From positions 1,054,001 through 1,118,000 of the forward strand of contig NZ_CP133189.1 in NCBI RefSeq assembly GCF_030913655.1: a stretch of 64,000 nt of DNA. Reading direction: 5' to 3'. Numbering within the stretch: position 1 is the first letter of the stretch; each line of letters opens with the position of its first letter. Made by a program: the position numbers and the translations under genes. This document shows, piece after piece, positions 1 to 64,000 of this stretch. A model generated the notes under the pieces. It saw only the letters and a program-made list of their open reading frames with translations, was not told the DNA's origin and ran no database searches. Origin of the DNA: Clostridium sp. MB40-C1. Lineage in GTDB: Bacteria; Bacillota; Clostridia; Clostridiales; Clostridiaceae.

Positions 1-1382
1 GTGGTGAATCTGGCTGTGGAAAAACAACACTTACTCGTTTGATTAATGGGTTAATTCCTCACTATTATGAGGGAAAACTAATGGGCAAAGTTTTTATGGA
101 TGAAAAGGATATTGCAACTCAACCTCTCTATGAAATTGCAAAAAAGGTTGGTTCTGTTTTTCAAAATCCACGAACACAATTTTATAACGTTGAAACAACT
201 AGCGAAATTGTATTTGGTTGCGAAAATATGGGCTTGCCAGTTCCAGAAATTTTGGAACGCCTTGATCGAGTTCGAGAAAAACTCAAACTTGATAATCTGT
301 TAGACAAAAGTTTATTTGCACTGTCAGGTGGAGAAAAACAAAAAATTGCATGTGCTTCTATAGATGCTATTTGCCCAGATGTAGTGGTTTTGGACGAGCC
401 CTCCTCAAACTTGGATATTAAATCAATTAATAATCTGAGAAATGTGATTTCTTTTTGGAAACAGCAGAACAAAACAGTGATCGTGTCTGAACACCGTCTA
501 TATTATCTTGTACCACTTGCTGATCGAATTCTTTATTTAGAAAAGGGTGAAATAAGAAGAGAGTATACAAGAGAAGAATTTCAACGGCTTCCATCGAAAA
601 AATTAGTTCAGATGGGTTTACGTTCACTAACCCCATTTAATCTACAGCCGGAATCTAATATGAATGGCGGAAACAAAAAAATAACTATTAAAAATTTTAT
701 GTTTTCTTATAAAAAACGTGGACATTCTGAAATGGACATCCCGGCAATGGAATTTCCACAGAATGAAATAATTGGAATCATCGGAAACAACGGTGCGGGT
801 AAATCTACTTTTGCTAGATGCCTTTGCGGACTTGAAAAATCCGCAAAAGGAATATTGGAATTATCTGGAGAAAATTATAATACTAAGCAGCGTAGAAAAA
901 TTTCTTATATGGTAATGCAGGATGTAAATCATCAGCTTTTTACAGAAAGTGTTTTGGATGAAATTTTGCTTAGTATGGATGGTAAAGATGAAGAAAAAGA
1001 TATGAAACAAGCAAGAGAAATATTAGCTAGTCTTGATTTATTGAAAAAGCAGGAATTACACCCTATGTCTCTCTCAGGAGGCGAAAAACAGCGTGTTGCC
1101 ATTGGAAGTGCTATTGAATCTAGTAAAGAAATTTTGGTTTTTGATGAACCTACTAGTGGTTTAGATTATCGGCATATGCTGGAGGTGGCTGAAAATTTAA
1201 AATGTTTAAAGGATATGGGTAAGAGTTTGTTTATAATTACTCATGATCCTGAATTGATTTATAAAAGTTGCACCTATCTTCTGTTTATAGAGCATGGAAA
1301 ACTTCTGTGGAGTCGTCCTATGGATCAGGAAGGGGTGAAACTGTTAGATGAATTCTTTAGAACACAACAGACTGGAAAGTAA
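1..1382 (+). CDS. ECF-type ABC transporter, double ATPase subunit (5' end missing)
   Basis: The frame is open from base 3 and begins inside the first Walker A motif (GESGCGKTT), so the N-terminal residues lie outside the window. It carries two ABC domains in one chain: the first has the signature LSGGEKQ and Walker B VVVLDEPSSNLD, the second has Walker A GNNGAGKST at about bases 784-810, signature LSGGEKQR and Walker B LVFDEPTSGLD. Fused double ATPases of this kind drive energy-coupling-factor (vitamin or metal) importers, sitting on the inner face of the membrane with a T component and a substrate-binding S component. Those partners would lie upstream, out of view, so the substrate is unknown. 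The stop codon sits in the loop of a 13-bp hairpin. Confidence 0.9.
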   Translation, partial: GESGCGKTTLTRLINGLIPHYYEGKLMGKVFMDEKDIATQPLYEIAKKVGSVFQNPRTQFYNVETTSEIVFGCENMGLPVPEILERLDRVREKLKLDNLLDKSLFALSGGEKQKIACASIDAICPDVVVLDEPSSNLDIKSINNLRNVISFWKQQNKTVIVSEHRLYYLVPLADRILYLEKGEIRREYTREEFQRLPSKKLVQMGLRSLTPFNLQPESNMNGGNKKITIKNFMFSYKKRGHSEMDIPAMEFPQNEIIGIIGNNGAGKSTFARCLCGLEKSAKGILELSGENYNTKQRRKISYMVMQDVNHQLFTESVLDEILLSMDGKDEEKDMKQAREILASLDLLKKQELHPMSLSGGEKQRVAIGSAIESSKEILVFDEPTSGLDYRHMLEVAENLKCLKDMGKSLFIITHDPELIYKSCTYLLFIEHGKLLWSRPMDQEGVKLLDEFFRTQQTGK

Positions 1383-1395
1383 TTTCCAGTCTGTT
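1366..1395 (+). terminator. hairpin at the end of the ECF ATPase gene
   Basis: A perfect 13-bp stem (1366-1378 with 1383-1395) closes on a 4-base loop that contains the TAA stop. The following bases are AT-rich but have no clean T-tract, so it is either a weak terminator or an RNA 3'-end stabiliser. Confidence 0.5.
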
Positions 1396-1514
1396 AAAGT
1401 TATTTTATAGTAATGATCCTAAAGACTTCAGTTATTTTATAGAAAATGTTCATAACTATAGGATACAAAATAAAGAGAATATATAAATGAATTACCTAAA
1501 TATGTAAAACCATA

Positions 1515-1542
1515 TTACATTTTAGAAATAGTATGGTATAAT
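1515..1542 (+). promoter_or_regulatory. candidate sigma-A promoter for the LRR gene
   Basis: TTACAT (1515-1520) and TATAAT (1537-1542) are 16 bases apart, and TGG directly before TATAAT gives an extended -10. The implied leader is about 160 bases and holds a perfect 10-bp hairpin (1622-1631 with 1645-1654) that is not followed by a T-tract. The rest of 1396-1709 shows no gene. Confidence 0.45.
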
Positions 1543-1709
1543 TGGGAATAATGAGTTTTTATTAGAATATTTAGAAATTATTCACAGAAGAAGGAAGGTT
1601 TAGGGTACTCATTTTATATGCAACAAAACATACAAAAGCATTACATGTTTTGTTATTACCAAACTAAATATATTAAGCATAATTAATGATAATAAGGGGG
1701 AAATACAAA

Positions 1710-4109
1710 ATGAAAAATAAGCTTTTAATAGCAACTTTTTTAAGTAGTTTTTTATTAATGACTCCTAATGTAAAAGCAGCAAATTTTATAGATAACCAAA
1801 CAGTAGACTCTAATAAAAATTGGGCAATTAAATTTACAGAAGATATCGAATTTAATGATGTAACTAAAGAAGATATAGTTGTAACAGATAGTAAAGGCAC
1901 TGCTGTAAAGGTAGGTGTTAAGTTAGGACAAGATGGAAAAACAATTATAGTGACAGCTCCACAAAATGGATATACAAAAGGAGAAAGTTACACATTAAAT
2001 GTTAAAGCTAAAGTACATTCTACCAAAGGTAAGGTATTAAACAAGGAACAAAAAATACATTTTAGTATCAAAGATAATAATTCAATAGTAACATTTAAAG
2101 ATAAAAATTTAGAGCAAGTTGTAAGAAAGGCCATAAACAAGCCTAAAGGAAATATTTATAAAAGCGATGTTGAGAAAGCAACTGATTTAAATGCAAAAAA
2201 TCAAAATATAAAAAGTATCCATGGAATTGAGAATTTGATTAATCTAAAAAATCTTGATTTAAGTGATAACCAAATTGATGATATAAGTCCATTAAAAGGA
2301 CTTATTAATTTAGAAAATATTAATTTGGATAATGAATTGTTAAATAGGTGGACTTTACGTAATGAAGTCAGTGATATAAGTGCTTTAGAAGGATTAATTA
2401 ATTTAAAAAATCTTAGTTTAAAAGAGAATAAAATTAATGATATAAATTCATTAAAAGGATTGACCAATCTAAAAGAACTTAATTTAACTAATAATAAAAT
2501 TAATGACATAAGCGCTTTAAAAGGGTTAATTAAGTTAGAAAAGCTTAGTTTAAAAGAGAATAAAATTAACGATATAAGTGCTTTAAAAGGAGTAAACAAT
2601 TTACAAATTCTTATTTTAGATTGTAATAAAATTAATGATATAAATGCATTAGAAGGACTAACTAAGTTAGAAAATCTTAACTTAAGTAATAATGAAATTA
2701 AGGATATAAGTGTCTTAAAAGGATTAACTAATTTAAAAGGACTTAATTTATGCAATACTAAGATTCAGGATATAAGCGTATTAAAAGGACTAACTAAGTT
2801 GGAAAATCTTGATTTAGAATTTAATGAAATTAAGGATATAAGCGTATTACAAGGCTTAACTAATCTAAAAGATATTAACTTAGCTGGTGATAAAATTAAT
2901 GGCATAGGTGCTTTAAAAGGATTAATTAGTTTAAAAAATCTTAATTTAAGTGGTACTAAAACTAAGGATATAAGTGCATTAAAAGGATTAACTAAGTTAG
3001 AAAAACTTGATTTAAGTATTAATGAAATTAAGGATACAGGAACATTAAATGTGTTGAAAGGATTAACTAATTTAAAATATATTGACTTAAATTCCAATGA
3101 AATTGAAGATATAAGTGCATTGAAGGGATTAACTAATCTAGAGGATATTAACTTAAACTCTAATGAAATTGAGGATATAAGTATATTAGAAGGATTAACT
3201 AAATTAGAAAATCTTAATTTAACTTATAATAAAGTTAAGAATATAACGGGTTTACAAAGATTAACTAATCTAAAAAAACTTGATTTAACTCGTAATGAAA
3301 TTAAAGATATAACAGCTTTAAAAGGATTAACAAATTTACAAACTCTTATTTTGGATATTAATAAAATTAAGGATGTAAGTGCATTGAAAGGATTAACTAA
3401 TCTAAAAGAACTTAGTTTACATTTTAATCCGCTCAAGGATGTAAGTGCATTAAAAGGACTAACTAAGTTAGAAAAACTTGATTTAAGTGGAAATAAAATG
3501 GATAATGTAAATGATTTAAAAGGACTAATTAATTTACACGAACTTAATTTAAATGATACTGAAATGAAAGATATGAGTGGATTAAAAGGATTAACTAATT
3601 TAAAAAAACTTGATCTAAGTTCAAATAAAATTAATGATATGAGTGCCTTAAAAAGCTTAACTAACTTAGAATGGATTGTTTTAGATGATATTAAAATTAA
3701 AGATATGAGTGTATTAGTATCACAAGTGAAAGAATTAGCCAATCTAAAAGTTCTTGATTTAACTTGGAACAAAATTAAAGATGTAAGTGCTTTAAAGGAA
3801 TTAACTAATATAGAAACCCTTATTTTAGATAGTAATCAAATTGAGGATATAAGTGGATTAAAGCCATTAACTAATCTAAAAAGTCTTTGTTTAAGGTGTA
3901 ATAAAATTAATGATATAAGTGCATTAAAAGGATTAACTAACTTACAAAATATTGATTTAAGTGTTAATGAAATTAAGGATATAAAGAATATAGATGGATT
4001 TAAAAATTTAAGTAAATTGAGATACTTCTTTTTAGAGGGAAATCAATTAAGTGATTTAGACAAACAGGCATTAAAAAAGGCTTTGCCTAAGTGTTATATT
4101 GAATACTAA
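1710..4109 (+). CDS. secreted leucine-rich-repeat (internalin-like) protein
   Basis: A 799-residue protein starting at the ATG at 1710, nine bases after AAGGGGG; an upstream in-frame ATG at 1686 lacks a ribosome site. The first 23 residues form a signal peptide ending in VKA-A. Residues about 25-120 look like an SbsA-type bacterial Ig-like domain, followed by a cap and about 27 LRR units (my count) of 22 residues with the pattern LxxLxxLxLxxNxIxDIxxLKG, the internalin/SDS22 style. Unit 2 carries an insertion and the last unit is a degenerate cap. There is no LPXTG, SLH or choline-binding anchor, so it is probably released or held by its Ig-like domain. Internalin LRRs bind protein ligands; the partner here is unknown. 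At DNA level the repeats form an imperfect 66-bp tandem array. Confidence 0.9.
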   Translation: MKNKLLIATFLSSFLLMTPNVKAANFIDNQTVDSNKNWAIKFTEDIEFNDVTKEDIVVTDSKGTAVKVGVKLGQDGKTIIVTAPQNGYTKGESYTLNVKAKVHSTKGKVLNKEQKIHFSIKDNNSIVTFKDKNLEQVVRKAINKPKGNIYKSDVEKATDLNAKNQNIKSIHGIENLINLKNLDLSDNQIDDISPLKGLINLENINLDNELLNRWTLRNEVSDISALEGLINLKNLSLKENKINDINSLKGLTNLKELNLTNNKINDISALKGLIKLEKLSLKENKINDISALKGVNNLQILILDCNKINDINALEGLTKLENLNLSNNEIKDISVLKGLTNLKGLNLCNTKIQDISVLKGLTKLENLDLEFNEIKDISVLQGLTNLKDINLAGDKINGIGALKGLISLKNLNLSGTKTKDISALKGLTKLEKLDLSINEIKDTGTLNVLKGLTNLKYIDLNSNEIEDISALKGLTNLEDINLNSNEIEDISILEGLTKLENLNLTYNKVKNITGLQRLTNLKKLDLTRNEIKDITALKGLTNLQTLILDINKIKDVSALKGLTNLKELSLHFNPLKDVSALKGLTKLEKLDLSGNKMDNVNDLKGLINLHELNLNDTEMKDMSGLKGLTNLKKLDLSSNKINDMSALKSLTNLEWIVLDDIKIKDMSVLVSQVKELANLKVLDLTWNKIKDVSALKELTNIETLILDSNQIEDISGLKPLTNLKSLCLRCNKINDISALKGLTNLQNIDLSVNEIKDIKNIDGFKNLSKLRYFFLEGNQLSDLDKQALKKALPKCYIEY

Positions 4110-4196
4110 AAAGGTATAATTACTGATGTAGAAAATGAATTTTATTGAAATAAGCTCTTTGTGATGAAATGAATTTATATTAAAATCAATAGAATG

Positions 4197-4267
4197 GATA
4201 AGATTTTCACCTATATATTTTAAAATAGTAGTATAAGATAGTATAGGTGAAAATCTTATCTATTTTT
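4197..4267 (+). terminator. strong terminator after the LRR gene
   Basis: A perfect 19-bp stem (4197-4215 with 4242-4260) with a 26-base loop is followed by TATTTTTTCT on the + strand. It lies between the LRR gene and the convergent reverse-strand gene ending at 4272. On the reverse strand no T-tract follows, so it mainly serves the + strand. Confidence 0.8.
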
Positions 4268-4271
4268 TCTA

Positions 4272-4763
4272 TTAACACATAACGATGATTTGATATGGTA
4301 CAGTTTGAGCGGGGATACTCTTTGTGGTAGCTCCATACACAACAATTAGATATCGATTTGAAGGATCTTGCATAAAAGATTGATTATTTTCAAGTAGTAT
4401 TTCAGTACAGGGGGCAATGTTTAATTTTAATGTATTATCACTACTAACTAATTCATTATCGAAAAAATCTACTTTTACGTTTTGATAGGGACTATACCTT
4501 GCCATTACAATTGCATTATATTGTGGTGGAAAAATGAGTGGAACAGGTGCATTACCATCATAAAATCCAATTACCATATCTCCTGGTACCATAGTTACAT
4601 GATCTACAAAGTAAGTAGTTGGTGATACAACGAAATTTACTAAATCACCATTTTCATTTTCCACAGACATTAATTTATAACATCCTATTGATTTAGTATT
4701 TTCTCCTGTATAAAAATCTCTAATTGTAGTAATAGTGCCTTTGAAAGATAAAAATTTTTTCAC
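4272..4763 (-). CDS. conserved clostridial protein of unknown function, cotranscribed with a cupin
   Basis: 163 residues starting with GTG, seven bases after AAGGATGG. I do not recognise a named family with certainty. The chain is beta-rich with alternating hydrophobic residues, has no signal peptide or membrane segment, and ends in a cysteine. Its N-terminal part (GTITTIRDFY...) resembles small barrel proteins. It follows the cupin gene by 26 bases on the same strand and is probably in the same operon. A spore-surface role is possible only by association with the coat-like neighbour; this is inference. Confidence 0.75.
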   Translation of the reverse strand: MKKFLSFKGTITTIRDFYTGENTKSIGCYKLMSVENENGDLVNFVVSPTTYFVDHVTMVPGDMVIGFYDGNAPVPLIFPPQYNAIVMARYSPYQNVKVDFFDNELVSSDNTLKLNIAPCTEILLENNQSFMQDPSNRYLIVVYGATTKSIPAQTVPYQIIVMC

Positions 4764-4789
4764 TTTTTGACCATCCTTATTAAAATTTA

Positions 4790-5413
4790 TTAATCTCTAT
4801 GATTTTCTTCAGCAGCTTCTGCAATTGCTTTGGTTTCATGAACTGTACCATATGGATGCTGAGGTGGTGCATAAATAGAGTACAATTTAAGTGGCTTATT
4901 ACCAGTGTTAATTAAATTGTGCCATGTACCAGCAGGTATCATGATTGCAAAGTCGTCTGAGACTCTTCTTTGAAAATCTAAATTATATTTACTATTGCCC
5001 ATTTTAACAATTCCTTCACCTTCTTCAATACGTAGGAATTGATCAAGATGTGGATGAGACTCTAAACCTATGTCTTCTCCAACTTTTATGCTCATTAAGG
5101 TAACTTGCAAATGCTTTCCTGTCCATAAAGCAGTACGAAAATTATTGTTTAGTTTAGTTGCCTCGTCGATATTGATTACAAAAGGTTTTGGACCATAATC
5201 TTTTAATTGGGTGCAACCATCGCTTCTTGTAGGTTCGAAAGAATCGCATCTTGAATAATACTCCATTTCATCTTCATCAGTAAAAGGAATATATTCAGTA
5301 GGAAAATATGGATTGTAGATTGGTGTATCAATGTAGTGAGGATATGGATATCCATAAGAATCATACATGTTAGCTAAATAAGGACATTGATATGCTTTAC
5401 GAGGATTATACAT
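4790..5413 (-). CDS. cupin-domain protein with a Tyr/Pro-rich coat-like N-terminus
   Basis: 207 residues. The first 65 or so are rich in Tyr, Pro, Asn and Met, as in clostridial spore-coat proteins. The rest is a single-domain cupin: the first motif holds SHPHLDQ followed by a Glu-rich turn (EEGEG), the second holds PAGTWHNLIN, giving His/His/Glu-or-Gln/His metal ligands. Mannose-6-phosphate-isomerase-like cupins of this type are common in Firmicutes; the substrate is not evident. ATG at 5413 is preceded by GAAAGGA about 12 bases away. A CATA-N3-TA element upstream suggests mother-cell (sigma-K-like) expression, which would fit a coat role. Confidence 0.8.
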   Translation of the reverse strand: MYNPRKAYQCPYLANMYDSYGYPYPHYIDTPIYNPYFPTEYIPFTDEDEMEYYSRCDSFEPTRSDGCTQLKDYGPKPFVINIDEATKLNNNFRTALWTGKHLQVTLMSIKVGEDIGLESHPHLDQFLRIEEGEGIVKMGNSKYNLDFQRRVSDDFAIMIPAGTWHNLINTGNKPLKLYSIYAPPQHPYGTVHETKAIAEAAEENHRD

Positions 5414-5448
5414 ATTAATTAATCATTCCTTTCATAGAACTATAACAT

Positions 5449-5476
5449 TATGATATGCTATATATTTAAAGAATGT
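5449..5476 (-). promoter_or_regulatory. candidate sigma-K-like promoter of the cupin operon
   Basis: On the reverse strand AC (5475-5476) is followed after 17 bases by CATATCATA (5449-5457), matching the B. subtilis sigma-K pattern AC-N16/17-CATANNNTA. The implied start is about 28 bases before the cupin ATG. The motif is short and the region AT-rich, so a chance match is possible. Confidence 0.3.
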
Positions 5477-5561
5477 GCTTTGTTCTACAGGAATTTCATT
5501 AGGATATTATTTGAAAATAGTTGTTATTATTTATAATCATTTAAATGCTTTTCCAATTTAT

Positions 5562-5590
5562 TTGATGTTTGAATTTACATACAGTATAAT
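5562..5590 (+). promoter_or_regulatory. candidate sigma-A promoter of the beta-lactamase gene
   Basis: TTGATG (5562-5567) and TATAAT (5585-5590) are separated by 17 bases, about 80 bases before the beta-lactamase start. Confidence 0.5.
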
Positions 5591-5669
5591 AAAATAAATA
5601 AAAAATAGTAAAATATTGAAATATAAGGATGGTTATACAACTTATATTGATTTGGAAGAAGGAATTATA

Positions 5670-6608
5670 ATGAAAAAAATTGTAGGTATTGCTTTTGTTT
5701 GTACAATATGTATTTATATGATTGGATGCAATAATATAAATAATAATGTAAATCAGCAATCAGCTAAAGATAAAAAAGAATCAACATCTTCGGTTGTTAT
5801 GAAAAATAAGGATACAATGTCAAAGGAAAATGCTGTAGTAGAGAACACATCTACATCAAAGAAAGCTGCTAATTATAAGGAGTCTTTTAATGGTATTGAT
5901 GGATGCGCTGTTTTCTATAATAGTGATATGAAAGAATATCGATTTTATAATGAACAATTATGTGAAAAACAGGTATCTCCTTGCTCAACATTTAAAATAA
6001 TAGCCACATTAGTTGGACTTGAGAAAGGGGTAATAAACTCTATCGATTCAAAAATGAATTATGATGGAACTTCTTATCCTATAAAAGCTTGGAATAAAGA
6101 TTTGAACTTAAAAGAGGCTTTTCAAACATCATGTGTTTGGTATTTTAGAAAAGTTATAGACAAAATTGGAAAAGATAATATGCAAAAAGCACTTAAAAAA
6201 ATTAAATATGGGAATTGTGATATAAGCCAATGGAAAGGTGGAAATATTAATCCACTACCTGATTTAAATGGTTTTTGGTTAGAGTCTTCTCTAAAAATTT
6301 CACCCAAAGAGCAAGTAGAAGTTTTAGCAAATATTTTTAATGGCAATACAGAATATTCAGAAAAAAATATTTCAATTCTTAAAGATATAATGTTAGTGGA
6401 TAAAAGTGATCATATTTCTATTTACGGTAAAACTGGTACTGGAAATAAGGACAATGGTTGGTTTGTAGGAATGATTGAGCAAGATACCCAAAAATATTTC
6501 TTTGCAATTCATTTAAATGATAAGAATAGTAGTCAGGTATCTGGACCTAAGGCTAAAGAAATAGCACTTAAAATTATAAGGCAGCATTATGATAAGTATA
6601 AAGATTAA
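5670..6608 (+). CDS. class D (OXA-type) beta-lactamase, lipoprotein
   Basis: 312 residues from the ATG at 5670, preceded by AAGAAGG; the open frame extends upstream but without a ribosome site. The N-terminus is a lipoprotein signal with the lipobox MIGC, so the enzyme should be tethered outside the membrane. Class D hallmarks are present in order: Ser-Thr-Phe-Lys with nucleophile Ser106 and Lys109, Ser154-Cys-Val156, Tyr180-Gly-Asn182, the WLE...LKISP segment, and Lys254-Thr-Gly256. It should hydrolyse penicillins through an acyl-enzyme with a carboxylated lysine. A low-complexity linker of about 70 residues separates lipid anchor and domain. It resembles the intrinsic class D enzymes of Clostridioides (CDD type). 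No blaI/blaR1 pair is adjacent. Confidence 0.93.
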   Translation: MKKIVGIAFVCTICIYMIGCNNINNNVNQQSAKDKKESTSSVVMKNKDTMSKENAVVENTSTSKKAANYKESFNGIDGCAVFYNSDMKEYRFYNEQLCEKQVSPCSTFKIIATLVGLEKGVINSIDSKMNYDGTSYPIKAWNKDLNLKEAFQTSCVWYFRKVIDKIGKDNMQKALKKIKYGNCDISQWKGGNINPLPDLNGFWLESSLKISPKEQVEVLANIFNGNTEYSEKNISILKDIMLVDKSDHISIYGKTGTGNKDNGWFVGMIEQDTQKYFFAIHLNDKNSSQVSGPKAKEIALKIIRQHYDKYKD

Positions 6609-6776
6609 AAGTAGTTGCATGCTATAGTGATAAAATAAACAAAGAAAATGTAATTTAATACACAGTTTAAAGAAAGTGCGTCATAAGAAGAGATTATATG
6701 TTAAGACGAAATTGTTATATAATATGTGTTAGAAAATAAGATTAATGTACTAATATTTTTAAAAGGAGTGTAGATA

Positions 6777-7640
6777 TTGATAAACTTAGGTAGTATAAAT
6801 ATTAAATCTAGTGATAAAAAGAAGTCAACTATAATTGGATGGGGAATTAGTTTAGTACTTTTTATTATAGCAATAATAATATATATTTTATCAATAAAAT
6901 TTACTCTATTAAGAAATGATGGTTTATTTCAATACAGAGCATGGAATTGGATGGAATATTTTTTAGGCATTTGTTCGCTTGTAGTAATTAGTATTAGATT
7001 TAGGGAAATAAAACTGCGTACTGTAATATGTGGGTTATTTTTTGCTTTTTTATGTTGGATAAGTTTTTTTTATAGAACAACAGAAATAGACACTACTATA
7101 ATTGATGGTTTAATTACTTTTCTTGCATACATAGCAGGATGTTCACTCAGAAATACAGAAAATGGCGTAAGGAGTTTAGCAAATGAAGGAGAATTTAAAA
7201 ATGCAGTTAAATCACTATTATATGGGTGTATTGTAAGTATACTATTTGCTTGTATAAATGTTGTATACTTTGTAGTTACACAAGATTCTATAAAATTACA
7301 AAATCCTCTCATTTCAGGCTTTCTTGCACTTCAGCCAGGTATTGGTGAGGAAATAGTTTTTCGATTTTTTATTATTAATGCTACTTTAACAATTTTGAGG
7401 AATAAACTATCACAAAAGCATTTATTGTTTGTAGTTATGTTTTTAGGGGTAATACCACATAGTATTCTGCATTTCCCAGACTTATGGTTAGATAACATAC
7501 CAAATGCTGTTTTTATGCTTGTATCAACGAGTTTGATGTTTGGATTTCCTATGGCTTATATTCAATACAAGCGCAACTTAGAATCAGCGATAGGTTTTCA
7601 TTGGTTTATTGATTTTTTTAGATTTTTTGTAGGTTTCTAA
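6777..7640 (+). CDS. CPBP-family intramembrane metalloprotease
   Basis: 287 residues from a TTG start eight bases after AAAAGGAG. About eight hydrophobic segments are visible. The family signature is present: motif 1 GIGEEIVFR (the EExxxR glutamates), a His-rich motif IPHSILH, and a C-terminal FHWFIDFF. CPBP (CAAX-protease and bacteriocin-processing) enzymes cleave peptides within the membrane; in Firmicutes they often give bacteriocin self-immunity, but no bacteriocin gene is evident here. Followed by a good terminator, so transcribed alone or with the gene before it. Confidence 0.85.
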   Translation: MINLGSINIKSSDKKKSTIIGWGISLVLFIIAIIIYILSIKFTLLRNDGLFQYRAWNWMEYFLGICSLVVISIRFREIKLRTVICGLFFAFLCWISFFYRTTEIDTTIIDGLITFLAYIAGCSLRNTENGVRSLANEGEFKNAVKSLLYGCIVSILFACINVVYFVVTQDSIKLQNPLISGFLALQPGIGEEIVFRFFIINATLTILRNKLSQKHLLFVVMFLGVIPHSILHFPDLWLDNIPNAVFMLVSTSLMFGFPMAYIQYKRNLESAIGFHWFIDFFRFFVGF

Positions 7641-7660
7641 AATAATTATATATAATAAAA

Positions 7661-7710
7661 GCACTATCAAAAGTTATTGAAAATCAATAATATTGATAGT
7701 GCCTATTTTT
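7661..7710 (+). terminator. terminator after the CPBP gene
   Basis: Outer stem GCACTATCAA (7661-7670) with its complement (7693-7702), inner perfect 7-bp stem TTATTGA/TCAATAA, then CTATTTTT. The remaining bases up to 7988 show no gene. Confidence 0.75.
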
Positions 7711-7988
7711 AATTTTGAAAGTTAGAAGAAAATGATAATGAATTATTTATTATAAAAATAACCATTCACTAAAAACTGGTCCTTTGGGTAAAAATATGCT
7801 AAAATAATTTTTTAAGTCAATTATTTCACTTCTATAGAATGATATGGAAATTACAGGGCTAAATATAATAAATAAATCAACAGTTTAATTAATATTTTTA
7901 TAAAGAAGATGAAATACGTATGATGAGTTTACAAATACCAATAATTTATTTGCCTTGGGAAGACTGAAAATAATGGAGAGTGATTAAA

Positions 7989-8471
7989 ATGGAATTATTC
8001 AGTAAGTTATGGTGGATATTTGCTATAGTAGGGACTAGTACAGCATTTTTAAATCCTTATATAGGAATGTTTGGAATAGTTAATATAGCTGAATTAACTT
8101 CATTAATGATGATTAATATTATAATATTCTTTACTATAAAAAGATTTAAAAAACATAGTAAAAATAAGGAATTATACGGTTGTATGAAAGGATTAAAAAA
8201 ATTATCATACGTACTTCCTGTCATATTTTTCTTAATAAAATTGTTTGTAGGTGTAGGTTCATTTACATTAGCATACTTTGATCATAAAATAATCACAACT
8301 TATCAAGTTTGGAGTAATACACATGAAATGAGTGTAGTGTGGTTAATAGTGCAAATGATTTTTAATGTATTATTGTTGATATCATTTATGTATAAAGGAA
8401 GAATTATAAAAGCGATAATAAATGAGTATGCATATATAAATGAAGGAAAATATGAAAAATTAAATATATAG
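7989..8471 (+). CDS. small membrane protein of unknown function
   Basis: 160 residues from ATG 7989, eight bases after GGAGAG; a GTG at 7980 overlaps that site and is unlikely to be used. Four hydrophobic segments are visible (about residues 5-25, 30-50, 75-100, 115-140) with a Lys-rich loop after the second and a cytoplasmic C-terminal tail. No family motif is recognised. It stands alone, followed by a strong bidirectional terminator. Confidence 0.75.
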   Translation: MELFSKLWWIFAIVGTSTAFLNPYIGMFGIVNIAELTSLMMINIIIFFTIKRFKKHSKNKELYGCMKGLKKLSYVLPVIFFLIKLFVGVGSFTLAYFDHKIITTYQVWSNTHEMSVVWLIVQMIFNVLLLISFMYKGRIIKAIINEYAYINEGKYEKLNI

Positions 8472-8535
8472 TAGCATAGTTCTAGCTACATTAGCATTAG
8501 TTGCATATATTATACGTCTTATTTCCAGAGAAAAA

Positions 8536-8597
8536 GAGAACGTAGACAGATTTGTATTTACACAAATCTGTCTACGTTCTCAAATTTTATAATTTTT
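8536..8597. terminator. bidirectional terminator between convergent genes
   Basis: A perfect 20-bp stem (8536-8555 with 8562-8581) with a 6-base loop has A-rich sequence on its left and T-rich sequence on its right, so it can end transcription from both the + gene at 8471 and the reverse gene at 8596. Confidence 0.9.
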
Positions 8598-9261
8598 AAC
8601 CTATAGCACCACTTTCATCAAGTAATACAAATTGAATTACTTTCTTAAGATCTTTGCTTACACTAACTAAGCATGTTTTTCCTCCATCATATTTAAAATA
8701 AAAATGATAATCCCAAGCTCCTTTTTGGCAGTTCAATTCTTTACTTTCTCCTTCTGACAATTCATAAATTTTGCCATTTAATATGTTATTGTTTTTAACA
8801 AAGTCAGCTGCTAAATTTTTAGCTTTATCATAAGAAAAATTTTTATAATTTTCATTCTTTGGTTTTCCTGAATGATACTCTAGGTGCACTATCTTATTAG
8901 CTTCAGCATCTATCACAGCGGTATATAAAATGGTATCAACTTCATTTATAGCTTTATCCTTTCCATTACACCATTGTACTATATAAAAAATTTTTCCGTC
9001 TGCATTATAAAAATCACTTTTTATTTCACATAAGTTTTTAACATCTACTGTTTCATTTAAATTTTTTTGAAAAGCCTGAAGTGCTGTTTGTTTAAGGTTA
9101 TCTTCTTTAATTTCCTTACTCATGTCTTGTTGTGCAACAACCTTTTTAGTCATCACCTCATTATTTGGTGTAATATTTTTTGACACTTGCGCATAAGCAT
9201 TAACGCCTCCAACACTTAATGCGCTAATTAACGCTAATGCCATTATTACTTTTGATTTCAT
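8596..9261 (-). CDS. exported protein, PepSY/YcdB-like
   Basis: 221 residues with a clear signal peptide (MKSKVIMALALISALSVGG, cleavage after AYA). A strong AGGAGG lies before ATG 9261. The mature part is hydrophilic with a two-fold arrangement of beta-alpha units; phrases such as TAVIDAEANKIVHLEYH and the C-terminal VSVSKDLKKVIQF resemble PepSY/YcdB-type repeats that often modulate extracellular proteases. Four cysteines could form disulfides. The family call is tentative. Monocistronic, on the reverse strand. Confidence 0.75.
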   Translation of the reverse strand: MKSKVIMALALISALSVGGVNAYAQVSKNITPNNEVMTKKVVAQQDMSKEIKEDNLKQTALQAFQKNLNETVDVKNLCEIKSDFYNADGKIFYIVQWCNGKDKAINEVDTILYTAVIDAEANKIVHLEYHSGKPKNENYKNFSYDKAKNLAADFVKNNNILNGKIYELSEGESKELNCQKGAWDYHFYFKYDGGKTCLVSVSKDLKKVIQFVLLDESGAIG

Positions 9262-9540
9262 AATACTTTTCCTCCTGTAATCTACATTTTGGGATTTAAT
9301 TTGTTTTTTCTTGCTATGATTAAAGTATAGAATAGATAAGTATATAAACTATCTACTATATGTAAAATAATTGAAAAATAGTTGTAAAATGAAATTAAAT
9401 ATTTTAGTTCTACAAAATAAAAAGTTAAATCAAAAGGAATTTAATTTTAAATGAAAAGTTGTTGAAGTCACAGAAGTAGATTACAGACTTTATTATGATT
9501 GCATATTGAGTTCTTAGGCTATACTAATATAAAACTATAA

Positions 9541-9666
9541 GAAATTGAATATGTTTCTGTTGAAAAACAACTTTCATCAGAAAGAGATGTGCTAGATTTT
9601 ATAGGTATATGTGTTGAAAATGACATGTATACATTAATTAAAAAAATTGGTCATGGAATTCAATAA
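9541..9666 (+). pseudogene. gene fragment, perhaps of DUF4180 type
   Basis: A 41-codon open stretch without a start (EIEYVSVEKQ ... GHGIQ) is bounded by stops and followed, in another frame at about 9667-9745, by GNGFRIFKNIEDAEI. Together they look like the beginning and end of one small protein with its middle deleted; the DVLDFIG and GNGFRIF patches remind me of DUF4180, without certainty. The rest of 9262-9749 shows no gene. Confidence 0.3.
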
Positions 9667-9749
9667 AGGAAATGGTTTTAGAATATTTAAGAATATTGAA
9701 GATGCTGAAATTTAGATTTCAAATTTGCCATATCAAGGAGAAAAGTAAA

Positions 9750-10598
9750 ATGAGGAAAAATAGTGTGTTTAAAACTCAAGAAGGAAAAAATGATGTTATA
9801 AAACATTATGATTTATTTCTTGAAAAATGGGCAGTATCTTATGAAAAATTCTATCTGAATACAAGGTATGGGAAGACATTTATTATAGCTAGTGGTAAAA
9901 AAAGTAATCCACCTATTATATTACTTCATGGCAGCGGTATAAATTCTGTTATGTGGTTAAGAGATATAGAGGAGTATTCTAATAATTATCGAGTATATGC
10001 TATAGATATACTAGGTGAACCAGGAAAAAGCGATGAAAACCGCCCATCATTAAGTGATTCTTATTATGCAGAATGGCTTAATGATATTTTTAATGATTTA
10101 TCATTGAAAAAAGCAAATGTTGTTGGATTTTCATTGGGGGCATGTTTATCAATAAAGTTTTCGATAAGTTATCCAGAAAAGGTAAATAAACTTGTATTGC
10201 TTTGTCCATCTGGTATAGGTCCACAAAAGAAAGCTTTTATTTTTAAAGCCATGGTCTATAAACTCTTAGGAGAAAAAGGTATAGATAAGTTATATTACAA
10301 AGTTAATGGAAGCCAATTTATACCAGAAGAAATGTTAAAATATCAAAAGCTTATAGGAAAGAGCTTTAATTATAGGCGAGAGACAATTCCTCTATTTTCT
10401 GATAACGAATTAAAGCTATTAACAATGCCAATTGTACTATTTGTGGGAGGAAAGGATATAGTGCTCCATTCATATAAGACTGCGAGACGTTTAAGAAAGT
10501 TACTTCCTCATGCAAAAATAAATATTTTGCCAGAAGCTGGTCATTATACTGTTAATAATGTAAATAAAATAATAGAATGGTTAAACCTAAGTAGTTAA
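9750..10598 (+). CDS. alpha/beta hydrolase
   Basis: 282 residues from ATG 9750, nine bases after AAGGAG; the frame is open 26 codons further up through apparent pseudogene sequence, so the earlier start is rejected. Alpha/beta-hydrolase features are present in order: oxyanion strand ILLHGSG, nucleophile elbow GFSLG (catalytic Ser), acid in VGGKD, and catalytic His in EAGHYT. It is cytoplasmic, with no signal peptide. Close in style to esterase/haloperoxidase-like hydrolases; the substrate cannot be told. No operon partners. Confidence 0.88.
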   Translation: MRKNSVFKTQEGKNDVIKHYDLFLEKWAVSYEKFYLNTRYGKTFIIASGKKSNPPIILLHGSGINSVMWLRDIEEYSNNYRVYAIDILGEPGKSDENRPSLSDSYYAEWLNDIFNDLSLKKANVVGFSLGACLSIKFSISYPEKVNKLVLLCPSGIGPQKKAFIFKAMVYKLLGEKGIDKLYYKVNGSQFIPEEMLKYQKLIGKSFNYRRETIPLFSDNELKLLTMPIVLFVGGKDIVLHSYKTARRLRKLLPHAKINILPEAGHYTVNNVNKIIEWLNLSS

Positions 10599-11224
10599 CT
10601 ATTGGCCTTATTTAAATCATTTTATTACACGCAAACAAATATTATACCTGAAGCAACAATGTGTTCCTAACAAATATACTATAGAGTATGTGGTAATATT
10701 CATGGAAATGGTTATTACAGACATTTAAGTTTTTAACCTAATGAATTACTAAAAACTATAGTTGAATTCATAAACAAACAGATAGCTATTTTCAGTAAAA
10801 AAATTCGTACAATTTGCTAATAATTCAATACAATTGAATAAATTAAATTTATTGGATTTGCGTGGTGCAAAGCTTTATTAAGTATACCCCAAAATGCCTA
10901 TCGGCATAAAAAATTAAGAAAAAATAAATAACAAGTAGATTTTTAAGCGGTTAAAAATCTACTTGCCGAATCCAAGATGAATATATTAGAGTGTTAATTT
11001 GTAATTGACAAATTAACATAAAATTGTTTAAATGTAGTTATTAAAATAGTTTTATAAACATATTTAGTAATTGTTAAGCAGTATTGTAAAGTTAGAATTC
11101 TAGAGGAGGCGATGCTGCAGATTATATTATCCAATGATTTTAATTATGACTATAAATATGGATTAAGTAAAATAGCTAGTGAGCTAATAGATTAATAATT
11201 AATCAAATAAGTGGAGGTATTTAT
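10599..11224. other. intergenic region with hairpins and decayed coding sequence
   Basis: About 625 bases without an intact gene. Bases about 10670-10820 hold two adjoining in-frame stretches (GNIHGNGYYRHLSF, stop, PNELLKTIVEFINK...) that read like a decayed gene. A perfect 15-bp hairpin (10932-10946 with 10951-10965) has a T-rich flank on the reverse strand. A 9-bp palindrome GTTAATTTG/CAAATTAAC (10993-11017) overlaps a TTGACA (11005-11010) and could be an operator. A 27-codon ORF (11112-11195) has AGGAGG only two bases before ATG. Confidence 0.4.
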
Positions 11225-11872
11225 ATGAGATATTCACATGTAGTATTTGATATCGATGGTACTTTAATAGATTCAGAAAAGGCAGTTTTAAATTCTTTAC
11301 AAAAAACAATTTTAGAAGAGAAAGGGATAGAAAAAAGTTTAGAAGAATTAAGATTTGCTCTAGGAATACCGGGAAAAGTTGCTTTATCAAGGCTTGATAT
11401 AGAAAACTTAGAAGAAGTAGAAGAAAAGTGGGATGAATATTCTAAAGAATATTGCCATGAGATTACTCTTTTTGATGGGATAAGATATGTAGTACAAGCA
11501 TTAAAATCTAAGTCTATAAAGTTAGGAATTATAACATCTAAAACTAGAAAAGAATATGAAAGCGACTTTGTAAGATTTGGATTAGATTCTTATTTTGATG
11601 TGGTAATTTGTGCTGATGATACTAAAAAACATAAACCAAATGGAGATCCAATGGAAAAATATTTAGAAATTGCTAATGCTAGAAGAGAAGATACAATTTA
11701 TATTGGTGATTCGATATATGATATGCAGTGTGCTAAAAATGCAGGAGTTCATTCAGTGTTAGCATTATGGGGTAGAGATGATTGCAATAACTTGGAAGCT
11801 ACTTACAAGTTGAATAATCCTAAAGATATTTTAGATATTTTAATTGAGTATAATAATTCTAGTATGAAATGA
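11225..11872 (+). CDS. HAD-family phosphatase, phosphoglycolate-phosphatase-like
   Basis: 215 residues after the ribosome site GTGGAGG. HAD motifs are in order: I FDIDGT (nucleophile Asp), II IITSK, III the Lys in KHKPNGDP, IV YIGDSIYD. The helical cap lies between motifs I and II (subfamily I), as in PGP/YjjG/pyrophosphatase PpaX-like enzymes that act on small phosphoesters. The exact substrate is not predictable. It precedes the Bce-type regulatory module but has its own leader. Confidence 0.88.
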   Translation: MRYSHVVFDIDGTLIDSEKAVLNSLQKTILEEKGIEKSLEELRFALGIPGKVALSRLDIENLEEVEEKWDEYSKEYCHEITLFDGIRYVVQALKSKSIKLGIITSKTRKEYESDFVRFGLDSYFDVVICADDTKKHKPNGDPMEKYLEIANARREDTIYIGDSIYDMQCAKNAGVHSVLALWGRDDCNNLEATYKLNNPKDILDILIEYNNSSMK

Positions 11873-11926
11873 TTAGATTAAGTAATTGATACAACACTTA
11901 GCACATGCTTTTTATAAAAACTTTAA

Positions 11927-11956
11927 TTGTTAGAATAAGTAGGAATATGTTATATT
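11927..11956 (+). promoter_or_regulatory. candidate promoter of the Bce-type module
   Basis: TTGTTA (11927-11932) and TATATT (11951-11956) with 18 bases between, and TGT before TATATT as an extended -10. It lies about 35 bases before the response-regulator start. Confidence 0.45.
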
Positions 11957-11990
11957 AGTGTAGTAATTAGAAAAAAAGGTTGGGATAAAT

Positions 11991-12686
11991 TTGTATAGTA
12001 TTATGATTATAGAAGATGACAAGAAAATGGCTGAACTTATAAAAAAACATTTAGAACGATATGGATATAAAGCATTTTTAGTTAAAGATTTTTCAAATAT
12101 AAAAAATGAGTTTCTGGAGTATAAGCCAGATCTTGTTTTAATGGATATAAATCTTCCTTTCTTTGATGGCTTTTATTGGTGTAGTGAGATAAGAAGTTAC
12201 TCAAAAGCGCCTATAATATTTATATCAGCTAGAGATTCAGATATGGATCAGGTTATGGCAATAGATAATGGCGGAGATGAGTTTATAATAAAACCATTTT
12301 CTTATGATGTACTATTGGCAAAGATAAAAGGTGTATTAAGAAGAGCTTATGGTAGTTACGCTAAAAATGATACAGATTTTATAAAGATTGATGATTTAAT
12401 ATTATATACAAATAAAAATATACTGGAATTTAAAGATAGAAAAGTTGAGCTTAGTAAAAACGAATTCTCTCTTTTATTTCATCTTGTAAAAAACATAAAT
12501 AAAATTGTATCAAGAGATACTTTACTTGAGATTCTTTGGAGTGATACAGAATTTATTGATGATAATACCCTTTCTGTTAATGTTACAAGAGTTAGAAAAA
12601 GATTAGAAGAAGTAGGTATTAAAGATGCTATAGAGACAAAACGTGGACAAGGATATATATTTAGGCACATTCAAATAAATAATTAG
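11991..12686 (+). CDS. OmpR-family response regulator, BceR-like
   Basis: 231 residues, TTG start after AAAGGTTGGGA. The receiver domain has the acidic pair Asp9-Asp10, phospho-acceptor Asp52 in LVLMDINLP, and the conserved Lys101 in KPF. The C-terminal half is a winged-helix DNA-binding domain ending in KRGQGYIF. The next genes are a BceS-type kinase and a BceAB-type transporter, so this is the regulator of a peptide-antibiotic (for example bacitracin or lantibiotic) stress module that switches on the transporter. Confidence 0.9.
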   Translation: MYSIMIIEDDKKMAELIKKHLERYGYKAFLVKDFSNIKNEFLEYKPDLVLMDINLPFFDGFYWCSEIRSYSKAPIIFISARDSDMDQVMAIDNGGDEFIIKPFSYDVLLAKIKGVLRRAYGSYAKNDTDFIKIDDLILYTNKNILEFKDRKVELSKNEFSLLFHLVKNINKIVSRDTLLEILWSDTEFIDDNTLSVNVTRVRKRLEEVGIKDAIETKRGQGYIFRHIQINN

Positions 12687-12860
12687 TCAGTATGCTAGTC
12701 TTTTTTGTGAACTACTTCTTCCTTGGAACCTACTAATAGAGTAACTACTAGCAGAACCCAAGTCATTGTATTTCACAAAATATCCGTCCCATCTTTGATT
12801 TGTTATTTATTTTCATATGCCTTATTACTAATTGGATACAGTAAAGAGTTGGTGAATAAG
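12687..12860 (+). other. unusual spacer between regulator and kinase genes
   Basis: 174 bases separate the two genes, which normally abut or overlap in this family. The stretch is less AT-rich than its surroundings and is bracketed by an 8-bp inverted repeat TTTGTGAA (12704-12711) / TTCACAAA (12772-12779). It is open in the kinase frame but encodes residues unlike the kinase family. It may be a small insertion remnant or a regulatory spacer. Confidence 0.35.
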
Positions 12861-13910
12861 ATGAACTTTATAGAATTTTTAAAAGATAGAATAGCTTATG
12901 TAATAGTATATTTCGTCAGTACATCTTTAGCTATTTTAATAACGTATTTGACAATAATTATGAAAGTAGTAGATTTTTCCTTAACTAATATAGTATATGC
13001 CTATTTCGTTTCTACAGTGATATTTATTATATTTTTGTTATATGAATATTCAAAGGTAAGAGTATTTTATAGTCGCCTTTATGAAGCATTAAATTCTGAA
13101 GATATTATAGAAGATATTATAAATGTAGGAAAAGGCAGAACTATAGAACAAAAGCTTTTTGCAAATATATTGAAAAAGCTGCATAAAACATATAAAGGTA
13201 ATATTTATAAATATGAAGATATTCAAAAGCAGTATTCATATTTTACTAATCAATGGGTACATCAAATGAAGACTCCTGTGTCTGTAATTAATTTAATATT
13301 ACAGGAAGAAAGTACAGCTGAATGTAAGGAGATTCTTGATAGTATTGGTGAAGAAAATGAAAAGATATCACAAGGTCTTAACATTATGCTATATAATGCA
13401 AGAATAAATCAATTTAATCATGATTTTAATGTGGAAGATACAGATATACTGTTGGTTTTAAGAAAAGCGATAAATAATAATAAAAAGTTACTTATTAGGC
13501 ATAAGATATTCCCTGAAATTACAGGGGAGACTGCAATTGTTCAAACGGACAAAAAGTGGATGTATTTTGTTATTAATCAAATTGTAATTAATGCAATAAA
13601 ATATACCGCTGTAGCAGACAAGCATAGAAAAGTTATAAATTTTAATATAAACGAAGATACTGAAAAAGTAGTAGTAAGTATTAAGGATAATGGAATTGGT
13701 ATACCAAAGGAAGATTTAGGACGGGTATTTAATGCTTTCTTTACAGGTAAAAATGGCAGGAAGACTTCTGAGTCTACAGGTATGGGATTGCATTTATCAA
13801 AACGTATTTGCAAAGAGCTTGGAAATGATCTATATGTTGAATCAGAGGAAGGGAATGGAGCCAAGTTTTATATTACTTTTTATAAAGGTAAAAATATATT
13901 TAAACTGTAA
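12861..13910 (+). CDS. BceS-like intramembrane-sensing histidine kinase
   Basis: 349 residues from ATG 12861, after GGTG, matching the usual MNFIxFLKDRI start of the family; the frame is open to 12723 but that extension is atypical. Two transmembrane helices within the first 70 residues enclose only a few external residues, as expected for kinases that sense through their partner transporter. The H-box is HQMKTPVS (His134), followed by the N box (NQIVINAIKYT), G1 DNGIGIP and G2 GMGLHLS. Partner of the upstream regulator and downstream BceAB-type transporter. Confidence 0.9.
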   Translation: MNFIEFLKDRIAYVIVYFVSTSLAILITYLTIIMKVVDFSLTNIVYAYFVSTVIFIIFLLYEYSKVRVFYSRLYEALNSEDIIEDIINVGKGRTIEQKLFANILKKLHKTYKGNIYKYEDIQKQYSYFTNQWVHQMKTPVSVINLILQEESTAECKEILDSIGEENEKISQGLNIMLYNARINQFNHDFNVEDTDILLVLRKAINNNKKLLIRHKIFPEITGETAIVQTDKKWMYFVINQIVINAIKYTAVADKHRKVINFNINEDTEKVVVSIKDNGIGIPKEDLGRVFNAFFTGKNGRKTSESTGMGLHLSKRICKELGNDLYVESEEGNGAKFYITFYKGKNIFKL

Positions 13911-13945
13911 TCTTTCAAAATTGTAAGATATATATTGGAAATGAA

Positions 13946-13980
13946 AGAGAAATCGATATTAAGATTTCTCTATTTTTTTT
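13946..13980 (+). terminator. terminator between kinase and transporter genes
   Basis: 9-bp stem AGAGAAATC (13946-13954) with 13963-13971, followed by ATTTTTTTT. It separates the regulatory genes from the transporter genes, which therefore probably have their own promoter. Confidence 0.8.
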
Positions 13981-14030
13981 ATAATAAATATATAGTCTTT
14001 AAAGAACATACGAAATAGGAGGTTTTTAAT

Positions 14031-14801
14031 ATGTCAATTTTAAAGGTTCAAAATATAACAAAAATTTATGGTGGAAAAAAGGGTGGAATGAAGTTTAAAG
14101 CTTTAGATAAATTTAGTTTAGAAATTGAAGAAGGTGAATTTGTTGGAGTAATGGGACCATCAGGTAGTGGTAAAACAACATTATTAAACATAATGGCAAC
14201 TATAGATACTCCTTCATCAGGAGAACTTTTTATAAATGGCACAAATCCAATAGAGCTAAATGAAAAAAATATTGCTTTATTTAGAAGGAAGGAATTGGGT
14301 TTTATATTTCAAGATTTTAATCTTTTAGACTCGTTGTCTGTTAAGGAAAATATAATACTGCCACTTGTATTAGAGAAGGTTAATGTAAGAAAAATAGAAA
14401 ATAGGGTTGAAGATATTACAAACCTATTAAATATTAAAGATATTTTAAATAAAAAACCCTATGAAATCTCAGGAGGGCAACAACAGAGGGCAGCTTGTGC
14501 CAGAGCGCTTATTCATAATCCTTCTATAATTCTTGCAGATGAACCTACAGGAAATCTTGATTCTAAAGCTTCTCAGGATGTTATGGAAACTTTAACAAAT
14601 CTAAATGAAAAAAAAGGGGCTACTATAATGATGGTTACTCACGATCCTTTTTCTGCAAGTTTTTGTAAGAGAATAATTATGATTAAGGATGGAAAGTATT
14701 TTTTAGAAATTGTGAATGGAGGAAATAGACAAGCATTTTTTAAAGAAATTATGGATTCTCTTTCACTTTTAGGAAGTAGACCTAGTAATTATACACTGTA
14801 A
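14031..14801 (+). CDS. BceA-like ABC transporter ATPase
   Basis: 256 residues after AGGAGG. Walker A GPSGSGKTT, Q-loop FQDFNLLD, signature ISGGQQQR, Walker B ILADEPTGNLD and switch His in MMVTHD are all present. It belongs to the MacB/LolD-like group that powers the BceB-type permease. Its gene is 13 bases before the permease. Known Bce systems free lipid-II-cycle intermediates from peptide antibiotics and also report transport flux to the kinase; the specific antibiotic is not predictable. Confidence 0.92.
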   Translation: MSILKVQNITKIYGGKKGGMKFKALDKFSLEIEEGEFVGVMGPSGSGKTTLLNIMATIDTPSSGELFINGTNPIELNEKNIALFRRKELGFIFQDFNLLDSLSVKENIILPLVLEKVNVRKIENRVEDITNLLNIKDILNKKPYEISGGQQQRAACARALIHNPSIILADEPTGNLDSKASQDVMETLTNLNEKKGATIMMVTHDPFSASFCKRIIMIKDGKYFLEIVNGGNRQAFFKEIMDSLSLLGSRPSNYTL

Positions 14802-14814
14802 GGGGAGGATTAAA

Positions 14815-16785
14815 ATGACAATTAATAATATAGCTGTTAAAAATATTAAAGGGAATTTAAATAAATACGTTATGTATTATTTGAGTAATGTAATAGTTGT
14901 AACCATATTTTTTATATTTGCTAATTTTATATATAATCCAAGTGTAAGTACCGGTAATATTAGTGACAAGACTATAGGTGATGTTGCTAGTCGATTAATG
15001 TATTTATGTGAGTTTGTAATAATAATTTTTACTTTTATATTTTCAAGTTATTCAATAACTAACTTTTTAAGGTCTAGAGAAAAAGAATTTGGACTTTTAT
15101 CAATGTTTGGTTTAACTAAAGGCCAAATAAGACGATATGTTATGTTTGAAAATATAATAATTTCAATTATTTCTATCATAACAGGGATTTTCTTTGGAAT
15201 GATGTTTTCAAAATTATTTTTTATGGCTGTATCTGTAATTTTAGATTTGAATTCAGAAATTCCATTTCTAATATCAAGTAAAGCTGTAAAAATAACAGTA
15301 GCAAGCTTTTTAATACTTTTGAACGTTATAAGTTTTATTACAAGCTTTAAAATAAAAAATAACAATATTGCAGAATTATTAAAAGGTGAGAGAATACCTA
15401 AAGAAACACCTAAATTCTCCAAAGTAAAATCAGCACTCGCAATAATACTCATTCTTTCAGGATATGTTGTAGGTTTACTTTCTAAGACAGCTATTATACT
15501 TACAATGATTCCAATACTTATAGTTGTAATAATAGGAACTCGCTTTTTATTTTCTCAGTTTAGTGTATATTTTACAAATAAGCTTCAAAACAATAAAAAT
15601 GTTTATTATAAAGGAATAAATATGATAACATTGTCTCAAATTATATATAAATTAAAAGATAATGCCAAGGTATTGTTTATTACTTCAATACTCAGTGGAA
15701 TTACTCTTGCATCAGCTATATCAGTTTATTCTCTGCAAAAGGTAACTTTATCTTCTCTTGAAGAAAATTGTCCACAGGATATAGGGTTTATAGAGCAGGG
15801 TATAAATTCTCATAAAGTTATACCTAATGGAAAAGTTGAAGATATACTAAAAAAGCATAAATTTGATATAAAATATAAAAATAAAATAGAACTAATAAAA
15901 GGGAAAAATAATGATATAATGCAAGAAACTAAGAAAAATACTTATGGCATAAAAATAAACAAAACTGATTTTAATATAATGTCTCAGAGTAGTTTTAATG
16001 AACTTGCAAAACAGTATGATAAGAAATCTTTAGATTTAAAAAATGGACAAGTGGTAATATATACTTATGATTTAACTAATAATATAGTCAATCAAAAAAC
16101 AGACCTTCCTTTTAATAATCAGAAGAATTTAAACCTAAACATTGGTGGTAAAGTAAGTAGCTTTGATATATTAGATAATTTAAAAGGTGGAATTATAAAT
16201 GCAGATACTGAAAATACTAATACCATAATTGTAAGTAATAGTGATTTTGAAAAGTTGTGGAATAAGGCCTCAGATAGTAATAAGTGTATTTATTATGGAT
16301 ACAATATTAAACACAATTTAAAAGCTGTTAGTGCAGTAACTGAAATAAAAAATGAAGTTCCAAAAAGTCAAAAAAATTTCTTTACTGAAAGAGTAATAAG
16401 TGCATCAGGATTAATGCAGATTTTATCTGTACTATTGTTTATAGGAACATTTATTGCAATGATATTTTTCATTGCAACAGGAAGTATATTATATTTCAAG
16501 ATGTTTAATGAAATTGAGAAAGATAAGCAAGATTTTGTAGGATTAAAAAAGATAGGTGTTACACAGGAAGAGATAAAAAAGGCAGTAAGTATTCAAAGCT
16601 TTACAATGTTTTTCTTACCACTTACAGTAGCAACACTTCATGCTGTGTTTGCTGTAAAATCCGTTGGACTTTTATATGCAAAATATTTTATATTTATTGC
16701 AGGAATATATTTAGTGTTACAAACAATATATTACCTATTTGCTAAATGTATGTATGTTAAACAAATTAATAGTTGGGGTATTTAA
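14815..16785 (+). CDS. BceB-like ABC permease (FtsX family)
   Basis: 656 residues, start after GGGGAGG. About ten membrane segments in the BceB arrangement: one plus three near the N-terminus, two pairs, and a large extracellular domain (about residues 310-530, Lys/Asn-rich) between segments 7 and 8, then the C-terminal FtsX bundle. The extracellular domain is where antibiotic specificity lies in known members. Forms a transporter with the preceding ATPase and a sensor complex with the kinase. Confidence 0.92.
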   Translation: MTINNIAVKNIKGNLNKYVMYYLSNVIVVTIFFIFANFIYNPSVSTGNISDKTIGDVASRLMYLCEFVIIIFTFIFSSYSITNFLRSREKEFGLLSMFGLTKGQIRRYVMFENIIISIISIITGIFFGMMFSKLFFMAVSVILDLNSEIPFLISSKAVKITVASFLILLNVISFITSFKIKNNNIAELLKGERIPKETPKFSKVKSALAIILILSGYVVGLLSKTAIILTMIPILIVVIIGTRFLFSQFSVYFTNKLQNNKNVYYKGINMITLSQIIYKLKDNAKVLFITSILSGITLASAISVYSLQKVTLSSLEENCPQDIGFIEQGINSHKVIPNGKVEDILKKHKFDIKYKNKIELIKGKNNDIMQETKKNTYGIKINKTDFNIMSQSSFNELAKQYDKKSLDLKNGQVVIYTYDLTNNIVNQKTDLPFNNQKNLNLNIGGKVSSFDILDNLKGGIINADTENTNTIIVSNSDFEKLWNKASDSNKCIYYGYNIKHNLKAVSAVTEIKNEVPKSQKNFFTERVISASGLMQILSVLLFIGTFIAMIFFIATGSILYFKMFNEIEKDKQDFVGLKKIGVTQEEIKKAVSIQSFTMFFLPLTVATLHAVFAVKSVGLLYAKYFIFIAGIYLVLQTIYYLFAKCMYVKQINSWGI

Positions 16786-16795
16786 TTATAGTGAT

Positions 16796-16835
16796 AAACC
16801 CTATGTTAGTTTAATAAGTAATATAGGGTTTGTTA
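16796..16835 (+). terminator. probable terminator after the permease gene
   Basis: 9-bp stem AAACCCTAT (16796-16804) with ATAGGGTTT (16823-16831) followed by a weak T-rich run. Confidence 0.5.
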
Positions 16836-16942
16836 GTTAAGGATGTTGTTTGCAGTAATGAAGAGGCATAAAATCTTTAATAGCTGTTTCAATTATTAAT
16901 AAGGTCTCTCAAGATGGATGTTAATTCATTTGAAGCTAAGAA

Positions 16943-17587
16943 TCACTTGATATTGTTAACATCCTTTAAAATTTTCTCAAGCTTTTCTACAGATGCAATT
17001 CGCTTATTACACTTCGCACTATCTAAACATATATGAAAGCCTATTGACTTATAATTAGCTGTTTTACAGATAGGCGAAACAAAGGCTATTTCATTTTCGC
17101 CGCCTGTACGATTGCAAAAGGTACACACATGAGTGTTATTGGAACTATAATTTGGAATTCTACATGACATACCTATGAGTTTACCATTCATATTGTAAAC
17201 TACAAATAATTTTCTAACAGATTCATCAATCCAACCTAAATACACATTTTTTGAATCTTGTGCATTTATGCTTGGTAATTTTAGTTTCTTTTCTTTTTTA
17301 AATAATTTATTAATTTGCGCATTAGTAACAGTTGGCATTCCATATACATATTTATTCAACGAAGATAAATACGTGTCAATTTGCAAGTGGTCATTTATTT
17401 TACTAATATCAAGCAGCTCTTTTTCTTCCTCAGATAAATTTGTAAAAGTACGTAATATTTTCTCATGTATATATGCTTTAGTTGCTTCAATAGTATTAAT
17501 ATCTACACAACCGGCGAAAGCATTATTTAAATCATTTAAGCATTTTTTTATATAATTATACTCATGTTTTTTTATAAAAACATTCAT
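16943..17587 (-). CDS. FusB/FusC-family elongation factor G-binding protein
   Basis: 214 residues from the ATG at 17587, after AGAGGTG; the frame is open 31 codons further but that extension does not fit the family, whose members are about 213 residues and begin near YNYI. The N-terminal half is helical. The C-terminal half carries the zinc-binding cysteines (CTFC ... SPICK ... ICLDSAKC) of the FBP_C domain. Staphylococcal FusB/FusC bind EF-G and release it from fusidic-acid-stalled ribosomes. The gene lies downstream of a CD3324-family gene on the reverse strand, with a terminator-like hairpin and a short ORF in between, so transcription attenuation is plausible. Confidence 0.85.
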   Translation of the reverse strand: MNVFIKKHEYNYIKKCLNDLNNAFAGCVDINTIEATKAYIHEKILRTFTNLSEEEKELLDISKINDHLQIDTYLSSLNKYVYGMPTVTNAQINKLFKKEKKLKLPSINAQDSKNVYLGWIDESVRKLFVVYNMNGKLIGMSCRIPNYSSNNTHVCTFCNRTGGENEIAFVSPICKTANYKSIGFHICLDSAKCNKRIASVEKLEKILKDVNNIK

Positions 17588-17706
17588 AAAATTGAGCACC
17601 TCTTTTCTAAAATATGTTGTTTTAAATTTAGGATTTGTTTTAAATTTAAAATTGTTTTTCAAATTATAGGTCATCAACAAGTTACTAAAACATAGCTTTC
17701 ACTAAC

Positions 17707-17753
17707 AAAAAAGATGATTATTATTACTCCAACTGAAAGTAACAATAATCATC
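17707..17753 (-). terminator. intrinsic terminator or attenuator before the FusB-like gene
   Basis: On the reverse strand a 16-bp stem (17738-17753 with 17713-17728, one G-U pair, 9-base loop) is followed by six T. It lies about 120 bases before the FusB-like start and after the end of the CD3324 gene, so it either ends the upstream transcript or gates entry into the FusB-like gene. Confidence 0.7.
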
Positions 17754-17782
17754 CTGATTTAAAACATACTACACATTCACAA

Positions 17783-17830
17783 TCATTTTGTTTTTGAAAC
17801 TTGTTTTAAATTAGAAATGATAACTCTCAT
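17783..17830 (-). CDS. possible 15-residue leader ORF before the FusB-like gene
   Basis: ATG at 17830, stop TGA at 17783-17785, encoding MRVIISNLKQVSKTK, ending about 30 bases before the attenuator hairpin. No convincing ribosome site is visible and the candidate promoter would leave only about ten leader bases before it, so it may be chance. Confidence 0.25.
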   Translation of the reverse strand: MRVIISNLKQVSKTK

Positions 17831-17847
17831 TGGATTGCCACAATGAA

Positions 17848-17877
17848 ATCATAACATAGTTTAAAATAAGCATTCAA
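17848..17877 (-). promoter_or_regulatory. candidate promoter for the FusB-like leader
   Basis: Reverse strand: TTGAAT (17877-17872), 18 bases, then TATGAT (17853-17848) preceded by TGT as an extended -10. Transcription would start near 17841, just after the CD3324 gene ends. Confidence 0.4.
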
Positions 17878-17891
17878 TCTAATAAATAATT

Positions 17892-18179
17892 CTATAATGA
17901 TTGTGAGCATAGAAGTTTTTCTTGACCTATTATTCTTCTTATACTTTTTTCCGACAGGTAATATTTTTGAGCTAGTTCATTAATGGTAGTCCCATCAACG
18001 TACTTTTTATAAATCTCATTATTTCTCACCTTAAGAGCACTCTTTATACCACTCTTTTCTCCCCAGGACTTATGGTTTTCATTTTTTCTGGGTATATAAA
18101 GATATTCCCCGTCCACATATTCTTGTATTATTTTAACAATTTCCTCTGGTAACACATCATGTACTTTTATATATTTCAT
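17892..18179 (-). CDS. CD3324-family protein, helix-turn-helix
   Basis: 95 residues after AAGGAG. The N-terminal part (PEEIVKIIQEYVDGEYLYIPRK) and a central SWGEKSG are typical of the CD3324 family of clostridia. The C-terminal half is a Mor-type helix-turn-helix (ELAQKYYLSEKSIRRII). It is probably a small DNA-binding protein. It follows a 31-codon leader ORF whose 3' part folds into a nested hairpin ending in a T-tract, and precedes the FusB-like gene. Confidence 0.8.
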   Translation of the reverse strand: MKYIKVHDVLPEEIVKIIQEYVDGEYLYIPRKNENHKSWGEKSGIKSALKVRNNEIYKKYVDGTTINELAQKYYLSEKSIRRIIGQEKLLCSQSL

Positions 18180-18204
18180 TTCCTTACTCCTTCGCTTTTA
18201 TCGT

Positions 18205-18306
18205 AGTATTAAAGCAAAGAATACTAAAAAGCTATGTGTTACAGAGCCTAAAACATGTACGCATTACAGCTAACTTAACAGCTTAGGCCCCAAACAAAGC
18301 ATAGCT
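18205..18306 (-). promoter_or_regulatory. nested hairpin with T-tract: putative attenuator overlapping the leader ORF
   Basis: On the reverse strand AGCTATG (18306-18300) pairs with CATAGCT (18236-18230), followed directly by TTTT; inside are TGTT/AACA (18296-18293 with 18240-18237) and GCCTAA/TTAGGC (18288-18283 with 18251-18246). A further small hairpin AGTATT/AATACT lies at 18225-18205. The 5' arm falls within codons of the leader ORF, so a ribosome stalled there would keep the terminator from forming. Confidence 0.55.
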
Positions 18307-18370
18307 GACTTTGTTGTAGTCTTTGCAAGGAGCAAGCTGATTTAGAGCTGAATGTATCAATGACCTTCAT
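18275..18370 (-). CDS. 31-residue leader peptide upstream of the CD3324/FusB-like unit
   Basis: ATG at 18370, five bases after the near-perfect ribosome site GGAGGTG (18382-18376). The peptide begins MKVIDTFSSK, contains SLQRLQQSQL and ends CFVWGLSC, with three Cys and one Trp; it has no membrane or signal character. It is too short for usual gene calling. Its last third overlaps the 5' arm of a nested hairpin with a T-tract just before the CD3324 gene. This arrangement (strong site, short ORF, overlapping terminator, resistance-type gene downstream) matches antibiotic-responsive attenuators. I know no family for the peptide. Confidence 0.6.
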   Translation of the reverse strand: MKVIDTFSSKSACSLQRLQQSQLCFVWGLSC

Positions 18371-18396
18371 AAAAACACCTCCAATACGTTACGACT

Positions 18397-18425
18397 ATTA
18401 TATCATAATTTAATTATTGGAATAA
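18397..18425 (-). promoter_or_regulatory. candidate promoter of the leader peptide unit
   Basis: Reverse strand: TTATTC (18425-18420), 17 bases, TATAAT (18402-18397). The start would fall about 20 bases before the leader-peptide ATG. Confidence 0.5.
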
Positions 18426-18628
18426 AGAGTAAGATATGATACCATTAAGTCCATCGGCTTTTATAATTGTTCCAATGATCCTTGGAGAATGATATTTATC
18501 TATAATATTTTTGATAATAGCTTATATGTATCTAGCATTAAATAGATACTAAAGTGTATAAAATGAAAGGGGGATAGATTTAGTGAGAGTTTGGTACTTA
18601 TAATACACTCTCTTACTAAAGATAATAA

Positions 18629-19594
18629 ATGAAATATTATTTAGCACCAATGGAAGGAATTACGGGATACATATATAGAAATTCTTATGAAAAATTTTTT
18701 GGTAATATTGATAAGTATTTTACACCTTTTATTGTTACAAATAAAAGTAGAAGTCTTAAGACTAAAGAATTAAGAGATGTTTTGCCTGAAAATAATAAAG
18801 GGATGAATATAGTTCCTCAAATACTTACTAACGATTCAGAAGGGTTCGTTATTACTTCTAAAAAGTTACAACAATTAGGTTATAATGAGGTTAATTTAAA
18901 TTTAGGATGTCCTGCTGGAACGGTTGTTTCGAAAAATAGAGGCTCAGGATTTCTAGCTAAAAGAGAAGAACTTGATATGTTTTTAGATGAAATATTTAAA
19001 ATAGATGATATGAAAATTTCTATAAAAACTAGAATAGGAAAAGATAGTCCAGAAGAATTTTATGAGCTAATAAAAATTTACAATAAATATCCTTTAGAAG
19101 AATTAATTATCCATCCGAGAACCCGAGAAGATTTTTATGGAAACAAACCTAATTTACAGGTATTTAAAGATGCATTATCTTTAAGCATTAATCCAGTATG
19201 TTATAATGGGGATATTTTCACTGCTAGTGATTATGATAAATTAATAAAAACTTTTCCAGAACTAAAAACAGTAATGCTAGGAAGAGGTATACTAGCAAAT
19301 CCAGGGCTAATTAATGAGATTAAAAATAGTACTAATATAGATAAAAAAGTATTAAAAGATTTTCATGATGAAATTTTAAATAAATATATAGAATTATTTA
19401 ATGAGGATAGAAATGCAATATTTAGAATGAAAGAACTATGGGGGTATATGATTTACATATTTTCAGATAATAAAAAATATGCTAAAAAAATAAAGAAGTC
19501 ACAAAAGTTAAGTGATTATAATGAAGCTGTCTTAAGTTTATTTAGGGAGCAGGAAATCATAGAAGGTGCTGGATTATTTAATAATCAATATTAA
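18629..19594 (+). CDS. tRNA-dihydrouridine synthase family protein
   Basis: 321 residues; TIM-barrel flavoenzyme of the Dus family, which reduces uridine in the tRNA D-loop using NADPH and FMN. The N-terminal APMEGITG, the catalytic cysteine segment NLGCPAGTVVSKNRGSGFL, the KTRIG strand, the IIHPRTR basic patch and the FMN-phosphate segment MLGRGIL are present. It is a divergent clostridial branch rather than classic DusB. The ribosome site before ATG 18629 is weak. An independent gene, about 95 bases ahead of the nuclease gene. Confidence 0.87.
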   Translation: MKYYLAPMEGITGYIYRNSYEKFFGNIDKYFTPFIVTNKSRSLKTKELRDVLPENNKGMNIVPQILTNDSEGFVITSKKLQQLGYNEVNLNLGCPAGTVVSKNRGSGFLAKREELDMFLDEIFKIDDMKISIKTRIGKDSPEEFYELIKIYNKYPLEELIIHPRTREDFYGNKPNLQVFKDALSLSINPVCYNGDIFTASDYDKLIKTFPELKTVMLGRGILANPGLINEIKNSTNIDKKVLKDFHDEILNKYIELFNEDRNAIFRMKELWGYMIYIFSDNKKYAKKIKKSQKLSDYNEAVLSLFREQEIIEGAGLFNNQY

Positions 19595-19689
19595 ATATGG
19601 TTATGTTTTATTAATGGTAAATTGTTTTTAAATCAAAGCAATCCTATGATAAAATGTAATTAATATTTGCCTTTAGGGGGAGCATAACT

Positions 19690-20775
19690 TTGAACATAAA
19701 AGAAAAAATTAAAAAACTGCCTTCTTCACCAGGAGTATATCTTATGAAAGATTCGTTAGATACTATTATTTATGTAGGAAAATCTAAAAATCTAAGAAAT
19801 AGAGTTGGATCCTATTTTATAAATTCCAAATCTCATTCTCCAAAGGTAATAAAATTAGTGAAAAATCTTAAGGACTTTGATTATATTCTAACAGATACTG
19901 AATTTGAAGCTTTGTTGCTTGAGTGCAAATTAATCAAAAAAATTAAACCAATATATAATAGACAAATGAAAAGTCCAAAAGGTTATTGTTATATCAAAAT
20001 AAAAATGGACGAGAAATATCCAGATATTGAAATCCATAGCGAGCCTAACAGGTCTGATGGAGGTCTTTATTTCGGACCTTATACTAATAAGAATACTGTA
20101 GAAAAAGCGCTTTACGGTATAAAAGAACATAGTAAAATTTTGTGCACTAATAGTTCTCGAAAGGCTTCAGGATGTCTAAAGTATTCTATGAACTTGTGTA
20201 TGGGTATGTGCACAGCTAATCCTTCTCCTGAACATTATTTTGCTTTAGTAGAAAAAGTGATAAAATTGCTTAGTGGCACTAATTTGACTATTTTAGAGGA
20301 AATGGAACAGGAAATGAATATTGCTACTGCAAACCTTGATTTTGAAGGTGCAGCTAAATATAGAGATTATATAAAAGCAGTAAAGAATTTAGTAAGTACT
20401 GCAAAAATTATTAGATTTACAGAAGCCAATAAAAATATTGCTTTGGTAGAATTCCTAAATAATAAAGAAATTAAGTTTTTTTTGATAAGATATAATAAAC
20501 TGCTTTTCAGTGAAAAGTATAGACTTAACAATTTTAGTATTAATGAAATAAAGCATGAATTTAAAAGTAATATTATATCCAATTTTAGTGCTGTTTTAAA
20601 AAGTTCAGTTGATATTGGTAAGGACGAAATAGATGAAGTTCATATAATATATAATTATTTAAAAAGCAAAGAAAGTACATGTAAATATATAGCTATTCCA
20701 GAACAATGGATTAATGACATGGATAGCTTAAGTATTGATGGAGCTGTTGATAAATTTATTTTAGATAATTTATAA
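19690..20775 (+). CDS. Cho-like GIY-YIG nuclease (UvrC N-terminal half homologue)
   Basis: 361 residues from a TTG start seven bases after GGGGGAG. The GIY-YIG domain is at the N-terminus (PGVYLMKD ... IYVGKSKNLRNRV), followed by a UvrC-style cysteine cluster (CTNSS...C...LCMGMC) that binds 4Fe-4S in UvrC, and a UVR helix pair (NLDFEGAAKYRDYI). It lacks the RNase-H-like 5' nuclease and the HhH tail of full UvrC (about 600 residues), so it matches Cho-type enzymes that make only the 3' incision in nucleotide excision repair. The C-terminal 100 residues are unrecognised. Confidence 0.85.
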   Translation: MNIKEKIKKLPSSPGVYLMKDSLDTIIYVGKSKNLRNRVGSYFINSKSHSPKVIKLVKNLKDFDYILTDTEFEALLLECKLIKKIKPIYNRQMKSPKGYCYIKIKMDEKYPDIEIHSEPNRSDGGLYFGPYTNKNTVEKALYGIKEHSKILCTNSSRKASGCLKYSMNLCMGMCTANPSPEHYFALVEKVIKLLSGTNLTILEEMEQEMNIATANLDFEGAAKYRDYIKAVKNLVSTAKIIRFTEANKNIALVEFLNNKEIKFFLIRYNKLLFSEKYRLNNFSINEIKHEFKSNIISNFSAVLKSSVDIGKDEIDEVHIIYNYLKSKESTCKYIAIPEQWINDMDSLSIDGAVDKFILDNL

Positions 20776-20810
20776 TTAACCATAAGAATTCTTATATAAG
20801 TGTAGAATGT

Positions 20811-20948
20811 GATATGGTGAAGCGTATCACAAATAAACGAGGTTTTTAGCCTTAGGTAAGTAGTATAAATGCCTAAGGCTGTTTTTACAGATAAAAAATA
20901 CCGTATCATAAGTAATAGGATATTTACAAAATATGCTATAATAAAATA
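20811..20948 (+). repeat. dispersed intergenic repeat, copy A (long form)
   Basis: Begins GATATGGTGAAGCGTATCAC, continues with AAATAAACGAGG, then a hairpin (AGCCTTAGG/CCTAAGGCT, 20848-20856 with 20872-20880, then GTTTTT), then ACCGTATCATAAGTAATAGG, and ends TATGCTATAATAAAAT with an extended -10. The same order is found in copy F (54508-54655). The hairpin also serves as the terminator of the Cho-like gene. Confidence 0.75.
20848..20886 (+). terminator. terminator of the Cho-like gene, inside repeat A
   Basis: Perfect 9-bp GC-containing stem with a 15-base loop followed by GTTTTTAC. Confidence 0.7.
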
Positions 20949-21105
20949 CAGGTATAGAATCTATGTATTAGATTGTTAAGGGATATAGTAGATTATTTAT
21001 ATACCATTTACTACTTAATATTTATACATTAGAAATTGCAACTTAAAGTTGCAAAGAATGAGAAAAAAGAAGTTAAAGGTTGGTGTAAGAATAAGGTTAA
21101 ATCCT

Positions 21106-21127
21106 ATTATAATAAGTTTATTATAAT
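21106..21127 (+). promoter_or_regulatory. 22-bp palindrome before the XRE regulator gene, possible autoregulatory operator
   Basis: ATTATAATAA-GT-TTATTATAAT is a perfect 10+10 palindrome ending four bases before the AAAGGAG ribosome site. Its arms each contain TATAAT. It may bind the XRE protein encoded just downstream. Confidence 0.4.
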
Positions 21128-21146
21128 GTAAAGGAGATTCTAAAAT

Positions 21147-21842
21147 ATGAGTTTTGGACAAAATATTCAATTTTTAAGAAAAATGCATAAAGGAATGACT
21201 CAAGAAGAGTTGGCAGAAAAAATGGGAGTTTCTCGTCAAACTATTTCAAAGTGGGAACTTGATGCCACCTATCCTGAGATGGATAAGGTAATAGAACTAT
21301 GTAAACTTTTCTCATGCTCTATGGATAAGTTAGTTAGGGAAGATATAAATATGATTAATGAAGCCTATTCCAATATTAGAGTAGAAAAAATAGATTCATT
21401 TTCTTTTGTTAAATATTCAGTTATAAGTAGAGAACCAGAAGAAGATGCTATAAAACATATAAAAGATTGGGCTAATAGTAATAGAATTAATTCCCCACAA
21501 ATAATAGGGTGGGATTTTCCACATGTATCACAGGAGCAAATCAATGTATATCATATGCATGGATATGCTGCAGCCTGTATTTTACCTTCTAATTTTAAAG
21601 TAGAGTGTGATAGTTTGGAAATTGTCACTCAAAAAGAACAACAATATGCAGTTATTACAATCAAAGAACCTTTTATTGACCCATTTACTCTTATTCCTAA
21701 TGCATACAAGACACTTATGATATACATGGAAGTAAATTGTTACAAATATAAGCAGGCTAAAGATATTATATCTTGTTTTGAAAAGGTGTATGAGAAAGAT
21801 AGTGTTTGTTATATGGATGTATATATTGCTATTGAGAGTTGA
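21147..21842 (+). CDS. XRE regulator with C-terminal GyrI-like effector domain
   Basis: 231 residues after AAAGGAG. Residues 5-60 are a Cro/CI helix-turn-helix (MTQEELAEKMGVSRQTISKWE). Residues about 70-231 resemble a GyrI-like (AraC effector-binding) domain, a beta-alpha fold that binds small hydrophobic or cationic ligands. It lacks membrane segments. No target operon is adjacent; the palindrome before it suggests autoregulation. Two other GyrI-type regulators occur in this window (54993 and 62385), but those have AraC DNA-binding domains. Confidence 0.85.
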   Translation: MSFGQNIQFLRKMHKGMTQEELAEKMGVSRQTISKWELDATYPEMDKVIELCKLFSCSMDKLVREDINMINEAYSNIRVEKIDSFSFVKYSVISREPEEDAIKHIKDWANSNRINSPQIIGWDFPHVSQEQINVYHMHGYAAACILPSNFKVECDSLEIVTQKEQQYAVITIKEPFIDPFTLIPNAYKTLMIYMEVNCYKYKQAKDIISCFEKVYEKDSVCYMDVYIAIES

Positions 21843-22315
21843 TTTTCTTTAAATGAAAAGAGTGTTTTAGGATATTGATTATAATAACTATACAGATTTT
21901 ATTTTGTTTTAGGGCTATTGGATGAAATTAATTAAAGATTAATTAAGAAAAAGTGCTAATCTTGTGAGGATGGAGCATTTTTTTATTTGCTTTTAACTTC
22001 TATATCAATACTAAGGAACTTAATCTTTATTTTTAAGTGATGTATAAAAAGATTATGCTTTAAAACTAATTTTATTACATAAACAACAGATATACATTGG
22101 TTTATGTTATAATTTTCTTGAATTAAGTATGGTTATTAAGTGAAAAAAATGGCTAATATTTATTAGAAAATAAGTAATAAATCAAAGTGAGAATAGAGTA
22201 GTTACAGCAATTAATTCAGAAATGATAATTTTATATTGAAATATAGTCAATTAAATTTATTTAAAATCATATCTTATTTTTTATAAAAAATATAACTGAA
22301 AAAGAGGTATAAATT
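21843..22315 (+). other. intergenic region, weak terminator only
   Basis: A short imperfect hairpin (TGCT ... AGCA) at about 21955-21978 followed by seven T may end the XRE transcript. Otherwise AT-rich sequence with no ORF or repeat that I can support. Confidence 0.4.
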
Positions 22316-22726
22316 ATGATAAAACCAATTGTAAAAGATATATTGTTTTTAGGACAAAAATCAGAAGAGGCAACTAAAAATGATATAGTAGTAATTGATG
22401 ATTTGATAGATACATTAAGCGCAAATTTAGAGCATTGTGTTGGATTAGCTGGGAACATGATAGGAGTAAAAAAGCGTATATTGGTATTTACTGTAGGCAA
22501 CCTTATTGTACCTATGATAAATCCAGTTATATTAAAGAAAGAAAAGCTGTATGAAACAGAAGAGAGTTGTTTATCTTTAATTGGCTTTAGAAAAACAAAG
22601 AGATATGAAATGATAGAGGTGGAGTATCTTGATAGAACTTTTAAGAAACAAAAGCAAGTGTTTACTGGATTTACAGCACAAATAATTCAACATGAAATGG
22701 ATCATTTTCAAGGTACAATAATCTAG
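22316..22726 (+). CDS. peptide deformylase family protein
   Basis: 136 residues. Motif I is GLAGNMIG (residues 43-50), motif II is ESCLS with the metal-binding Cys85, motif III is QHEMDHFQG with His126, Glu127 and His130, so the metal site and catalytic Glu are intact. Motif I differs from the canonical GxGxAAxQ: it lacks the Gln that stabilises the intermediate. It matches the short second deformylase-like proteins of clostridia and may be a specialised or weak enzyme rather than the main Def. Confidence 0.85.
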   Translation: MIKPIVKDILFLGQKSEEATKNDIVVIDDLIDTLSANLEHCVGLAGNMIGVKKRILVFTVGNLIVPMINPVILKKEKLYETEESCLSLIGFRKTKRYEMIEVEYLDRTFKKQKQVFTGFTAQIIQHEMDHFQGTII

Positions 22727-22854
22727 CTGAATAATTAAAACAGTACTTACTATAAGAAATGGTTGTTGCTTGAATATAATATAAAACATACAATTGAAAC
22801 TTGAATTTGAAATATTATTAATTATATTGTATATAGGAAAGTCTAAGATTTTTT

Positions 22855-22942
22855 ACTTATGATACGCTCAACCGTGTCATAAATAAATGCGATTTTGGAT
22901 TTGATCATTAATTAATAATGGTTAGGACTACTTTTATTTAGA
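22855..22942 (+). repeat. dispersed intergenic repeat, copy B
   Basis: Holds GATACGCTCAACCGTGTCAT then AAATAAATGCGATTTTGG, a divergent form of the repeat. The flanking GATACG/CGTGTC bases can pair like GATATG/CGTATC of copy A, with compensating changes. No -10 box is conserved at its right end. Confidence 0.55.
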
Positions 22943-22984
22943 AACATGATATACTTATATAAAAAAGAAAGAGAGAAAAAATAT

Positions 22985-23245
22985 ATGGAACAGTTTTTTA
23001 AAGCGATAGAAGAGAAGATAAGAAAATCAGGATATTCTGGAGAAGTTAGTGGTGAAAAAATCTACGATGAAATAAGTGATGAGGCGGAGGAACAAGAAGA
23101 AGGAAGTTACTTATTCTTGAAGAAGCAAAATGACGACATCATGTTCGAATACAGATTGGATATTTTAGATGACAATATTAATTTGGTGACCCTTACGATA
23201 TATACACCAGAGAGAAAGTACTTTATTGATTTTGATGGGGAATAG
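22985..23245 (+). CDS. small acidic protein of unknown function
   Basis: 86 residues if started at ATG 22985; the frame opens at 22946 but with a Lys-rich leader unlike the rest. No family recognised. Acidic, with a helix-rich first half (EEKIRKSGYSGEVSGEKI) and a beta-rich second half (MFEYRLDILDDNINLVTLTIYT). The stop is 24 bases before the double-MerR gene, so it is probably cotranscribed with it. Confidence 0.55.
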   Translation: MEQFFKAIEEKIRKSGYSGEVSGEKIYDEISDEAEEQEEGSYLFLKKQNDDIMFEYRLDILDDNINLVTLTIYTPERKYFIDFDGE

Positions 23246-23269
23246 ATAGTGGCATGGGGGGCAAATAGT

Positions 23270-24034
23270 ATGGATAAGATATATAAAACAGCAGAAGTAG
23301 CTAAAATAGTTGGGGTACATTCCAACACTGTACGTTTGTACGAAAAGCTTAAATTAATACCAAAGGTGAATAGACTACCAAATGGTTATAGAGTATTTAC
23401 TGACTATCATATAAAGCAGTTTAACCTTGCTAGAACTGCCTTTAAAGTAGAGGTTCTACAAAATGGACTTAGAAAGAAGATAATCAATGTTGTTAAGTTA
23501 TCTGCCAAGGGAGAGCTTCAAGAAGCAATTAACTGCACAAATGATTATATAAATCAGATAAAGCAAGAGCGAAAAAATGCAGAGGAAGCCATAGAACTGT
23601 CAAAAAAGCTTTTATTAGGGATAGATGCTAAAGATAATGATATATTTTTTATGAGAAAACAAACGGCAGACTATCTCCAAGTCACAATAGACACATTAAG
23701 AAATTGGGAGATGAATGGTTTACTTACTGTTAAGAGAAAGCAGAATGGATATCGAGTTTATACTGAAAGTGATATTAATAGATTGAAAATAATACGTACT
23801 TTACGTTGTGCTAACTATTCCCTTTCAGCAATTTTGAGAATGCTTAATGCCATATCAGAAAGTAAGGAAATTGATATTAGAGAGATAATCAATAAACCAA
23901 AAGAGGACGAGGACATTGTTACAGCATGTGATAAGCTTCTTACTTCCTTAAGTGATGCAGAAAAAAATGCAAATAGTATATTAAAGCAATTAGAATTTAT
24001 GAAAAACCAATTTAATACAAACTCTACACTTTAA
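23270..24034 (+). CDS. MerR-type regulator with two HTH domains in one chain
   Basis: 254 residues from ATG 23270 after GGGGGG. Residues about 3-70 are a MerR winged helix (TAEVAKIVGVHSNTVRLYEKLKLIP ... NGYRVFTDYH), followed by a coiled coil, then a second MerR winged helix at about 125-195 (RKQTADYLQVTIDTLRNWEMNG ... NGYRVYTESD) and a C-terminal coil. A single polypeptide thus carries what is normally a dimer's pair of DNA-binding domains. The ABC exporter genes follow after a hairpin, so it most likely controls them. Confidence 0.85.
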   Translation: MDKIYKTAEVAKIVGVHSNTVRLYEKLKLIPKVNRLPNGYRVFTDYHIKQFNLARTAFKVEVLQNGLRKKIINVVKLSAKGELQEAINCTNDYINQIKQERKNAEEAIELSKKLLLGIDAKDNDIFFMRKQTADYLQVTIDTLRNWEMNGLLTVKRKQNGYRVYTESDINRLKIIRTLRCANYSLSAILRMLNAISESKEIDIREIINKPKEDEDIVTACDKLLTSLSDAEKNANSILKQLEFMKNQFNTNSTL

Positions 24035-24064
24035 CACCAGACTTTGTGATGGTGTTATTCTTTT
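24032..24064 (+). terminator. hairpin between the MerR gene and the ABC exporter
   Basis: 8-bp stem TAACACCA (24032-24039, including the stop codon) with TGGTGTTA (24050-24057), then TTCTTTTATC. Possibly a partial terminator that sets the ratio of regulator to transporter. Confidence 0.55.
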
Positions 24065-24085
24065 ATCAAAAGGAGGGAATAACAC

Positions 24086-24817
24086 ATGGAAGTAATAAAA
24101 GTTCATAATCTTTATAAATCCTATGGGGATGTTCAAGTGGTGAAGGATGTTAGTTTAACGGTAAAGAAAGGGGAGGTATTTGGATTGCTTGGGGCCAATG
24201 GGGCAGGAAAGAGTACTACTATAGAGTGTATTTTAGGTACAAAGAATTTTAATAGTGGGCAGGTATCTATCCTAGGCATGAATCCTCAAAAAGAAAGAAA
24301 ACAGCTATTTCAGAAAATCGGGGTTCAGTTTCAAGAATCTAATTATCAAGATAAGATTACGGTGAAAGAGTTGTGTGAAATAACTGAAGTTCTTTACAAA
24401 AATCCATTAGATTGTAATAAATTATTAGAGCAATTTGGCCTTCAAGATAAGGTTAAGAATCTAGTAAGCGAACTATCTGGAGGTGAAAAGCAACGATTAT
24501 TTATTATCCTAGCCCTAATTCCGAGTCCAGAGGTAGTATTCCTTGACGAGCTTACAACAGGGTTAGATGTAAAGGCTAGAAGAGATGTGTGGAAGTGCTT
24601 ATTAAACTTAAAGAAGCAAGGACTCACAATCTTTTTAACATCTCATTTCATGGATGAGGTTGAAATTCTGTGCGATAAAATATGTATTTTAAAAAATGGA
24701 GTAATAGATTTTTATGGAACAGTTGAAGAAGCAGTGGCACTAAGTCCATATGAAAAATTTGAGGATGCTTATTTATGGTTTGTAGATGAGGAGGAATTGG
24801 ATGATGAAAGTATTTAA
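24086..24817 (+). CDS. ABC exporter ATPase
   Basis: 243 residues after AAAAGGAGGG. Walker A GANGAGKST, signature LSGGEKQR, Walker B VVFLDELTTGLD and switch His in LTSHF are visible; Walker B has Leu after Glu where Pro is usual. It belongs to the ABC-2 drug/antibiotic exporter class. Its end overlaps the permease start by 17 bases. Under control of the double-MerR protein by position; the exported compound is unknown. Confidence 0.9.
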   Translation: MEVIKVHNLYKSYGDVQVVKDVSLTVKKGEVFGLLGANGAGKSTTIECILGTKNFNSGQVSILGMNPQKERKQLFQKIGVQFQESNYQDKITVKELCEITEVLYKNPLDCNKLLEQFGLQDKVKNLVSELSGGEKQRLFIILALIPSPEVVFLDELTTGLDVKARRDVWKCLLNLKKQGLTIFLTSHFMDEVEILCDKICILKNGVIDFYGTVEEAVALSPYEKFEDAYLWFVDEEELDDESI

Positions 24818-25547
24818 AGCAATGTTAAAAACTGAATTAAAGTTATCATTAAGAGGCATGGATATGTTCATCTTTGCAATCTGTATGCCAGTGTTGGTAA
24901 CTGTTATTTTAGGTGTTATTTATGGCAATAAACCCGCATTTCCTGAAGCAGATTTTACATTCATGGAACAATCCTTTGCAGCTGTATCAACCATTGCAAT
25001 ATGTGCAGGTGGTGTCATGGGGTTACCATTGGTATTATCTGAGTATCGTCACAGAAAGATATTAAAAAGATTTAGAGTAACACCAGTTAGCCCATCTATG
25101 ATTTTAGTAGTTCAAGGAGTAATCTATGCCTTATATGCTATTGCTTCATTAATACTTGTTTATTTAACAGCAAAAATATTTTTCAAGTTTCAATTTAAAG
25201 GTTCATGGATAAACTTTTTAGGCGCATATACATTAGTAATGACATCAATGTTCAGCATTGGATTTATGGTGGGGGGGATAGCGAAAAACATTAAAATGGC
25301 AGGTGTTATTGCAAGTATTCTATACTTTCCTATGCTTATATTTTCAGGAGCAACATTACCATATGAGGTTATGCCAACAGCGCTTCAAAAAGTGGCAGAT
25401 ATTTTGCCCTTAACTCAGGGGATAAAGCTTTTAAAAAGTGCATCACTTAATTTAAGCATAGATAATGCAATACCACCAATTTTAGTTATAAGTATACTTG
25501 CTGTAATATGTATTGGGGTATCTATTAAGTTTTTTAGATGGGAGTAA
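24801..25547 (+). CDS. ABC-2 type permease
   Basis: 248 residues from ATG 24801, six bases after AGGAGG that lies inside the ATPase gene; a second ATG directly follows. Six membrane segments in the ABC-2 arrangement, with the amphipathic start MKVFKAMLKTELKL and the loop LSEYRHRKILKRFRVTPVSP characteristic of the family. Forms the membrane part of the exporter with the preceding ATPase. Confidence 0.88.
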   Translation: MMKVFKAMLKTELKLSLRGMDMFIFAICMPVLVTVILGVIYGNKPAFPEADFTFMEQSFAAVSTIAICAGGVMGLPLVLSEYRHRKILKRFRVTPVSPSMILVVQGVIYALYAIASLILVYLTAKIFFKFQFKGSWINFLGAYTLVMTSMFSIGFMVGGIAKNIKMAGVIASILYFPMLIFSGATLPYEVMPTALQKVADILPLTQGIKLLKSASLNLSIDNAIPPILVISILAVICIGVSIKFFRWE

Positions 25548-25593
25548 TTTAAAACTGATAAAGAAATATTAATAGTTTAAACTTTTAATATTT

Positions 25594-25640
25594 AAAAAAT
25601 AGTAGCTATCCACTTGCGAAGTGGGGCTACTATTTTTTTG
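25594..25640. terminator. bidirectional terminator
   Basis: A 13-bp stem AAAAAATAGTAGC (25594-25606) with 25626-25638 encloses a small CACTT/AAGTG hairpin and is flanked by A-tract and T-tract, serving both the ABC exporter and the reverse-strand chaperone operon. Confidence 0.85.
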
Positions 25641-25711
25641 AGATTTTTTCTATAATTTATCTGAATCTATTGATTGGACAGGCTTCTTAGTTGCCTTTTA
25701 TATGATAATAA

Positions 25712-27949
25712 TTATAATTTTAAATTTGTATTGTATAGAAAACATGGGTCAATAATTACTGAATCAACAGGTTGTCCTTTCTCCGTTGGTAATTTTATAT
25801 CTTCTTTTATTGTAATTTTGTACGTGTAGCCTTCAGCATTATACCCTCTATTACTATCTACATTATTCATTGAAAAATTACTATCTATAAACATAACATT
25901 TTTTCCATCAATTTGACCAACAAAGGCTTGAGCATATATTTTGTTATTAAAACTTTTGCCATTTAGTTCTTCTTTTTTACGAAAATCAAATTTACCATTT
26001 TTATCAACATTAACGTAAACATTAAGGGGCATAATATTTGTTAAATATATAGAATGTAATGCTTCATAATTGCTTTCCTTAAGTTCTTTTAATGTCTTTG
26101 AAACTCTAACCCTTGTACCATTATGTATCTCAAAAGATTCATTATGTTTTCGTAATCTTTCAACTTCTTTAGGTAAGCAATCTATATATAGTCCGTTTGT
26201 CCAGGTTTTTCCGCTTTCATTATGAGATTTAAATTTTGTTTTAATATCTTCTAAAATATTTTTATCAACTGCACACATAGCACCTTCAATTTTATATTTA
26301 GCATTTTTATTCACAGTATCTTCTTTGTAATTTTTATCTGTAAATAATGTAGCACCAGTATCAAAAATTCCTATAAATAATTGGCTTTCAATCTTATTTT
26401 GTAGATTATTAGTTTGAATTTCTGTTTTTGATAGTATAATCTTACCTTGGAATTTTTCTGAAATTTTGAAATAATTCGTTGGTATTACTTTATCTAAATA
26501 TATTCGCAAATTAATGTAATACTCTAGGCTACGGAAATCATCTCTAGTTTTTATGTTTTTAAAAACTGTCTCATCTTTATCATAAATTTCATTTTGTGTA
26601 TTATTTTTATCTTGGTATTCTATACTTTTTTCACTATGATTATTATTAACTGGTGCTTTAGGGAAGAAAGCTAACTTAAAGTATAAAAGGAACATTATTG
26701 TAGAAATTATAATTGCTATAATTCTTGACTTTTTTATAGAGGTTTCTGCTTTTCGCCTTTTACTTCTTCTTTTAACAACTTTTTTCTTGTGAGGATTACG
26801 TTTTTTTAATTTTAAAGGCTTAATATTTTTTCCCTCTAATTCTGCTTCTACAGTCTTTATACATTTTTGTAGTCTTCTATTTTTAGGTTGAAGTTCTAGT
26901 GCTTTTTTAAAGAATTCTTTTGCTTTCACTAAATTGCCAGTAAAATAATAGCAGTATGCTATATTATTTAATGCTACTATATCGTTACTGTTAGTAGTTA
27001 AATATAGTTCAAAATATGGCAAAGCTTCTGCAAAGGAGATCTTTATTACTAGAATATTCCCAATCCATAAAGCAACATCTAAATCAGAGTTATTTATTTC
27101 AAAAGCTAATTTATAAAATTCTAAGGACTTATCTAAATCTCCAATTTTATAATAGAACTCTCCTATTAATTTTAATAATTCTGCATCATGAGTAAATATC
27201 TCATAAGCTGAAAGTAGACACTGTTGCGCTTCGTAATAATCTCTAATTTTTAATGCTTCGCAACCTTGAATTCGTAATGATAAATACTTTTCAATAAAAT
27301 TTGGATCTATTTGTTTTACATATTCATATTTAAGTTCACTAATGTTTTGTAAAACTTTAAAAACTTCTCCAATGGTTATGAAATCATATTTTTCATATAA
27401 ATCTCTTTCTTTTTTAGTCCAATTAAAATAATAATCTAATATATACCATATATTTAGAGGTAAATTTTTATGATCTATTAAAAATCTAAACATATAATCT
27501 TCTATAATAGGAGAAGTATAGACATTCCAAACTACATCCATGTTTAATAATTCTTCCCATACCTCAGTATTTTTCTTTAAGGAATTATCATTATAAATTT
27601 TATTTAGTTTATCTAAAAATTCTTCTATCTTTTGATTTATATCATTATTGTCGTTCTGTTCTTCATAATTGTTATTAATATTTTGGTATTGCTTTTTAAT
27701 TATTGTGTCATTTATATTAGGTTCATCTATATCTGGCTCATAACTAATATTTTCAGCTAAGTTAATGTGTAAATTTTGTTTATTGTTTTTCTTAATATCT
27801 TTTATAGCTTTATCATATGCTTCCCTAAGTTTTTGATAGCCTTCAGGGTCTTCTTCTGGATTATGTATTTTTAATAATTTTGCATAGGCCTTTTTTATGG
27901 CTTTTAAATCACTATCATAGGGTATCTCTAAAATTTCCCACCAATTCAT
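25712..27949 (-). CDS. membrane-anchored J-domain and TPR protein, partner of the HscC-type Hsp70
   Basis: 745 residues. The N-terminal 50 residues are a J-domain (NWWEILEIPYDSDLKAIKKAYAKLL...) in which the canonical HPD reads HNPEED, a form seen in this clostridial group. Residues about 200-370 hold TPR units (LKLIGEFYYKIGDLDKSLEFYKLAFEI and similar). A very basic stretch precedes one transmembrane helix (about 408-430, IIAIIISTIMFLLYF). The C-terminal 310 residues would be outside and are unrecognised. The gene starts two bases after the Hsp70 stop, so the two are translated together. E. coli pairs HscC with the membrane J-proteins DjlB/DjlC, which this resembles in layout. Confidence 0.85.
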   Translation of the reverse strand: MNWWEILEIPYDSDLKAIKKAYAKLLKIHNPEEDPEGYQKLREAYDKAIKDIKKNNKQNLHINLAENISYEPDIDEPNINDTIIKKQYQNINNNYEEQNDNNDINQKIEEFLDKLNKIYNDNSLKKNTEVWEELLNMDVVWNVYTSPIIEDYMFRFLIDHKNLPLNIWYILDYYFNWTKKERDLYEKYDFITIGEVFKVLQNISELKYEYVKQIDPNFIEKYLSLRIQGCEALKIRDYYEAQQCLLSAYEIFTHDAELLKLIGEFYYKIGDLDKSLEFYKLAFEINNSDLDVALWIGNILVIKISFAEALPYFELYLTTNSNDIVALNNIAYCYYFTGNLVKAKEFFKKALELQPKNRRLQKCIKTVEAELEGKNIKPLKLKKRNPHKKKVVKRRSKRRKAETSIKKSRIIAIIISTIMFLLYFKLAFFPKAPVNNNHSEKSIEYQDKNNTQNEIYDKDETVFKNIKTRDDFRSLEYYINLRIYLDKVIPTNYFKISEKFQGKIILSKTEIQTNNLQNKIESQLFIGIFDTGATLFTDKNYKEDTVNKNAKYKIEGAMCAVDKNILEDIKTKFKSHNESGKTWTNGLYIDCLPKEVERLRKHNESFEIHNGTRVRVSKTLKELKESNYEALHSIYLTNIMPLNVYVNVDKNGKFDFRKKEELNGKSFNNKIYAQAFVGQIDGKNVMFIDSNFSMNNVDSNRGYNAEGYTYKITIKEDIKLPTEKGQPVDSVIIDPCFLYNTNLKL

Positions 27950-27951
27950 AA

Positions 27952-29646
27952 TTAATAATACTTCTCCAATTCATCTAATTTTTCAGCAAATAACTTTACA
28001 TTTTTCTCTATAAGTCTAGGGTTTTGAGTTAACAAAATTTTTTCGAATTCATTTAATAATGATGCTATATATTCTCGCTTATCACCAAGGGATTCTTCAT
28101 ATAATCTTTCTCCTCTAGCTAAGAGCAATCTATTTTCAGTTTTATCTCTTGGATGAATTTTTATATCTTTAAGTTCTAACATACGCTGTTTTATTTCCTC
28201 TTCCGACATTGAATTTTCAGAGTTTTGAATTATTAATGATTTCTTTTCTCCTGTACTTAGTAGAGTAGTTTCTACTTCTAATAATCCATTTATGTCATAT
28301 GTATATCTAAGATCTATCATTTGTTCTCCTGCTTTTCCTCGTGGTACTGAAATTTCTAATTTGCCAATCTGTATATTATTTTCAACTCGCCTGCTTTCAC
28401 CTTGATATACATTAATTAACATCCTAATCTGATTGTCTCTAATAGTTACTAATTTTTCAACCTTACTTATTGGTATTGGTGAATTTCTTTCGATTATAGG
28501 TAAAAAATATCCTGACTCATAATTGCCTTCACCTAAATAATTTACTATTTCAACTCCTAAAGTATATGGACATACATCTGTTAATACCAATTCTTTTAAA
28601 TCTGAATTTCTTGATTTTAAAGCTGCTTGTATTGCTGCACCTAATGCTACTGCTTCATCTGGATTTATATTAGAATATGGTAATTTATTAAACATTTTGC
28701 TAACTACAGATCTCACTAGAGGCATTCTTGTACTTCCCCCAATTAAGATAATAGCTTCAATTTCTGCTGGTGATATGTCAGCATCTCTAAGAGCTCTTTC
28801 TACTGGATGGCGTAACCTTAAAATTATTTCTGAACACATTTTTGAAAAAATATTTCTATTAATTTCAGTTTCAAAATATTTATCATTTACAGTTAAACTC
28901 ATAATTGACTTTTCTTGATTTGATAATGATTTTTTGCAAAGTTCAGCTTGTTTGCATAAAGATGATACTGCCTTTTTATTTAATACTTTTAAATCTAAAT
29001 CATTTTCTTGTAGAAAATAATCAACAAGTAGTTTATTAAAATCTTCACCGCCTAAATAATTGTCTCCAGCTATAGATTTTACTTCCATTACACCTTCAAA
29101 AAGTTCAAGTATTGATATGTCAAAAGTTCCTCCGCCTAAATCAAATACTAAAAACTGTGTTTCATCATTTTCCTGATACAATCCATAAGCTATGGCAGCT
29201 GCTGTTGGCTCACTAATTAATCTTTCAACTTTAAGCCCTGCAAGTTCACCAGCTCTTTTAGTTGCCTTACGTTGAGCATCATTAAAATAAGCAGGAACAC
29301 TGATAACTGCCTCTATAACTTCTTCACATATATATTTTTCTGCATCTTCTTTTAATGATTTTATAATAAGTGAAGATAATTCTTCAGGTGTAAATACATA
29401 AGATCCTAAATTAAATTTTTTTGATGATCCCATAAATCTTTTAAAGTTACATGCCGTGAATTCGGGATGAGTAATAAGTCTTTCTTTTGCCACATCTCCA
29501 ATTAAAATTTCATTATTCTCATCAACACTTACAATGGATGGTGTTGAATGTTTTCCTAGAACGTTTGGTATAATTTGTGCTTGCCCGTCTTTCCAAATAG
29601 AAGTTAAACTGTTTGTGGTTCCTAAGTCTATTCCAATAATAGCCAT
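27952..29646 (-). CDS. hscC: HscC-type Hsp70 chaperone
   Basis: 564 residues after AGAGGAGA. Hsp70 signatures: phosphate loop IGIDLGTTNS, signature 2 FDLGGGTFDISIL, signature 3 IILIGGSTRMPLV, and the linker region followed by a substrate-binding beta domain. It is shorter than DnaK (about 610-640) with a reduced lid, the length of HscC. No GrpE or DnaJ gene is near and no CIRCE element is visible upstream, so it is not the main heat-shock copy. With the downstream membrane J-protein it probably forms a dedicated chaperone pair acting at the membrane. Confidence 0.9.
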   Translation of the reverse strand: MAIIGIDLGTTNSLTSIWKDGQAQIIPNVLGKHSTPSIVSVDENNEILIGDVAKERLITHPEFTACNFKRFMGSSKKFNLGSYVFTPEELSSLIIKSLKEDAEKYICEEVIEAVISVPAYFNDAQRKATKRAGELAGLKVERLISEPTAAAIAYGLYQENDETQFLVFDLGGGTFDISILELFEGVMEVKSIAGDNYLGGEDFNKLLVDYFLQENDLDLKVLNKKAVSSLCKQAELCKKSLSNQEKSIMSLTVNDKYFETEINRNIFSKMCSEIILRLRHPVERALRDADISPAEIEAIILIGGSTRMPLVRSVVSKMFNKLPYSNINPDEAVALGAAIQAALKSRNSDLKELVLTDVCPYTLGVEIVNYLGEGNYESGYFLPIIERNSPIPISKVEKLVTIRDNQIRMLINVYQGESRRVENNIQIGKLEISVPRGKAGEQMIDLRYTYDINGLLEVETTLLSTGEKKSLIIQNSENSMSEEEIKQRMLELKDIKIHPRDKTENRLLLARGERLYEESLGDKREYIASLLNEFEKILLTQNPRLIEKNVKLFAEKLDELEKYY

Positions 29647-29673
29647 AATTATCTCCTCTCTAGTTTCTTAAGA

Positions 29674-29733
29674 AAACCTCCTTGTTAATAGTTGCTTCTC
29701 GCTTCCATTTAAACACAAGGAGGTTTGCTTTTT
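29674..29733 (+). terminator. 12-bp hairpin with T-tract in the hscC leader
   Basis: AAACCTCCTTGT (29674-29685) pairs with ACAAGGAGGTTT (29715-29726), followed on the + strand by GCTTTTTTT. It works as a terminator for + transcripts entering hscC backwards. In the hscC leader RNA it would also form, hiding an AAGGAGG. Confidence 0.6.
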
Positions 29734-29737
29734 TTAT

Positions 29738-29989
29738 ACTCAACTTTCGCAGCAAAGAAGTAAATGCAGATATAAAATATATATTGCTATAAACCACTTC
29801 ACTTCACAAAGTAATTCTAAGGCCTAAAAATGTATCATTACTAAAAAAATCAAACTCGTTAATACTCAAACATGATTTTTTCTTAATGTAATAATAAATT
29901 TTTAGAAAAAGAATCACCAATTATATTTTAAATGGTTTATACATATTTCATATCTGTTTCAGACTATTTGTGTTCTGCGAAAGTTGAGT
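29738..29989. mobile_element. MITE-like element with 15-bp terminal inverted repeats
   Basis: ACTCAACTTTCGCAG (29738-29752) and its exact complement (29975-29989) bracket about 250 AT-rich bases with no ORF. A third, partial copy (CAAAGTTGAGT, 30401-30411) lies beside the broken protease gene in the same direction as the second. No transposase is present. Target duplications are not evident. Confidence 0.45.
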
Positions 29990-30036
29990 TATATACAAAT
30001 ACTTTATCGTAAGTAAAGCAAATTATCTTAAATCCA

Positions 30037-30411
30037 CTAAAACACATCACAGTTATTGGATATTATTGAGAATAATACTGATGGTCCATTTACTAAAATT
30101 AATAATTTACTGGACATAGTATAAACATAACTCTGCGAAGTGATTACTACATAAAAAGCTACTATAAGAAGTAGAATTGTAGGAAAATATATTATTAATA
30201 ATTTTTCAAACCTACTGGCTTCATCAATAAATGTATCTTTTAGCTTTATATATGAACCACAGGGAATTGCTTTTAAGTTAAACTTAGTAATTCCAATGGT
30301 TCCACTGAATAATTTTGGACCTATAAAAATTGTGACATCTTCTACTTCAAAAGATAAGATATTTATAAAAACACAGGCTATCCCTTTAAAACACAAGTGC
30401 CAAAGTTGAGT
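30037..30411 (-). pseudogene. site-2 protease (M50) fragment lacking its active-site helix
   Basis: A 119-codon frame starting with an unconvincing TTG at 30396. The part VEDVTIFIGPKLFSG ... FNLKAIPCGSYIKLKD matches the region that follows the HExxH helix in M50 metalloproteases, and two hydrophobic segments follow. Immediately before it, in frame, is QLWHL where LGHL of the motif would be expected, and beyond that lies the 30401-30411 copy of the inverted repeat. The zinc-binding HE is absent, so the gene has been cut, probably by the repeat element. Confidence 0.5.
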
Positions 30412-30438
30412 AATGGAGATTTTATTTGAAAATATTTA

Positions 30439-30467
30439 TTGACATATGATGGAATAAGTTGTACTAT
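30439..30467 (+). promoter_or_regulatory. promoter of the NAD salvage operon
   Basis: Perfect -35 TTGACA (30439-30444), 17 bases, TACTAT (30462-30467). Confidence 0.6.
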
Positions 30468-30473
30468 TATAAC

Positions 30474-30494
30474 ATAATATCAATTTGATATTAT
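30474..30494 (+). promoter_or_regulatory. candidate NrtR operator
   Basis: ATAATATC-N5-GATATTAT (30474-30481 with 30487-30494) is a perfect 8+8 palindrome just downstream of the -10 box and before the nrtR-like gene, where repressor binding would block transcription. Confidence 0.5.
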
Positions 30495-30526
30495 CTAATC
30501 GAGGATATGTTGAGGTGGAAAATAAT

Positions 30527-31417
30527 ATGGATAAGCATTTTGTAGATAAGGAAAAAGAATTCTTAAGAAGTTATGATGAAAATAATTATAAAAGACCAAG
30601 TGTTACAAATGATATTATAATATTTACAACTGATGATAAGGAAGAAGAGAATCTTCGGAAGGTGCCTAAAAAAGGACTACAGGTTATTTTGATTAAAAGA
30701 GATGATTATCCCTATATAGAAAAATGGGCACTACCAGGCGGATTTGTTGGTATAGAAGAAGACTTAGAAGTTAGTGCTAGGAGAAAACTTAAGGAGAAGA
30801 CAGGAATAGACAATATTTATACAGAGCAGCTTTATACTTTTGGAGATGTTGATAGAGATAAAAGAACAAGGGTTATTAGTGTAGGGAATATTGCTTTAGT
30901 AGAAAAGGGCAACATAAGATTTAAAGAAGTAGATTTGCAAAAGAAAAGTGAGTGGTTTTGGATAGATAAGACTCTTATCAGCTCTGAAAAGCAAGAACAA
31001 TATATAGAAAACAAACATCTTTTATCTCTTAAATCCATTGATGAAAAGATAATAATGAATTATGAAGTAACAGAGAAAATTGGAAGAGACATCTTTAGAA
31101 GAAAAGAAACATCTTATAAGTTATTAAACAATTCTACAGAGGAATTGGCTTTTGATCATTATAAAATATTAGATTATGGAATAGATAGATTAAGAAATAA
31201 AGTGGAGTATACACCAATTGCCTTTAACCTTTTGCCAAGAGTATTTACTGTAAAAGAATTGCAGAATGTCTATGAAGCAATAATGGGAAGAGAAATTTTA
31301 AATTTCAGAAGAAAGATGGGGGAAATGATTGTAGAAACTGATGAAAAAATAGAAGGTAAACCTTTTAGACCAGCTAAGGTATTTAAATTTAATGAAAATT
31401 GGGAGCATAATTTTTAA
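30527..31417 (+). CDS. nrtR: NrtR-like Nudix-related transcriptional regulator of NAD metabolism
   Basis: 296 residues from ATG 30527, eight bases after GAGGTGG. The N-terminal two thirds are a Nudix fold (ALPGGFV ...) whose Nudix box is degenerate: RRKLKEKTG replaces the metal-binding REUxEExG, so hydrolysis is unlikely. The C-terminal winged helix (RVFTVKELQNVYEAIMGR ... NFRRKM) is that of NrtR, which senses ADP-ribose and represses NAD genes. The following four genes make NAD from nicotinamide. A palindromic operator lies in its leader. Confidence 0.85.
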   Translation: MDKHFVDKEKEFLRSYDENNYKRPSVTNDIIIFTTDDKEEENLRKVPKKGLQVILIKRDDYPYIEKWALPGGFVGIEEDLEVSARRKLKEKTGIDNIYTEQLYTFGDVDRDKRTRVISVGNIALVEKGNIRFKEVDLQKKSEWFWIDKTLISSEKQEQYIENKHLLSLKSIDEKIIMNYEVTEKIGRDIFRRKETSYKLLNNSTEELAFDHYKILDYGIDRLRNKVEYTPIAFNLLPRVFTVKELQNVYEAIMGREILNFRRKMGEMIVETDEKIEGKPFRPAKVFKFNENWEHNF

Positions 31418-31434
31418 AAAGAGGAGGTTATAAA

Positions 31435-32229
31435 ATGATTTATTTTAATAGTGAGAGAGTTGAGATTAAGAAATTTCCTAACGGTGAATCTTTAATTCAT
31501 AGTGAAAATTTAAAGTTAAGAAGTGATAATGAGATTAGAGTTTATTTTGAGAATGATGAAGATATAACTCAATTAATATTTTTGAAAAGTCATTTAGATG
31601 AATTAAAAGTAAAATGTAATTTAATACTTCCCTATATGCCTTATAGTAGGATGGACAGAACTGAGGGAATAGCAATTTTTACTTTAAAGTATCTGTGCAA
31701 ATTAATTAATAGTTTAAAATTTGAAAGCGTAACGATTTATGAGCCACATTCAGATGTATGTACTGCATTATTGGATAGGGTTAAGGTAGTAAATATGTCA
31801 AAAATGTTAGCTGAGAGGCTCTTAAAAGAATTGAATAATGGAAAAGAAGAGATATATTTAGTTTATCCTGATGCAGGTGCAGCTAAGAGATATGGAAAAG
31901 AAATAGACTATGAAAAAATCCTAACTGCAAGCAAAGAACGAGATTTTAAAACAGGATTTATTAAGAAGTTGGATATTAATGGGGATATGGAAGGTAAAAG
32001 ATTTAAGGCAATTATAGTGGATGATTTATGTTCAAAGGGTGGTACTTTTATGCTTACAGCTTCTAAGTTAAAGGAAATGGGGGCAACGGAAATATACCTA
32101 GCAGTTACCCATTGTGAAAATACAGTTTTTGAAGGTGAATTATTAACTAGTGATTTAATAAATGGGTTATATACAACTAATAGCATTTTAAGTAAAGGGC
32201 ATGAAAAAATTAAAGTGTATGATATTTAA
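31435..32229 (+). CDS. ribose-phosphate pyrophosphokinase-like protein
   Basis: 264 residues, after AGAGGAGG. Shorter than housekeeping Prs (about 315). The flexible-loop and ribose-phosphate segments are PYMPYSRMDR and VDDLCSKGGT (PRPP loop), and EPHSD matches the ATP-binding side. It should make PRPP from ribose-5-phosphate and ATP. In an operon with a phosphoribosyltransferase it probably supplies PRPP for nicotinamide salvage, as in phage and bacterial Prs-NAMPT pairs. Confidence 0.87.
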   Translation: MIYFNSERVEIKKFPNGESLIHSENLKLRSDNEIRVYFENDEDITQLIFLKSHLDELKVKCNLILPYMPYSRMDRTEGIAIFTLKYLCKLINSLKFESVTIYEPHSDVCTALLDRVKVVNMSKMLAERLLKELNNGKEEIYLVYPDAGAAKRYGKEIDYEKILTASKERDFKTGFIKKLDINGDMEGKRFKAIIVDDLCSKGGTFMLTASKLKEMGATEIYLAVTHCENTVFEGELLTSDLINGLYTTNSILSKGHEKIKVYDI

Positions 32230-32243
32230 AAGGGGGATTAATT

Positions 32244-32795
32244 ATGGAAAAACTATTAGTAGTTATTGATTATCAAAATGACTTTGTAGATGGAACACTT
32301 GGATTTGAAAAAGCAAAAACATTAGAAAAGTCTATATATGATAAGGTTACTAAGTATTTACAAGAGGGAGATAAGGTGATATTTACTTATGATACTCATT
32401 ATGAAGAATATTTAAAAACTAGAGAAGGTAAAAACTTACCTGTGTTACATTGCATTAAAGGTACCAATGGTCATAAGCTGTATGGAAAAATAAAGGATTT
32501 TTCAAGTTCAGAAAATACAATGCATTATGAAAAAAAAGGTTTTGGAATATCTCCAGAAGATATGATTCAAATAGCCAATGAAGTAGGGGAGGATATTAAG
32601 GAAATTGAGATAGTTGGAGTTGTTACCAATATATGTGTAATAAGTAACGTAGTATTATTTCAGTCCCAATACAGAAATGCTGACATTATAGTAGATGCAA
32701 GTCTTTGTGCTAGTTTTGATGATAAACTACATGAAAAAGCATTAGATGTAATGGAAGGTCTACAGGTAAAAGTAATTAATAGGGGGAACTTATGA
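32244..32795 (+). CDS. pncA: nicotinamidase / isochorismatase-family hydrolase
   Basis: 183 residues after AGGGGGA. Catalytic triad by family pattern: Asp in VVIDYQNDFV, Lys in HCIKGTNGH, and Cys in VVTNICVISN. Metal ligands Asp and His (YDTHYEEY) are present. Deamidates nicotinamide to nicotinate. Its stop overlaps the next start by four bases, so the two proteins are made together. Presence of a deamidase next to a direct nicotinamide transferase gives two entry routes; a different amide substrate is possible. Confidence 0.82.
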   Translation: MEKLLVVIDYQNDFVDGTLGFEKAKTLEKSIYDKVTKYLQEGDKVIFTYDTHYEEYLKTREGKNLPVLHCIKGTNGHKLYGKIKDFSSSENTMHYEKKGFGISPEDMIQIANEVGEDIKEIEIVGVVTNICVISNVVLFQSQYRNADIIVDASLCASFDDKLHEKALDVMEGLQVKVINRGNL

Positions 32796-34264
32796 TGATA
32801 AATCCATTTTTGTTAACGGATTTTTATAAAACAATTCATCATATGTGCTACGCACAGGGAATGACTAAATTAGTAAGTTACTGGACTCCTAGAATGTCTA
32901 GAAAAGAAAATATGGATAAAGTTGTTATGTTTGGACTACAACCTTTTATAAAGAAGTATTTAATTCAATATTTTAATGAAAACTTCTTCCAAAAGGATAA
33001 GGAAGATGTGGTATCTAAGTATAAAAGAGTTATCTCTAAAACCATGGGAAATATTGTAGCTGATACAAAGCATATTGAAGCTTTGCATGACTTAGGATAT
33101 TTGCCAATACAAATTAAAGCTGTAGCAGAAGGTTCAAGAGTAAATATTAAAACACCAATGATTGAGATTACTAATACACATGCTGATTTTGCTTGGTTGG
33201 TGAATTATTTAGAAACCTTTATGAGTTGTAATATATGGCAACCAATGACAAGTGCCACTATTGCATATAGATACAGAGAAATAGTAGAAAAGTATTTTAA
33301 TCTTACTGTAGAAAATGGAGATGTAAGAAAGGCTTGTGGAGATTTTAGTATGAGAGGTTTTAGCTCTGTGGAAAGTGCAGAACTTAGTGGTGCAGCACAC
33401 TTGCTTTCATTTTTAGGAACGGCAACAATACCTGCCATTAGCTATTTAGAGGAATACTATAATTGCAATGTAGAAGAGGAAGCAGTTGGATTAGGAACAC
33501 CTTCTACAGAACACAGTGTAATGTGCAGCTACGGCGAAGATGAGCTTTCAGCCTATAAGAGATTAATCACTGAGGTGTTTCCAAGTGGAGTTTTAAGCAT
33601 AGTCTCTGATACCTATGATTATTGGAATGTTGTAACAGATATACTTCCAAGATTAAAAGAAGATATATTAAATAGAGATGGCAAAATTGTTATTAGAGGC
33701 GATAGTGGAGATCCAGTAAAAATAATTTGCGGAGATAAGGATGCTGCAAAGGATAGTGAGGAATATAAGGGAACTGTTGAGCTACTGTGGGATATATTTG
33801 GAGGAGAAATTAATTCAAAAGGATATAAGGTTCTAAATAGTAAAATAGGGACAATTTACGGAGACAGTATAACTGTGGAAAGATGCGAACAGATTTGTAG
33901 AGGCTTGGAGGAAAAGGGCTTTGCAGTAAATAACTGTGTGTTTGGTATAGGTTCATATACCTACCAATATAATACTAGAGATACTTTTGGATTTGCCCTA
34001 AAGGCTACTCATGCAGTAATAGATGGTGAAGAAAAGTTTATATTCAAAGCCCCTAAAACAGATAAAGATAATTTTAAAAAGTCACAAAAGGGAATGTGTT
34101 ATGTATATAGAGAAGGACAAGACATTTTATATAAAGATGAATTAACTATAAAAGAACAAGCAGAATATAAGGATAATCTACTAGAAACCGTATTTAAAGA
34201 TGGTAAGTTGATAAAAGACTATTCATTATCAGAAATAAGAAATAGGCTGCATGGGAACTTATAG
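32792..34264 (+). CDS. nadV: nicotinamide phosphoribosyltransferase (NAMPT/NadV)
   Basis: 490 residues. Starts NPFLLTDFYKTIHHMCYAQ, the substrate-gate segment of the NAMPT family, and carries the catalytic and PRPP-binding parts VIRGDSGDP and GIGSYTYQ, along with the FSMRGFSSVESAELSG block. Length equals that of NadV/NAMPT (about 470-495) rather than PncB. Converts nicotinamide and PRPP to NMN. Downstream of the PRPP synthetase-like gene and in overlap with the nicotinamidase gene. Confidence 0.9.
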   Translation: MMINPFLLTDFYKTIHHMCYAQGMTKLVSYWTPRMSRKENMDKVVMFGLQPFIKKYLIQYFNENFFQKDKEDVVSKYKRVISKTMGNIVADTKHIEALHDLGYLPIQIKAVAEGSRVNIKTPMIEITNTHADFAWLVNYLETFMSCNIWQPMTSATIAYRYREIVEKYFNLTVENGDVRKACGDFSMRGFSSVESAELSGAAHLLSFLGTATIPAISYLEEYYNCNVEEEAVGLGTPSTEHSVMCSYGEDELSAYKRLITEVFPSGVLSIVSDTYDYWNVVTDILPRLKEDILNRDGKIVIRGDSGDPVKIICGDKDAAKDSEEYKGTVELLWDIFGGEINSKGYKVLNSKIGTIYGDSITVERCEQICRGLEEKGFAVNNCVFGIGSYTYQYNTRDTFGFALKATHAVIDGEEKFIFKAPKTDKDNFKKSQKGMCYVYREGQDILYKDELTIKEQAEYKDNLLETVFKDGKLIKDYSLSEIRNRLHGNL

Positions 34265-34353
34265 TAACATTTTTGTAGTAATTATTTTCAAAAGCTACAA
34301 TTTAGAATAAGGCAGGAAATTAATTTTTTCATTTTTATGGGAGGTATAAAAAA

Positions 34354-35088
34354 TTGAGAAGAGATTTTAATGCAAAAAACGAATGTGAAAATATTATAAA
34401 TTGGATTAAAGAATATTTTAAAGCTCAGTCTAATGCTAAGGGAGCTATTATTGGAATTAGTGGTGGAAAGGACAGTTTGGTGGCAGCTAAGTTATTAGTT
34501 GAAGCTTTAGGAAAAGAAAGAATATTTGGAGTTTTAATGCCAAATGGTGAGCAGAAGGATATAGCTGATAGCTTAAGAATTGTAGATATTTTAGGAATTA
34601 ATTATAAAATAGTTAATATAGAGAAAGCTTACAATGGATTATTAGAGGGTATTGCAGATGAAAGTTTATCTATTGATGCTAAAATCAATATTCCTCCGAG
34701 AATTAGAATGACTACTTTGTATGCGATTGGCACTAACATGAACTATAGGGTATGTGGTACTGGAAATAAATCAGAAGGTTTTGTAGGATATACAACAAAG
34801 TGGGGTGATAACGCCTTTGACTTTAATCCTATAGGAGATTTAACTACTGAAGAGGTTGTAGCAGTAGGAGACTCTTTAGGTTTACCTTATGAATTGGTTC
34901 ATAAAACTCCAAGTGATGGGTTAAGTGGAAAATCGGATGAGGAAAAGTTAGGCTTTTCCTATGACCAAATTAATAAGTATATAGAAAATGGTAGCTGTGG
35001 TGATAAAGAAGTAGATAAGAAAATTAAGTTGAAGCATGAGTATAATAAACACAAAAGAGATTTGCCACCAAAGTATGAGAGGGGCTAA
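34354..35088 (+). CDS. nadE: ammonia-dependent NAD synthetase
   Basis: 244 residues, TTG start after GGGAGG. The PP-loop ISGGKDSLVAAKLL binds ATP; CGTGNKSEGFVGYTTKWGD and PSDGLSGKSDEEKLG are typical NadE segments. There is no glutaminase domain, so ammonia is the nitrogen source. Completes the salvage route from the deamidated branch (NaAD to NAD). No NMN/NaMN adenylyltransferase is encoded in this operon. Confidence 0.92.
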   Translation: MRRDFNAKNECENIINWIKEYFKAQSNAKGAIIGISGGKDSLVAAKLLVEALGKERIFGVLMPNGEQKDIADSLRIVDILGINYKIVNIEKAYNGLLEGIADESLSIDAKINIPPRIRMTTLYAIGTNMNYRVCGTGNKSEGFVGYTTKWGDNAFDFNPIGDLTTEEVVAVGDSLGLPYELVHKTPSDGLSGKSDEEKLGFSYDQINKYIENGSCGDKEVDKKIKLKHEYNKHKRDLPPKYERG

Positions 35089-35207
35089 GATGAGAATGTA
35101 ACTAGTTATTTTTTATAGGAGTTTTAAGAGGTTCGCCTCCACCATTAAAACCCACGATAGTTATTGTCAAGGTTTTTACCTTCAATATAAATTTAGGATT
35201 ATTTATA

Positions 35208-35320
35208 TTGAACTGTATCATAAGTAAATGAGGTTTTTACTATTTTTAGATTAAATAGTAGGGATTGTGAAAAAGTATGTAAATTACAAAATATAGCCGC
35301 TTTCTATGATAAAATATAAC
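35208..35320 (+). repeat. dispersed intergenic repeat, copy C
   Basis: ACTGTATCATAAGTAAATGAGGTTTTTACTA core (35213 on), then AT-rich sequence and ATTACAAAATATA. The rest of 35089-35498 holds no gene, only the hairpin after this copy. Confidence 0.6.
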
Positions 35321-35339
35321 TATCATAGAAAGCTGTTTT
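35299..35339 (+). terminator. hairpin downstream of repeat C
   Basis: Perfect 12-bp stem (35299-35310 with 35322-35333), 11-base loop, then TGTTTTG. It may end the NAD operon transcript. Confidence 0.55.
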
Positions 35340-35498
35340 GTTATGGAAAAAGAATATTATTGCTCATTTAATTAGGGAGTATGATATAAAACATGTTGAT
35401 TTTTATTTTAGTTTGTGGTAAATATACATATAGAGATATTTACAATAATTTGAAATATTTCCATAAATAATACAAAATCAGAAAGGGTGATGATAACA

Positions 35499-36956
35499 AT
35501 GAAAGAAGCACTTAAAGGTTTACAACCAGTTGAAGTATTTAAATACTTTGAAAAGCTATCACAGATTCCAAGAGGGTCTGGAAATGAAAAAGGGATTAGC
35601 GACTATTTAGTATCCTTTGCTAAGGAGCAGGGTCTAGAATATGTTCAGGACTCTGCATTAAATGTTGTTATAAAAAAGAAAGCGACACCCGGATATGAAA
35701 ACAGTCCTGCTATTGTTTTGCAAGGTCATATGGATATGGTGTGTGAAAAAAATATAGATATAGAACATGATTTTACTAAGGATCCGCTAAAGTTAAGAGT
35801 AATTGATGACATGATATATGCAACTGGCACAACTTTGGGAGCAGATAATGGAATTGCGGTTGCAATGGGATTAGCAATTTTGGCTTCTAATGAATATCAA
35901 CATCCGGCAATAGAATTGCTTGTTACCACTTCAGAAGAAACAGGAATGGATGGAGCAATGACATTAGAACCTAAAAATATAGAAGGAAGAACACTTATTA
36001 ATATAGACTCCGAAGTAGAAGGTACGTTATTAGTGAGCTGTGCTGGGGGAGTTACAGCTAAAACAACAATTTCTGCAGCATGGGAAGCAATAGATGCAAA
36101 CCTTGTTCCATATATAATTAGAATAAGAGGCTTAAAAGGTGGACATTCTGGAATGGAAATAGATAAAGAAAGAGGCAACTCTAATAAATTAATGGGTCGT
36201 ATACTTATGTCTATTTTATCTGAAATAGATTTTAGACTCAGTTCATTAAATGGTGGATCTAAGCACAATGCTATTCCACGTGAGACAGATGCTGTTATCT
36301 TAGTAAGAGCTGAGGATAAAGCTTTAGTTGAGCAAAAAATATCTGAGTGTGAAGAATTATTTAAAACTGAATTGAGAACACCAGATCCTGACGTAAGAGT
36401 AGAATTTGAAGTTTTACCTACCTTGCCTCCAGAAATGCTTTCAAAAGAATCAACTAATAATGTAGTTAACTACTTATACTTAGTTATAAATGGGGTAACT
36501 TCGATGAGCATGGATATTAAGGGTTTAGTAGAAAGCTCCTTGAATCTTGGAGTAATTGTTACTCATCAAGATTCGGTAGAATTCATAAGCTCAATTAGAA
36601 GTTCCGTTAGAAGCTTAAAGAACGAATTATATAATAGATTGGTTGTAACGGCTAAACTGAATGGCGGAAGTGTTGTTGCCGAATCTGGTTACCCTGAATG
36701 GGCATATAATCCTGATTCAAAAATAAGAACAATTTTTGAAGATGTATATGAAAAAATGTATGGAAAGAAACCTCATATAACTGCAATTCATGCTGGACTT
36801 GAGTGCGGACTGTTTGCAGAAAAATTTGATCAAATAGATGCTATTTCTTTTGGACCAAATCTATATGATGTTCACACTCCAAATGAACACATGAGTATTT
36901 CTTCAGTTCAGAGGACGTGGGAATACTTATTGGAAGTATTGAAGAATGTAAAATAA
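35499..36956 (+). CDS. pepD: aminoacyl-histidine dipeptidase (PepD, M20 family)
   Basis: 485 residues from ATG 35499, spaced properly from AAAGGG; upstream in-frame GTG and ATG sit too close to that site. M20 motifs: metal ligand His in LQGHMDMVCEK, bridging Asp in GTTLGADNGIA, catalytic Glu pair in TSEETGMDG, Asp in INIDSE, and C-terminal His in NLYDVHTPNEHMS. Splits Xaa-His and other dipeptides in the cytoplasm. Next to the peptide importer of the OPT family, suggesting peptide scavenging. Confidence 0.92.
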   Translation: MKEALKGLQPVEVFKYFEKLSQIPRGSGNEKGISDYLVSFAKEQGLEYVQDSALNVVIKKKATPGYENSPAIVLQGHMDMVCEKNIDIEHDFTKDPLKLRVIDDMIYATGTTLGADNGIAVAMGLAILASNEYQHPAIELLVTTSEETGMDGAMTLEPKNIEGRTLINIDSEVEGTLLVSCAGGVTAKTTISAAWEAIDANLVPYIIRIRGLKGGHSGMEIDKERGNSNKLMGRILMSILSEIDFRLSSLNGGSKHNAIPRETDAVILVRAEDKALVEQKISECEELFKTELRTPDPDVRVEFEVLPTLPPEMLSKESTNNVVNYLYLVINGVTSMSMDIKGLVESSLNLGVIVTHQDSVEFISSIRSSVRSLKNELYNRLVVTAKLNGGSVVAESGYPEWAYNPDSKIRTIFEDVYEKMYGKKPHITAIHAGLECGLFAEKFDQIDAISFGPNLYDVHTPNEHMSISSVQRTWEYLLEVLKNVK

Positions 36957-36966
36957 TTAAATGTTT

Positions 36967-37008
36967 GGACCAAAGATTTTGATCTTTGGTCCTTATAATT
37001 TATTTCAT
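36967..37008 (+). terminator. terminator of pepD
   Basis: Perfect 11-bp stem GGACCAAAGAT (36967-36977) with 36982-36992, 4-base loop, then TTATAATTTATTT. Confidence 0.75.
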
Positions 37009-37107
37009 TGCAATTAAATAAGTAAAAAAATTGATATTTTAAAAATGGTATATTTTAATGGGAATTATATTATAATATGTATATATAATACATTAGGGGG
37101 ATATATT

Positions 37108-39027
37108 GTGGATAATAAGTTATCTAAATATGCATATGGTGGTGTAGCTGGTAAAGACTACGTACCTTACGTTTCTAGTGGCTCTAAATCTGGGGGAAAC
37201 GTTGTCGTATTGATAATTGGTATCATTTTGGCTGCTTTGTTTGCAGCATCTACTGCCTATTCAGGTATGAAATCAGGTCTTACAGTTGCGGCTGGTATAC
37301 CTGGTTCTATACTAGGCTCCGCTCTTATAGCTGTATTTTCTAAACAAAAAGGTATTCTTGGTAAAAACCTAATTCAAGGTATGTCAAGTGGTGCAGAATC
37401 TGTTGCTAGTGGTATAATATTTGTTTTACCAGCAATTCTATTAATAGGTTCTAAAGTTACTTTCTTAGAAGGTTTTGCTGTTGGTGTAGGTGGAGTTTTA
37501 TTCGGTATAGGAATAGCTTCTCTTGTTCACAATTACTTAATGGTTGAAGAACACGGTAAATTAATGTACCCTGAGTCAATGGCTATAGCTGAAACACTTG
37601 TTGCTTCAGAAGGTGCTGGAGAATCAATGAAGTACATGGGAATCGGGTTTGGAATAGGTGGTATTATAACTGTTGTAACTAGTTCATTTTTAAATGTAGC
37701 TAACAATGTTATAAGCTATGTAAACGAAACTTTCTACAAGTGGAAATTTGAAGTTGAAGTCAATCCCCTATTATTAGGTATAGGATATATAGTTGGTTTA
37801 GAGGTTTCTTTAACTATGTTTGCTGGTTCTATATTATCTAACTTCTGTATTATGCCTTTAATAGGTTACTTTGCTGCTCTTGGACACAACGGTGCAGCTG
37901 TATGGAATAATCCTAATGTTGCTATAAACGCTATGCAGGTTAAACATATAGCTGGTAGTTATGTAAAATATATCGGTGCTGGAATAATGCTTTCTGGTGG
38001 TTTAATAGGTGCCATAAAGCTTATACCTACAATAGTATCTTCCATAAAAGAAACTATTAATGCTAAGTCTTCAAATAGTGGTGAGGGTTCATCTGCTGGA
38101 AACATAATATTACTTGGTGGTATAGTAATATGTTTCATAGGCGGTTTCTTGATATCTGGTGGTAATATATTAATGGCAATAGTTGCTTCTATTTTATCAT
38201 TATTCTTATCACTACTATTTGTTATAGTTTCTGGTCGTTTAACGGGTACTATAGGAACTTCCAACCTTCCTGTATCTGGTATGACTATAGCTTCTATAGT
38301 TGTTGTAACATTATTATTCGTTACAATGGGATGGAAAAATTCTGAAAGCAACAAATCATTACTTTTATTTGGTACATTTATAGTTACTGCTATAGCTATG
38401 GCTGGTGGTTATTCTCAATCACAAAAAGTTACTTTCATAATAGGTGGAGACAAAAATGAAATGCAAAAATACTTTGCTATAGCTGGTATAGTTGGTGTTA
38501 CAGTAGTTATTGGTACTATATTGTTACTTTCTAACCAACTCGCAATGACTGGGGATAACGTTCCATTTGCACTACCTCAAGCTAACTTAATGTCAACATT
38601 AACTGCTGGTATAATGTCAGGTAAATTACCTTGGGTTATGATAATTGCTGGTGCTGTTATGGGAGTTGTTTTATTCTTATTAAACCTTCCTGTAATGACA
38701 GTTGCTATAGGATTCTATTTACCAATATCCACAACTTCTATAATACTAATAGGTGCATTAGTTCGTTTATTTGTAGAAAGAACTTGTAAATCTGAAAAAG
38801 AAAAAGAAGTTAAAGTTTCTAATGGTATAAGTTTATCATCTGGACTTGTTGCTGGTGGTTCTATAATAGGACTTGTAGGTATAATATTTCAAGTATCAGG
38901 TGTTATAAAAGGAGCTGGACCAAGTGGATTCGTTGCTTCTAATGGAATGGCATTTTTAATATTAGCAGGTCTTATAATAGCTACTATAATACCTATAATG
39001 AACAGTAAGGTAAAAAATGATGAATAA
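37108..39027 (+). CDS. OPT-family oligopeptide transporter
   Basis: 639 residues from GTG 37108, seven bases after AGGGGG. About 15-16 membrane segments; family phrases such as YSGMKSGLTVAAGIPGSILG near the N-terminus and the glycine-rich GAVMGVVLFLLNLPVMTVAIGFYLP near the C-terminus. OPT proteins import oligopeptides or metal-chelates by proton symport. The following PqqD-like gene overlaps its end, a linkage that repeats across clostridia as far as I know. Confidence 0.9.
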   Translation: MDNKLSKYAYGGVAGKDYVPYVSSGSKSGGNVVVLIIGIILAALFAASTAYSGMKSGLTVAAGIPGSILGSALIAVFSKQKGILGKNLIQGMSSGAESVASGIIFVLPAILLIGSKVTFLEGFAVGVGGVLFGIGIASLVHNYLMVEEHGKLMYPESMAIAETLVASEGAGESMKYMGIGFGIGGIITVVTSSFLNVANNVISYVNETFYKWKFEVEVNPLLLGIGYIVGLEVSLTMFAGSILSNFCIMPLIGYFAALGHNGAAVWNNPNVAINAMQVKHIAGSYVKYIGAGIMLSGGLIGAIKLIPTIVSSIKETINAKSSNSGEGSSAGNIILLGGIVICFIGGFLISGGNILMAIVASILSLFLSLLFVIVSGRLTGTIGTSNLPVSGMTIASIVVVTLLFVTMGWKNSESNKSLLLFGTFIVTAIAMAGGYSQSQKVTFIIGGDKNEMQKYFAIAGIVGVTVVIGTILLLSNQLAMTGDNVPFALPQANLMSTLTAGIMSGKLPWVMIIAGAVMGVVLFLLNLPVMTVAIGFYLPISTTSIILIGALVRLFVERTCKSEKEKEVKVSNGISLSSGLVAGGSIIGLVGIIFQVSGVIKGAGPSGFVASNGMAFLILAGLIIATIIPIMNSKVKNDE

Positions 39028-39367
39028 TAACGAAGAGATTTTAAGCATAATATTTAAAGTCTCTGATAGTTTAGAATATGAAGTAGATAAGGACAATACT
39101 GTGACAATACTCGAAAAACAAGATCACAAGATCCAAAACTTCTTTAGAAAACTTAAATTTAGAATTCCAGAATATAAAAGAATTTCTATGGATGAATATG
39201 GAAGTTATGTGTTTTTGCAAATAAATGGCAAGAAAACTGTAAGAGATATTGGAGAAAATCTAGAAGCAAAGTATGGTGATAAAACTCATCCACTTTATGA
39301 AAGATTATTGTTGTTCTTAAACCATATCGACGTTAATTGTCACTATATAGAAAAAACAAATTTCTAA
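39017..39367 (+). CDS. PqqD-family protein linked to the OPT transporter
   Basis: 116 residues, overlapping the transporter gene by 11 bases, with AAGG before ATG 39017. The C-terminal 70 residues match the PqqD fold (FLQINGKKTVRDIGENLEAKYG). PqqD-like domains bind peptide leaders in RiPP maturation, yet no radical SAM or precursor gene is nearby; here it may bind transported peptides or regulate the transporter. That role is inference. Confidence 0.75.
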   Translation: MMNNNEEILSIIFKVSDSLEYEVDKDNTVTILEKQDHKIQNFFRKLKFRIPEYKRISMDEYGSYVFLQINGKKTVRDIGENLEAKYGDKTHPLYERLLLFLNHIDVNCHYIEKTNF

Positions 39368-39371
39368 TACA

Positions 39372-39410
39372 AAAGATGGCACTACATTGTAGTTGCCATC
39401 TTTATTTATT
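39372..39410. terminator. terminator between convergent genes
   Basis: AAAGATGGC (39372-39380) pairs with GCCATCTTT (39395-39403), with further inner ACTAC/GTAGT pairing, and T-rich flanks on both strands. Serves the OPT-PqqD unit and the DUF4317 gene. Confidence 0.75.
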
Positions 39411-39479
39411 AAGAAGCTCCATAGGCTATATTTGCAAATGGCAGCTTAGAAAGGTATTTTCAAATTTTCTTTATATAAC

Positions 39480-40805
39480 TTAAATCAAATCATCTAAGCC
39501 ATTAACTGTAGTTTGTTCATTTTCATTAATAGGAATAACTATGTATTTTTGACCATCAATTATCTGAGATTTTATTTGAGGTATCTTTTCAGGTTTTACT
39601 TGAAGTATAACGTCATAGTCAGAAGTAATCTTATTATCTTCTGAACTTTTATCGTCAGCTTCTTCTAAAACCACATTATCATCATTAACTTCTGTAGACA
39701 GATCAGTTTCATTATCTACAGCAGTTTCTTGTCTAACTTGCTCAAGTCTACCTTCAAGTATCTCTACTTTCTTTTCAAGATGTTCTTCCTTTTTTCTTTG
39801 AGCATTTGCTTTAAGTACTTTTGAGTCAATTAAATTCTCTGCTAAAGGAAGGTCTTCACCAAAGTTTTCTACATAAGATTTTTGAATTTTAGTAGTAGCT
39901 TCTTCAGGAACTCCGCTTTCTACTAAAAGATTCTGTATATCCTTTTGTGTTAAGGTTATAGGTTCTTCATCTGTATCAGCATATGTTGAATTATACTCAT
40001 CTATCATAGTATTTAGGTTTTCTTGTATTTCCATAAAAGTTTTCTCGGCTTTTTCTTCATCAGCGCTAATAGAATCTTTAATAATTGCTTGGAATGTTTG
40101 TTTTTGGATAGTGGCAGTTTGTTTTGAAAAGCAACCTAAAGCATTTTCCATTAATTCAGGATGTGGTTCCTTTGCATTTTTAGTATAATACATAATAGAA
40201 TTAACATCTGAAGCACGATTAATAAAAGCAGGGAATACAAAGCCAAGGGTTGGAACATTAACTACCCAATCTCTAATACGTGCCTTTATTTTCTTTTCTT
40301 CTTCAAAGTATCTAAGTCCAGGCTCTGAAAGTGAAACAGGGCATATTGCGCATAGAATATACTCATATATTTCTTCAGATTCATCTATTTTAGCATTATC
40401 AGTAGTTTTAGTAATAACATCATAAGCATCATGAAAAACTAGTATTAAAAAATTACCAGTATAATCATAACTATCTATAATGGATTTATAAAAATCTTCA
40501 AGTAGAGCATCATCTTTTAATTGGCTTTTTTTAAGTTTAAAAAGAGAAATTTGTTTTTCATTTTCAAGATTTTCATTAAGTGGAAAGTTAAGTTCTAAAA
40601 TATTATTGCCAATAGTTCCAGATAGGACTTTTTTAGCAATTTCTAAATACTTAAAATACTCATCCTCATCTAAATTTAAAAAGGATTCTCTAAAATTTAA
40701 AATAATATTTTTTTCACTATTAACATAGCAACCACATATTTTAGTGAAGGTGCAATGATCTTTTTTTAAACGTTTTTTTAACTCAAGTATATCTTTTCTT
40801 TTCAT
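39480..40805 (-). CDS. DUF4317 family protein
   Basis: 441 residues after GGAGGGG. Starts MKRKDILELKKRL and continues CTFTKICGCYVNSEKN, typical of DUF4317, a clostridial family of unknown function. The middle has a helical segment, followed by a long acidic, coiled-coil-like tail (about 330-400) and a short beta-rich C-terminus (IPQIKSQIIDGQKYIVIPI). No signal or membrane segment. A damaged copy of its last 26 codons lies upstream at 41093-41166. Confidence 0.85.
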   Translation of the reverse strand: MKRKDILELKKRLKKDHCTFTKICGCYVNSEKNIILNFRESFLNLDEDEYFKYLEIAKKVLSGTIGNNILELNFPLNENLENEKQISLFKLKKSQLKDDALLEDFYKSIIDSYDYTGNFLILVFHDAYDVITKTTDNAKIDESEEIYEYILCAICPVSLSEPGLRYFEEEKKIKARIRDWVVNVPTLGFVFPAFINRASDVNSIMYYTKNAKEPHPELMENALGCFSKQTATIQKQTFQAIIKDSISADEEKAEKTFMEIQENLNTMIDEYNSTYADTDEEPITLTQKDIQNLLVESGVPEEATTKIQKSYVENFGEDLPLAENLIDSKVLKANAQRKKEEHLEKKVEILEGRLEQVRQETAVDNETDLSTEVNDDNVVLEEADDKSSEDNKITSDYDVILQVKPEKIPQIKSQIIDGQKYIVIPINENEQTTVNGLDDLI

Positions 40806-40930
40806 ATATAAATCCCCTCCATCATTAAGTATAGTATTTTTTTTATATTAATTAAAGGTTTTATTAGGTAAACTTAAAGCAGAAAAAATATATAAGAATA
40901 AAAATGGAAAGACTTCATTTAGAATAGTTA

Positions 40931-40962
40931 CAGTGAACCGTACCATAAGTAAATGAGGTTAA
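40931..40962 (+). repeat. dispersed intergenic repeat, copy D (core only)
   Basis: CAGTGAACCGTACCATAAGTAAATGAGGTT; the hairpin and right end of the long form are missing. It lies between the DUF4317 gene and the remnant of a second DUF4317 copy. Confidence 0.55.
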
Positions 40963-41087
40963 AATTTAAAATTAATTTATATGGAAAAGTTAAGAACATT
41001 ATATAGCTACAATTTTCCCTTAAGGATAACGACTTCTAAGAAATAAAACTCCTTCTGAAGCTTAGAAATCTGTTTATATAACTTAAA

Positions 41088-41168
41088 TCAAATCATCTAA
41101 GCCATTAACTATAGTTTGTTCATTCTCATTAATAGGAATAGCTATGCATTTTTGATTATCAATCAATT
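41088..41168 (-). pseudogene. 3' remnant of a second DUF4317 gene
   Basis: Bases 41073-41168 are a close copy of 39470-39565, which is the end of the intact DUF4317 gene plus a little flank. Read on the reverse strand it encodes IDNQKCIAIPINENEQ ... VNGLDDLI and a stop, against IDGQKYIVIPINENEQ in the intact gene. Upstream of this the similarity ends at a stop codon. A tandem duplication whose second copy was mostly deleted explains it. The remaining bases of 40806-41288 have no gene. Confidence 0.85.
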
Positions 41169-41288
41169 ATGCAATTTCCTCAATATTATATTTTAGTAGA
41201 TTATATATTTTCAAGTAAGTGATATACATAGTTTTTGATGAATATTATATATAGTTGCTTTTATTATTTAAGTTTGAAGGAGAAGGGT

Positions 41289-42386
41289 ATGAAAAAAATT
41301 CGCAACATTTTATCTAAAATTATATCTCATGCTGATAATGCAGCTAATGTGAAAACAAGAGCAATTACATCAAGGCAATTTCATTATGAGATTGAAGTTA
41401 TTGCTGAAAATTTATATGTACCCTGGGCTATGGATATAAGTAATGAAGGGAAAATATATTTTACGGAGCGATCTGGGGCAATTAGAATTATTGAAGATGG
41501 TAAACTGCTTACACAGCCATTAATTACATTTGGGACACCCTTTATAAGTAGAGGAGAGGGTGGTTTAATGGGGATTGCTCTAGATCCTAATTACTCACAA
41601 AACCACTATATGTATGTTATGCATTCATATACAGAAGGTAATCAAATCTATAACCGTGTTGTAAGATTGGTTGAAAACAATAACAGGGCATTTATTGATA
41701 GAGTTCTTTTGGATAAGATCCCTGGTGGACAAATTCACAATGGAGGAAGGTTAAAGATAGGCCCAGATAAGAAGTTATATATAACAACAGGAGATGCAGG
41801 AAATTCTGCATTGGCACAAGATTTAAGAAGTACAGCAGGAAAAATACTGCGAATAGAATTAGATGGAAGCATTCCAAAGGATAATCCAATTGCTAATTCA
41901 CCTGTTTATAGCTTAGGTCATCGAAACCCACAAGGTTTAGCGTGGAATTCAGAAAATATATTGTATGCATCAGAGCACGGACAGTTAGCACATGATGAGA
42001 TAAATATAATACAACCAGGAGCCAATTATGGATGGCCTCTTGCTCAAGGAGATGAAGAGTCACAAGAAGTTAAGATACAAAAGCCTTTGATACACAGTGG
42101 AGAAGAGACATGGGCACCTTCTGGAATTGCTTTTGTAAATCAAGGACCATGGCAAGATAAATTACTCGTTACCAATTTGCGTGGACAGCAATTACTTGCT
42201 ATTTCGTTAGATGAAAAAGGAACGGTAGTAAAGGATGTGGAATCATGGTTCAAGAATCAGTATGGACGTTTACGTGATGTTATTCAGGGGAAAGATGGAT
42301 CAATTTACTTGACAACAAGTAATAGGGATGGCAGAGGAAATCCTAATATAGCTGACGATAAAATTATCAGGCTCATTCCCCAATAA
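41289..42386 (+). CDS. soluble glucose/sorbosone-dehydrogenase-like beta-propeller (aldose sugar dehydrogenase)
   Basis: 365 residues from ATG 41289 after GAAGGAGAAGG. Six-bladed propeller of the GSDH family (YliI/Asd-like): LYVPWAMDIS ... GKIYFTERSGAIRII, GEGGLMGIALDPNYSQNHYMYV, GQIHNGGRLKIGPDKKLYITTGDAG, YSLGHRNPQGLAW, ASEHG, and GANYGWPLAQGDE. Family members oxidise aldoses with PQQ and calcium. There is no signal peptide, whereas many homologues are periplasmic. No PQQ synthesis genes are near, so the cofactor or even activity is uncertain. Confidence 0.85.
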   Translation: MKKIRNILSKIISHADNAANVKTRAITSRQFHYEIEVIAENLYVPWAMDISNEGKIYFTERSGAIRIIEDGKLLTQPLITFGTPFISRGEGGLMGIALDPNYSQNHYMYVMHSYTEGNQIYNRVVRLVENNNRAFIDRVLLDKIPGGQIHNGGRLKIGPDKKLYITTGDAGNSALAQDLRSTAGKILRIELDGSIPKDNPIANSPVYSLGHRNPQGLAWNSENILYASEHGQLAHDEINIIQPGANYGWPLAQGDEESQEVKIQKPLIHSGEETWAPSGIAFVNQGPWQDKLLVTNLRGQQLLAISLDEKGTVVKDVESWFKNQYGRLRDVIQGKDGSIYLTTSNRDGRGNPNIADDKIIRLIPQ

Positions 42387-42723
42387 AGAAATACTTATGG
42401 ACTAAGAGACACATAATTGACTTAATGGGTAAAGGTTACCGAAAGAGAGCAAATACTAACTAAGAAATAAATTGGTTACATGTTATACAATTATAACTAT
42501 ATATAGCGATAAACTATTATAGTTAGTTAAAATGCTTTTGTAAGATGTGGGAAATAACCTAATTTTAGTGGGAAGGTATAAAAAATTATTAAAGAAGATT
42601 TATTATTGAAGGTAAGAAAACTATTTATATGCATTATGGGGTAAATGTAAACATTATGATATAATAAGAATAGTTTCCACATGTGAATATGCAGTGTGTA
42701 ATATCACGAGAGGGGATATTGTT
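42387..42723 (+). other. intergenic region before the flagellin gene
   Basis: No ORF. A TATAAT (42660-42665) lies about 60 bases before the flagellin start without a good -35. I see no convincing sigma-28 motif (TAAA-N15-GCCGATAA). Confidence 0.35.
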
Positions 42724-43575
42724 ATGATAATTAATTATAATGCGAATGCTATGATTGCATATAGAAATATTATAATAAATGGTGCTTTGGCTGGAAAAGC
42801 CATGGAAAGGCTTGCTTCGGGCAAGAGAATAAACAGGGCATCTGATGATCCGGCAGGACTTGCAATTTCAGAAAGGATGAGAGCACAGATAAGAGGATTG
42901 GAAATGGCATCAAAAAATGCTCAAGATGGAATTTCCATGATACAGGTTGCAGAAGGTGGAGTGAATGAAATTCAATCCATGCTTCAAAGAATGAGGGAGT
43001 TAGCAGTACAAGCAGCTAATGGTACAAATTCTCTAGAAGACAGGAAGTGTATCCAAGATGAAATTAACCAGTTGACAAAAGGGATTGATGATATTGCAAA
43101 CAATACAGAATACAACACTATTAAGATTTTGAATGCTAATGTAGCCGATACAGGAGAAGTAAAGCTTCAGGTTGGAGCTAACGAAGGCCAATTTTTTGGA
43201 ATAAAATTTCAAAATATGAATTCTAAGGCTTTAGGGATAAATGGAAATACGGACAAGGATGGGGTGGATGTTTCCACTCCAGAAAAGGCGTCAGCAGCTA
43301 TAAAGGTCTTTGATGACGCCATTAATAAAGTTTCATCCTTCAGATCCAGTTTGGGAGCATCAGCAAATATGTTGGAGCATAGGATTAATTATTTAGAAAA
43401 TACAATAGGTAATTTGACAGAAGCGGAATCAAGAATCAGGGATGCCGACATGGCAAAAGAAATGATGAATTACACTAAATACAGTGTTCTTCAACAAGCA
43501 GCTCAAGCAATACTTTCCCAAGTGCTAAAGCAACAGGAAAGTACAATTCAATTATTGAAGTTCTTAAACAATTAA
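42724..43575 (+). CDS. short orphan flagellin
   Basis: 283 residues from ATG 42724, after GAGAGGGG. The D0/D1 N-terminus (MIINYNANAM ... RLASGKRINRASDDPAGLAISERMRAQ) and C-terminus (SRIRDADMAKEMMNYTKYSVLQQAAQAIL) are intact; the variable middle is small. The protein would assemble into a filament by family rules. No other flagellar gene is in the window, and the last residues (ESTIQLLKFLNN) differ from the usual ending. It could be a minor or condition-specific flagellin. Confidence 0.9.
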   Translation: MIINYNANAMIAYRNIIINGALAGKAMERLASGKRINRASDDPAGLAISERMRAQIRGLEMASKNAQDGISMIQVAEGGVNEIQSMLQRMRELAVQAANGTNSLEDRKCIQDEINQLTKGIDDIANNTEYNTIKILNANVADTGEVKLQVGANEGQFFGIKFQNMNSKALGINGNTDKDGVDVSTPEKASAAIKVFDDAINKVSSFRSSLGASANMLEHRINYLENTIGNLTEAESRIRDADMAKEMMNYTKYSVLQQAAQAILSQVLKQQESTIQLLKFLNN

Positions 43576-43664
43576 AATATAAATTTAAAAAAAGAAAAAT
43601 TGTGACAAATACAAATTTATGAAAGGATTGTCCTGTAGCAGATTCCAAGCTGATAAGAGGATAA

Positions 43665-43712
43665 AATAAACAAGTGACGATATTCATACATATCATCACT
43701 TGTTTATTTATC
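43665..43712. terminator. bidirectional terminator between flagellin and the small reverse gene
   Basis: Perfect 13-bp stem AATAAACAAGTGA (43665-43677) with 43696-43708 and AT-rich flanks. Confidence 0.75.
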
Positions 43713-43722
43713 TTAATATAAA

Positions 43723-43914
43723 TTAATCTCCATCCTCTCCACCAGGGCCATCGCGTCTTGGACGTGATGATTCTGGAAGAGGTTCAACATTTTTATATTC
43801 TTTAGAGTTAGAGAATTTGTTCTCATGGATATCATTAAAAGAATTGTTTTGATGCTTAGAGTTTGAGTAATTACCCTTTTGGTTTAAATTAGAATGATTG
43901 TTTTTATTAGCCAT
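43723..43914 (-). CDS. small Asn/Ser-rich hydrophilic protein
   Basis: 63 residues after AAGGTGGTG. N-terminal 40 residues are rich in Asn, Ser, His and Lys; the C-terminus PLPESSRPRRDGPGGEDGD is charged and Pro/Gly-rich, and looks like a conserved tag. No signal peptide. Its own terminator is shared with the flagellin gene. The composition would fit a spore-associated small protein, but the role is unknown. Confidence 0.65.
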   Translation of the reverse strand: MANKNNHSNLNQKGNYSNSKHQNNSFNDIHENKFSNSKEYKNVEPLPESSRPRRDGPGGEDGD

Positions 43915-44187
43915 TTAATAATCACCACCTTCTAAGTTATTTTGTACAGATAATAAGTTTTTATGTTAGAAGTTTTTTGTGGGTTTCTTTATAATTTCTT
44001 TACCCTAAACAGTTTATCGAAGTGTAAGTCTTAAAATATTATCAATTTTCATTTCATCCATTTATAAATTCTGCTGAAGTTATTGTAGCATTTCTAATAG
44101 ATATTGAAATACAAGTCAATCCTAAAAAAGATAGAAGGCTAAATGAGTGTTTACATAGGAGGTCTTATAGATATATTTAAAATAAGG

Positions 44188-44228
44188 AAAGCTGTCCATA
44201 AGGGTTGATACTTATGGACAGCTTTTAA
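44188..44228 (-). terminator. terminator of the FRG-domain gene
   Basis: Perfect 15-bp stem AAAGCTGTCCATAAG (44188-44202) with 44211-44225 and an 8-base loop. On the reverse strand it is followed by CCTTATTTT. The rest of 43915-44187 shows no gene. Confidence 0.7.
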
Positions 44229-44255
44229 AGTAGTAAAATAAAAATTTTATCCTAA

Positions 44256-45149
44256 TTAAGCTGAAGGTATCTGTCCTTCCTGCATTAGTTGGAGGTTAAT
44301 CTCATCTGCGATATAGCAGAGGTCTGGGAATAGAGCAAATCTTGTTATTCCATAGCGTGTTAATTGTTGCCTGATAGAATCGATACTTTCTGCAGCAATG
44401 CAAATCTTTAACAAATAACTAGAAGCATCAGTGAACTGGTTCAAAGGCGTAACATCCTCAACACGAGGGAATACTGTGAAAGTTCCCCTTTGGGCTACTA
44501 TCCTTGGGCTGTTCATAGGACCAATTACGGCAGCCGGTTTTGTAGTGCCAAGTATTTGCGCATTAGGACCAAAATAAAAGTCCACCACCGGTTCATCCAC
44601 ATTAGGGATATATCCAGGATTTACGAAGCTGTGGAATGAAAAAGCTTGATTCAATATTACAGGGTTGAGTATCCATACTGCCGCATCTTTTCCTACATCA
44701 GCAGTCCCTTGGGTAATGGCAAAAAACAAGCCTACAAATGCATCACGGGACCAGTCCATTAGTCTAGTTGGTACGCCATAGTGCTGCATCTGGAACAGCC
44801 AGTGCCAGTAAGCCGCAGGTCCATTAGGAATAGGAAATGAAGGCAGATATTGGACATCTGGTATTGCAAGAGATTTAAATTTCGATAGAAACAATATCTC
44901 ATCCTCAGGGTTTAATGGTGGTCTTGCGATTCTTGGTATAAGATCAAATGCTGCCTGTGGTTGGCCACGGTACCACAATTCACAGTTTCTATTACTTGGA
45001 CAAATATTTTTAAATGTTGTGTCTATTATTTCCAAGTACTCCTGCACAGAGTTGGCGCGGCCTATGCATTGAACAACAGGGGCATTTGCATTCGTTTCAT
45101 TGGAACATTTTTTAGGTTTTATTTCTGTAGAGTTTTTTTCAGTGCTCAT
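44256..45149 (-). CDS. FRG-domain protein
   Basis: 297 residues from the ATG at 45149, seven bases after AGGAGGTG; an ATG eight codons earlier lacks such a site. The FRG domain is clear: LWYRGQP near residue 60, PRIARPP, HYGVPTRLMDWSRDAFVGLFFA, and AQRGTFTVFP. The family takes its name from the conserved Phe-Arg-Gly-like motif (here Tyr-Arg-Gly) and has unknown biochemistry; it is often found in phage, mobile or defence-related contexts. It is alone here. GC content of the gene is visibly higher than its neighbours, suggesting transfer. Confidence 0.85.
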   Translation of the reverse strand: MSTEKNSTEIKPKKCSNETNANAPVVQCIGRANSVQEYLEIIDTTFKNICPSNRNCELWYRGQPQAAFDLIPRIARPPLNPEDEILFLSKFKSLAIPDVQYLPSFPIPNGPAAYWHWLFQMQHYGVPTRLMDWSRDAFVGLFFAITQGTADVGKDAAVWILNPVILNQAFSFHSFVNPGYIPNVDEPVVDFYFGPNAQILGTTKPAAVIGPMNSPRIVAQRGTFTVFPRVEDVTPLNQFTDASSYLLKICIAAESIDSIRQQLTRYGITRFALFPDLCYIADEINLQLMQEGQIPSA

Positions 45150-45353
45150 TTTGTGCACCTCCTCTAGTATCAAAATATGTACTGCATGTCCATATTGTTA
45201 CATTACAATTTATCTATGAAATAACTATGTTGATCACACAGATAAAACTTCAATATATTATACTTCAACAGTTGATAAATAAAAAAAATAAGTGATTATT
45301 TAATTAAAGAGTGTTGATATTAATATAAACGATTACAATAGTGTTGTGTTTTA

Positions 45354-45425
45354 TCAAATCTCCATACTTTTAATAAAAATAATTATAGTATATAGACAAA
45401 GAAACAAGCTCTTATGGAGATTTGA
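45354..45425 (+). repeat. 13-bp inverted repeat before the LevR-like operon
   Basis: TCAAATCTCCATA (45354-45366) and its exact complement (45413-45425) are 46 bases apart, about 65 bases before the operon start. It could be a split operator or a structured leader. No -24/-12 sigma-54 motif is visible in the whole gap 45150-45489. Confidence 0.5.
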
Positions 45426-45489
45426 AAATTGTTTTAGTTTTGTTTTAATATGCTTATAGACGAATTAAGAAAAAAGAAAGAGGTTTAAT

Positions 45490-48231
45490 ATGAAGTATTT
45501 AAGCACAAAGGAACAATTAAAAGAATATCTTTCTCAGCAAACACCAATATTTAAGACTGAAAAATTATCTTATTTTACAACTAAACATATGAGCAGTTAC
45601 TTTAATATTTCCAGGTCTGTTACTAGTCAATATCTTAATGAATTATATAAGGAAGGAGAACTTATAAAAATAAATTCTCGTCCTGTATATTTCTTAGATA
45701 AAAAAGCTATAGAAAAAAAATATGGAGAACTTATAGAAGACCATGAATTTTTTAACATATCAGATTTAATGAAAACTTTAACCAAAAATAAATTTGTTCA
45801 AAAAGATTTTTATAAGGCCATAGGGAATAATGGATCCATAAGTTATACCATTACCCAATTAAAAACTGCTTTACTATATCCTCCTCAAGGGTTGCCTATT
45901 GTTTTGTATGGAGAAGAAGGTGTAGGAAAGGAATTTTTAGCAGATCTCACTTTTGAATTTCTAAAAAATGACAAGTTATTACAGAATGAAAGTAAATATA
46001 TAAAAGTCACCATACTAAAAAATACAACCACAGATTACATAAAAGAAATATTTGGATATAGAAATTTAAGCTCAGGTGAGGTTAAAACTGGTCTTTTAGA
46101 AGAAGCCAAAGATGGTATGATCTATATTTCTAATGCTTCAAATATGAGTGAAAAGTGTCAGCAAAAATTAAGCGAATATTTAAGTTTAGGTAAGTATACT
46201 TGTGTAAATGATGTTCAAAATATTCAAACGTCTAAGACACGTGTGGTTTTAAGTACATTGGAAGATCCTTATCAAAGTCTTTCACAAAATCTACTAATTA
46301 ACATACCTGTTGTTGCTAAAATCCCTTCTTTGGATGTTAGATCTGAAGAAGAAAAAATAGAATTTATACTTAAATTTTTTACATTGGAAGAAGAGACAAT
46401 TCAAAAAAACATAAAGGTATCTAAAAGATTACTTCAAGTACTTATGGATTATCCTTTTAGTAACAATTTAAATGGATTAAAAAAATGTATCCAAAGAATA
46501 TGTGCAAATGCTTATCTTCAGCATAAGGAGGATAAAAGTTTAAATGTTTATATATACAATCTGCCAAGTGAAATACTTTCACATTTAGATGCAAGTTATA
46601 AATCTGAATTAAATGATGAAGAACTTATTTCAATTCATGATTTTAAAAAAAGTGAAACTAGTATTAATATACTTTACTTCTTTGATCATTTGATTGATTG
46701 CTATATAGAATATGAGAAAAACAATATAACATTTTCGGAGTTTTTAGACCATGGGTTTCATCTTATGCGGGAATATTATGATTATATTATTTTCGAAGAA
46801 AAGTATAAAAATAGTCGTGTAAAAGCTGTAGAAAAGTTGATCAATAATATTTTAGAAGATGTAAAGTCAAGAGCACGAATTACTTTACCTTTAAATTGTG
46901 GTTTTACAATTAGCAGAATACTTAATGCTATACAAAAAATACAATCGAGTATTAATGTTTGGGAAAAAGAAAGGCTTCATAATATTAAAAGTTGTTTTGG
47001 TACTTTGATTAAAGAATTACCTAATGAATATGTTTTAACAAAACAAATTGCTAAAAATATAAATAATACTTTAGATTTAAAAATCACTTATATTAATCAA
47101 ATTTTTATACTATTAAATATTCATTTTTACAATAAAAATCTTAAAAATCAAGACATTGTAGGAATTATAATTTGTCATGGATATTCTACAGCTTCTAGTA
47201 TATCTGATGCAGTTAACAGCCTTTTAGGTGAGAATCTTTTTGAAGCTATAGATATGCCACTAAATACAGATATTGAAGAGGTTGCTTTTAAAGTAAATGA
47301 GTATATTAAAAGTAATTATTACTATAAGAACATCATTCTAATGGTGGATATGGGATCTTTAGAAGGAGTTATTGAGCAAGTTAAAGGTAATGTAAATATT
47401 GGAATTGTAAATAATGTATCTACTAGTTTAGCTTTAAATGTAGGACTTAAAATAATACAGCAGATGGCAATAGAAAAGATTTTACAAAATGTTTGCAAAG
47501 AAAGTATATGCAAATATAAATTCATATCTGCAGTAGAAAAAGAAACTGCAATTGTATTTACTAGTGATGCAGGAGAAAAAGTAAGCTCAAAAATATCTGA
47601 ACTTTTCAAACAAAGTTTACCAAAACAAATTCAGCTTAAATTTTTAGATTATGATTATAAAAAATTAATGAAAAATAAATCAGAAGATATATTGTTTAAG
47701 AAATATGATGTGGTATTAATGATCAAGCCATACACACTAGATATTGAAAACATTAATAGTGTTACTTTAGAGGATATTGTCAATTTTAAAGATATTAGAA
47801 AGGTACATCAAGCACTTAAGCCATATTTAAGTGAAGAAGAAATTGAAGTTTTTAACCAAAGATTACTTAAAAACTTTTCATTGCATAGTGTCATGGAAAA
47901 CTTAACTATATTAAATGCAAATAAGCTTTTAGATTATGTTTCTGAAGCTGTAAGCCATCTCCAAGTTTTATTAGGACAAAAATTTCAAAGTAAAACAATT
48001 ATAGGGATATATATACACATATGTTTCCTTGTTGAAAGATTGGTTACTAAAAATGCTATAGAAATTTATGATAACTTAGATGGGTTTGAAAAGAGTCACC
48101 CAGATTTTATAAAGAATGTTCATAATAGTTTTGAATTGATGTTAAGGAATTATAATGTAGAGATACCTATCAGCGAAATAGCTTATTTATATGATTATAT
48201 TTTAAATGATAGAAAAGGAGGGGAGAAATAA
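45490..48231 (+). CDS. LevR-like PTS-controlled regulator with degenerate AAA+ domain
   Basis: 913 residues after AAAGAGG. Order: N-terminal helix-turn-helix (about 25-70), AAA+ region (about 120-370), PRD-like helices (about 420-520), an EIIA-Man-like domain with its His in ICHGYSTASS, an EIIB-like part, and a C-terminal PRD. In LevR-type activators the AAA+ domain carries GAFTGA for sigma-54; here the segment reads FGYRNLSSGEVKTGLLEEA, the Walker A is GEEGVGKEF and Walker B is MIYISN without Asp-Glu. It thus probably cannot activate sigma-54 RNA polymerase. Genes downstream start one base after its stop, so it is cotranscribed with the PTS it should control. Confidence 0.85.
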   Translation: MKYLSTKEQLKEYLSQQTPIFKTEKLSYFTTKHMSSYFNISRSVTSQYLNELYKEGELIKINSRPVYFLDKKAIEKKYGELIEDHEFFNISDLMKTLTKNKFVQKDFYKAIGNNGSISYTITQLKTALLYPPQGLPIVLYGEEGVGKEFLADLTFEFLKNDKLLQNESKYIKVTILKNTTTDYIKEIFGYRNLSSGEVKTGLLEEAKDGMIYISNASNMSEKCQQKLSEYLSLGKYTCVNDVQNIQTSKTRVVLSTLEDPYQSLSQNLLINIPVVAKIPSLDVRSEEEKIEFILKFFTLEEETIQKNIKVSKRLLQVLMDYPFSNNLNGLKKCIQRICANAYLQHKEDKSLNVYIYNLPSEILSHLDASYKSELNDEELISIHDFKKSETSINILYFFDHLIDCYIEYEKNNITFSEFLDHGFHLMREYYDYIIFEEKYKNSRVKAVEKLINNILEDVKSRARITLPLNCGFTISRILNAIQKIQSSINVWEKERLHNIKSCFGTLIKELPNEYVLTKQIAKNINNTLDLKITYINQIFILLNIHFYNKNLKNQDIVGIIICHGYSTASSISDAVNSLLGENLFEAIDMPLNTDIEEVAFKVNEYIKSNYYYKNIILMVDMGSLEGVIEQVKGNVNIGIVNNVSTSLALNVGLKIIQQMAIEKILQNVCKESICKYKFISAVEKETAIVFTSDAGEKVSSKISELFKQSLPKQIQLKFLDYDYKKLMKNKSEDILFKKYDVVLMIKPYTLDIENINSVTLEDIVNFKDIRKVHQALKPYLSEEEIEVFNQRLLKNFSLHSVMENLTILNANKLLDYVSEAVSHLQVLLGQKFQSKTIIGIYIHICFLVERLVTKNAIEIYDNLDGFEKSHPDFIKNVHNSFELMLRNYNVEIPISEIAYLYDYILNDRKGGEK

Positions 48232-48232
48232 G

Positions 48233-49069
48233 ATGAATTGTAAGTTAGCTGCAATGAATTGTCACTATAGATTTTATCCATTGGAATATTTCTTTAGTAG
48301 TGCTAAGAAAAATGGTTTTAAAGCAGTAGAAGTTTGGACAGGTCCTCAACATTTTTACATGGATTACAAAAATTATGAAGATGTAAATAAGCTGAAAGAA
48401 CTTTCTTGGAAGTACCAAATAGAAGTGATAAGTATATGCCCAGAACAAACAAATCCTAAACCTAATAATATTGCAATTAAAGATAATAAAAGGAAAGAAA
48501 ATGTAAAAAGATATTTTTGTAATGCCATTGATGTAGCTTCGGAAGTAGGATGCAAGCATATTGTGATTACATCTGGGTGGGCTTTTTATAATGAAAATTT
48601 AGAAGAAGCTTTCAATAGAAGTGTCCATATGATTAAAGATATTGCTAGTTATGCAGAAAAGAAAAATATTTATTTAGCTATAGAAGCGTTACAACCTATG
48701 GAATCTAAATTGGTAACCAGTATATCAGATATTAAAAAACTTAAAGAAATGGTGAATTCAGACTACCTTAAAATTTGTATTGATTTTGGAGCTATGGCTA
48801 AGGCTGAGGAATCCATTCAGGAGTATTTTCAAGCCTTTGGTAATGATATTATACATGTTCACTTTGTAGATGGAAACCCAACAGGACACTTAGCTTGGGG
48901 TGATGGGGAAAGAAATCTTGAGCAAGATATTAGAGACTTAGAAAAATGGGGATATAAAGGATATCTATCATTAGAAACAGCAAATGAAAGGTATTATGAA
49001 AACCCTTTTGAAGCTGATAAAAAGTCTATTATAGCATTTAACAAAATAATTAAGGAGAAAAAGATATGA
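48233..49069 (+). CDS. sugar isomerase/epimerase, FrlC-like TIM barrel
   Basis: 278 residues from ATG 48233 after AAGGAGGGGAG. Xylose-isomerase-like (AP endonuclease 2) barrel: metal-binding Glu in LAIEALQP, Asp and His in CIDFGAMAK and VHFVDGNPTGHLAWGDGE, and Glu in YLSLETANERY. E. coli FrlC of this fold interconverts fructoselysine and psicoselysine. With a FrlB-like deglycase at the end of the operon that role is the best guess. Overlaps the EIIA gene by four bases. Confidence 0.82.
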   Translation: MNCKLAAMNCHYRFYPLEYFFSSAKKNGFKAVEVWTGPQHFYMDYKNYEDVNKLKELSWKYQIEVISICPEQTNPKPNNIAIKDNKRKENVKRYFCNAIDVASEVGCKHIVITSGWAFYNENLEEAFNRSVHMIKDIASYAEKKNIYLAIEALQPMESKLVTSISDIKKLKEMVNSDYLKICIDFGAMAKAEESIQEYFQAFGNDIIHVHFVDGNPTGHLAWGDGERNLEQDIRDLEKWGYKGYLSLETANERYYENPFEADKKSIIAFNKIIKEKKI

Positions 49070-49482
49070 GACATTTTATTTTAGCAAGTCATAGTAGATT
49101 TGCAGAAGGTATATATGCTTCAGTAAAGCTAATTGTTGGCGAACAAGAAAGGGTTACTATTTTAAACGCTTATGTGGAGCAAGGTGAAGATTTTAAAAAG
49201 AGAGTTGAGAGATTAATGAATACTTTTAATGAGAAAGACGAGATTATTGTTATTACAGATATTTTAGGTGGAAGTGTAAATAATGAATTTATGAATTACT
49301 TAAAAAGAGAAAATTTTTATTTATCAACAGGTATGAATCTACCTATGCTCATTGAACTTTTTGTTCAAGAAAAAACAGAAAATGATACAAAAAAACTTTT
49401 AGAGAATGTGACTAAAATAGGTTCAGAAAGTGTTTTATTTTGTAACTCATTATTTTCAAAATCTGATGAAGAAGATTTTTAG
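49066..49482 (+). CDS. PTS EIIA component, mannose family
   Basis: 138 residues. EIIA-Man fold with the phospho-His in ASHSRFAEG near the N-terminus, followed by DEIIVITDILGGSVNNEF. Takes phosphate from HPr-His and hands it to EIIB. Separate EIIA and EIIB genes, as in Gfr-, Aga- and some Lev-type systems. Start overlaps the epimerase stop (ATGA). Confidence 0.9.
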   Translation: MRHFILASHSRFAEGIYASVKLIVGEQERVTILNAYVEQGEDFKKRVERLMNTFNEKDEIIVITDILGGSVNNEFMNYLKRENFYLSTGMNLPMLIELFVQEKTENDTKKLLENVTKIGSESVLFCNSLFSKSDEEDF

Positions 49483-49497
49483 AAAGAAGGGGATATT

Positions 49498-49968
49498 ATG
49501 ATTAAATTAGTAAGAGTAGACCATCGTTTATTACACGGACAAGTAGCATTTTCTTGGATGAATTCTATTGGTGGAGATAGTATTTTAATTGCTAGTGACG
49601 AAGTGGTAAAAGATGAAATTTGGAAAACCACTTTAAAGCTTGGGAAACCTTCTGGTGTAAAGCTCGTCATTAAAAATATTGAAGACTCAATCAAAGCGTT
49701 AAATAGTGGAGTTACAGATAAATATAAGCTACTTATTGTAGTGCAAACTATTAAAGATGTAGCAAGATTAGTGGAAGGATGTCCACAAATTACAACAGTT
49801 AACTTAGGAGGGGTAAAAGATACTGAAGGAGCTAGACAAATAAGTAAGGCTGTTTTTGTTACCAGAGCAGATGAGGAAATATTAAAGAATTTGATGGATA
49901 AAGGAATAGAGGTTGAAATTAGACAAATTGCAAGTGAGAAAAAAATAGATGCTAGAAGCGTCTTATAA
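49498..49968 (+). CDS. PTS EIIB component, mannose family
   Basis: 156 residues after AAGAAGGGG. The active-site His lies in VRVDHRLLHGQVAFSW, the classic EIIB-Man motif. Phosphorylates the sugar entering through EIIC/EIID. Fifteen bases after EIIA. Confidence 0.92.
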   Translation: MIKLVRVDHRLLHGQVAFSWMNSIGGDSILIASDEVVKDEIWKTTLKLGKPSGVKLVIKNIEDSIKALNSGVTDKYKLLIVVQTIKDVARLVEGCPQITTVNLGGVKDTEGARQISKAVFVTRADEEILKNLMDKGIEVEIRQIASEKKIDARSVL

Positions 49969-49982
49969 AAGGAGGTGTTAAA

Positions 49983-50762
49983 ATGGTTCAGGCCTTATTA
50001 ATTGCTTTAGTTGCTGCAATTGGGGTAATGGATTACCAAATGGGAACCTTATACATTTTTAGACCTATAGTTTTAGGCCCTTTGGTAGGTATTGTTCTCG
50101 GAGATTTTCAACAAGGTGTTATAATTGGCGCTAGTTTGGAATTATTCTTTATGGGAGCTGTTTCTGTAGGTGCATATATTCCGCCAGATACTATTGTAGG
50201 AGGGGTATTAGGAACAGCCTTTGCTATTTCTTTAAAAAAGGGACCTGAGGTTGCAGTGACATTAGCTATGCCTATTGCATTATTATCTCTAGCTGTTGGA
50301 AATTTCATTGATGCTTTTGTTCCAATGATTCTAAAGTATGCTGATAAAGCAGCAGCTAAAGGAAATATTAAAGGAATATATTTTATACACTGGATTATTG
50401 GAGGATTAAATGTATTAAGAAGATTTGTGTTAGTTTTTGCGGGTTATTACATTGGAGTAGATAAAATGACAGTAGTTTTAGATGCTATTCCTAAAGTATT
50501 AATTGATGGTATGGGTGCTGCAGCAGGGTTGCTTCCTGCACTTGGTTTTGCAATGCTTATGAGAATGATCTTAAATAAACAATTAGTACCATTTTTCTTT
50601 TTAGGATTTGTGTTGGCAGCTTATATGAAAGTTCCTGTATTAGGAGTCGCTATTCTAGGTGTTATTTATGTTATTGTGAAATTCGATTTCTTGAATCCAA
50701 ATAAAAATGAAACTGCCATAGAAACAAATGTAGGGGGTGTCTTAGAAGATGAAGACTTTTAA
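49983..50762 (+). CDS. PTS EIIC component, mannose family
   Basis: 259 residues after AAAGGAGG. Six or more membrane segments, with family phrases RPIVLGPLVGIVLGD and GASLELFFMGAVSVGAYIPPD. With EIID it forms the membrane channel. The last 14 bases overlap the EIID start. Confidence 0.92.
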   Translation: MVQALLIALVAAIGVMDYQMGTLYIFRPIVLGPLVGIVLGDFQQGVIIGASLELFFMGAVSVGAYIPPDTIVGGVLGTAFAISLKKGPEVAVTLAMPIALLSLAVGNFIDAFVPMILKYADKAAAKGNIKGIYFIHWIIGGLNVLRRFVLVFAGYYIGVDKMTVVLDAIPKVLIDGMGAAAGLLPALGFAMLMRMILNKQLVPFFFLGFVLAAYMKVPVLGVAILGVIYVIVKFDFLNPNKNETAIETNVGGVLEDEDF

Positions 50763-51585
50763 AGATGAAAATAATGAAAAAATTATTACTAAAAAAGATT
50801 TAAATAAAATGGTTTTAAATCAAGGAAGTTTAGGAATGGAATTTTCATGGAACTATGAAAGACAGATGAATCTTCCTTTCGCCATGATGATGAACCCTAT
50901 TCTTAAAAAAATATATAAGGATGATCCAGAGAAGTATAAAGAAGCTGTAATAAGACATTTAGAATTTTTTAATATAACACCTCAATTAGCTCCCTTTGTT
51001 GGAGGAGTGGTAGCATCTATGGAAGAAATGCATGCAAAGGGTAAGGTGGAGTCTAAGTCTATATCTAGTGTAAAGACAGCTCTTATGGGACCACTTTCAG
51101 GTATTGGTGATTCTATATTTATTGGTTCCATTCGTGTAATTGCTCTTGGAGTAGGATTATCACTAGCTGTGCAGGGAAATATTTTAGGACCAATACTTTA
51201 CTTTTTAATATATAATATACCGGCATTTTTCATTAGATTCTTTGGTGCAAGAAAAGGTTACGAATTAGGATTTAATTATCTTGCAAAGATGCAGGCAAAT
51301 GGAATGATGGACAAGCTTATGTTTGCAGCAGGAATCTTAGGAATAATGGTTATCGGTGGAATGACTAAAGATATGGTTTACACAGAACTAGTAATGAAAA
51401 TAGGGTCTGGAGAAACTGCTAAAAAATTGCAGGAAATTATAGATGGAATAATACCAGGGTTAATAGGACTTGGAGTGACATGGTTCTACTACTGGTTGTT
51501 AGGTAAAAAAGTAAATCCTATTTTCATTATTTTAGGAACAATTTTAATTGGTGTACTTGGTGCAAGTGTTGGTTTATTTGGATAA
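50749..51585 (+). CDS. PTS EIID component, mannose family
   Basis: 278 residues. N-terminal LGMEFSWNYERQMNLPFAMMM and TALMGPLSGIGDSIF are typical of EIID; a C-terminal pair of membrane helices follows. The ribosome site lies inside the EIIC gene (GGGGGTG). Partner of EIIC. Confidence 0.92.
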   Translation: MKTFKDENNEKIITKKDLNKMVLNQGSLGMEFSWNYERQMNLPFAMMMNPILKKIYKDDPEKYKEAVIRHLEFFNITPQLAPFVGGVVASMEEMHAKGKVESKSISSVKTALMGPLSGIGDSIFIGSIRVIALGVGLSLAVQGNILGPILYFLIYNIPAFFIRFFGARKGYELGFNYLAKMQANGMMDKLMFAAGILGIMVIGGMTKDMVYTELVMKIGSGETAKKLQEIIDGIIPGLIGLGVTWFYYWLLGKKVNPIFIILGTILIGVLGASVGLFG

Positions 51586-51607
51586 TAAGAAATGGAGGAG
51601 AAAATTT

Positions 51608-52618
51608 ATGTTAAAATTTAACGAAGAAGAGTACAGAAAAAGTGCAGATTTAATTAGAAAGGCAAGACCTATTGCAGAAGCAGCAGCAGATAAAGTAGCA
51701 GCTGAAGGATACTCCAATATTTTCTTTACAGCTGTTGGAGGGTCCTTATCTCCTATGATGGCTATAGGGTGTATGTCAAAACAACTAACTAATATTCCTG
51801 TTTTTGTAGAACAAGCTGCAGAGCTTTTAACTTGCGGGCATAAACAATTAACAAAAGATTCTTTAGTAATTACTTTATCAAAATCTGGAGATACAAAAGA
51901 ATCTGTTGCTATAGCAGAATATTGTAAAAAGAATGGAATTAGAGTTATTTGTTGTACAAAGAATGAAGATTCCCCACTAGCTTTAGCTAGTGATTATGTA
52001 GTACCTATGAAACATGAAAATGGAGTAGAATATGAGTATATGCTCCTTTATTGGATATTCTTTAGATTATTATATAAAGCTGGAGATTTTGAAGATTATA
52101 ATGAATTTGGAGAACAGCTTTGTTTATTACCTGAAAACTTATTATCTATTAAGAAAAAGTTTGAGGAGAAAGCAGGAGATATTGCAAAAGAGCATTATAA
52201 TGCACCTATACAATACTGGATTGGTGGATCTGAAATGTGGGGAGAAGTATATTTATTCTCCATGTGTATATTAGAAGAAATGCAATGGATTAAAACAAAG
52301 AGTGTAACTTCCGCAGAATTTTTCCATGGTACCTTAGAATTAATTGAAAAGAACACAAGTGTATTCTTAATTAAGGGAGAAGGAAAAGGACGTCAATTGG
52401 ATGAACGTGCAGAAAAATTTATAAAAACTCACACAGATAATTTGGTAGTAATTGATACACAAGAGTATGCTTTAGAAGGAATTGATACAAAATTCAGATG
52501 GATAATAGCTCCAACTATTTGTTCTACTATATTAGTAGATAGATTGGCTTTTCACTTTGAATCCTACACCAAACATAACTTAGATTACAGAAGATACTAT
52601 CGTCAATTTGATTACTAA
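51608..52618 (+). CDS. FrlB-like SIS-domain fructosamine-6-phosphate deglycase
   Basis: 336 residues from ATG 51608 after TGGAGGAG. Two SIS domains: the first with FTAVGGSLSPMMA and TLSKSGDTKES (phosphosugar loop), the second with GGSEMWGEVYL and SAEFFHGTLELIE. The C-terminus HNLDYRRYYRQFDY closely resembles FrlB/GfrF (HNPDERRYYGG...). Such enzymes split fructoselysine-6-phosphate or related Amadori phosphates into amino acid and glucose-6-phosphate. Last gene of the PTS operon. A glucosamine-type deaminase/isomerase is the alternative. Confidence 0.82.
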   Translation: MLKFNEEEYRKSADLIRKARPIAEAAADKVAAEGYSNIFFTAVGGSLSPMMAIGCMSKQLTNIPVFVEQAAELLTCGHKQLTKDSLVITLSKSGDTKESVAIAEYCKKNGIRVICCTKNEDSPLALASDYVVPMKHENGVEYEYMLLYWIFFRLLYKAGDFEDYNEFGEQLCLLPENLLSIKKKFEEKAGDIAKEHYNAPIQYWIGGSEMWGEVYLFSMCILEEMQWIKTKSVTSAEFFHGTLELIEKNTSVFLIKGEGKGRQLDERAEKFIKTHTDNLVVIDTQEYALEGIDTKFRWIIAPTICSTILVDRLAFHFESYTKHNLDYRRYYRQFDY

Positions 52619-52673
52619 AATTAAAATACAACTAAACAATAATATATAATAGAAAGCCTAATAAGTTAATAGA

Positions 52674-52716
52674 ACCCCCAGTAAGTGCGCAATACATCGC
52701 TTATTGGGTTTTTTAT
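52674..52716 (+). terminator. terminator of the fructosamine PTS operon
   Basis: Stem ACCCCCAGTAAG with CTTATTGGGT (one G-U pair, about 52674-52687 with 52699-52709) followed by TTTTTT. Confidence 0.8.
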
Positions 52717-52890
52717 AATTATAAAGTAAGATTGGTAATTACAGTGCTCAATATATAAAATCAAATATTAAAAAATAACAGCACTAAATTTACAAAAGTG
52801 ATAAAATTAAATTGTAATAGTATAAAAAAGGTATAAATTTTAACTTTAGATAAAAGGAAATTTATTTGTTACAAAAGGGGCGGTGAGTTT

Positions 52891-53334
52891 ATGAATAATA
52901 TTACTGAGTTGGTTACAGCTTTGTATTCTAAAGATAATAAAATTGCTTACAAATGCTTAAAACTTCTGGAAGCAGAAAGTGAAAACTCTAATAGTGTTTA
53001 TGAGTTTTTTGACAGGTTCGTTGAGATGATGGAGGACAATAATTCTTATATTAGGACAAGAGGACTTATTTTAATAGCTGCTAATGCAAAATGGGATATA
53101 GATAATAAAATTGATGAAATTATTGATAATTATTTGAAACATATTTTAGATGTAAAACCTATTACAGCAAGGCAATGTATTAAGTCACTACCTAATATTG
53201 CAAAATATAAACGGGATTTAGTACCGTGTATTACAGAGGCTTTATTAAAAGCAGATACAGAAATATATAAAGATAGTATGCAGACATTAGTGTATAAAGA
53301 TATTAGGTCTGCTTTGGAGAAGATAAGAGGTTAG
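52891..53334 (+). CDS. HEAT-repeat-like helical protein
   Basis: 147 residues after GGGGCGGTGAG. All-helical with a repeat-like pattern: LVTALYSKDNKIAYKCLKLLE, YIRTRGLILIAANAKWD, ITARQCIKSLPNIAKYK, similar to the SufBD/HEAT proteins encoded by many clostridia. Probably a cytoplasmic binding scaffold; the partner is unknown. Alone, with its own leader. Confidence 0.72.
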   Translation: MNNITELVTALYSKDNKIAYKCLKLLEAESENSNSVYEFFDRFVEMMEDNNSYIRTRGLILIAANAKWDIDNKIDEIIDNYLKHILDVKPITARQCIKSLPNIAKYKRDLVPCITEALLKADTEIYKDSMQTLVYKDIRSALEKIRG

Positions 53335-53445
53335 GTTATGTTTAGTTATGAGTAGATAAAGAAATTTAATGATATAGATATGATGATCTATAGTCGAAGA
53401 ATATGGGAAGTTGAAATATTGAACAAATTTATTAGCATTTAGAAT

Positions 53446-53490
53446 ATGATATGGAGAACTATACCATAAGTAAATGAGGTCTTTTGTAAT
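53446..53490 (+). repeat. dispersed intergenic repeat, copy E (core only)
   Basis: GATATGGAGAACTATACCATAAGTAAATGAGGTCTTTTG, nearly identical to copy F in its core. Its downstream part is unrelated to the long form. Confidence 0.6.
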
Positions 53491-53557
53491 ACAGTGGTTC
53501 AATAAGATTCGACTCCATCATTTAAATGTACAAAAAAAGAGGGTAAGGTTAACTTCT

Positions 53558-53621
53558 AGGCGAATCCATTATTCTTAGGATTCGCCTTCTTTTCTTCTAC
53601 AACTAACGTCTTACGTTAGTT
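53558..53621 (+). terminator. two hairpins downstream of the HEAT-like gene
   Basis: AGGCGAATCC (53558-53567) pairs with 53578-53587 and is followed by TCTTTTCTTC, a fair terminator. A second, AACTAACG/CGTTAGTT (53601-53608 with 53614-53621), has no T-tract. Confidence 0.6.
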
Positions 53622-53630
53622 AAATAATAT

Positions 53631-53670
53631 AAAAAAAGTAGAAAGCAGATATTTGTATCTATTTTTCTAC
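53631..53670 (-). terminator. terminator of the DUF3231 gene
   Basis: On the reverse strand GTAGAAA/TTTCTAC (53670-53664 with 53644-53638) with an inner AGATA/TATCT pair is followed by seven T. Confidence 0.75.
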
Positions 53671-53692
53671 ACTTTTACAAACTTGTTATTAA

Positions 53693-54205
53693 TTATTGTT
53701 GTTTTGTTTCATGATGAAGTGGTGGTGGAACTATCCAACCTTTATCTTTCATGATTTGCAATAATGCTGCACCATCTTTTGCTTTTTTCGCACCCATTTG
53801 GCCAAATAATAATCCAACATCTTCACGAATTGATTGACTCATTCCTTGACTACTTGCAACAACACCTGCTGCTATATCAGCAGCTACCATATAAGCTATT
53901 TGTGCGTCTTGCAATCTCGCTCCAACTGGAATTTGTTCAAGGTCTGCTTCAGGTCGTTCTGCTGGTGTGGGTGGAACCGCGATATCGTTATCCAGTAATA
54001 CTTCTTCTATGTCTTTTATTGATGGTTTGATTGATGATTCAATTACTTGTTTTAAAAATGCTTTTAACTCTTGGTCACCAGTATGATTAATAAAAACTTG
54101 ATAACTGTCTAATGCACTTTTTGCAACTGATAAAGAGCTCCATAGTCCAAATACTTCTCCATAATGTAAAGGCTCATCTTGAGGATTTCCGCTTAAAATT
54201 CCCAT
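53693..54205 (-). CDS. DUF3231 family protein
   Basis: 170 residues if started at the family-typical MGILSGNPQDEPLHYGEVFGLW (ATG 54205, AAAGGAAG about ten bases before). An in-frame ATG at 54238 has an even better AAGGAG site and would add 11 residues, so both may be used. The family is helical, ferritin-like in pattern, common in spore formers (CotF-like context), and of unknown function. A 7-bp inverted repeat (54270-54276 with 54283-54289) lies upstream. Confidence 0.82.
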   Translation of the reverse strand: MGILSGNPQDEPLHYGEVFGLWSSLSVAKSALDSYQVFINHTGDQELKAFLKQVIESSIKPSIKDIEEVLLDNDIAVPPTPAERPEADLEQIPVGARLQDAQIAYMVAADIAAGVVASSQGMSQSIREDVGLLFGQMGAKKAKDGAALLQIMKDKGWIVPPPLHHETKQQ

Positions 54206-54320
54206 AATAATCTTACTTCCTTTCGTTATTAGATTCATAAAATTCTCCTTCTAATTGAATGGTCACAAAACTATTATTTGTCTAATAGTACATTTTATAC
54301 GTATAGATAGAGTATTTCTT

Positions 54321-54410
54321 ATGGAGCCTCCACATATTAGAAAACCAGAAGATTTATACTCCTTTATCAATGCAATGAAAGCTTATAATATATTAAAAGT
54401 AAAAAGTTAA
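54321..54410 (+). pseudogene. 29-codon open frame, probably a gene remnant
   Basis: Begins MEPPHIRKPEDL and ends KAYNILKVKS. No good ribosome site; the frame is open upstream of the ATG (…IDRVFL). It looks like the tail of a lost protein. Not recognised. Confidence 0.25.
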
Positions 54411-54507
54411 TGTTTTATTATTATTTATTATAATTACTAGTTTTGTTAAAAGGAGTAAAAAAATAAAATTATATTTTGAATAGGTACAGAATGATAATAT
54501 TAAAAAC

Positions 54508-54655
54508 CTCACTTACTACCGATATGGAGAACCATACCATAAGTAAATGAGGTTTATAGTCTTAACTATTGATATTAATTGGTTAAGGCTATTTTTATAG
54601 ATAAAAATACCGTATCACAAATAATAATGAATTAACAAAATATGTTATAATAAAA
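54508..54655 (+). repeat. dispersed intergenic repeat, copy F (long form)
   Basis: Begins ACCTCACTTACTACC, complementary apart from one base to the core GTAAATGAGGT; then GATATGGAGAACCATACCATAAG, a hairpin (AGTCTTAAC/GGTTAAGGCT, then ATTTTTA), ACCGTATCACAAATAATAATG, and the extended -10 TATGTTATAAT (54642-54652). Same order as copy A. Confidence 0.75.
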
Positions 54656-54732
54656 AAAGAAAATAATTTTTAGTGATAGACAAATAGTAATTTATCAAGT
54701 TGCTTATAAATTATGAAGATAATTCATAAATA

Positions 54733-54870
54733 ATGAAACTTACAAATCAAAATTTTACGCTTGAAAATATCACCATACGTTTGCCGGCGTGGTTTATCAT
54801 GGGGGTGATCGTTGCCAATGGTGCAGACGAAAATTTCTTTGATAGAGGTATTAAAAACCTCATATTGTAG
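54733..54870 (+). pseudogene. 45-codon open frame upstream of the AraC gene
   Basis: MKLTNQNFTLEN ... ADENFFDRGI, then a TAG, after which the frame continues open for 12 codons (VRRKDVELKREK). Base composition is more GC-rich than the surroundings, like the AraC gene that follows, so both may have arrived together. No ribosome site before ATG 54733. It is about 80 bases downstream of the repeat F promoter. Function unknown; a decayed gene is the likely reading. Confidence 0.3.
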
Positions 54871-54992
54871 GTCAGACGCAAAGATGTAGAACTTAAAAGA
54901 GAAAAATGAAATAATAGCAAGTAAAATCAAGCAGTAATCTCCCTATTTCTTTATAATAAATGTAGGACGGTTGAAACGAGGTGAACAGACGA

Positions 54993-55958
54993 ATGTACGA
55001 GTGGCAGAAGCAAATTCAAATAATTGTTGATGAAATTGACAAATGTATTAAAAATTATAATAATGAAGCCTTGACACTACGCTTTCTTTCCCGCAGGCTG
55101 GGTTATTCGGAATTTTATACAACGAGAAAATTCAAAGAAATATCGGGTATTCAATTTAGGGATTATCTGCGGCATAGAAAATTAGCCTTTGCACTAAAAG
55201 AGGTTCGGGATAGTGAAAAAAGCATTTTGGATATTGCCTTTGATTATGGTTTCTCATCACATGAAGCTTTTACTAGAGCTTTCAAGGGAACATATGGTGT
55301 AACTCCAAGTGAATACCGAAAAAAGCCTAATCCTGTCGTTCTTCGTACAAAAATAAACCCTTTCGACCGCTACTTTTTAGGATTGGGAGAGATTGGTATG
55401 ATGGAATCTACAGATGATGTTAAAATTTATTTTGTAACCATTCCCGCACACAAATTTTTGCACATTAAAAACTATGAGAGTAATGGGTATTGGGATTTTT
55501 GGCAAAAGCAAAGTCTTATTCCGGGACAGGACTGCGAAACAATTTGCGGCTTACTCGATAGTATCAAGGGCAAATTGGATGATGATGGTGGGAGCGAATC
55601 TAACAGCGGCAACGGTCAGATTATGGCGTACATTAATGACCCAGACGGTAGACTCTGCGATTGGGGTATTCCACGTACAGAGTGTTATGGTGTACGTCTT
55701 CCTTTTGATTATAAAGGCGAAGTACCACCACAAATGCTTATGATTGATGTTCCCGAAGCCGAGTATATTGTTTTTGAACATGGGCAATTCGATTATGAGC
55801 AGGAAAATCGTAGTGTGGAGGAAAAGATTGAAAAGGCAATGTCAACTTTTGATTTTGCAGGCACTGGTTACTGTTTTGATACTTCTCCCGGTAGAATAAT
55901 TTACTTTTATTTTAATCCGGAACGGTTTTTTAAGTATATCAGACCAGTGCGGAAGTAA
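54993..55958 (+). CDS. AraC-family regulator with GyrI-like effector domain
   Basis: 321 residues from ATG 54993; GAGGTG lies about ten bases before. Two AraC helix-turn-helix motifs in the first 110 residues (LRFLSRRLGYSEFYTTRKFKEISG, ILDIAFDYGFSSHEAFTRAF). Residues about 120-321 form a GyrI-like effector-binding domain (FVTIPAHKFLHIKNYES ... EAEYIVFEHGQF). This layout is that of Rob/TipA-like ligand-sensing activators. Codon use is more GC-rich than neighbouring genes, a sign of transfer. No target gene is obvious apart from the GNAT gene after it. Confidence 0.87.
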   Translation: MYEWQKQIQIIVDEIDKCIKNYNNEALTLRFLSRRLGYSEFYTTRKFKEISGIQFRDYLRHRKLAFALKEVRDSEKSILDIAFDYGFSSHEAFTRAFKGTYGVTPSEYRKKPNPVVLRTKINPFDRYFLGLGEIGMMESTDDVKIYFVTIPAHKFLHIKNYESNGYWDFWQKQSLIPGQDCETICGLLDSIKGKLDDDGGSESNSGNGQIMAYINDPDGRLCDWGIPRTECYGVRLPFDYKGEVPPQMLMIDVPEAEYIVFEHGQFDYEQENRSVEEKIEKAMSTFDFAGTGYCFDTSPGRIIYFYFNPERFFKYIRPVRK

Positions 55959-56009
55959 ATAAAATCGACCGCTTTACGAAAGAATAAATTTTTTAATGGA
56001 GGTAGCAAA

Positions 56010-56504
56010 GTGATAATACAAACTGAACGATTAGAACTTATTCCATTAACCCTTAATCAATTGAAATTATGGATTGAAGATATTCCTAAACTCGAAAAAG
56101 AATTAGATTGTTACTATAAAGCAGAACAAATGGAAGGATTTTTTCTTGAAATAGTAAAGGGACAGTATGAAATAACACGAAAAGATCCTAATAATTATCT
56201 ATGGCATAGCTTTTTTTTCTTAATTCGCAAGGAGGATAGGGTTGTAGTAGGTTCAGCGGATTTTAAAGATGTTCCTAATGAAAATGGAGAAGTTGAGATT
56301 GGTTATGGTTTAGGTAAAGAGTTCGAGCACAACGGTTATATGACAGAAGCTGTAAAAGCAATGTGTGAGTGGGCATTAAAACAAAATGGTGTTACAAGTG
56401 TAATTGCTGAAACTGACTTAGATGGTTTTGCATCTCAAAGAATCCTTGAGAGATGTGGATTCAAAAATTACAAACAAGAAGAAACTATATGGTGGAGATT
56501 GTAG
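56010..56504 (+). CDS. GNAT-family N-acetyltransferase
   Basis: 164 residues from GTG 56010 after TGGAGG. RimJ/RimL-type: starts IIQTERLELIPLT, has the acetyl-CoA segment EIGYGLGKEFEHNGYMTEAVKAM and ends with LERCGFKNYKQEE. Acetylates an unknown amine, in this subgroup often a ribosomal protein or small molecule. Follows the AraC-GyrI gene by 51 bases and may be cotranscribed. Confidence 0.87.
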   Translation: MIIQTERLELIPLTLNQLKLWIEDIPKLEKELDCYYKAEQMEGFFLEIVKGQYEITRKDPNNYLWHSFFFLIRKEDRVVVGSADFKDVPNENGEVEIGYGLGKEFEHNGYMTEAVKAMCEWALKQNGVTSVIAETDLDGFASQRILERCGFKNYKQEETIWWRL

Positions 56505-56779
56505 TCAGTGGATAACTCCAAAATCCCATTTGGCTAATTGAACAAAACTAGCCTATATCTGGTTTGATTAATGTGTATTTTCCTAAGTTTGTAGCATTAT
56601 CTACACTTTTACATCTGCCTATAAGAATGAATATTTACAAAAAGGACATGAAATTACTATGTATATAGGAGAATTAAGTCTATATGAGTTAAACTAAATT
56701 ATATATCAATTGTAAAAAAATGTTGATTTATTAGTAGGATGGTTAAATTATGCAATCCATAATTTAAGGAGGTGAAAGA

Positions 56780-57670
56780 ATGGCAAAGTATAAAGAAATT
56801 ACTTGTACTGTGGCTTGTAATAAATTAAAAAGGAAATTTCCATTTGCATGGGATTTGAATATATATCGTGGTTGTGAGCATGGCTGTAAATACTGTTATG
56901 CTATGTACTCACATCAATACATAGGTTCTGAAAAATATTTTGAGGATATATATGTTAAAACCAATATTGTTGAAAAATTGGAAAAACAACTCAGTAGCCG
57001 TACCTGGAAAAGAGAAGTTGTTAATATTGGTGGAGTAACCGACAGTTACCAGCCAATAGAAGCACAGTACAAAATAATGCCAGACATTCTACGGTTAATG
57101 ATAAAATATAAAACACCTTGTATCATCTCTACAAAGTCAGATTTAATTTTACGAGACTATGATTTAATTGAAGAACTTAGCTCCATTACTTATGTCAATG
57201 TTGCAGCAACCATTACTTGTATGGATGAAAATATTCGTAGAAAAATAGAACCAAATGGTGTGGAATCCATTAAAAGATTTGCTATGCTAAAGGAATTTTC
57301 AAAGACAAAGGCATCCACAGGACTTCACTTTATGCCAATCATACCGTATATAACAGATGGGCGAGATAATGTTGACAATCTATATTCTAATGCTGCTGAT
57401 TGTAAGGTTAGTTATGTTTTACCTGGAGTACTTTATCTAAGAGGAAAGACACGCTACGTATTCTTTGATTTTATAAAGAAAGATTTTCCACATTTGTATG
57501 AGCCACTACAGGTCTTATATAAAACAGGTGGTGCCAATAAGGAATATAAGGATAAGTTGTACACAATAGTTAATGAATTAAAAGATAAATATAATCTTTC
57601 AGGTAGTTATTCAAAGCCAATGAAAGATAAATTAAATAAATCTGATAATGAACAACTATCTTTTCTATAG
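56780..57670 (+). CDS. radical SAM protein, SPL-like
   Basis: 296 residues after AAGGAGGTG. The radical SAM cluster motif is CEHGCKYCYA (CxxxCxxC) near residue 32, followed by KTNIVEKLEKQL and VNIGGVTDSYQPIE, as in the Rv2578c/spore-photoproduct-lyase-like subfamily. It starts CTVACNKLK, with two more Cys. The subfamily's reaction is not established. The gene before the decayed alkA-adaA unit, so a DNA-repair setting is possible but unproven. Bases 56505-56779 hold no gene, only fragments. Confidence 0.85.
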   Translation: MAKYKEITCTVACNKLKRKFPFAWDLNIYRGCEHGCKYCYAMYSHQYIGSEKYFEDIYVKTNIVEKLEKQLSSRTWKREVVNIGGVTDSYQPIEAQYKIMPDILRLMIKYKTPCIISTKSDLILRDYDLIEELSSITYVNVAATITCMDENIRRKIEPNGVESIKRFAMLKEFSKTKASTGLHFMPIIPYITDGRDNVDNLYSNAADCKVSYVLPGVLYLRGKTRYVFFDFIKKDFPHLYEPLQVLYKTGGANKEYKDKLYTIVNELKDKYNLSGSYSKPMKDKLNKSDNEQLSFL

Positions 57671-57996
57671 CTTCTTATATGACATATAACTTGTAGTTTA
57701 ATAGATAGTGTAGATTATAACTATTTTAAGACGTAATAGTAAGATTATGATAAGTAGCTGTAACTTAAAATTCATTAGAAATAACAAATTTACAGAGGTG
57801 AAACTAATGATTGGGGTAGCAAGGGAAATTGTTAAAATATTGCATTTGTTTGTTTTATAACTTTAAAGCAATTCAAACTTATGACGCTCTAGAAGTGGAA
57901 CTTAAGATATAATATATATTGTAAAAATTGAATGTCAATATTATAGAAGAAATGATAGCAAGGATTTTGTATAATAACTTCATGGCAGGTGATGAT

Positions 57997-58407
57997 ATGT
58001 ATTTTGAGCATGGTGAAAAAGAAATAGAATATCTGAAAAGTAGTGACAAGCTTTTAGGTGAGGCCATTGATAAAATTCAACATATTTATAGAAAGGTTGA
58101 TGATGATCTGTTTTCTGTGGTTATACATAAAATTATCAGTCAGCAGATTTTCACAAAGGCACAGAAAATAGTCTGGAGAAGATTTTGAAATGAGCTTAAC
58201 ACAGTGAATCTAGAAACAGTATGTTCAAGTAGCAGGGAGTATAAGTATGTTGTAAGAGGCTATTACCTATATAGAACAGTAGTAAGTCTATATTTATAGT
58301 TGATGGCAGATAGAGCCATATGGAAAATGTATGATTATACACTACTAAGCAAAGTGGAAAAGATAAAAATTAAAACTAAGGAAAAAGAGAAGGAAGTGGT
58401 TAGATGA
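57997..58407 (+). pseudogene. decayed 3-methyladenine DNA glycosylase gene (alkA-like)
   Basis: One reading frame with two stops and an internal deletion. From ATG 57997 (AGGTGAT before it) it encodes YFEHGEKEIEYLKSSDKLLGEAI ... IISQQIFTKAQKIVWRRF, the N-terminus of HhH-GPD glycosylases, then TGA (58186-58188). The frame continues, and the C-terminal YRTVVSLYL-stop-LMADR follows, where TAG (58297-58299) replaces the usual Trp of YLW. The middle, with the helix-hairpin-helix and catalytic Asp (about 70-80 residues), is missing. The old stop overlaps the adaA start as ATGA, showing former translational coupling. Confidence 0.8.
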
Positions 58408-58976
58408 CACAAGAAGAAATGTGGAAAGCAGTCAAAAATAATGATGAAAGCTATGATGGGATATTTTTCTATGCTGTTAAATCCACAGGTATATATTGCA
58501 GGCCTTCTTGTAAATCTAAACTGCCCAAAAGAGAGAATATTTGCTTTTTTAATACGTCCAATGAAGCAAGATTGGCGGGGTTTAGACCGTGCAAAAGATG
58601 TCGGAGTGATTTGCTTAATTACCAGCCAATGAAGGAAATTGGCCAAAAGGTAAAAAAATTAATAGATAGTACATTCCAAGTTAAAATGGATATCAATGAT
58701 GAATTGAAAAGTATTGGTCTTACACTTCATAGAATTAACGAAATATTCAAAGCTCAATATCAGGTATCAGTCTCAGAATATCTAAATAATTTAAAATTGG
58801 AAGAAGCAAAAAAGCGCTTAATATATACGGATGATAAAGTGATTGATATTGCATATTTGGTGGGCTTTGAAAGTGTTTCAGGGTTCTATAGATTTTTCAA
58901 AGAAAACACCGGTTATTCACCTGCTAGATATAGGAAGAAGAAAGTAAATAATGTATATTATGGAGGTAAACCATGA
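58404..58976 (+). CDS. adaA: AdaA-like methylphosphotriester-DNA methyltransferase and regulator
   Basis: 190 residues. N-terminal Ada zinc domain with the four cysteines in TGIYCRPSCKSK and FRPCKRCRSD; the first Cys would accept the methyl group from DNA phosphotriesters. C-terminal AraC-type helix-turn-helix (VIDIAYLVGFESVSGFYRFFKENTG). In Bacillus AdaA, methylation turns it into an activator of the adaptive response (adaA-adaB, alkA). Here the upstream alkA is broken and no adaB (O6-methylguanine transferase) is in view. Its stop overlaps the next start by four bases. Confidence 0.9.
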   Translation: MTQEEMWKAVKNNDESYDGIFFYAVKSTGIYCRPSCKSKLPKRENICFFNTSNEARLAGFRPCKRCRSDLLNYQPMKEIGQKVKKLIDSTFQVKMDINDELKSIGLTLHRINEIFKAQYQVSVSEYLNNLKLEEAKKRLIYTDDKVIDIAYLVGFESVSGFYRFFKENTGYSPARYRKKKVNNVYYGGKP

Positions 58977-59683
58977 AAGAATATAGAATACAGAGTATTA
59001 AAATCTCGGATATAGACATGGATAAATGTTATTTTAACCCCGGCTGTGCGATGACTACACACAATCCGGAGAATGAGAAAAAGATACATGCAATTTTAAA
59101 TAAGTATTTTGGACCTGTAAAGATGCACAACCGCTGTTGCAGGCACAACCCGAACCTGCCAAATGGCTCCACCATAATAAACAATTGCGCGGGGTGCGAC
59201 AGACGTTTCCGATCTCTCTATGAAGGCATAAAAACAATATCGCTTTGGGAAATTCTTGACTCAATTGAAAATCTTCCACTGCCAAATTATTTGGGTGTTA
59301 AAGTTTCAATTCAAGACTCATGCTCTTACAGACCAAAGCCACAGGTGCATACAGCTGTGAGAAGTTTGTTAAAGAAAATGGGTATTGAAATTAAGGAGGC
59401 AAAATGTCATGGTACAAGTTCAATTTGTTGTGGAGATAACTTTTATCCGAAATTGTCTATTAAAAAGGTAAATGAATTGCAAAAGGTTCGAGCACAGCAA
59501 ATGCCTTGTGACGATGTTGTTGTATATTGCGTTTCGTGCATAAAATCTATGACAATAGGGGGAAAATGTGCACATCATTTGATGGATTTGGTGCTAAATC
59601 AGCCAACATTTGCAGGAGAAACACGGCTTGATGTATACCACAACGGACTGGGGGAGTATATTAATAAAAGTGTTGAATTTTAA
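58973..59683 (+). CDS. CCG-type cysteine-rich (Fe-S-binding) protein
   Basis: 236 residues, 14 or more Cys. The motifs CRHNPNLPNGSTIINNCAGCDRRF and SSICCGDNF followed by VVYCVSCIKSM match two CCG-like (heterodisulfide-reductase cysteine-rich) half sites that hold an iron-sulfur centre. The role is unknown; the coupling to adaA by a 4-base overlap suggests work in the alkylation response or a redox reaction linked to it. The central part is richer in GC than neighbours. Confidence 0.8.
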   Translation: MKEYRIQSIKISDIDMDKCYFNPGCAMTTHNPENEKKIHAILNKYFGPVKMHNRCCRHNPNLPNGSTIINNCAGCDRRFRSLYEGIKTISLWEILDSIENLPLPNYLGVKVSIQDSCSYRPKPQVHTAVRSLLKKMGIEIKEAKCHGTSSICCGDNFYPKLSIKKVNELQKVRAQQMPCDDVVVYCVSCIKSMTIGGKCAHHLMDLVLNQPTFAGETRLDVYHNGLGEYINKSVEF

Positions 59684-59738
59684 TATATAAGTTATTGAAA
59701 AATATAGTAAACTTAGCACAAGCAAAATAATTAAATCT

Positions 59739-59784
59739 AAGCAAGCATAGCCCTTGAACTAAGAGGATTTGCTTGCTTTTTAAG
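59739..59784 (+). terminator. terminator of the adaA unit
   Basis: AAGCAAGC (59739-59746) pairs with GCTTGCTT (59771-59778) and is followed by TTTTAA. Confidence 0.65.
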
Positions 59785-60093
59785 CGTGTAAAATATGGCT
59801 TTTCAATATTATCAGAAAAAAACATTGTTAGTTTTCTAGACAGAGTTACGGATTTTAAAGTAGGTAAGGAAGAATTAGCAGAATATTATGCAATATATAA
59901 AGAATTATATGGTGCTATAGATGTGAACTATACTGCTACACGAATTTTTTATATTAATTTTGATAAAAGAGAATTCTATTCCTTTTTTACGGAACCAGGG
60001 TCATATGAAAAGTATATGCCATGTGGGTGGAATGGGTATGATAAAGCGGGAGAATATGATGAATATGTTCCATCAGAAATGAAATACTGGTAA
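59773..60093 (+). CDS. hypothetical protein, possibly 5'-truncated
   Basis: 106 residues from a TTG that lies inside the terminator stem of the adaA unit, with AGAGGA five bases before. No internal start is available. The C-terminal half (FYSFFTEPGSYEKYMPCGWNGYDKAGEYDEYVPSEMKYW pieces) is rich in aromatic residues and looks like a complete small-domain end. Not recognised. The start inside a terminator suggests it lost its proper beginning. Confidence 0.4.
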   Translation: MLFKRVKYGFSILSEKNIVSFLDRVTDFKVGKEELAEYYAIYKELYGAIDVNYTATRIFYINFDKREFYSFFTEPGSYEKYMPCGWNGYDKAGEYDEYVPSEMKYW

Positions 60094-60248
60094 TTTGTAC
60101 AAGTATAAGTTGTAAACATTAGAATCAAATTCTTATTTAAAATTAAGTATGATAAATAGTAAATTTGTAGTACACTAAATAGTAAATTAATTGACTAAAG
60201 ATTATTTATGTGATGAGAAGGTTTTATAAAAGTATTTTTGGAAATTAA

Positions 60249-60425
60249 ATGTTGAATATATTTAGAAAATTATATAAAGGGAAAAGGTCTATTTTAGAAA
60301 AGTTTATTGGTGAAAGAATGTCACTTGCACATGCTGAATATATTAAAGCACTTGAGAAAAGAGCAGACGAGATAGATAAAAACAGATATATATATATATA
60401 TATATATTATGATATTAGAAACTGA
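60249..60425 (+). CDS. 58-codon ORF running into a TA repeat
   Basis: MLNIFRKLYKGKRS ... RADEIDKNRY and then a Tyr-Ile run from the TA repeat. Only a weak GGA before ATG 60249. Helical and basic; the TA repeat probably replaced its true ending, so it is likely a fragment. Length changes of the repeat would change its reading frame. Bases 60094-60248 hold nothing supported. Confidence 0.3.
   Translation: MLNIFRKLYKGKRSILEKFIGERMSLAHAEYIKALEKRADEIDKNRYIYIYIYYDIRN
60386..60408. repeat. TA dinucleotide repeat
   Basis: About eleven TA units just 40 bases before the epimerase gene start, in its leader. Such tracts slip during replication and can change promoter spacing or reading frame. Confidence 0.85.
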
Positions 60426-60447
60426 TAAAATTGTAGGGGAGATTTTA

Positions 60448-61350
60448 ATGAAACGTATATTAGTTACAGGTGGAACTGTATTTGTTAGTAAATATGTAGC
60501 AAAATATTTTCAATTAAAAAATTATGAGGTTTATGTTTTAAATAGGGGTACTAAACAACAAATAGAGAATGTTAATTTAATTTGTGCAGATAGAAATAAT
60601 TTACAGAGTTGTCTACAGCAGTATTCTTTTGATGCCATAATAGATGTATGTGGGTATAATCAAAAAGATATTAAAAATATATTAGATGCTGTTGGAGAAT
60701 TTAAAGATTATATATTTATTAGTTCATCTGCTGTTTATCCAGAAACAAATATACAACCATTTTCAGAAAATCAGAGTATTGGTTTGAATATGATATGGGA
60801 TAAATATGGAACTGATAAGGTTGAGGCAGAAGAATACTTGATTTCAAGAGTGCCTAATGCATATATTTTAAGACCACCTTACTTATATGGACCAATGCAA
60901 AATGTATATAGAGAGCCATTTGTATTTGAATGTGCTTTAAAAAATAGGAAGTTTTATATACCTGGTGATGGTAAAATGAAATTGCAATTTTTTCATGTAG
61001 ATGATTTATGTAAGGTTATTGAAAAAATTTTAGAAAAGCATCCAAAAGAACATGTATTTAATGTTGGAAATATAAATTTGATAGATATAAATACGTTTGT
61101 TGAATTATGTTATAAGGTTGTAGGAAAACCTTTGGAAAAAATATACGTAACTAATCATAATAATCAAAGAGACTATTTTAGTTTTTATGATTATGAATAT
61201 AGTTTAGATGTATCAAGACAAGCTGAATTGTTAGCAGAGCAAAAGGATTTATTTGAGGGATTAAAGGAGTCCTATGAATGGTTTAAGGATAATTCTGATG
61301 AAGTCGCAAAAAAGGATTACATTAATTTTATCAAACAAAATTTTGAATAA
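60448..61350 (+). CDS. NAD-dependent epimerase/dehydratase (extended SDR)
   Basis: 300 residues from ATG 60448 after GGGGAG. The Rossmann start KRILVTGGTVFVSKYVAKYF has TGGTxFxS in place of TGGxGFIG, typical of an atypical extended-SDR group; SSSAVYPE and YGTDKVEAE give the Ser/Tyr-x3-Lys catalytic set (here Tyr-Gly-Thr-Asp-Lys). The C-terminal part includes RPPYLYGPMQ and FFHVDDLCKVIEKIL. It probably acts on a nucleotide sugar or an isoprenoid-like substrate; no partner genes are nearby. Confidence 0.85.
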   Translation: MKRILVTGGTVFVSKYVAKYFQLKNYEVYVLNRGTKQQIENVNLICADRNNLQSCLQQYSFDAIIDVCGYNQKDIKNILDAVGEFKDYIFISSSAVYPETNIQPFSENQSIGLNMIWDKYGTDKVEAEEYLISRVPNAYILRPPYLYGPMQNVYREPFVFECALKNRKFYIPGDGKMKLQFFHVDDLCKVIEKILEKHPKEHVFNVGNINLIDINTFVELCYKVVGKPLEKIYVTNHNNQRDYFSFYDYEYSLDVSRQAELLAEQKDLFEGLKESYEWFKDNSDEVAKKDYINFIKQNFE

Positions 61351-61412
61351 CTATTTATGAATAAGATTAGTTAAATCCAAGCAAGTAATAGTGATATGTA
61401 GGGATTCTAATT

Positions 61413-61523
61413 TTGGTAGCTTTATTTACTTTATCATTTATAATATCTGTGCTTATTTTAATAAGTGGTACATTAATAGTTACCAGATATAGAAAAGAAA
61501 AAAAGGTAGATATAGTGATGTAA
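61413..61523 (+). CDS. possible 36-residue single-span membrane peptide
   Basis: TTG start eight bases after AGGGA. Encodes a hydrophobic stretch (ALFTLSFIISVLILISGTLI) then RYRKEKKVD, a typical small membrane protein with positive cytoplasmic tail. No family known; short ORFs with such pattern arise by chance in AT-rich DNA. The rest of 61351-61721 shows no gene. Confidence 0.35.
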   Translation: MVALFTLSFIISVLILISGTLIVTRYRKEKKVDIVM

Positions 61524-61721
61524 ATTTAATTGCACTTATTTTCAGATTAATTGTCATATGCAGATATATAGTTTTTTAATTATTTGTAATTTTATAAACA
61601 TATGCTATATAATCGAATAAATGGACAATTATAAGAAATTAAGAAAAACTATTAGAAATAATATTAAACAAATATAGTTTTATGAAAAAACATATTGAAT
61701 ACGTGATAGGAGAAGAAGATC

Positions 61722-62213
61722 ATGAATAGTATTCGTAACATAGTATTTGATGCCTTGGCAAGTATGAAGATCTCATATGATGTTATTGAACATCTACCAG
61801 TATATACCATAGAGGAAATGGATAAATTGAATATCGACAGTAAAAGTGAAGTGGTTAAAAATTTATTTGTTCGAGAAGATAAGAAGAAAAGATATTTTTT
61901 AATAGTTCTTCAAAAAAATAAGCGAGTTGATTTAAAAGGAATTAGAAAGGAATTAAATTGTAGAGCACTTAGTTTTGCTTCAGAAGAAGACTTATACAAA
62001 TATATGAAATTGAGCAAGGGCTCTGTTACACCTTTTGGAATATTAAATGATACTGATTGCAAGGTTGAAGTGATCTTGGATAAAGATATTTTATTATTTG
62101 AACGCATAGGAGTACATCCAAATGATAATACAGCAACTGTTTGGATTAGTCCAAAGGACTTAGAATCTGTAATAAAAAATCATGGAAACAGTATTTCTTA
62201 TATAGAGATTTAA
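61722..62213 (+). CDS. ProX/YbaK-type aminoacyl-tRNA editing protein
   Basis: 163 residues after AGGAGAAG. Features of the prolyl-tRNA-synthetase-associated editing domain: SEVVKNLFVREDKKKRYFLIV, the GSVTPFGILND loop and HPNDNTATVWIS. Family members hydrolyse Ala-tRNA(Pro) to correct mischarging by ProRS. Equivalent to PrdX/ProX of other clostridia. It stands alone with a strong terminator after it. Confidence 0.88.
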   Translation: MNSIRNIVFDALASMKISYDVIEHLPVYTIEEMDKLNIDSKSEVVKNLFVREDKKKRYFLIVLQKNKRVDLKGIRKELNCRALSFASEEDLYKYMKLSKGSVTPFGILNDTDCKVEVILDKDILLFERIGVHPNDNTATVWISPKDLESVIKNHGNSISYIEI

Positions 62214-62227
62214 AATACAGTGCATAT

Positions 62228-62293
62228 CAAATAAATAAAGACTTAAAGCTAATGAAATAAAATGTATAGCTTAAGTCTTTATTTATTTGATAA
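62228..62293 (+). terminator. terminator of the editing-protein gene
   Basis: Perfect 19-bp stem (62228-62246 with 62271-62289) with a 24-base loop; the 3' arm is itself T-rich. Confidence 0.75.
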
Positions 62294-62384
62294 TTTAGTA
62301 GATGATTTTAGCAATTTAGGAACAATATTAGTATAATTACAATGATATATTAGAATTACCACGTGGGGAAAGGTTGGTGATAAT

Positions 62385-63272
62385 TTGAATTATAGTGATG
62401 CAATATCACAATGCATTGAATTTATTGAGAAAAATATAAAAAGTGATTTAACACCAAAAGTAATAGCAAACAAGTGTGGATATTCTGTTTTTCACTTTTC
62501 AAGAATATTCAATATTAATAAAGAAATAACCTTAATGGAATATGTAAAGAAGAGAAGGCTCTCATTAGCAGCTATGGACTTGTTTAAAGGTGGACGAATA
62601 ATAGATATTGCACTTGATTATGGTTTTGAAACACACAATGGTTTTTCAAAAGCATTTAAAAAGGAATTTGGATTTAGTCCTAAACAATATATAAAATGTA
62701 TGGGTAATTATTTTAATGAAAAATTAAATGTAGAACTTGGAGGGTGTATTATGAATCCTGTTATTATAAAGAAATCTGCATTCAAAGTTGCAGGTTATGG
62801 AATTAAAACTAATATTACAAATGGTAATTATACTAAAGATATAGCTTCATTTTGGAGCAATTATGATGGTGAAAATTTAGAAAGTAAAATGTACAAAATA
62901 TTAAATCCACCAAAGCACGGTGAAGTGGGATTATGTGTTCCAGCCAATGGAGAAAGTGGAGATGCAATATATTTACTTGGAGTTATAGTGGATAACTTTG
63001 ATAATGTCACTAATGAAATGATAACAGTTGAAGTTCCAGAAGCAACTTATGCTGTTTTTACAACGCCTCCAGTAGATACATCTAAGGATTTAGATAATAA
63101 GGATTTTCCAGAGGCAATAAAAAAGACTTGGAAATATATATTTGAGGAATGGTTTAAAGATAGTGAGTATGTTTTTGATGAAAGTAAACTTGACTTTGAG
63201 TTTTATGATGAGAGATGCCATGGACGAAAAGATACTGTAATGGAAATTTATGTACCAGTAGAAAAAAAGTAA
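62385..63272 (+). CDS. AraC-family regulator with GyrI-like effector domain
   Basis: 295 residues from TTG 62385 after AGGTTGGTG. Two AraC helix-turn-helix units in the first 100 residues (KVIANKCGYSVFHFSRIF, IIDIALDYGFETHNGFSKAF), then a GyrI-like domain (VIIKKSAFKVAGYGIKTN ... VEVPEATYAVFTTPP). Same layout as the regulator at 54993 but only distantly similar in sequence and with native AT-rich codons. Ligand and targets unknown; the downstream fumarylacetoacetase-like gene is a possible target. Confidence 0.87.
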   Translation: MNYSDAISQCIEFIEKNIKSDLTPKVIANKCGYSVFHFSRIFNINKEITLMEYVKKRRLSLAAMDLFKGGRIIDIALDYGFETHNGFSKAFKKEFGFSPKQYIKCMGNYFNEKLNVELGGCIMNPVIIKKSAFKVAGYGIKTNITNGNYTKDIASFWSNYDGENLESKMYKILNPPKHGEVGLCVPANGESGDAIYLLGVIVDNFDNVTNEMITVEVPEATYAVFTTPPVDTSKDLDNKDFPEAIKKTWKYIFEEWFKDSEYVFDESKLDFEFYDERCHGRKDTVMEIYVPVEKK

Positions 63273-63381
63273 TTTGACCTAACAATAAAAAGAGGAATTG
63301 TTTTCAATCATCTAGAGAATAATACCACATTATATCTAATTTAAGTATGTTATAATTGTAAACATAACTGGAGGTGGTATT

Positions 63382-64000
63382 ATGAGACTAGTAACTTATC
63401 GTATTGGAGAGAATGAGAAAGTTGGTATATTAACTCCAGAGGGAGACAGTCTCTATCCAATGGAGGTATTTGACCTTAACTTTAAGACAATGCTGGAGTT
63501 GATTGATAATATTACAGCTGATCAAAAGAAAATGATTCAGGAAAAGATGAGTTCTGGTATATTGGATGCAATTCCTCTTAAAAAAGTGAAATTACTGGCA
63601 CCAATTCCACAACCACGACAAGATTTAATTTGTATGGGCGTTAACTATTTTGAGCATGTACATGAAGTAAATGAATTTGTGGATGATGGTAATTTTAAAA
63701 GTCAAGATCCGGCTATCTATTTTTCTAAGCGTGTAAATGAGGCAGTAGCGCCTGGAGATTACATAGACAGTCACTCAGATATTGTAAAGGACTTGGATTA
63801 TGAAGCAGAACTAGCAGTAATTATTGGCAAGAAGGCTCGAAATGTTAAAGCCAAAGATGTAGCAGATTATGTATTTGGATATACTATTGTGAATGATGTA
63901 AGTGCTAGAACAATTCAGTCAAAACATAAACAGTGGTATTTTGGAAAAAGCCTTGATGGATTTACACCTATGGGACCAATCCTTGTAACCGCTGATGAAT
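63382..64000 (+). CDS. fumarylacetoacetate hydrolase family protein (3' end beyond the window)
   Basis: The first 206 codons, from ATG 63382 after GGAGGTGG. Runs off the window still open. FAH-fold features: LICMGVNYFEHVHE, the acidic metal ligands in DLDYEAELAVIIGKKARNV, GYTIVNDVSAR, and GKSLDGFTPMGP. The family cleaves C-C bonds in or decarboxylates beta-diketo acids and needs Mg or Mn. The substrate is unknown. Confidence 0.9.
   Translation, partial: MRLVTYRIGENEKVGILTPEGDSLYPMEVFDLNFKTMLELIDNITADQKKMIQEKMSSGILDAIPLKKVKLLAPIPQPRQDLICMGVNYFEHVHEVNEFVDDGNFKSQDPAIYFSKRVNEAVAPGDYIDSHSDIVKDLDYEAELAVIIGKKARNVKAKDVADYVFGYTIVNDVSARTIQSKHKQWYFGKSLDGFTPMGPILVTADE

Follow-up and report, generated by a model that had tools for sequence, protein, structure and literature searches.

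In ermC and cat-86, a ribosome stalled by a drug at about codon 9 (ermC) or codon 6 (cat-86) of the leader frees a sequestered Shine-Dalgarno (SD) sequence, and the output is the resistance gene itself, whereas the CD3324 leaders described here usually drive a regulator. For cplR of Clostridioides difficile, SD sequestration and induction by ribosome inhibitors have been tested (PMC10201436). The leaders of cplR, vmlR, vmlR2 and lsaA also place an ABC-F gene under the control of an upstream open reading frame (uORF), with a consensus of 3 to 4 codons and the resistance gene as immediate target; the uORFs of CD3324 leaders are longer (8 to 38 codons), their conserved RNA is another one, and a regulator usually stands between leader and protective gene. 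In toiL-topAI of Escherichia coli, stalled ribosomes on one uORF remodel the downstream ribosome binding site for several antibiotic classes (PMC12121999); its output, unlike that of CD3324, is a toxin-antitoxin system, and the likeness meant here is one of mechanism. The whiB7/wblC systems of Actinobacteria, in which a uORF-controlled leader governs a transcription factor for resistance to ribosome-targeting antibiotics (PMC7157823 and PMC11550727), resemble the CD3324 locus in placing a regulator behind a uORF leader, although the parts are unrelated. The proteins differ: WhiB7 serves a large regulon and is controlled through a Rho-independent terminator, whereas for the Mor-like CD3324 control appears to be exerted mainly at the SD, with the candidate operator next door. 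In phage Mu, a dimer of Mor recognizes a pair of 5-bp inverted repeats in Pm, centred at -43.5 (PMC4390567), and the candidate CD3324 operator likewise has 5-bp half-sites at a similar place; unlike Mor and C of Mu, CD3324 has 95 aa and is cellular.

We analysed a stretch of 64,000 nt from Clostridium sp. MB40-C1 (NZ_CP133189.1; hereafter the window, whose positions serve as coordinates), where the minus strand carries, in order, a leader promoter, a uORF, RNA arms, a CD3324-family gene and a FusB-family gene. We give a probability of about 0.7 to the explanation that the leader is a uORF-ribosome switch, in which a stall would open the CD3324 SD and CD3324 would then activate the fusB promoter. 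Of its parts, a conserved ribosome-dependent switch before CD3324 is likely on comparative grounds, SD opening by a stall near codon 8 to 10 is the mechanism in closest agreement with the computations, and activation of the next gene by CD3324 is what we infer from the protein family and the putative operator. The working principle is known, and the RNA family is unmatched in Rfam 15. Searches of open-licence papers found no description of CD3324 or of a link between it and genes for ribosome protection; among the matches listed there were analogues only.

Organization of the leader region

The leader promoter has an extended -10 box, TGATATAAT (18397 to 18405; all features of the locus are on the minus strand), and a TGNTATAAT box is present in 29 of the 30 aligned FusB-linked leaders. 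The SD site GGAGGTG (18376 to 18382), of a kind that precedes most of the compared family uORFs as an SD-like stretch, is followed by a uORF of 31 codons, MKVIDTFSSKSACSLQRLQQSQLCFVWGLSC (18275 to 18370), whose start codon is invariant in all 30 leaders. The RNA arms comprise a 5' part of arm A (A5'; TTGCTCC, 18329 to 18335), whose partner is arm B or the CD3324 SD, the arm A core GCAAAGACTAC (18316 to 18326), whose partner is arm B or arm C, arm B itself (CTTTGTTTGGGGC, 18287 to 18299), and arm C (GTATTCTTTGC, 18214 to 18224), which pairs with the arm A core or, together with the following bases, with the SD region of CD3324 (AAGGAGTAA, 18184 to 18192). This SD region is closed in the predicted folds. 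A further helix with a large loop, B:B' (18230 to 18306), joins AGCTATG (18306 to 18300) to CATAGCT (18236 to 18230), TGTT (18296 to 18293) to AACA (18240 to 18237) and, innermost, GCCTAA (18288 to 18283) to TTAGGC (18251 to 18246); a short U-run, TTTTT (18226 to 18230), whose length differs among loci, lies 3' of it.

The sequence-only reading of this DNA had described a TATAAT-type promoter, the GGAGGTG site, a 31-codon ORF, the B:B' stem and a T-tract before CD3324, and all are present as described. The 5' arm of the stem (18306 to 18283) does lie inside the leader ORF (18370 to 18275), and both elements are conserved in relatives, the uORF start in 30 of 30 leaders and most stem pairs in 28 to 30 of 30, with the weakest listed pairs in 24 to 27. 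The third competing arm (18224 to 18214) and a second promoter after CD3324 were absent from that reading.

Comparative evidence for competing folds

Folded alone, the 221-nt leader is not significantly stable (z = -1.47; 16 of 200 shuffles were equally stable), so the comparison across relatives had to decide. With duplicates removed, 132 of 155 loci were compared. The FusB-linked alignment holds 30 of 32 loci, leaving out the distant L095 and L040, a CD3324-FusB locus in whose 269 nt upstream no leader of this type was seen. Most upstream regions share one layout, consisting of the uORF, arm A (about GCAAAG), arm B, arm C (about CTTTGC) and the CD3324 SD. Arm A can pair with either B or C, in mutually exclusive folds, and arm C can alternatively pair with the SD. 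For a group of 37 leaders, RNAalifold predicts A:B plus a short helix of arm C with bases at the SD, and for the 30 FusB-linked leaders it predicts A:C with A5':SD, with B:B' nested within A:C.

In those 37 leaders, the covariation score of each exclusive fold lies above all 500 shuffles. The P1-P2-P3 fold has 96.3% of cells paired and 26 double-change cells versus 6.6 in shuffles, and the A:B fold has 94.0% and 32 versus 11.9, counts that are inflated by relatedness among the sequences. On all five measures the P1-P2-P3 fold beats 500 of 500 shuffles; the A:B fold does so on three, and the other two are reached by 1 of 500. When the partner is shifted by 1 to 3 columns, pairing falls from 94 to 96% to 22 to 56%. 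Own and swapped arms were also compared in 20 mutually dissimilar leaders chosen from 107, where the permutations matching the own pairing numbered 0 of 5,000 for A:C, 0 for A:B, 6 for C:SD and 22 for A5':SD; comparative support for the predicted C:SD and A5':SD pairings is weaker than for A:C and A:B. Covariation in aligned leaders, which the sequence-only reading proposed to look for, is thus present for the exclusive folds of the 37 leaders, but the FusB-linked group itself varies little, with two double-changed pairs in its RNAalifold prediction, and support there was therefore taken from the wider family. By eye, the FusB-group uORF stretch CATTCAGCT.TAA also looks complementary to TTAGCTGAAATG in the loop that follows arm B (window 18360 to 18250), and this possible pairing would enclose and lengthen A:B.

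A covariance model, R1, built from the 37 leaders, none of which is FusB-linked, matches the window leader with 49.7 bits (E 1.1e-7), which is its sole match in that genome at E ≤ 0.01, and has matches in 95 of 206 family genomes. No Rfam 15 model matched the window or 10 related loci above its gathering threshold, and a relaxed threshold gave chance-like microRNA matches only. By these comparisons, the leaders form a large RNA family, with a uORF and a predicted switch before CD3324-family genes in Clostridia and some Bacilli.

The uORF and its peptide

In the 107 loci with a good A:C match, found by a scored arm search in place of a first regular-expression search that misassigned several loci, the uORF has 8 to 38 codons, and the distance from its start codon to arm A varies little, being 41 nt in 29 loci and 44 nt in 28 others. 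All three reading frames occur across arm A (in 77, 19 and 11 of the 107 loci), which makes the RNA, and not the end of the peptide, the conserved element. Peptide conservation, a further check named in the sequence-only reading, is accordingly seen only in part in the alignments: several 1-nt indels in the FusB group shift the 3' half of the peptide. In the FusB-group uORF, most changes at codons 2 and 3 are synonymous, while those at codons 4 and 9 alter the amino acid, which leaves it uncertain whether the peptide is under selection. LVI or FIE is encoded near codon 8 to 10 of some family leaders and may resemble IFVI of ErmCL. Inspection by eye showed no clear rule linking the uORF peptide to the resistance class.

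Ribosome position and predicted opening of the CD3324 SD

In the switch that we favour, the CD3324 SD would be closed by C:SD, with arm A held by B, when the uORF carries no ribosome or has been completed; A:C plus A5':SD would be an alternative closed state. A ribosome stalled with codon 8 to 10 in the P site (4 to 5 in the shortest uORFs), presumably by a drug, would cover A5' and reach the border of the arm A core, and would so block A:B and A5':SD, upon which the free core would pair with C and the SD would open. CD3324, a putative activator of the Mor/C type, would then be made, bind the dyad just upstream of the next promoter and switch on the gene behind it, fusB in the window and other protective genes in other loci.

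A 30-nt ribosome footprint was moved along each uORF, and the energy needed to open the CD3324 SD was computed at each step. This covered 120 of the 132 loci, automatic placement having failed for the other 12; for some of the 120, such as the Lacrimispora and the L144, L164 and L167 rows, the uORF or arm picked by the program is open to doubt. The cheapest footprint had its leading edge -6 to +9 nt from the arm A core in 102 of 120 loci, versus 29 of 120 shuffled leaders and 32 expected if uniform, and the bin of 0 to 3 nt held 67 real versus 4 shuffled leaders. Relative to the free leader, the opening energy dropped by a median of 2.5 kcal/mol versus 0.7 in shuffled leaders. Over 107 loci, the median opening energy was 5.9 kcal/mol in the free leader, 3.3 at the optimum, 7.0 with the ribosome at the start codon and 7.7 at the stop codon, and the optimum placed codon 8 to 10 in the P site in 71 loci, which suggests a productive stall near these codons. 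Some loci remain at 5 to 9 kcal/mol even at the optimum, and in equilibrium folding with blocks at four positions only, the SD was mostly closed in every state, that with a ribosome on arm A included. The profile of the window leader is shallow: the free leader needs 8.1 kcal/mol, and the lowest value, 5.3 at codon 18, lies close to those at codon 10 (5.4) and the start codon (5.6), so the stall model rests on the family, not on the window leader.

Ribosome-mediated attenuation, as first read from the sequence, holds in so far as a translatable uORF overlaps mutually exclusive folds, but the read-out that the data favour is a predicted opening of the CD3324 SD and not relief of a terminator, although a transcriptional component may add to it. 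A terminator had been placed at 18226, and we regard as unlikely a transcription attenuator in which the helix ending at 18230 and the U-run form the terminator and A:B acts as antiterminator under an early stall or stopped translation. B:B' is kept in the 30 aligned FusB-linked leaders, shares bases with A:B and is followed in many of them by a U-run of at least 4, and PMC10201436 describes combined transcriptional and translational attenuation in the cplR leader. However, B:B' is not a compact GC-containing hairpin with a firm U-run: a mechanical terminator scan (loop of 3 to 8 wanted) makes no call at 18226, the loop has 31 nt, and the U-run of 5 is uneven among loci (CTTCTT in L026 and GCATTTT in L036). 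The 37 other leaders keep the pairing of A, B, C and SD with no B:B'-like helix in their consensus, and a stall that masks A5' would favour B:B', which is the wrong sign for induction. The short and uneven U-run and the predicted nesting of B:B' in A:C together favour SD opening over terminator relief.

The same pairings could also act with the opposite sign, with A:C plus A5':SD as the only closed state and A:B as the open one, so that the regulator would be made when the uORF is untranslated, through an initiation block or any early stall. RNAalifold joins A5':SD and A:C in the FusB group, A5':SD complementarity exceeds that of swapped pairs (22 of 5,000), and the arrangement would be close to WhiB7 logic as reviewed in PMC11550727. 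We hold this to be improbable, since the 37-leader consensus has A:B together with the arm C helix at the SD bases, the SD is mostly closed in equilibrium folding of the leader without a ribosome, and the median opening energy with a ribosome at the start codon is no lower than that of the free leader (7.0 versus 5.9 kcal/mol).

The CD3324 protein and its candidate operator

The CD3324-family gene (17892 to 18179; 95 aa) encodes a Mor-like helix-turn-helix protein, which scores 118.9 bits against NF040785 (cut-off, 65) and 34.7 bits against Pfam Mor PF08765 (gathering cut-off, 24.9). At E up to 0.001, NCBIfam and Pfam gave CD3324, Mor and a weak transposase match only, and no WhiB-type domain. 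The AlphaFold monomer model has a mean pLDDT of 82.5 and a pTM of 0.54, and its helical C-terminal half is the part that Pfam assigns to Mor. With this model, Foldseek placed Mu C (9l0x) first among PDB structures (E 0.033, probability 0.99) and Mor at rank 6, with no match below E 0.03. A profile search of PDB sequences gave GerE (0.0069) and Mor (0.036), and CD3324 had no match in a phage collection at E 1e-5.

A conserved site, with the consensus ATTAATACAGAATTATTTATGAGATTGAA in the 65 loci scoring at least 24 of 29, lies after CD3324; in the window the candidate operator is ATCATTATAGAATTATTTATTAGATTGAA (17873 to 17901), a partial dyad. Scores of at least 24 occur in 65 of 132 loci versus 1 of 132 mononucleotide shuffles, the other 67 falling below 24, and since the matrix was drawn by eye from these same loci, the scores favour them. 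The distance to the -10 box is not part of the matrix, and among 14 spacings tried, the motif ends 19 nt from the best -10 box in 44 and 18 nt in 15 of the 65 loci. The site adjoins, on the upstream side, a TTGAA at the -35 place, and a terminator-like hairpin sometimes stands between CD3324 and the operator. Left half-sites are mostly CAGAA or CATAA, and right half-sites, reversed, are AATAA, CATAA and others, so the dyad is only partial. A dyad-like site at a fixed distance from the -10 box fits binding and activation of the Mor type, and is suggestive only. A wide CD3324 regulon in the same genome was considered and set aside, as up to 3 mismatches gave 27 sites versus 15 for a reversed control; three sites have at most 2 mismatches, namely that of the window, one beside a CD3324 remnant and one other. 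The second belongs to L002 (1500 to 1700), outside the window, where a C-terminal remnant of CD3324 precedes first a U-run hairpin and then an orphan operator-like site with 2 mismatches.

The predicted fusB promoter has the -10 box TATGAT (17848 to 17853) with TG in front. An intrinsic-terminator-like hairpin (17711 to 17755) in the predicted fusB 5' UTR is the only such site called by the scan in 16800 to 18600, where 0.7 are expected in shuffles. With its own predicted promoter, a candidate CD3324 site and this hairpin, fusB may not require read-through from the leader. The 5' UTR (17830 to 17711) holds a possible second uORF, MRVIISNLKQVSKTK, which has a relative in L030, beside the hairpin with its U-run, and the two may form a second attenuator. 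The FusB/FusC-family gene probably starts at an ATG (16943 to 17587), chosen from the sequence, and not at the TTG (17680) of the listed ORF. Its protein has the EF-G-binding N domain and the treble-clef C domain, both above cut-off (Pfam EF-G-binding_N, 93.5 bits; FBP_C, 36.6 bits), and none of the NCBIfam models for the FusB/C/D/F resistance alleles reaches its curated cut-off, the best being FusF with 76.5 bits versus 435.

Distribution and gene neighbourhoods

FusB relatives were found in 19 of 98 and CD3324 relatives in 58 of 147 genomes searched; the scan of named genomes kept the best 80 of 162 CD3324 relatives. CD3324 lies just upstream on the same strand in 13 of the 19 FusB genomes and close by but divergent in three more (G018, G030 and G058). 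A plasmid collection yielded five CD3324 records, and among four examined, one has CD3324 followed by FusB/FusC. By clustering, the first same-strand gene after CD3324 is FusB in 32 of 117 cases. Among 79 non-FusB neighbour proteins of at least 120 aa, with near copies removed, 8 match ABC-F models at 1e-40, and a representative lies above the curated cut-off (410 versus 380 bits). Vat-, CatA- and AAC(3)-like neighbours (E 5.7e-76, 3.3e-60 and 3.1e-59) each fall below their curated cut-offs. Other neighbours are APH-like and RsgA-like, many are GNAT, MBL-fold and DUF1062 proteins of unassigned target, and some look non-protective, such as a chemoreceptor in L081 and an M23 peptidase in L090. 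Of 65 upstream neighbours scanned, none is ABC-F and one is Vat, among the 25 of 43 families listed. In Lacrimispora and relatives (L162 to L177), one protein cluster follows CD3324 in 10 loci, and its representative, from L169, belongs to DUF1062 and also gives an S4-like match. In L175, the gene after CD3324 encodes an RsgA-GTPase/RNHCP protein, probably an enzyme linked to the ribosome.

The covariance model fetched 29 loci, some of them from the training set. CD3324 lies within 30 nt after the leader in 26. In one of the remaining three CD3324 is broken, and in two, L211 and L221, the leader stands directly before a catA-like gene without CD3324 (E 5.4e-61 and 7.4e-59, below the curated cut-off). 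In L079 and L088, CD3324 stands between the leader and the CatA-type gene. A translation inhibitor as the natural signal, which the sequence-only reading had tied to FusB, thus gains from the neighbour genes, which point to ribosome inhibitors, but specificity for fusidic acid is not supported, since the same leader type stands before ABC-F, Vat-, CatA- and AAC(3)-like systems. A riboswitch for a metabolite or tRNA, to which the uORF would be incidental, would explain a strong conserved alternative structure before many different genes, and is very improbable given the lack of an Rfam 15 match in the window and 10 related loci, a tight spacing from uORF start to arm A that a ligand riboswitch does not need, and neighbours that include many ribosome-protection and drug-modifying families.

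Significance

We lean somewhat towards the broader view that the CD3324 leaders are one RNA-switch family serving as a general translation-stress sensor of Bacillota. A stall caused by any drug at a set distance in the uORF would arm a Mor-like activator, which would be coupled, species by species, to protective genes such as those for FusB, ABC-F, Vat-, CatA- and AAC(3)-like proteins, and would sometimes be bypassed, the switch then acting on the resistance gene itself. Among the GNAT, DUF1062, MBL-fold and kinase-like genes under the same control there may be protective functions as yet unnamed.

If this holds, a small-protein family named only after a locus tag would gain a function, and a structured RNA family unmatched by Rfam 15 would be added to those described. 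There would be a second lineage, besides Actinobacteria with WhiB7, in which a transcription factor stands behind a ribosome-stall sensor, and the genes found behind this leader and operator would be candidates for defence against ribosome-targeting compounds.
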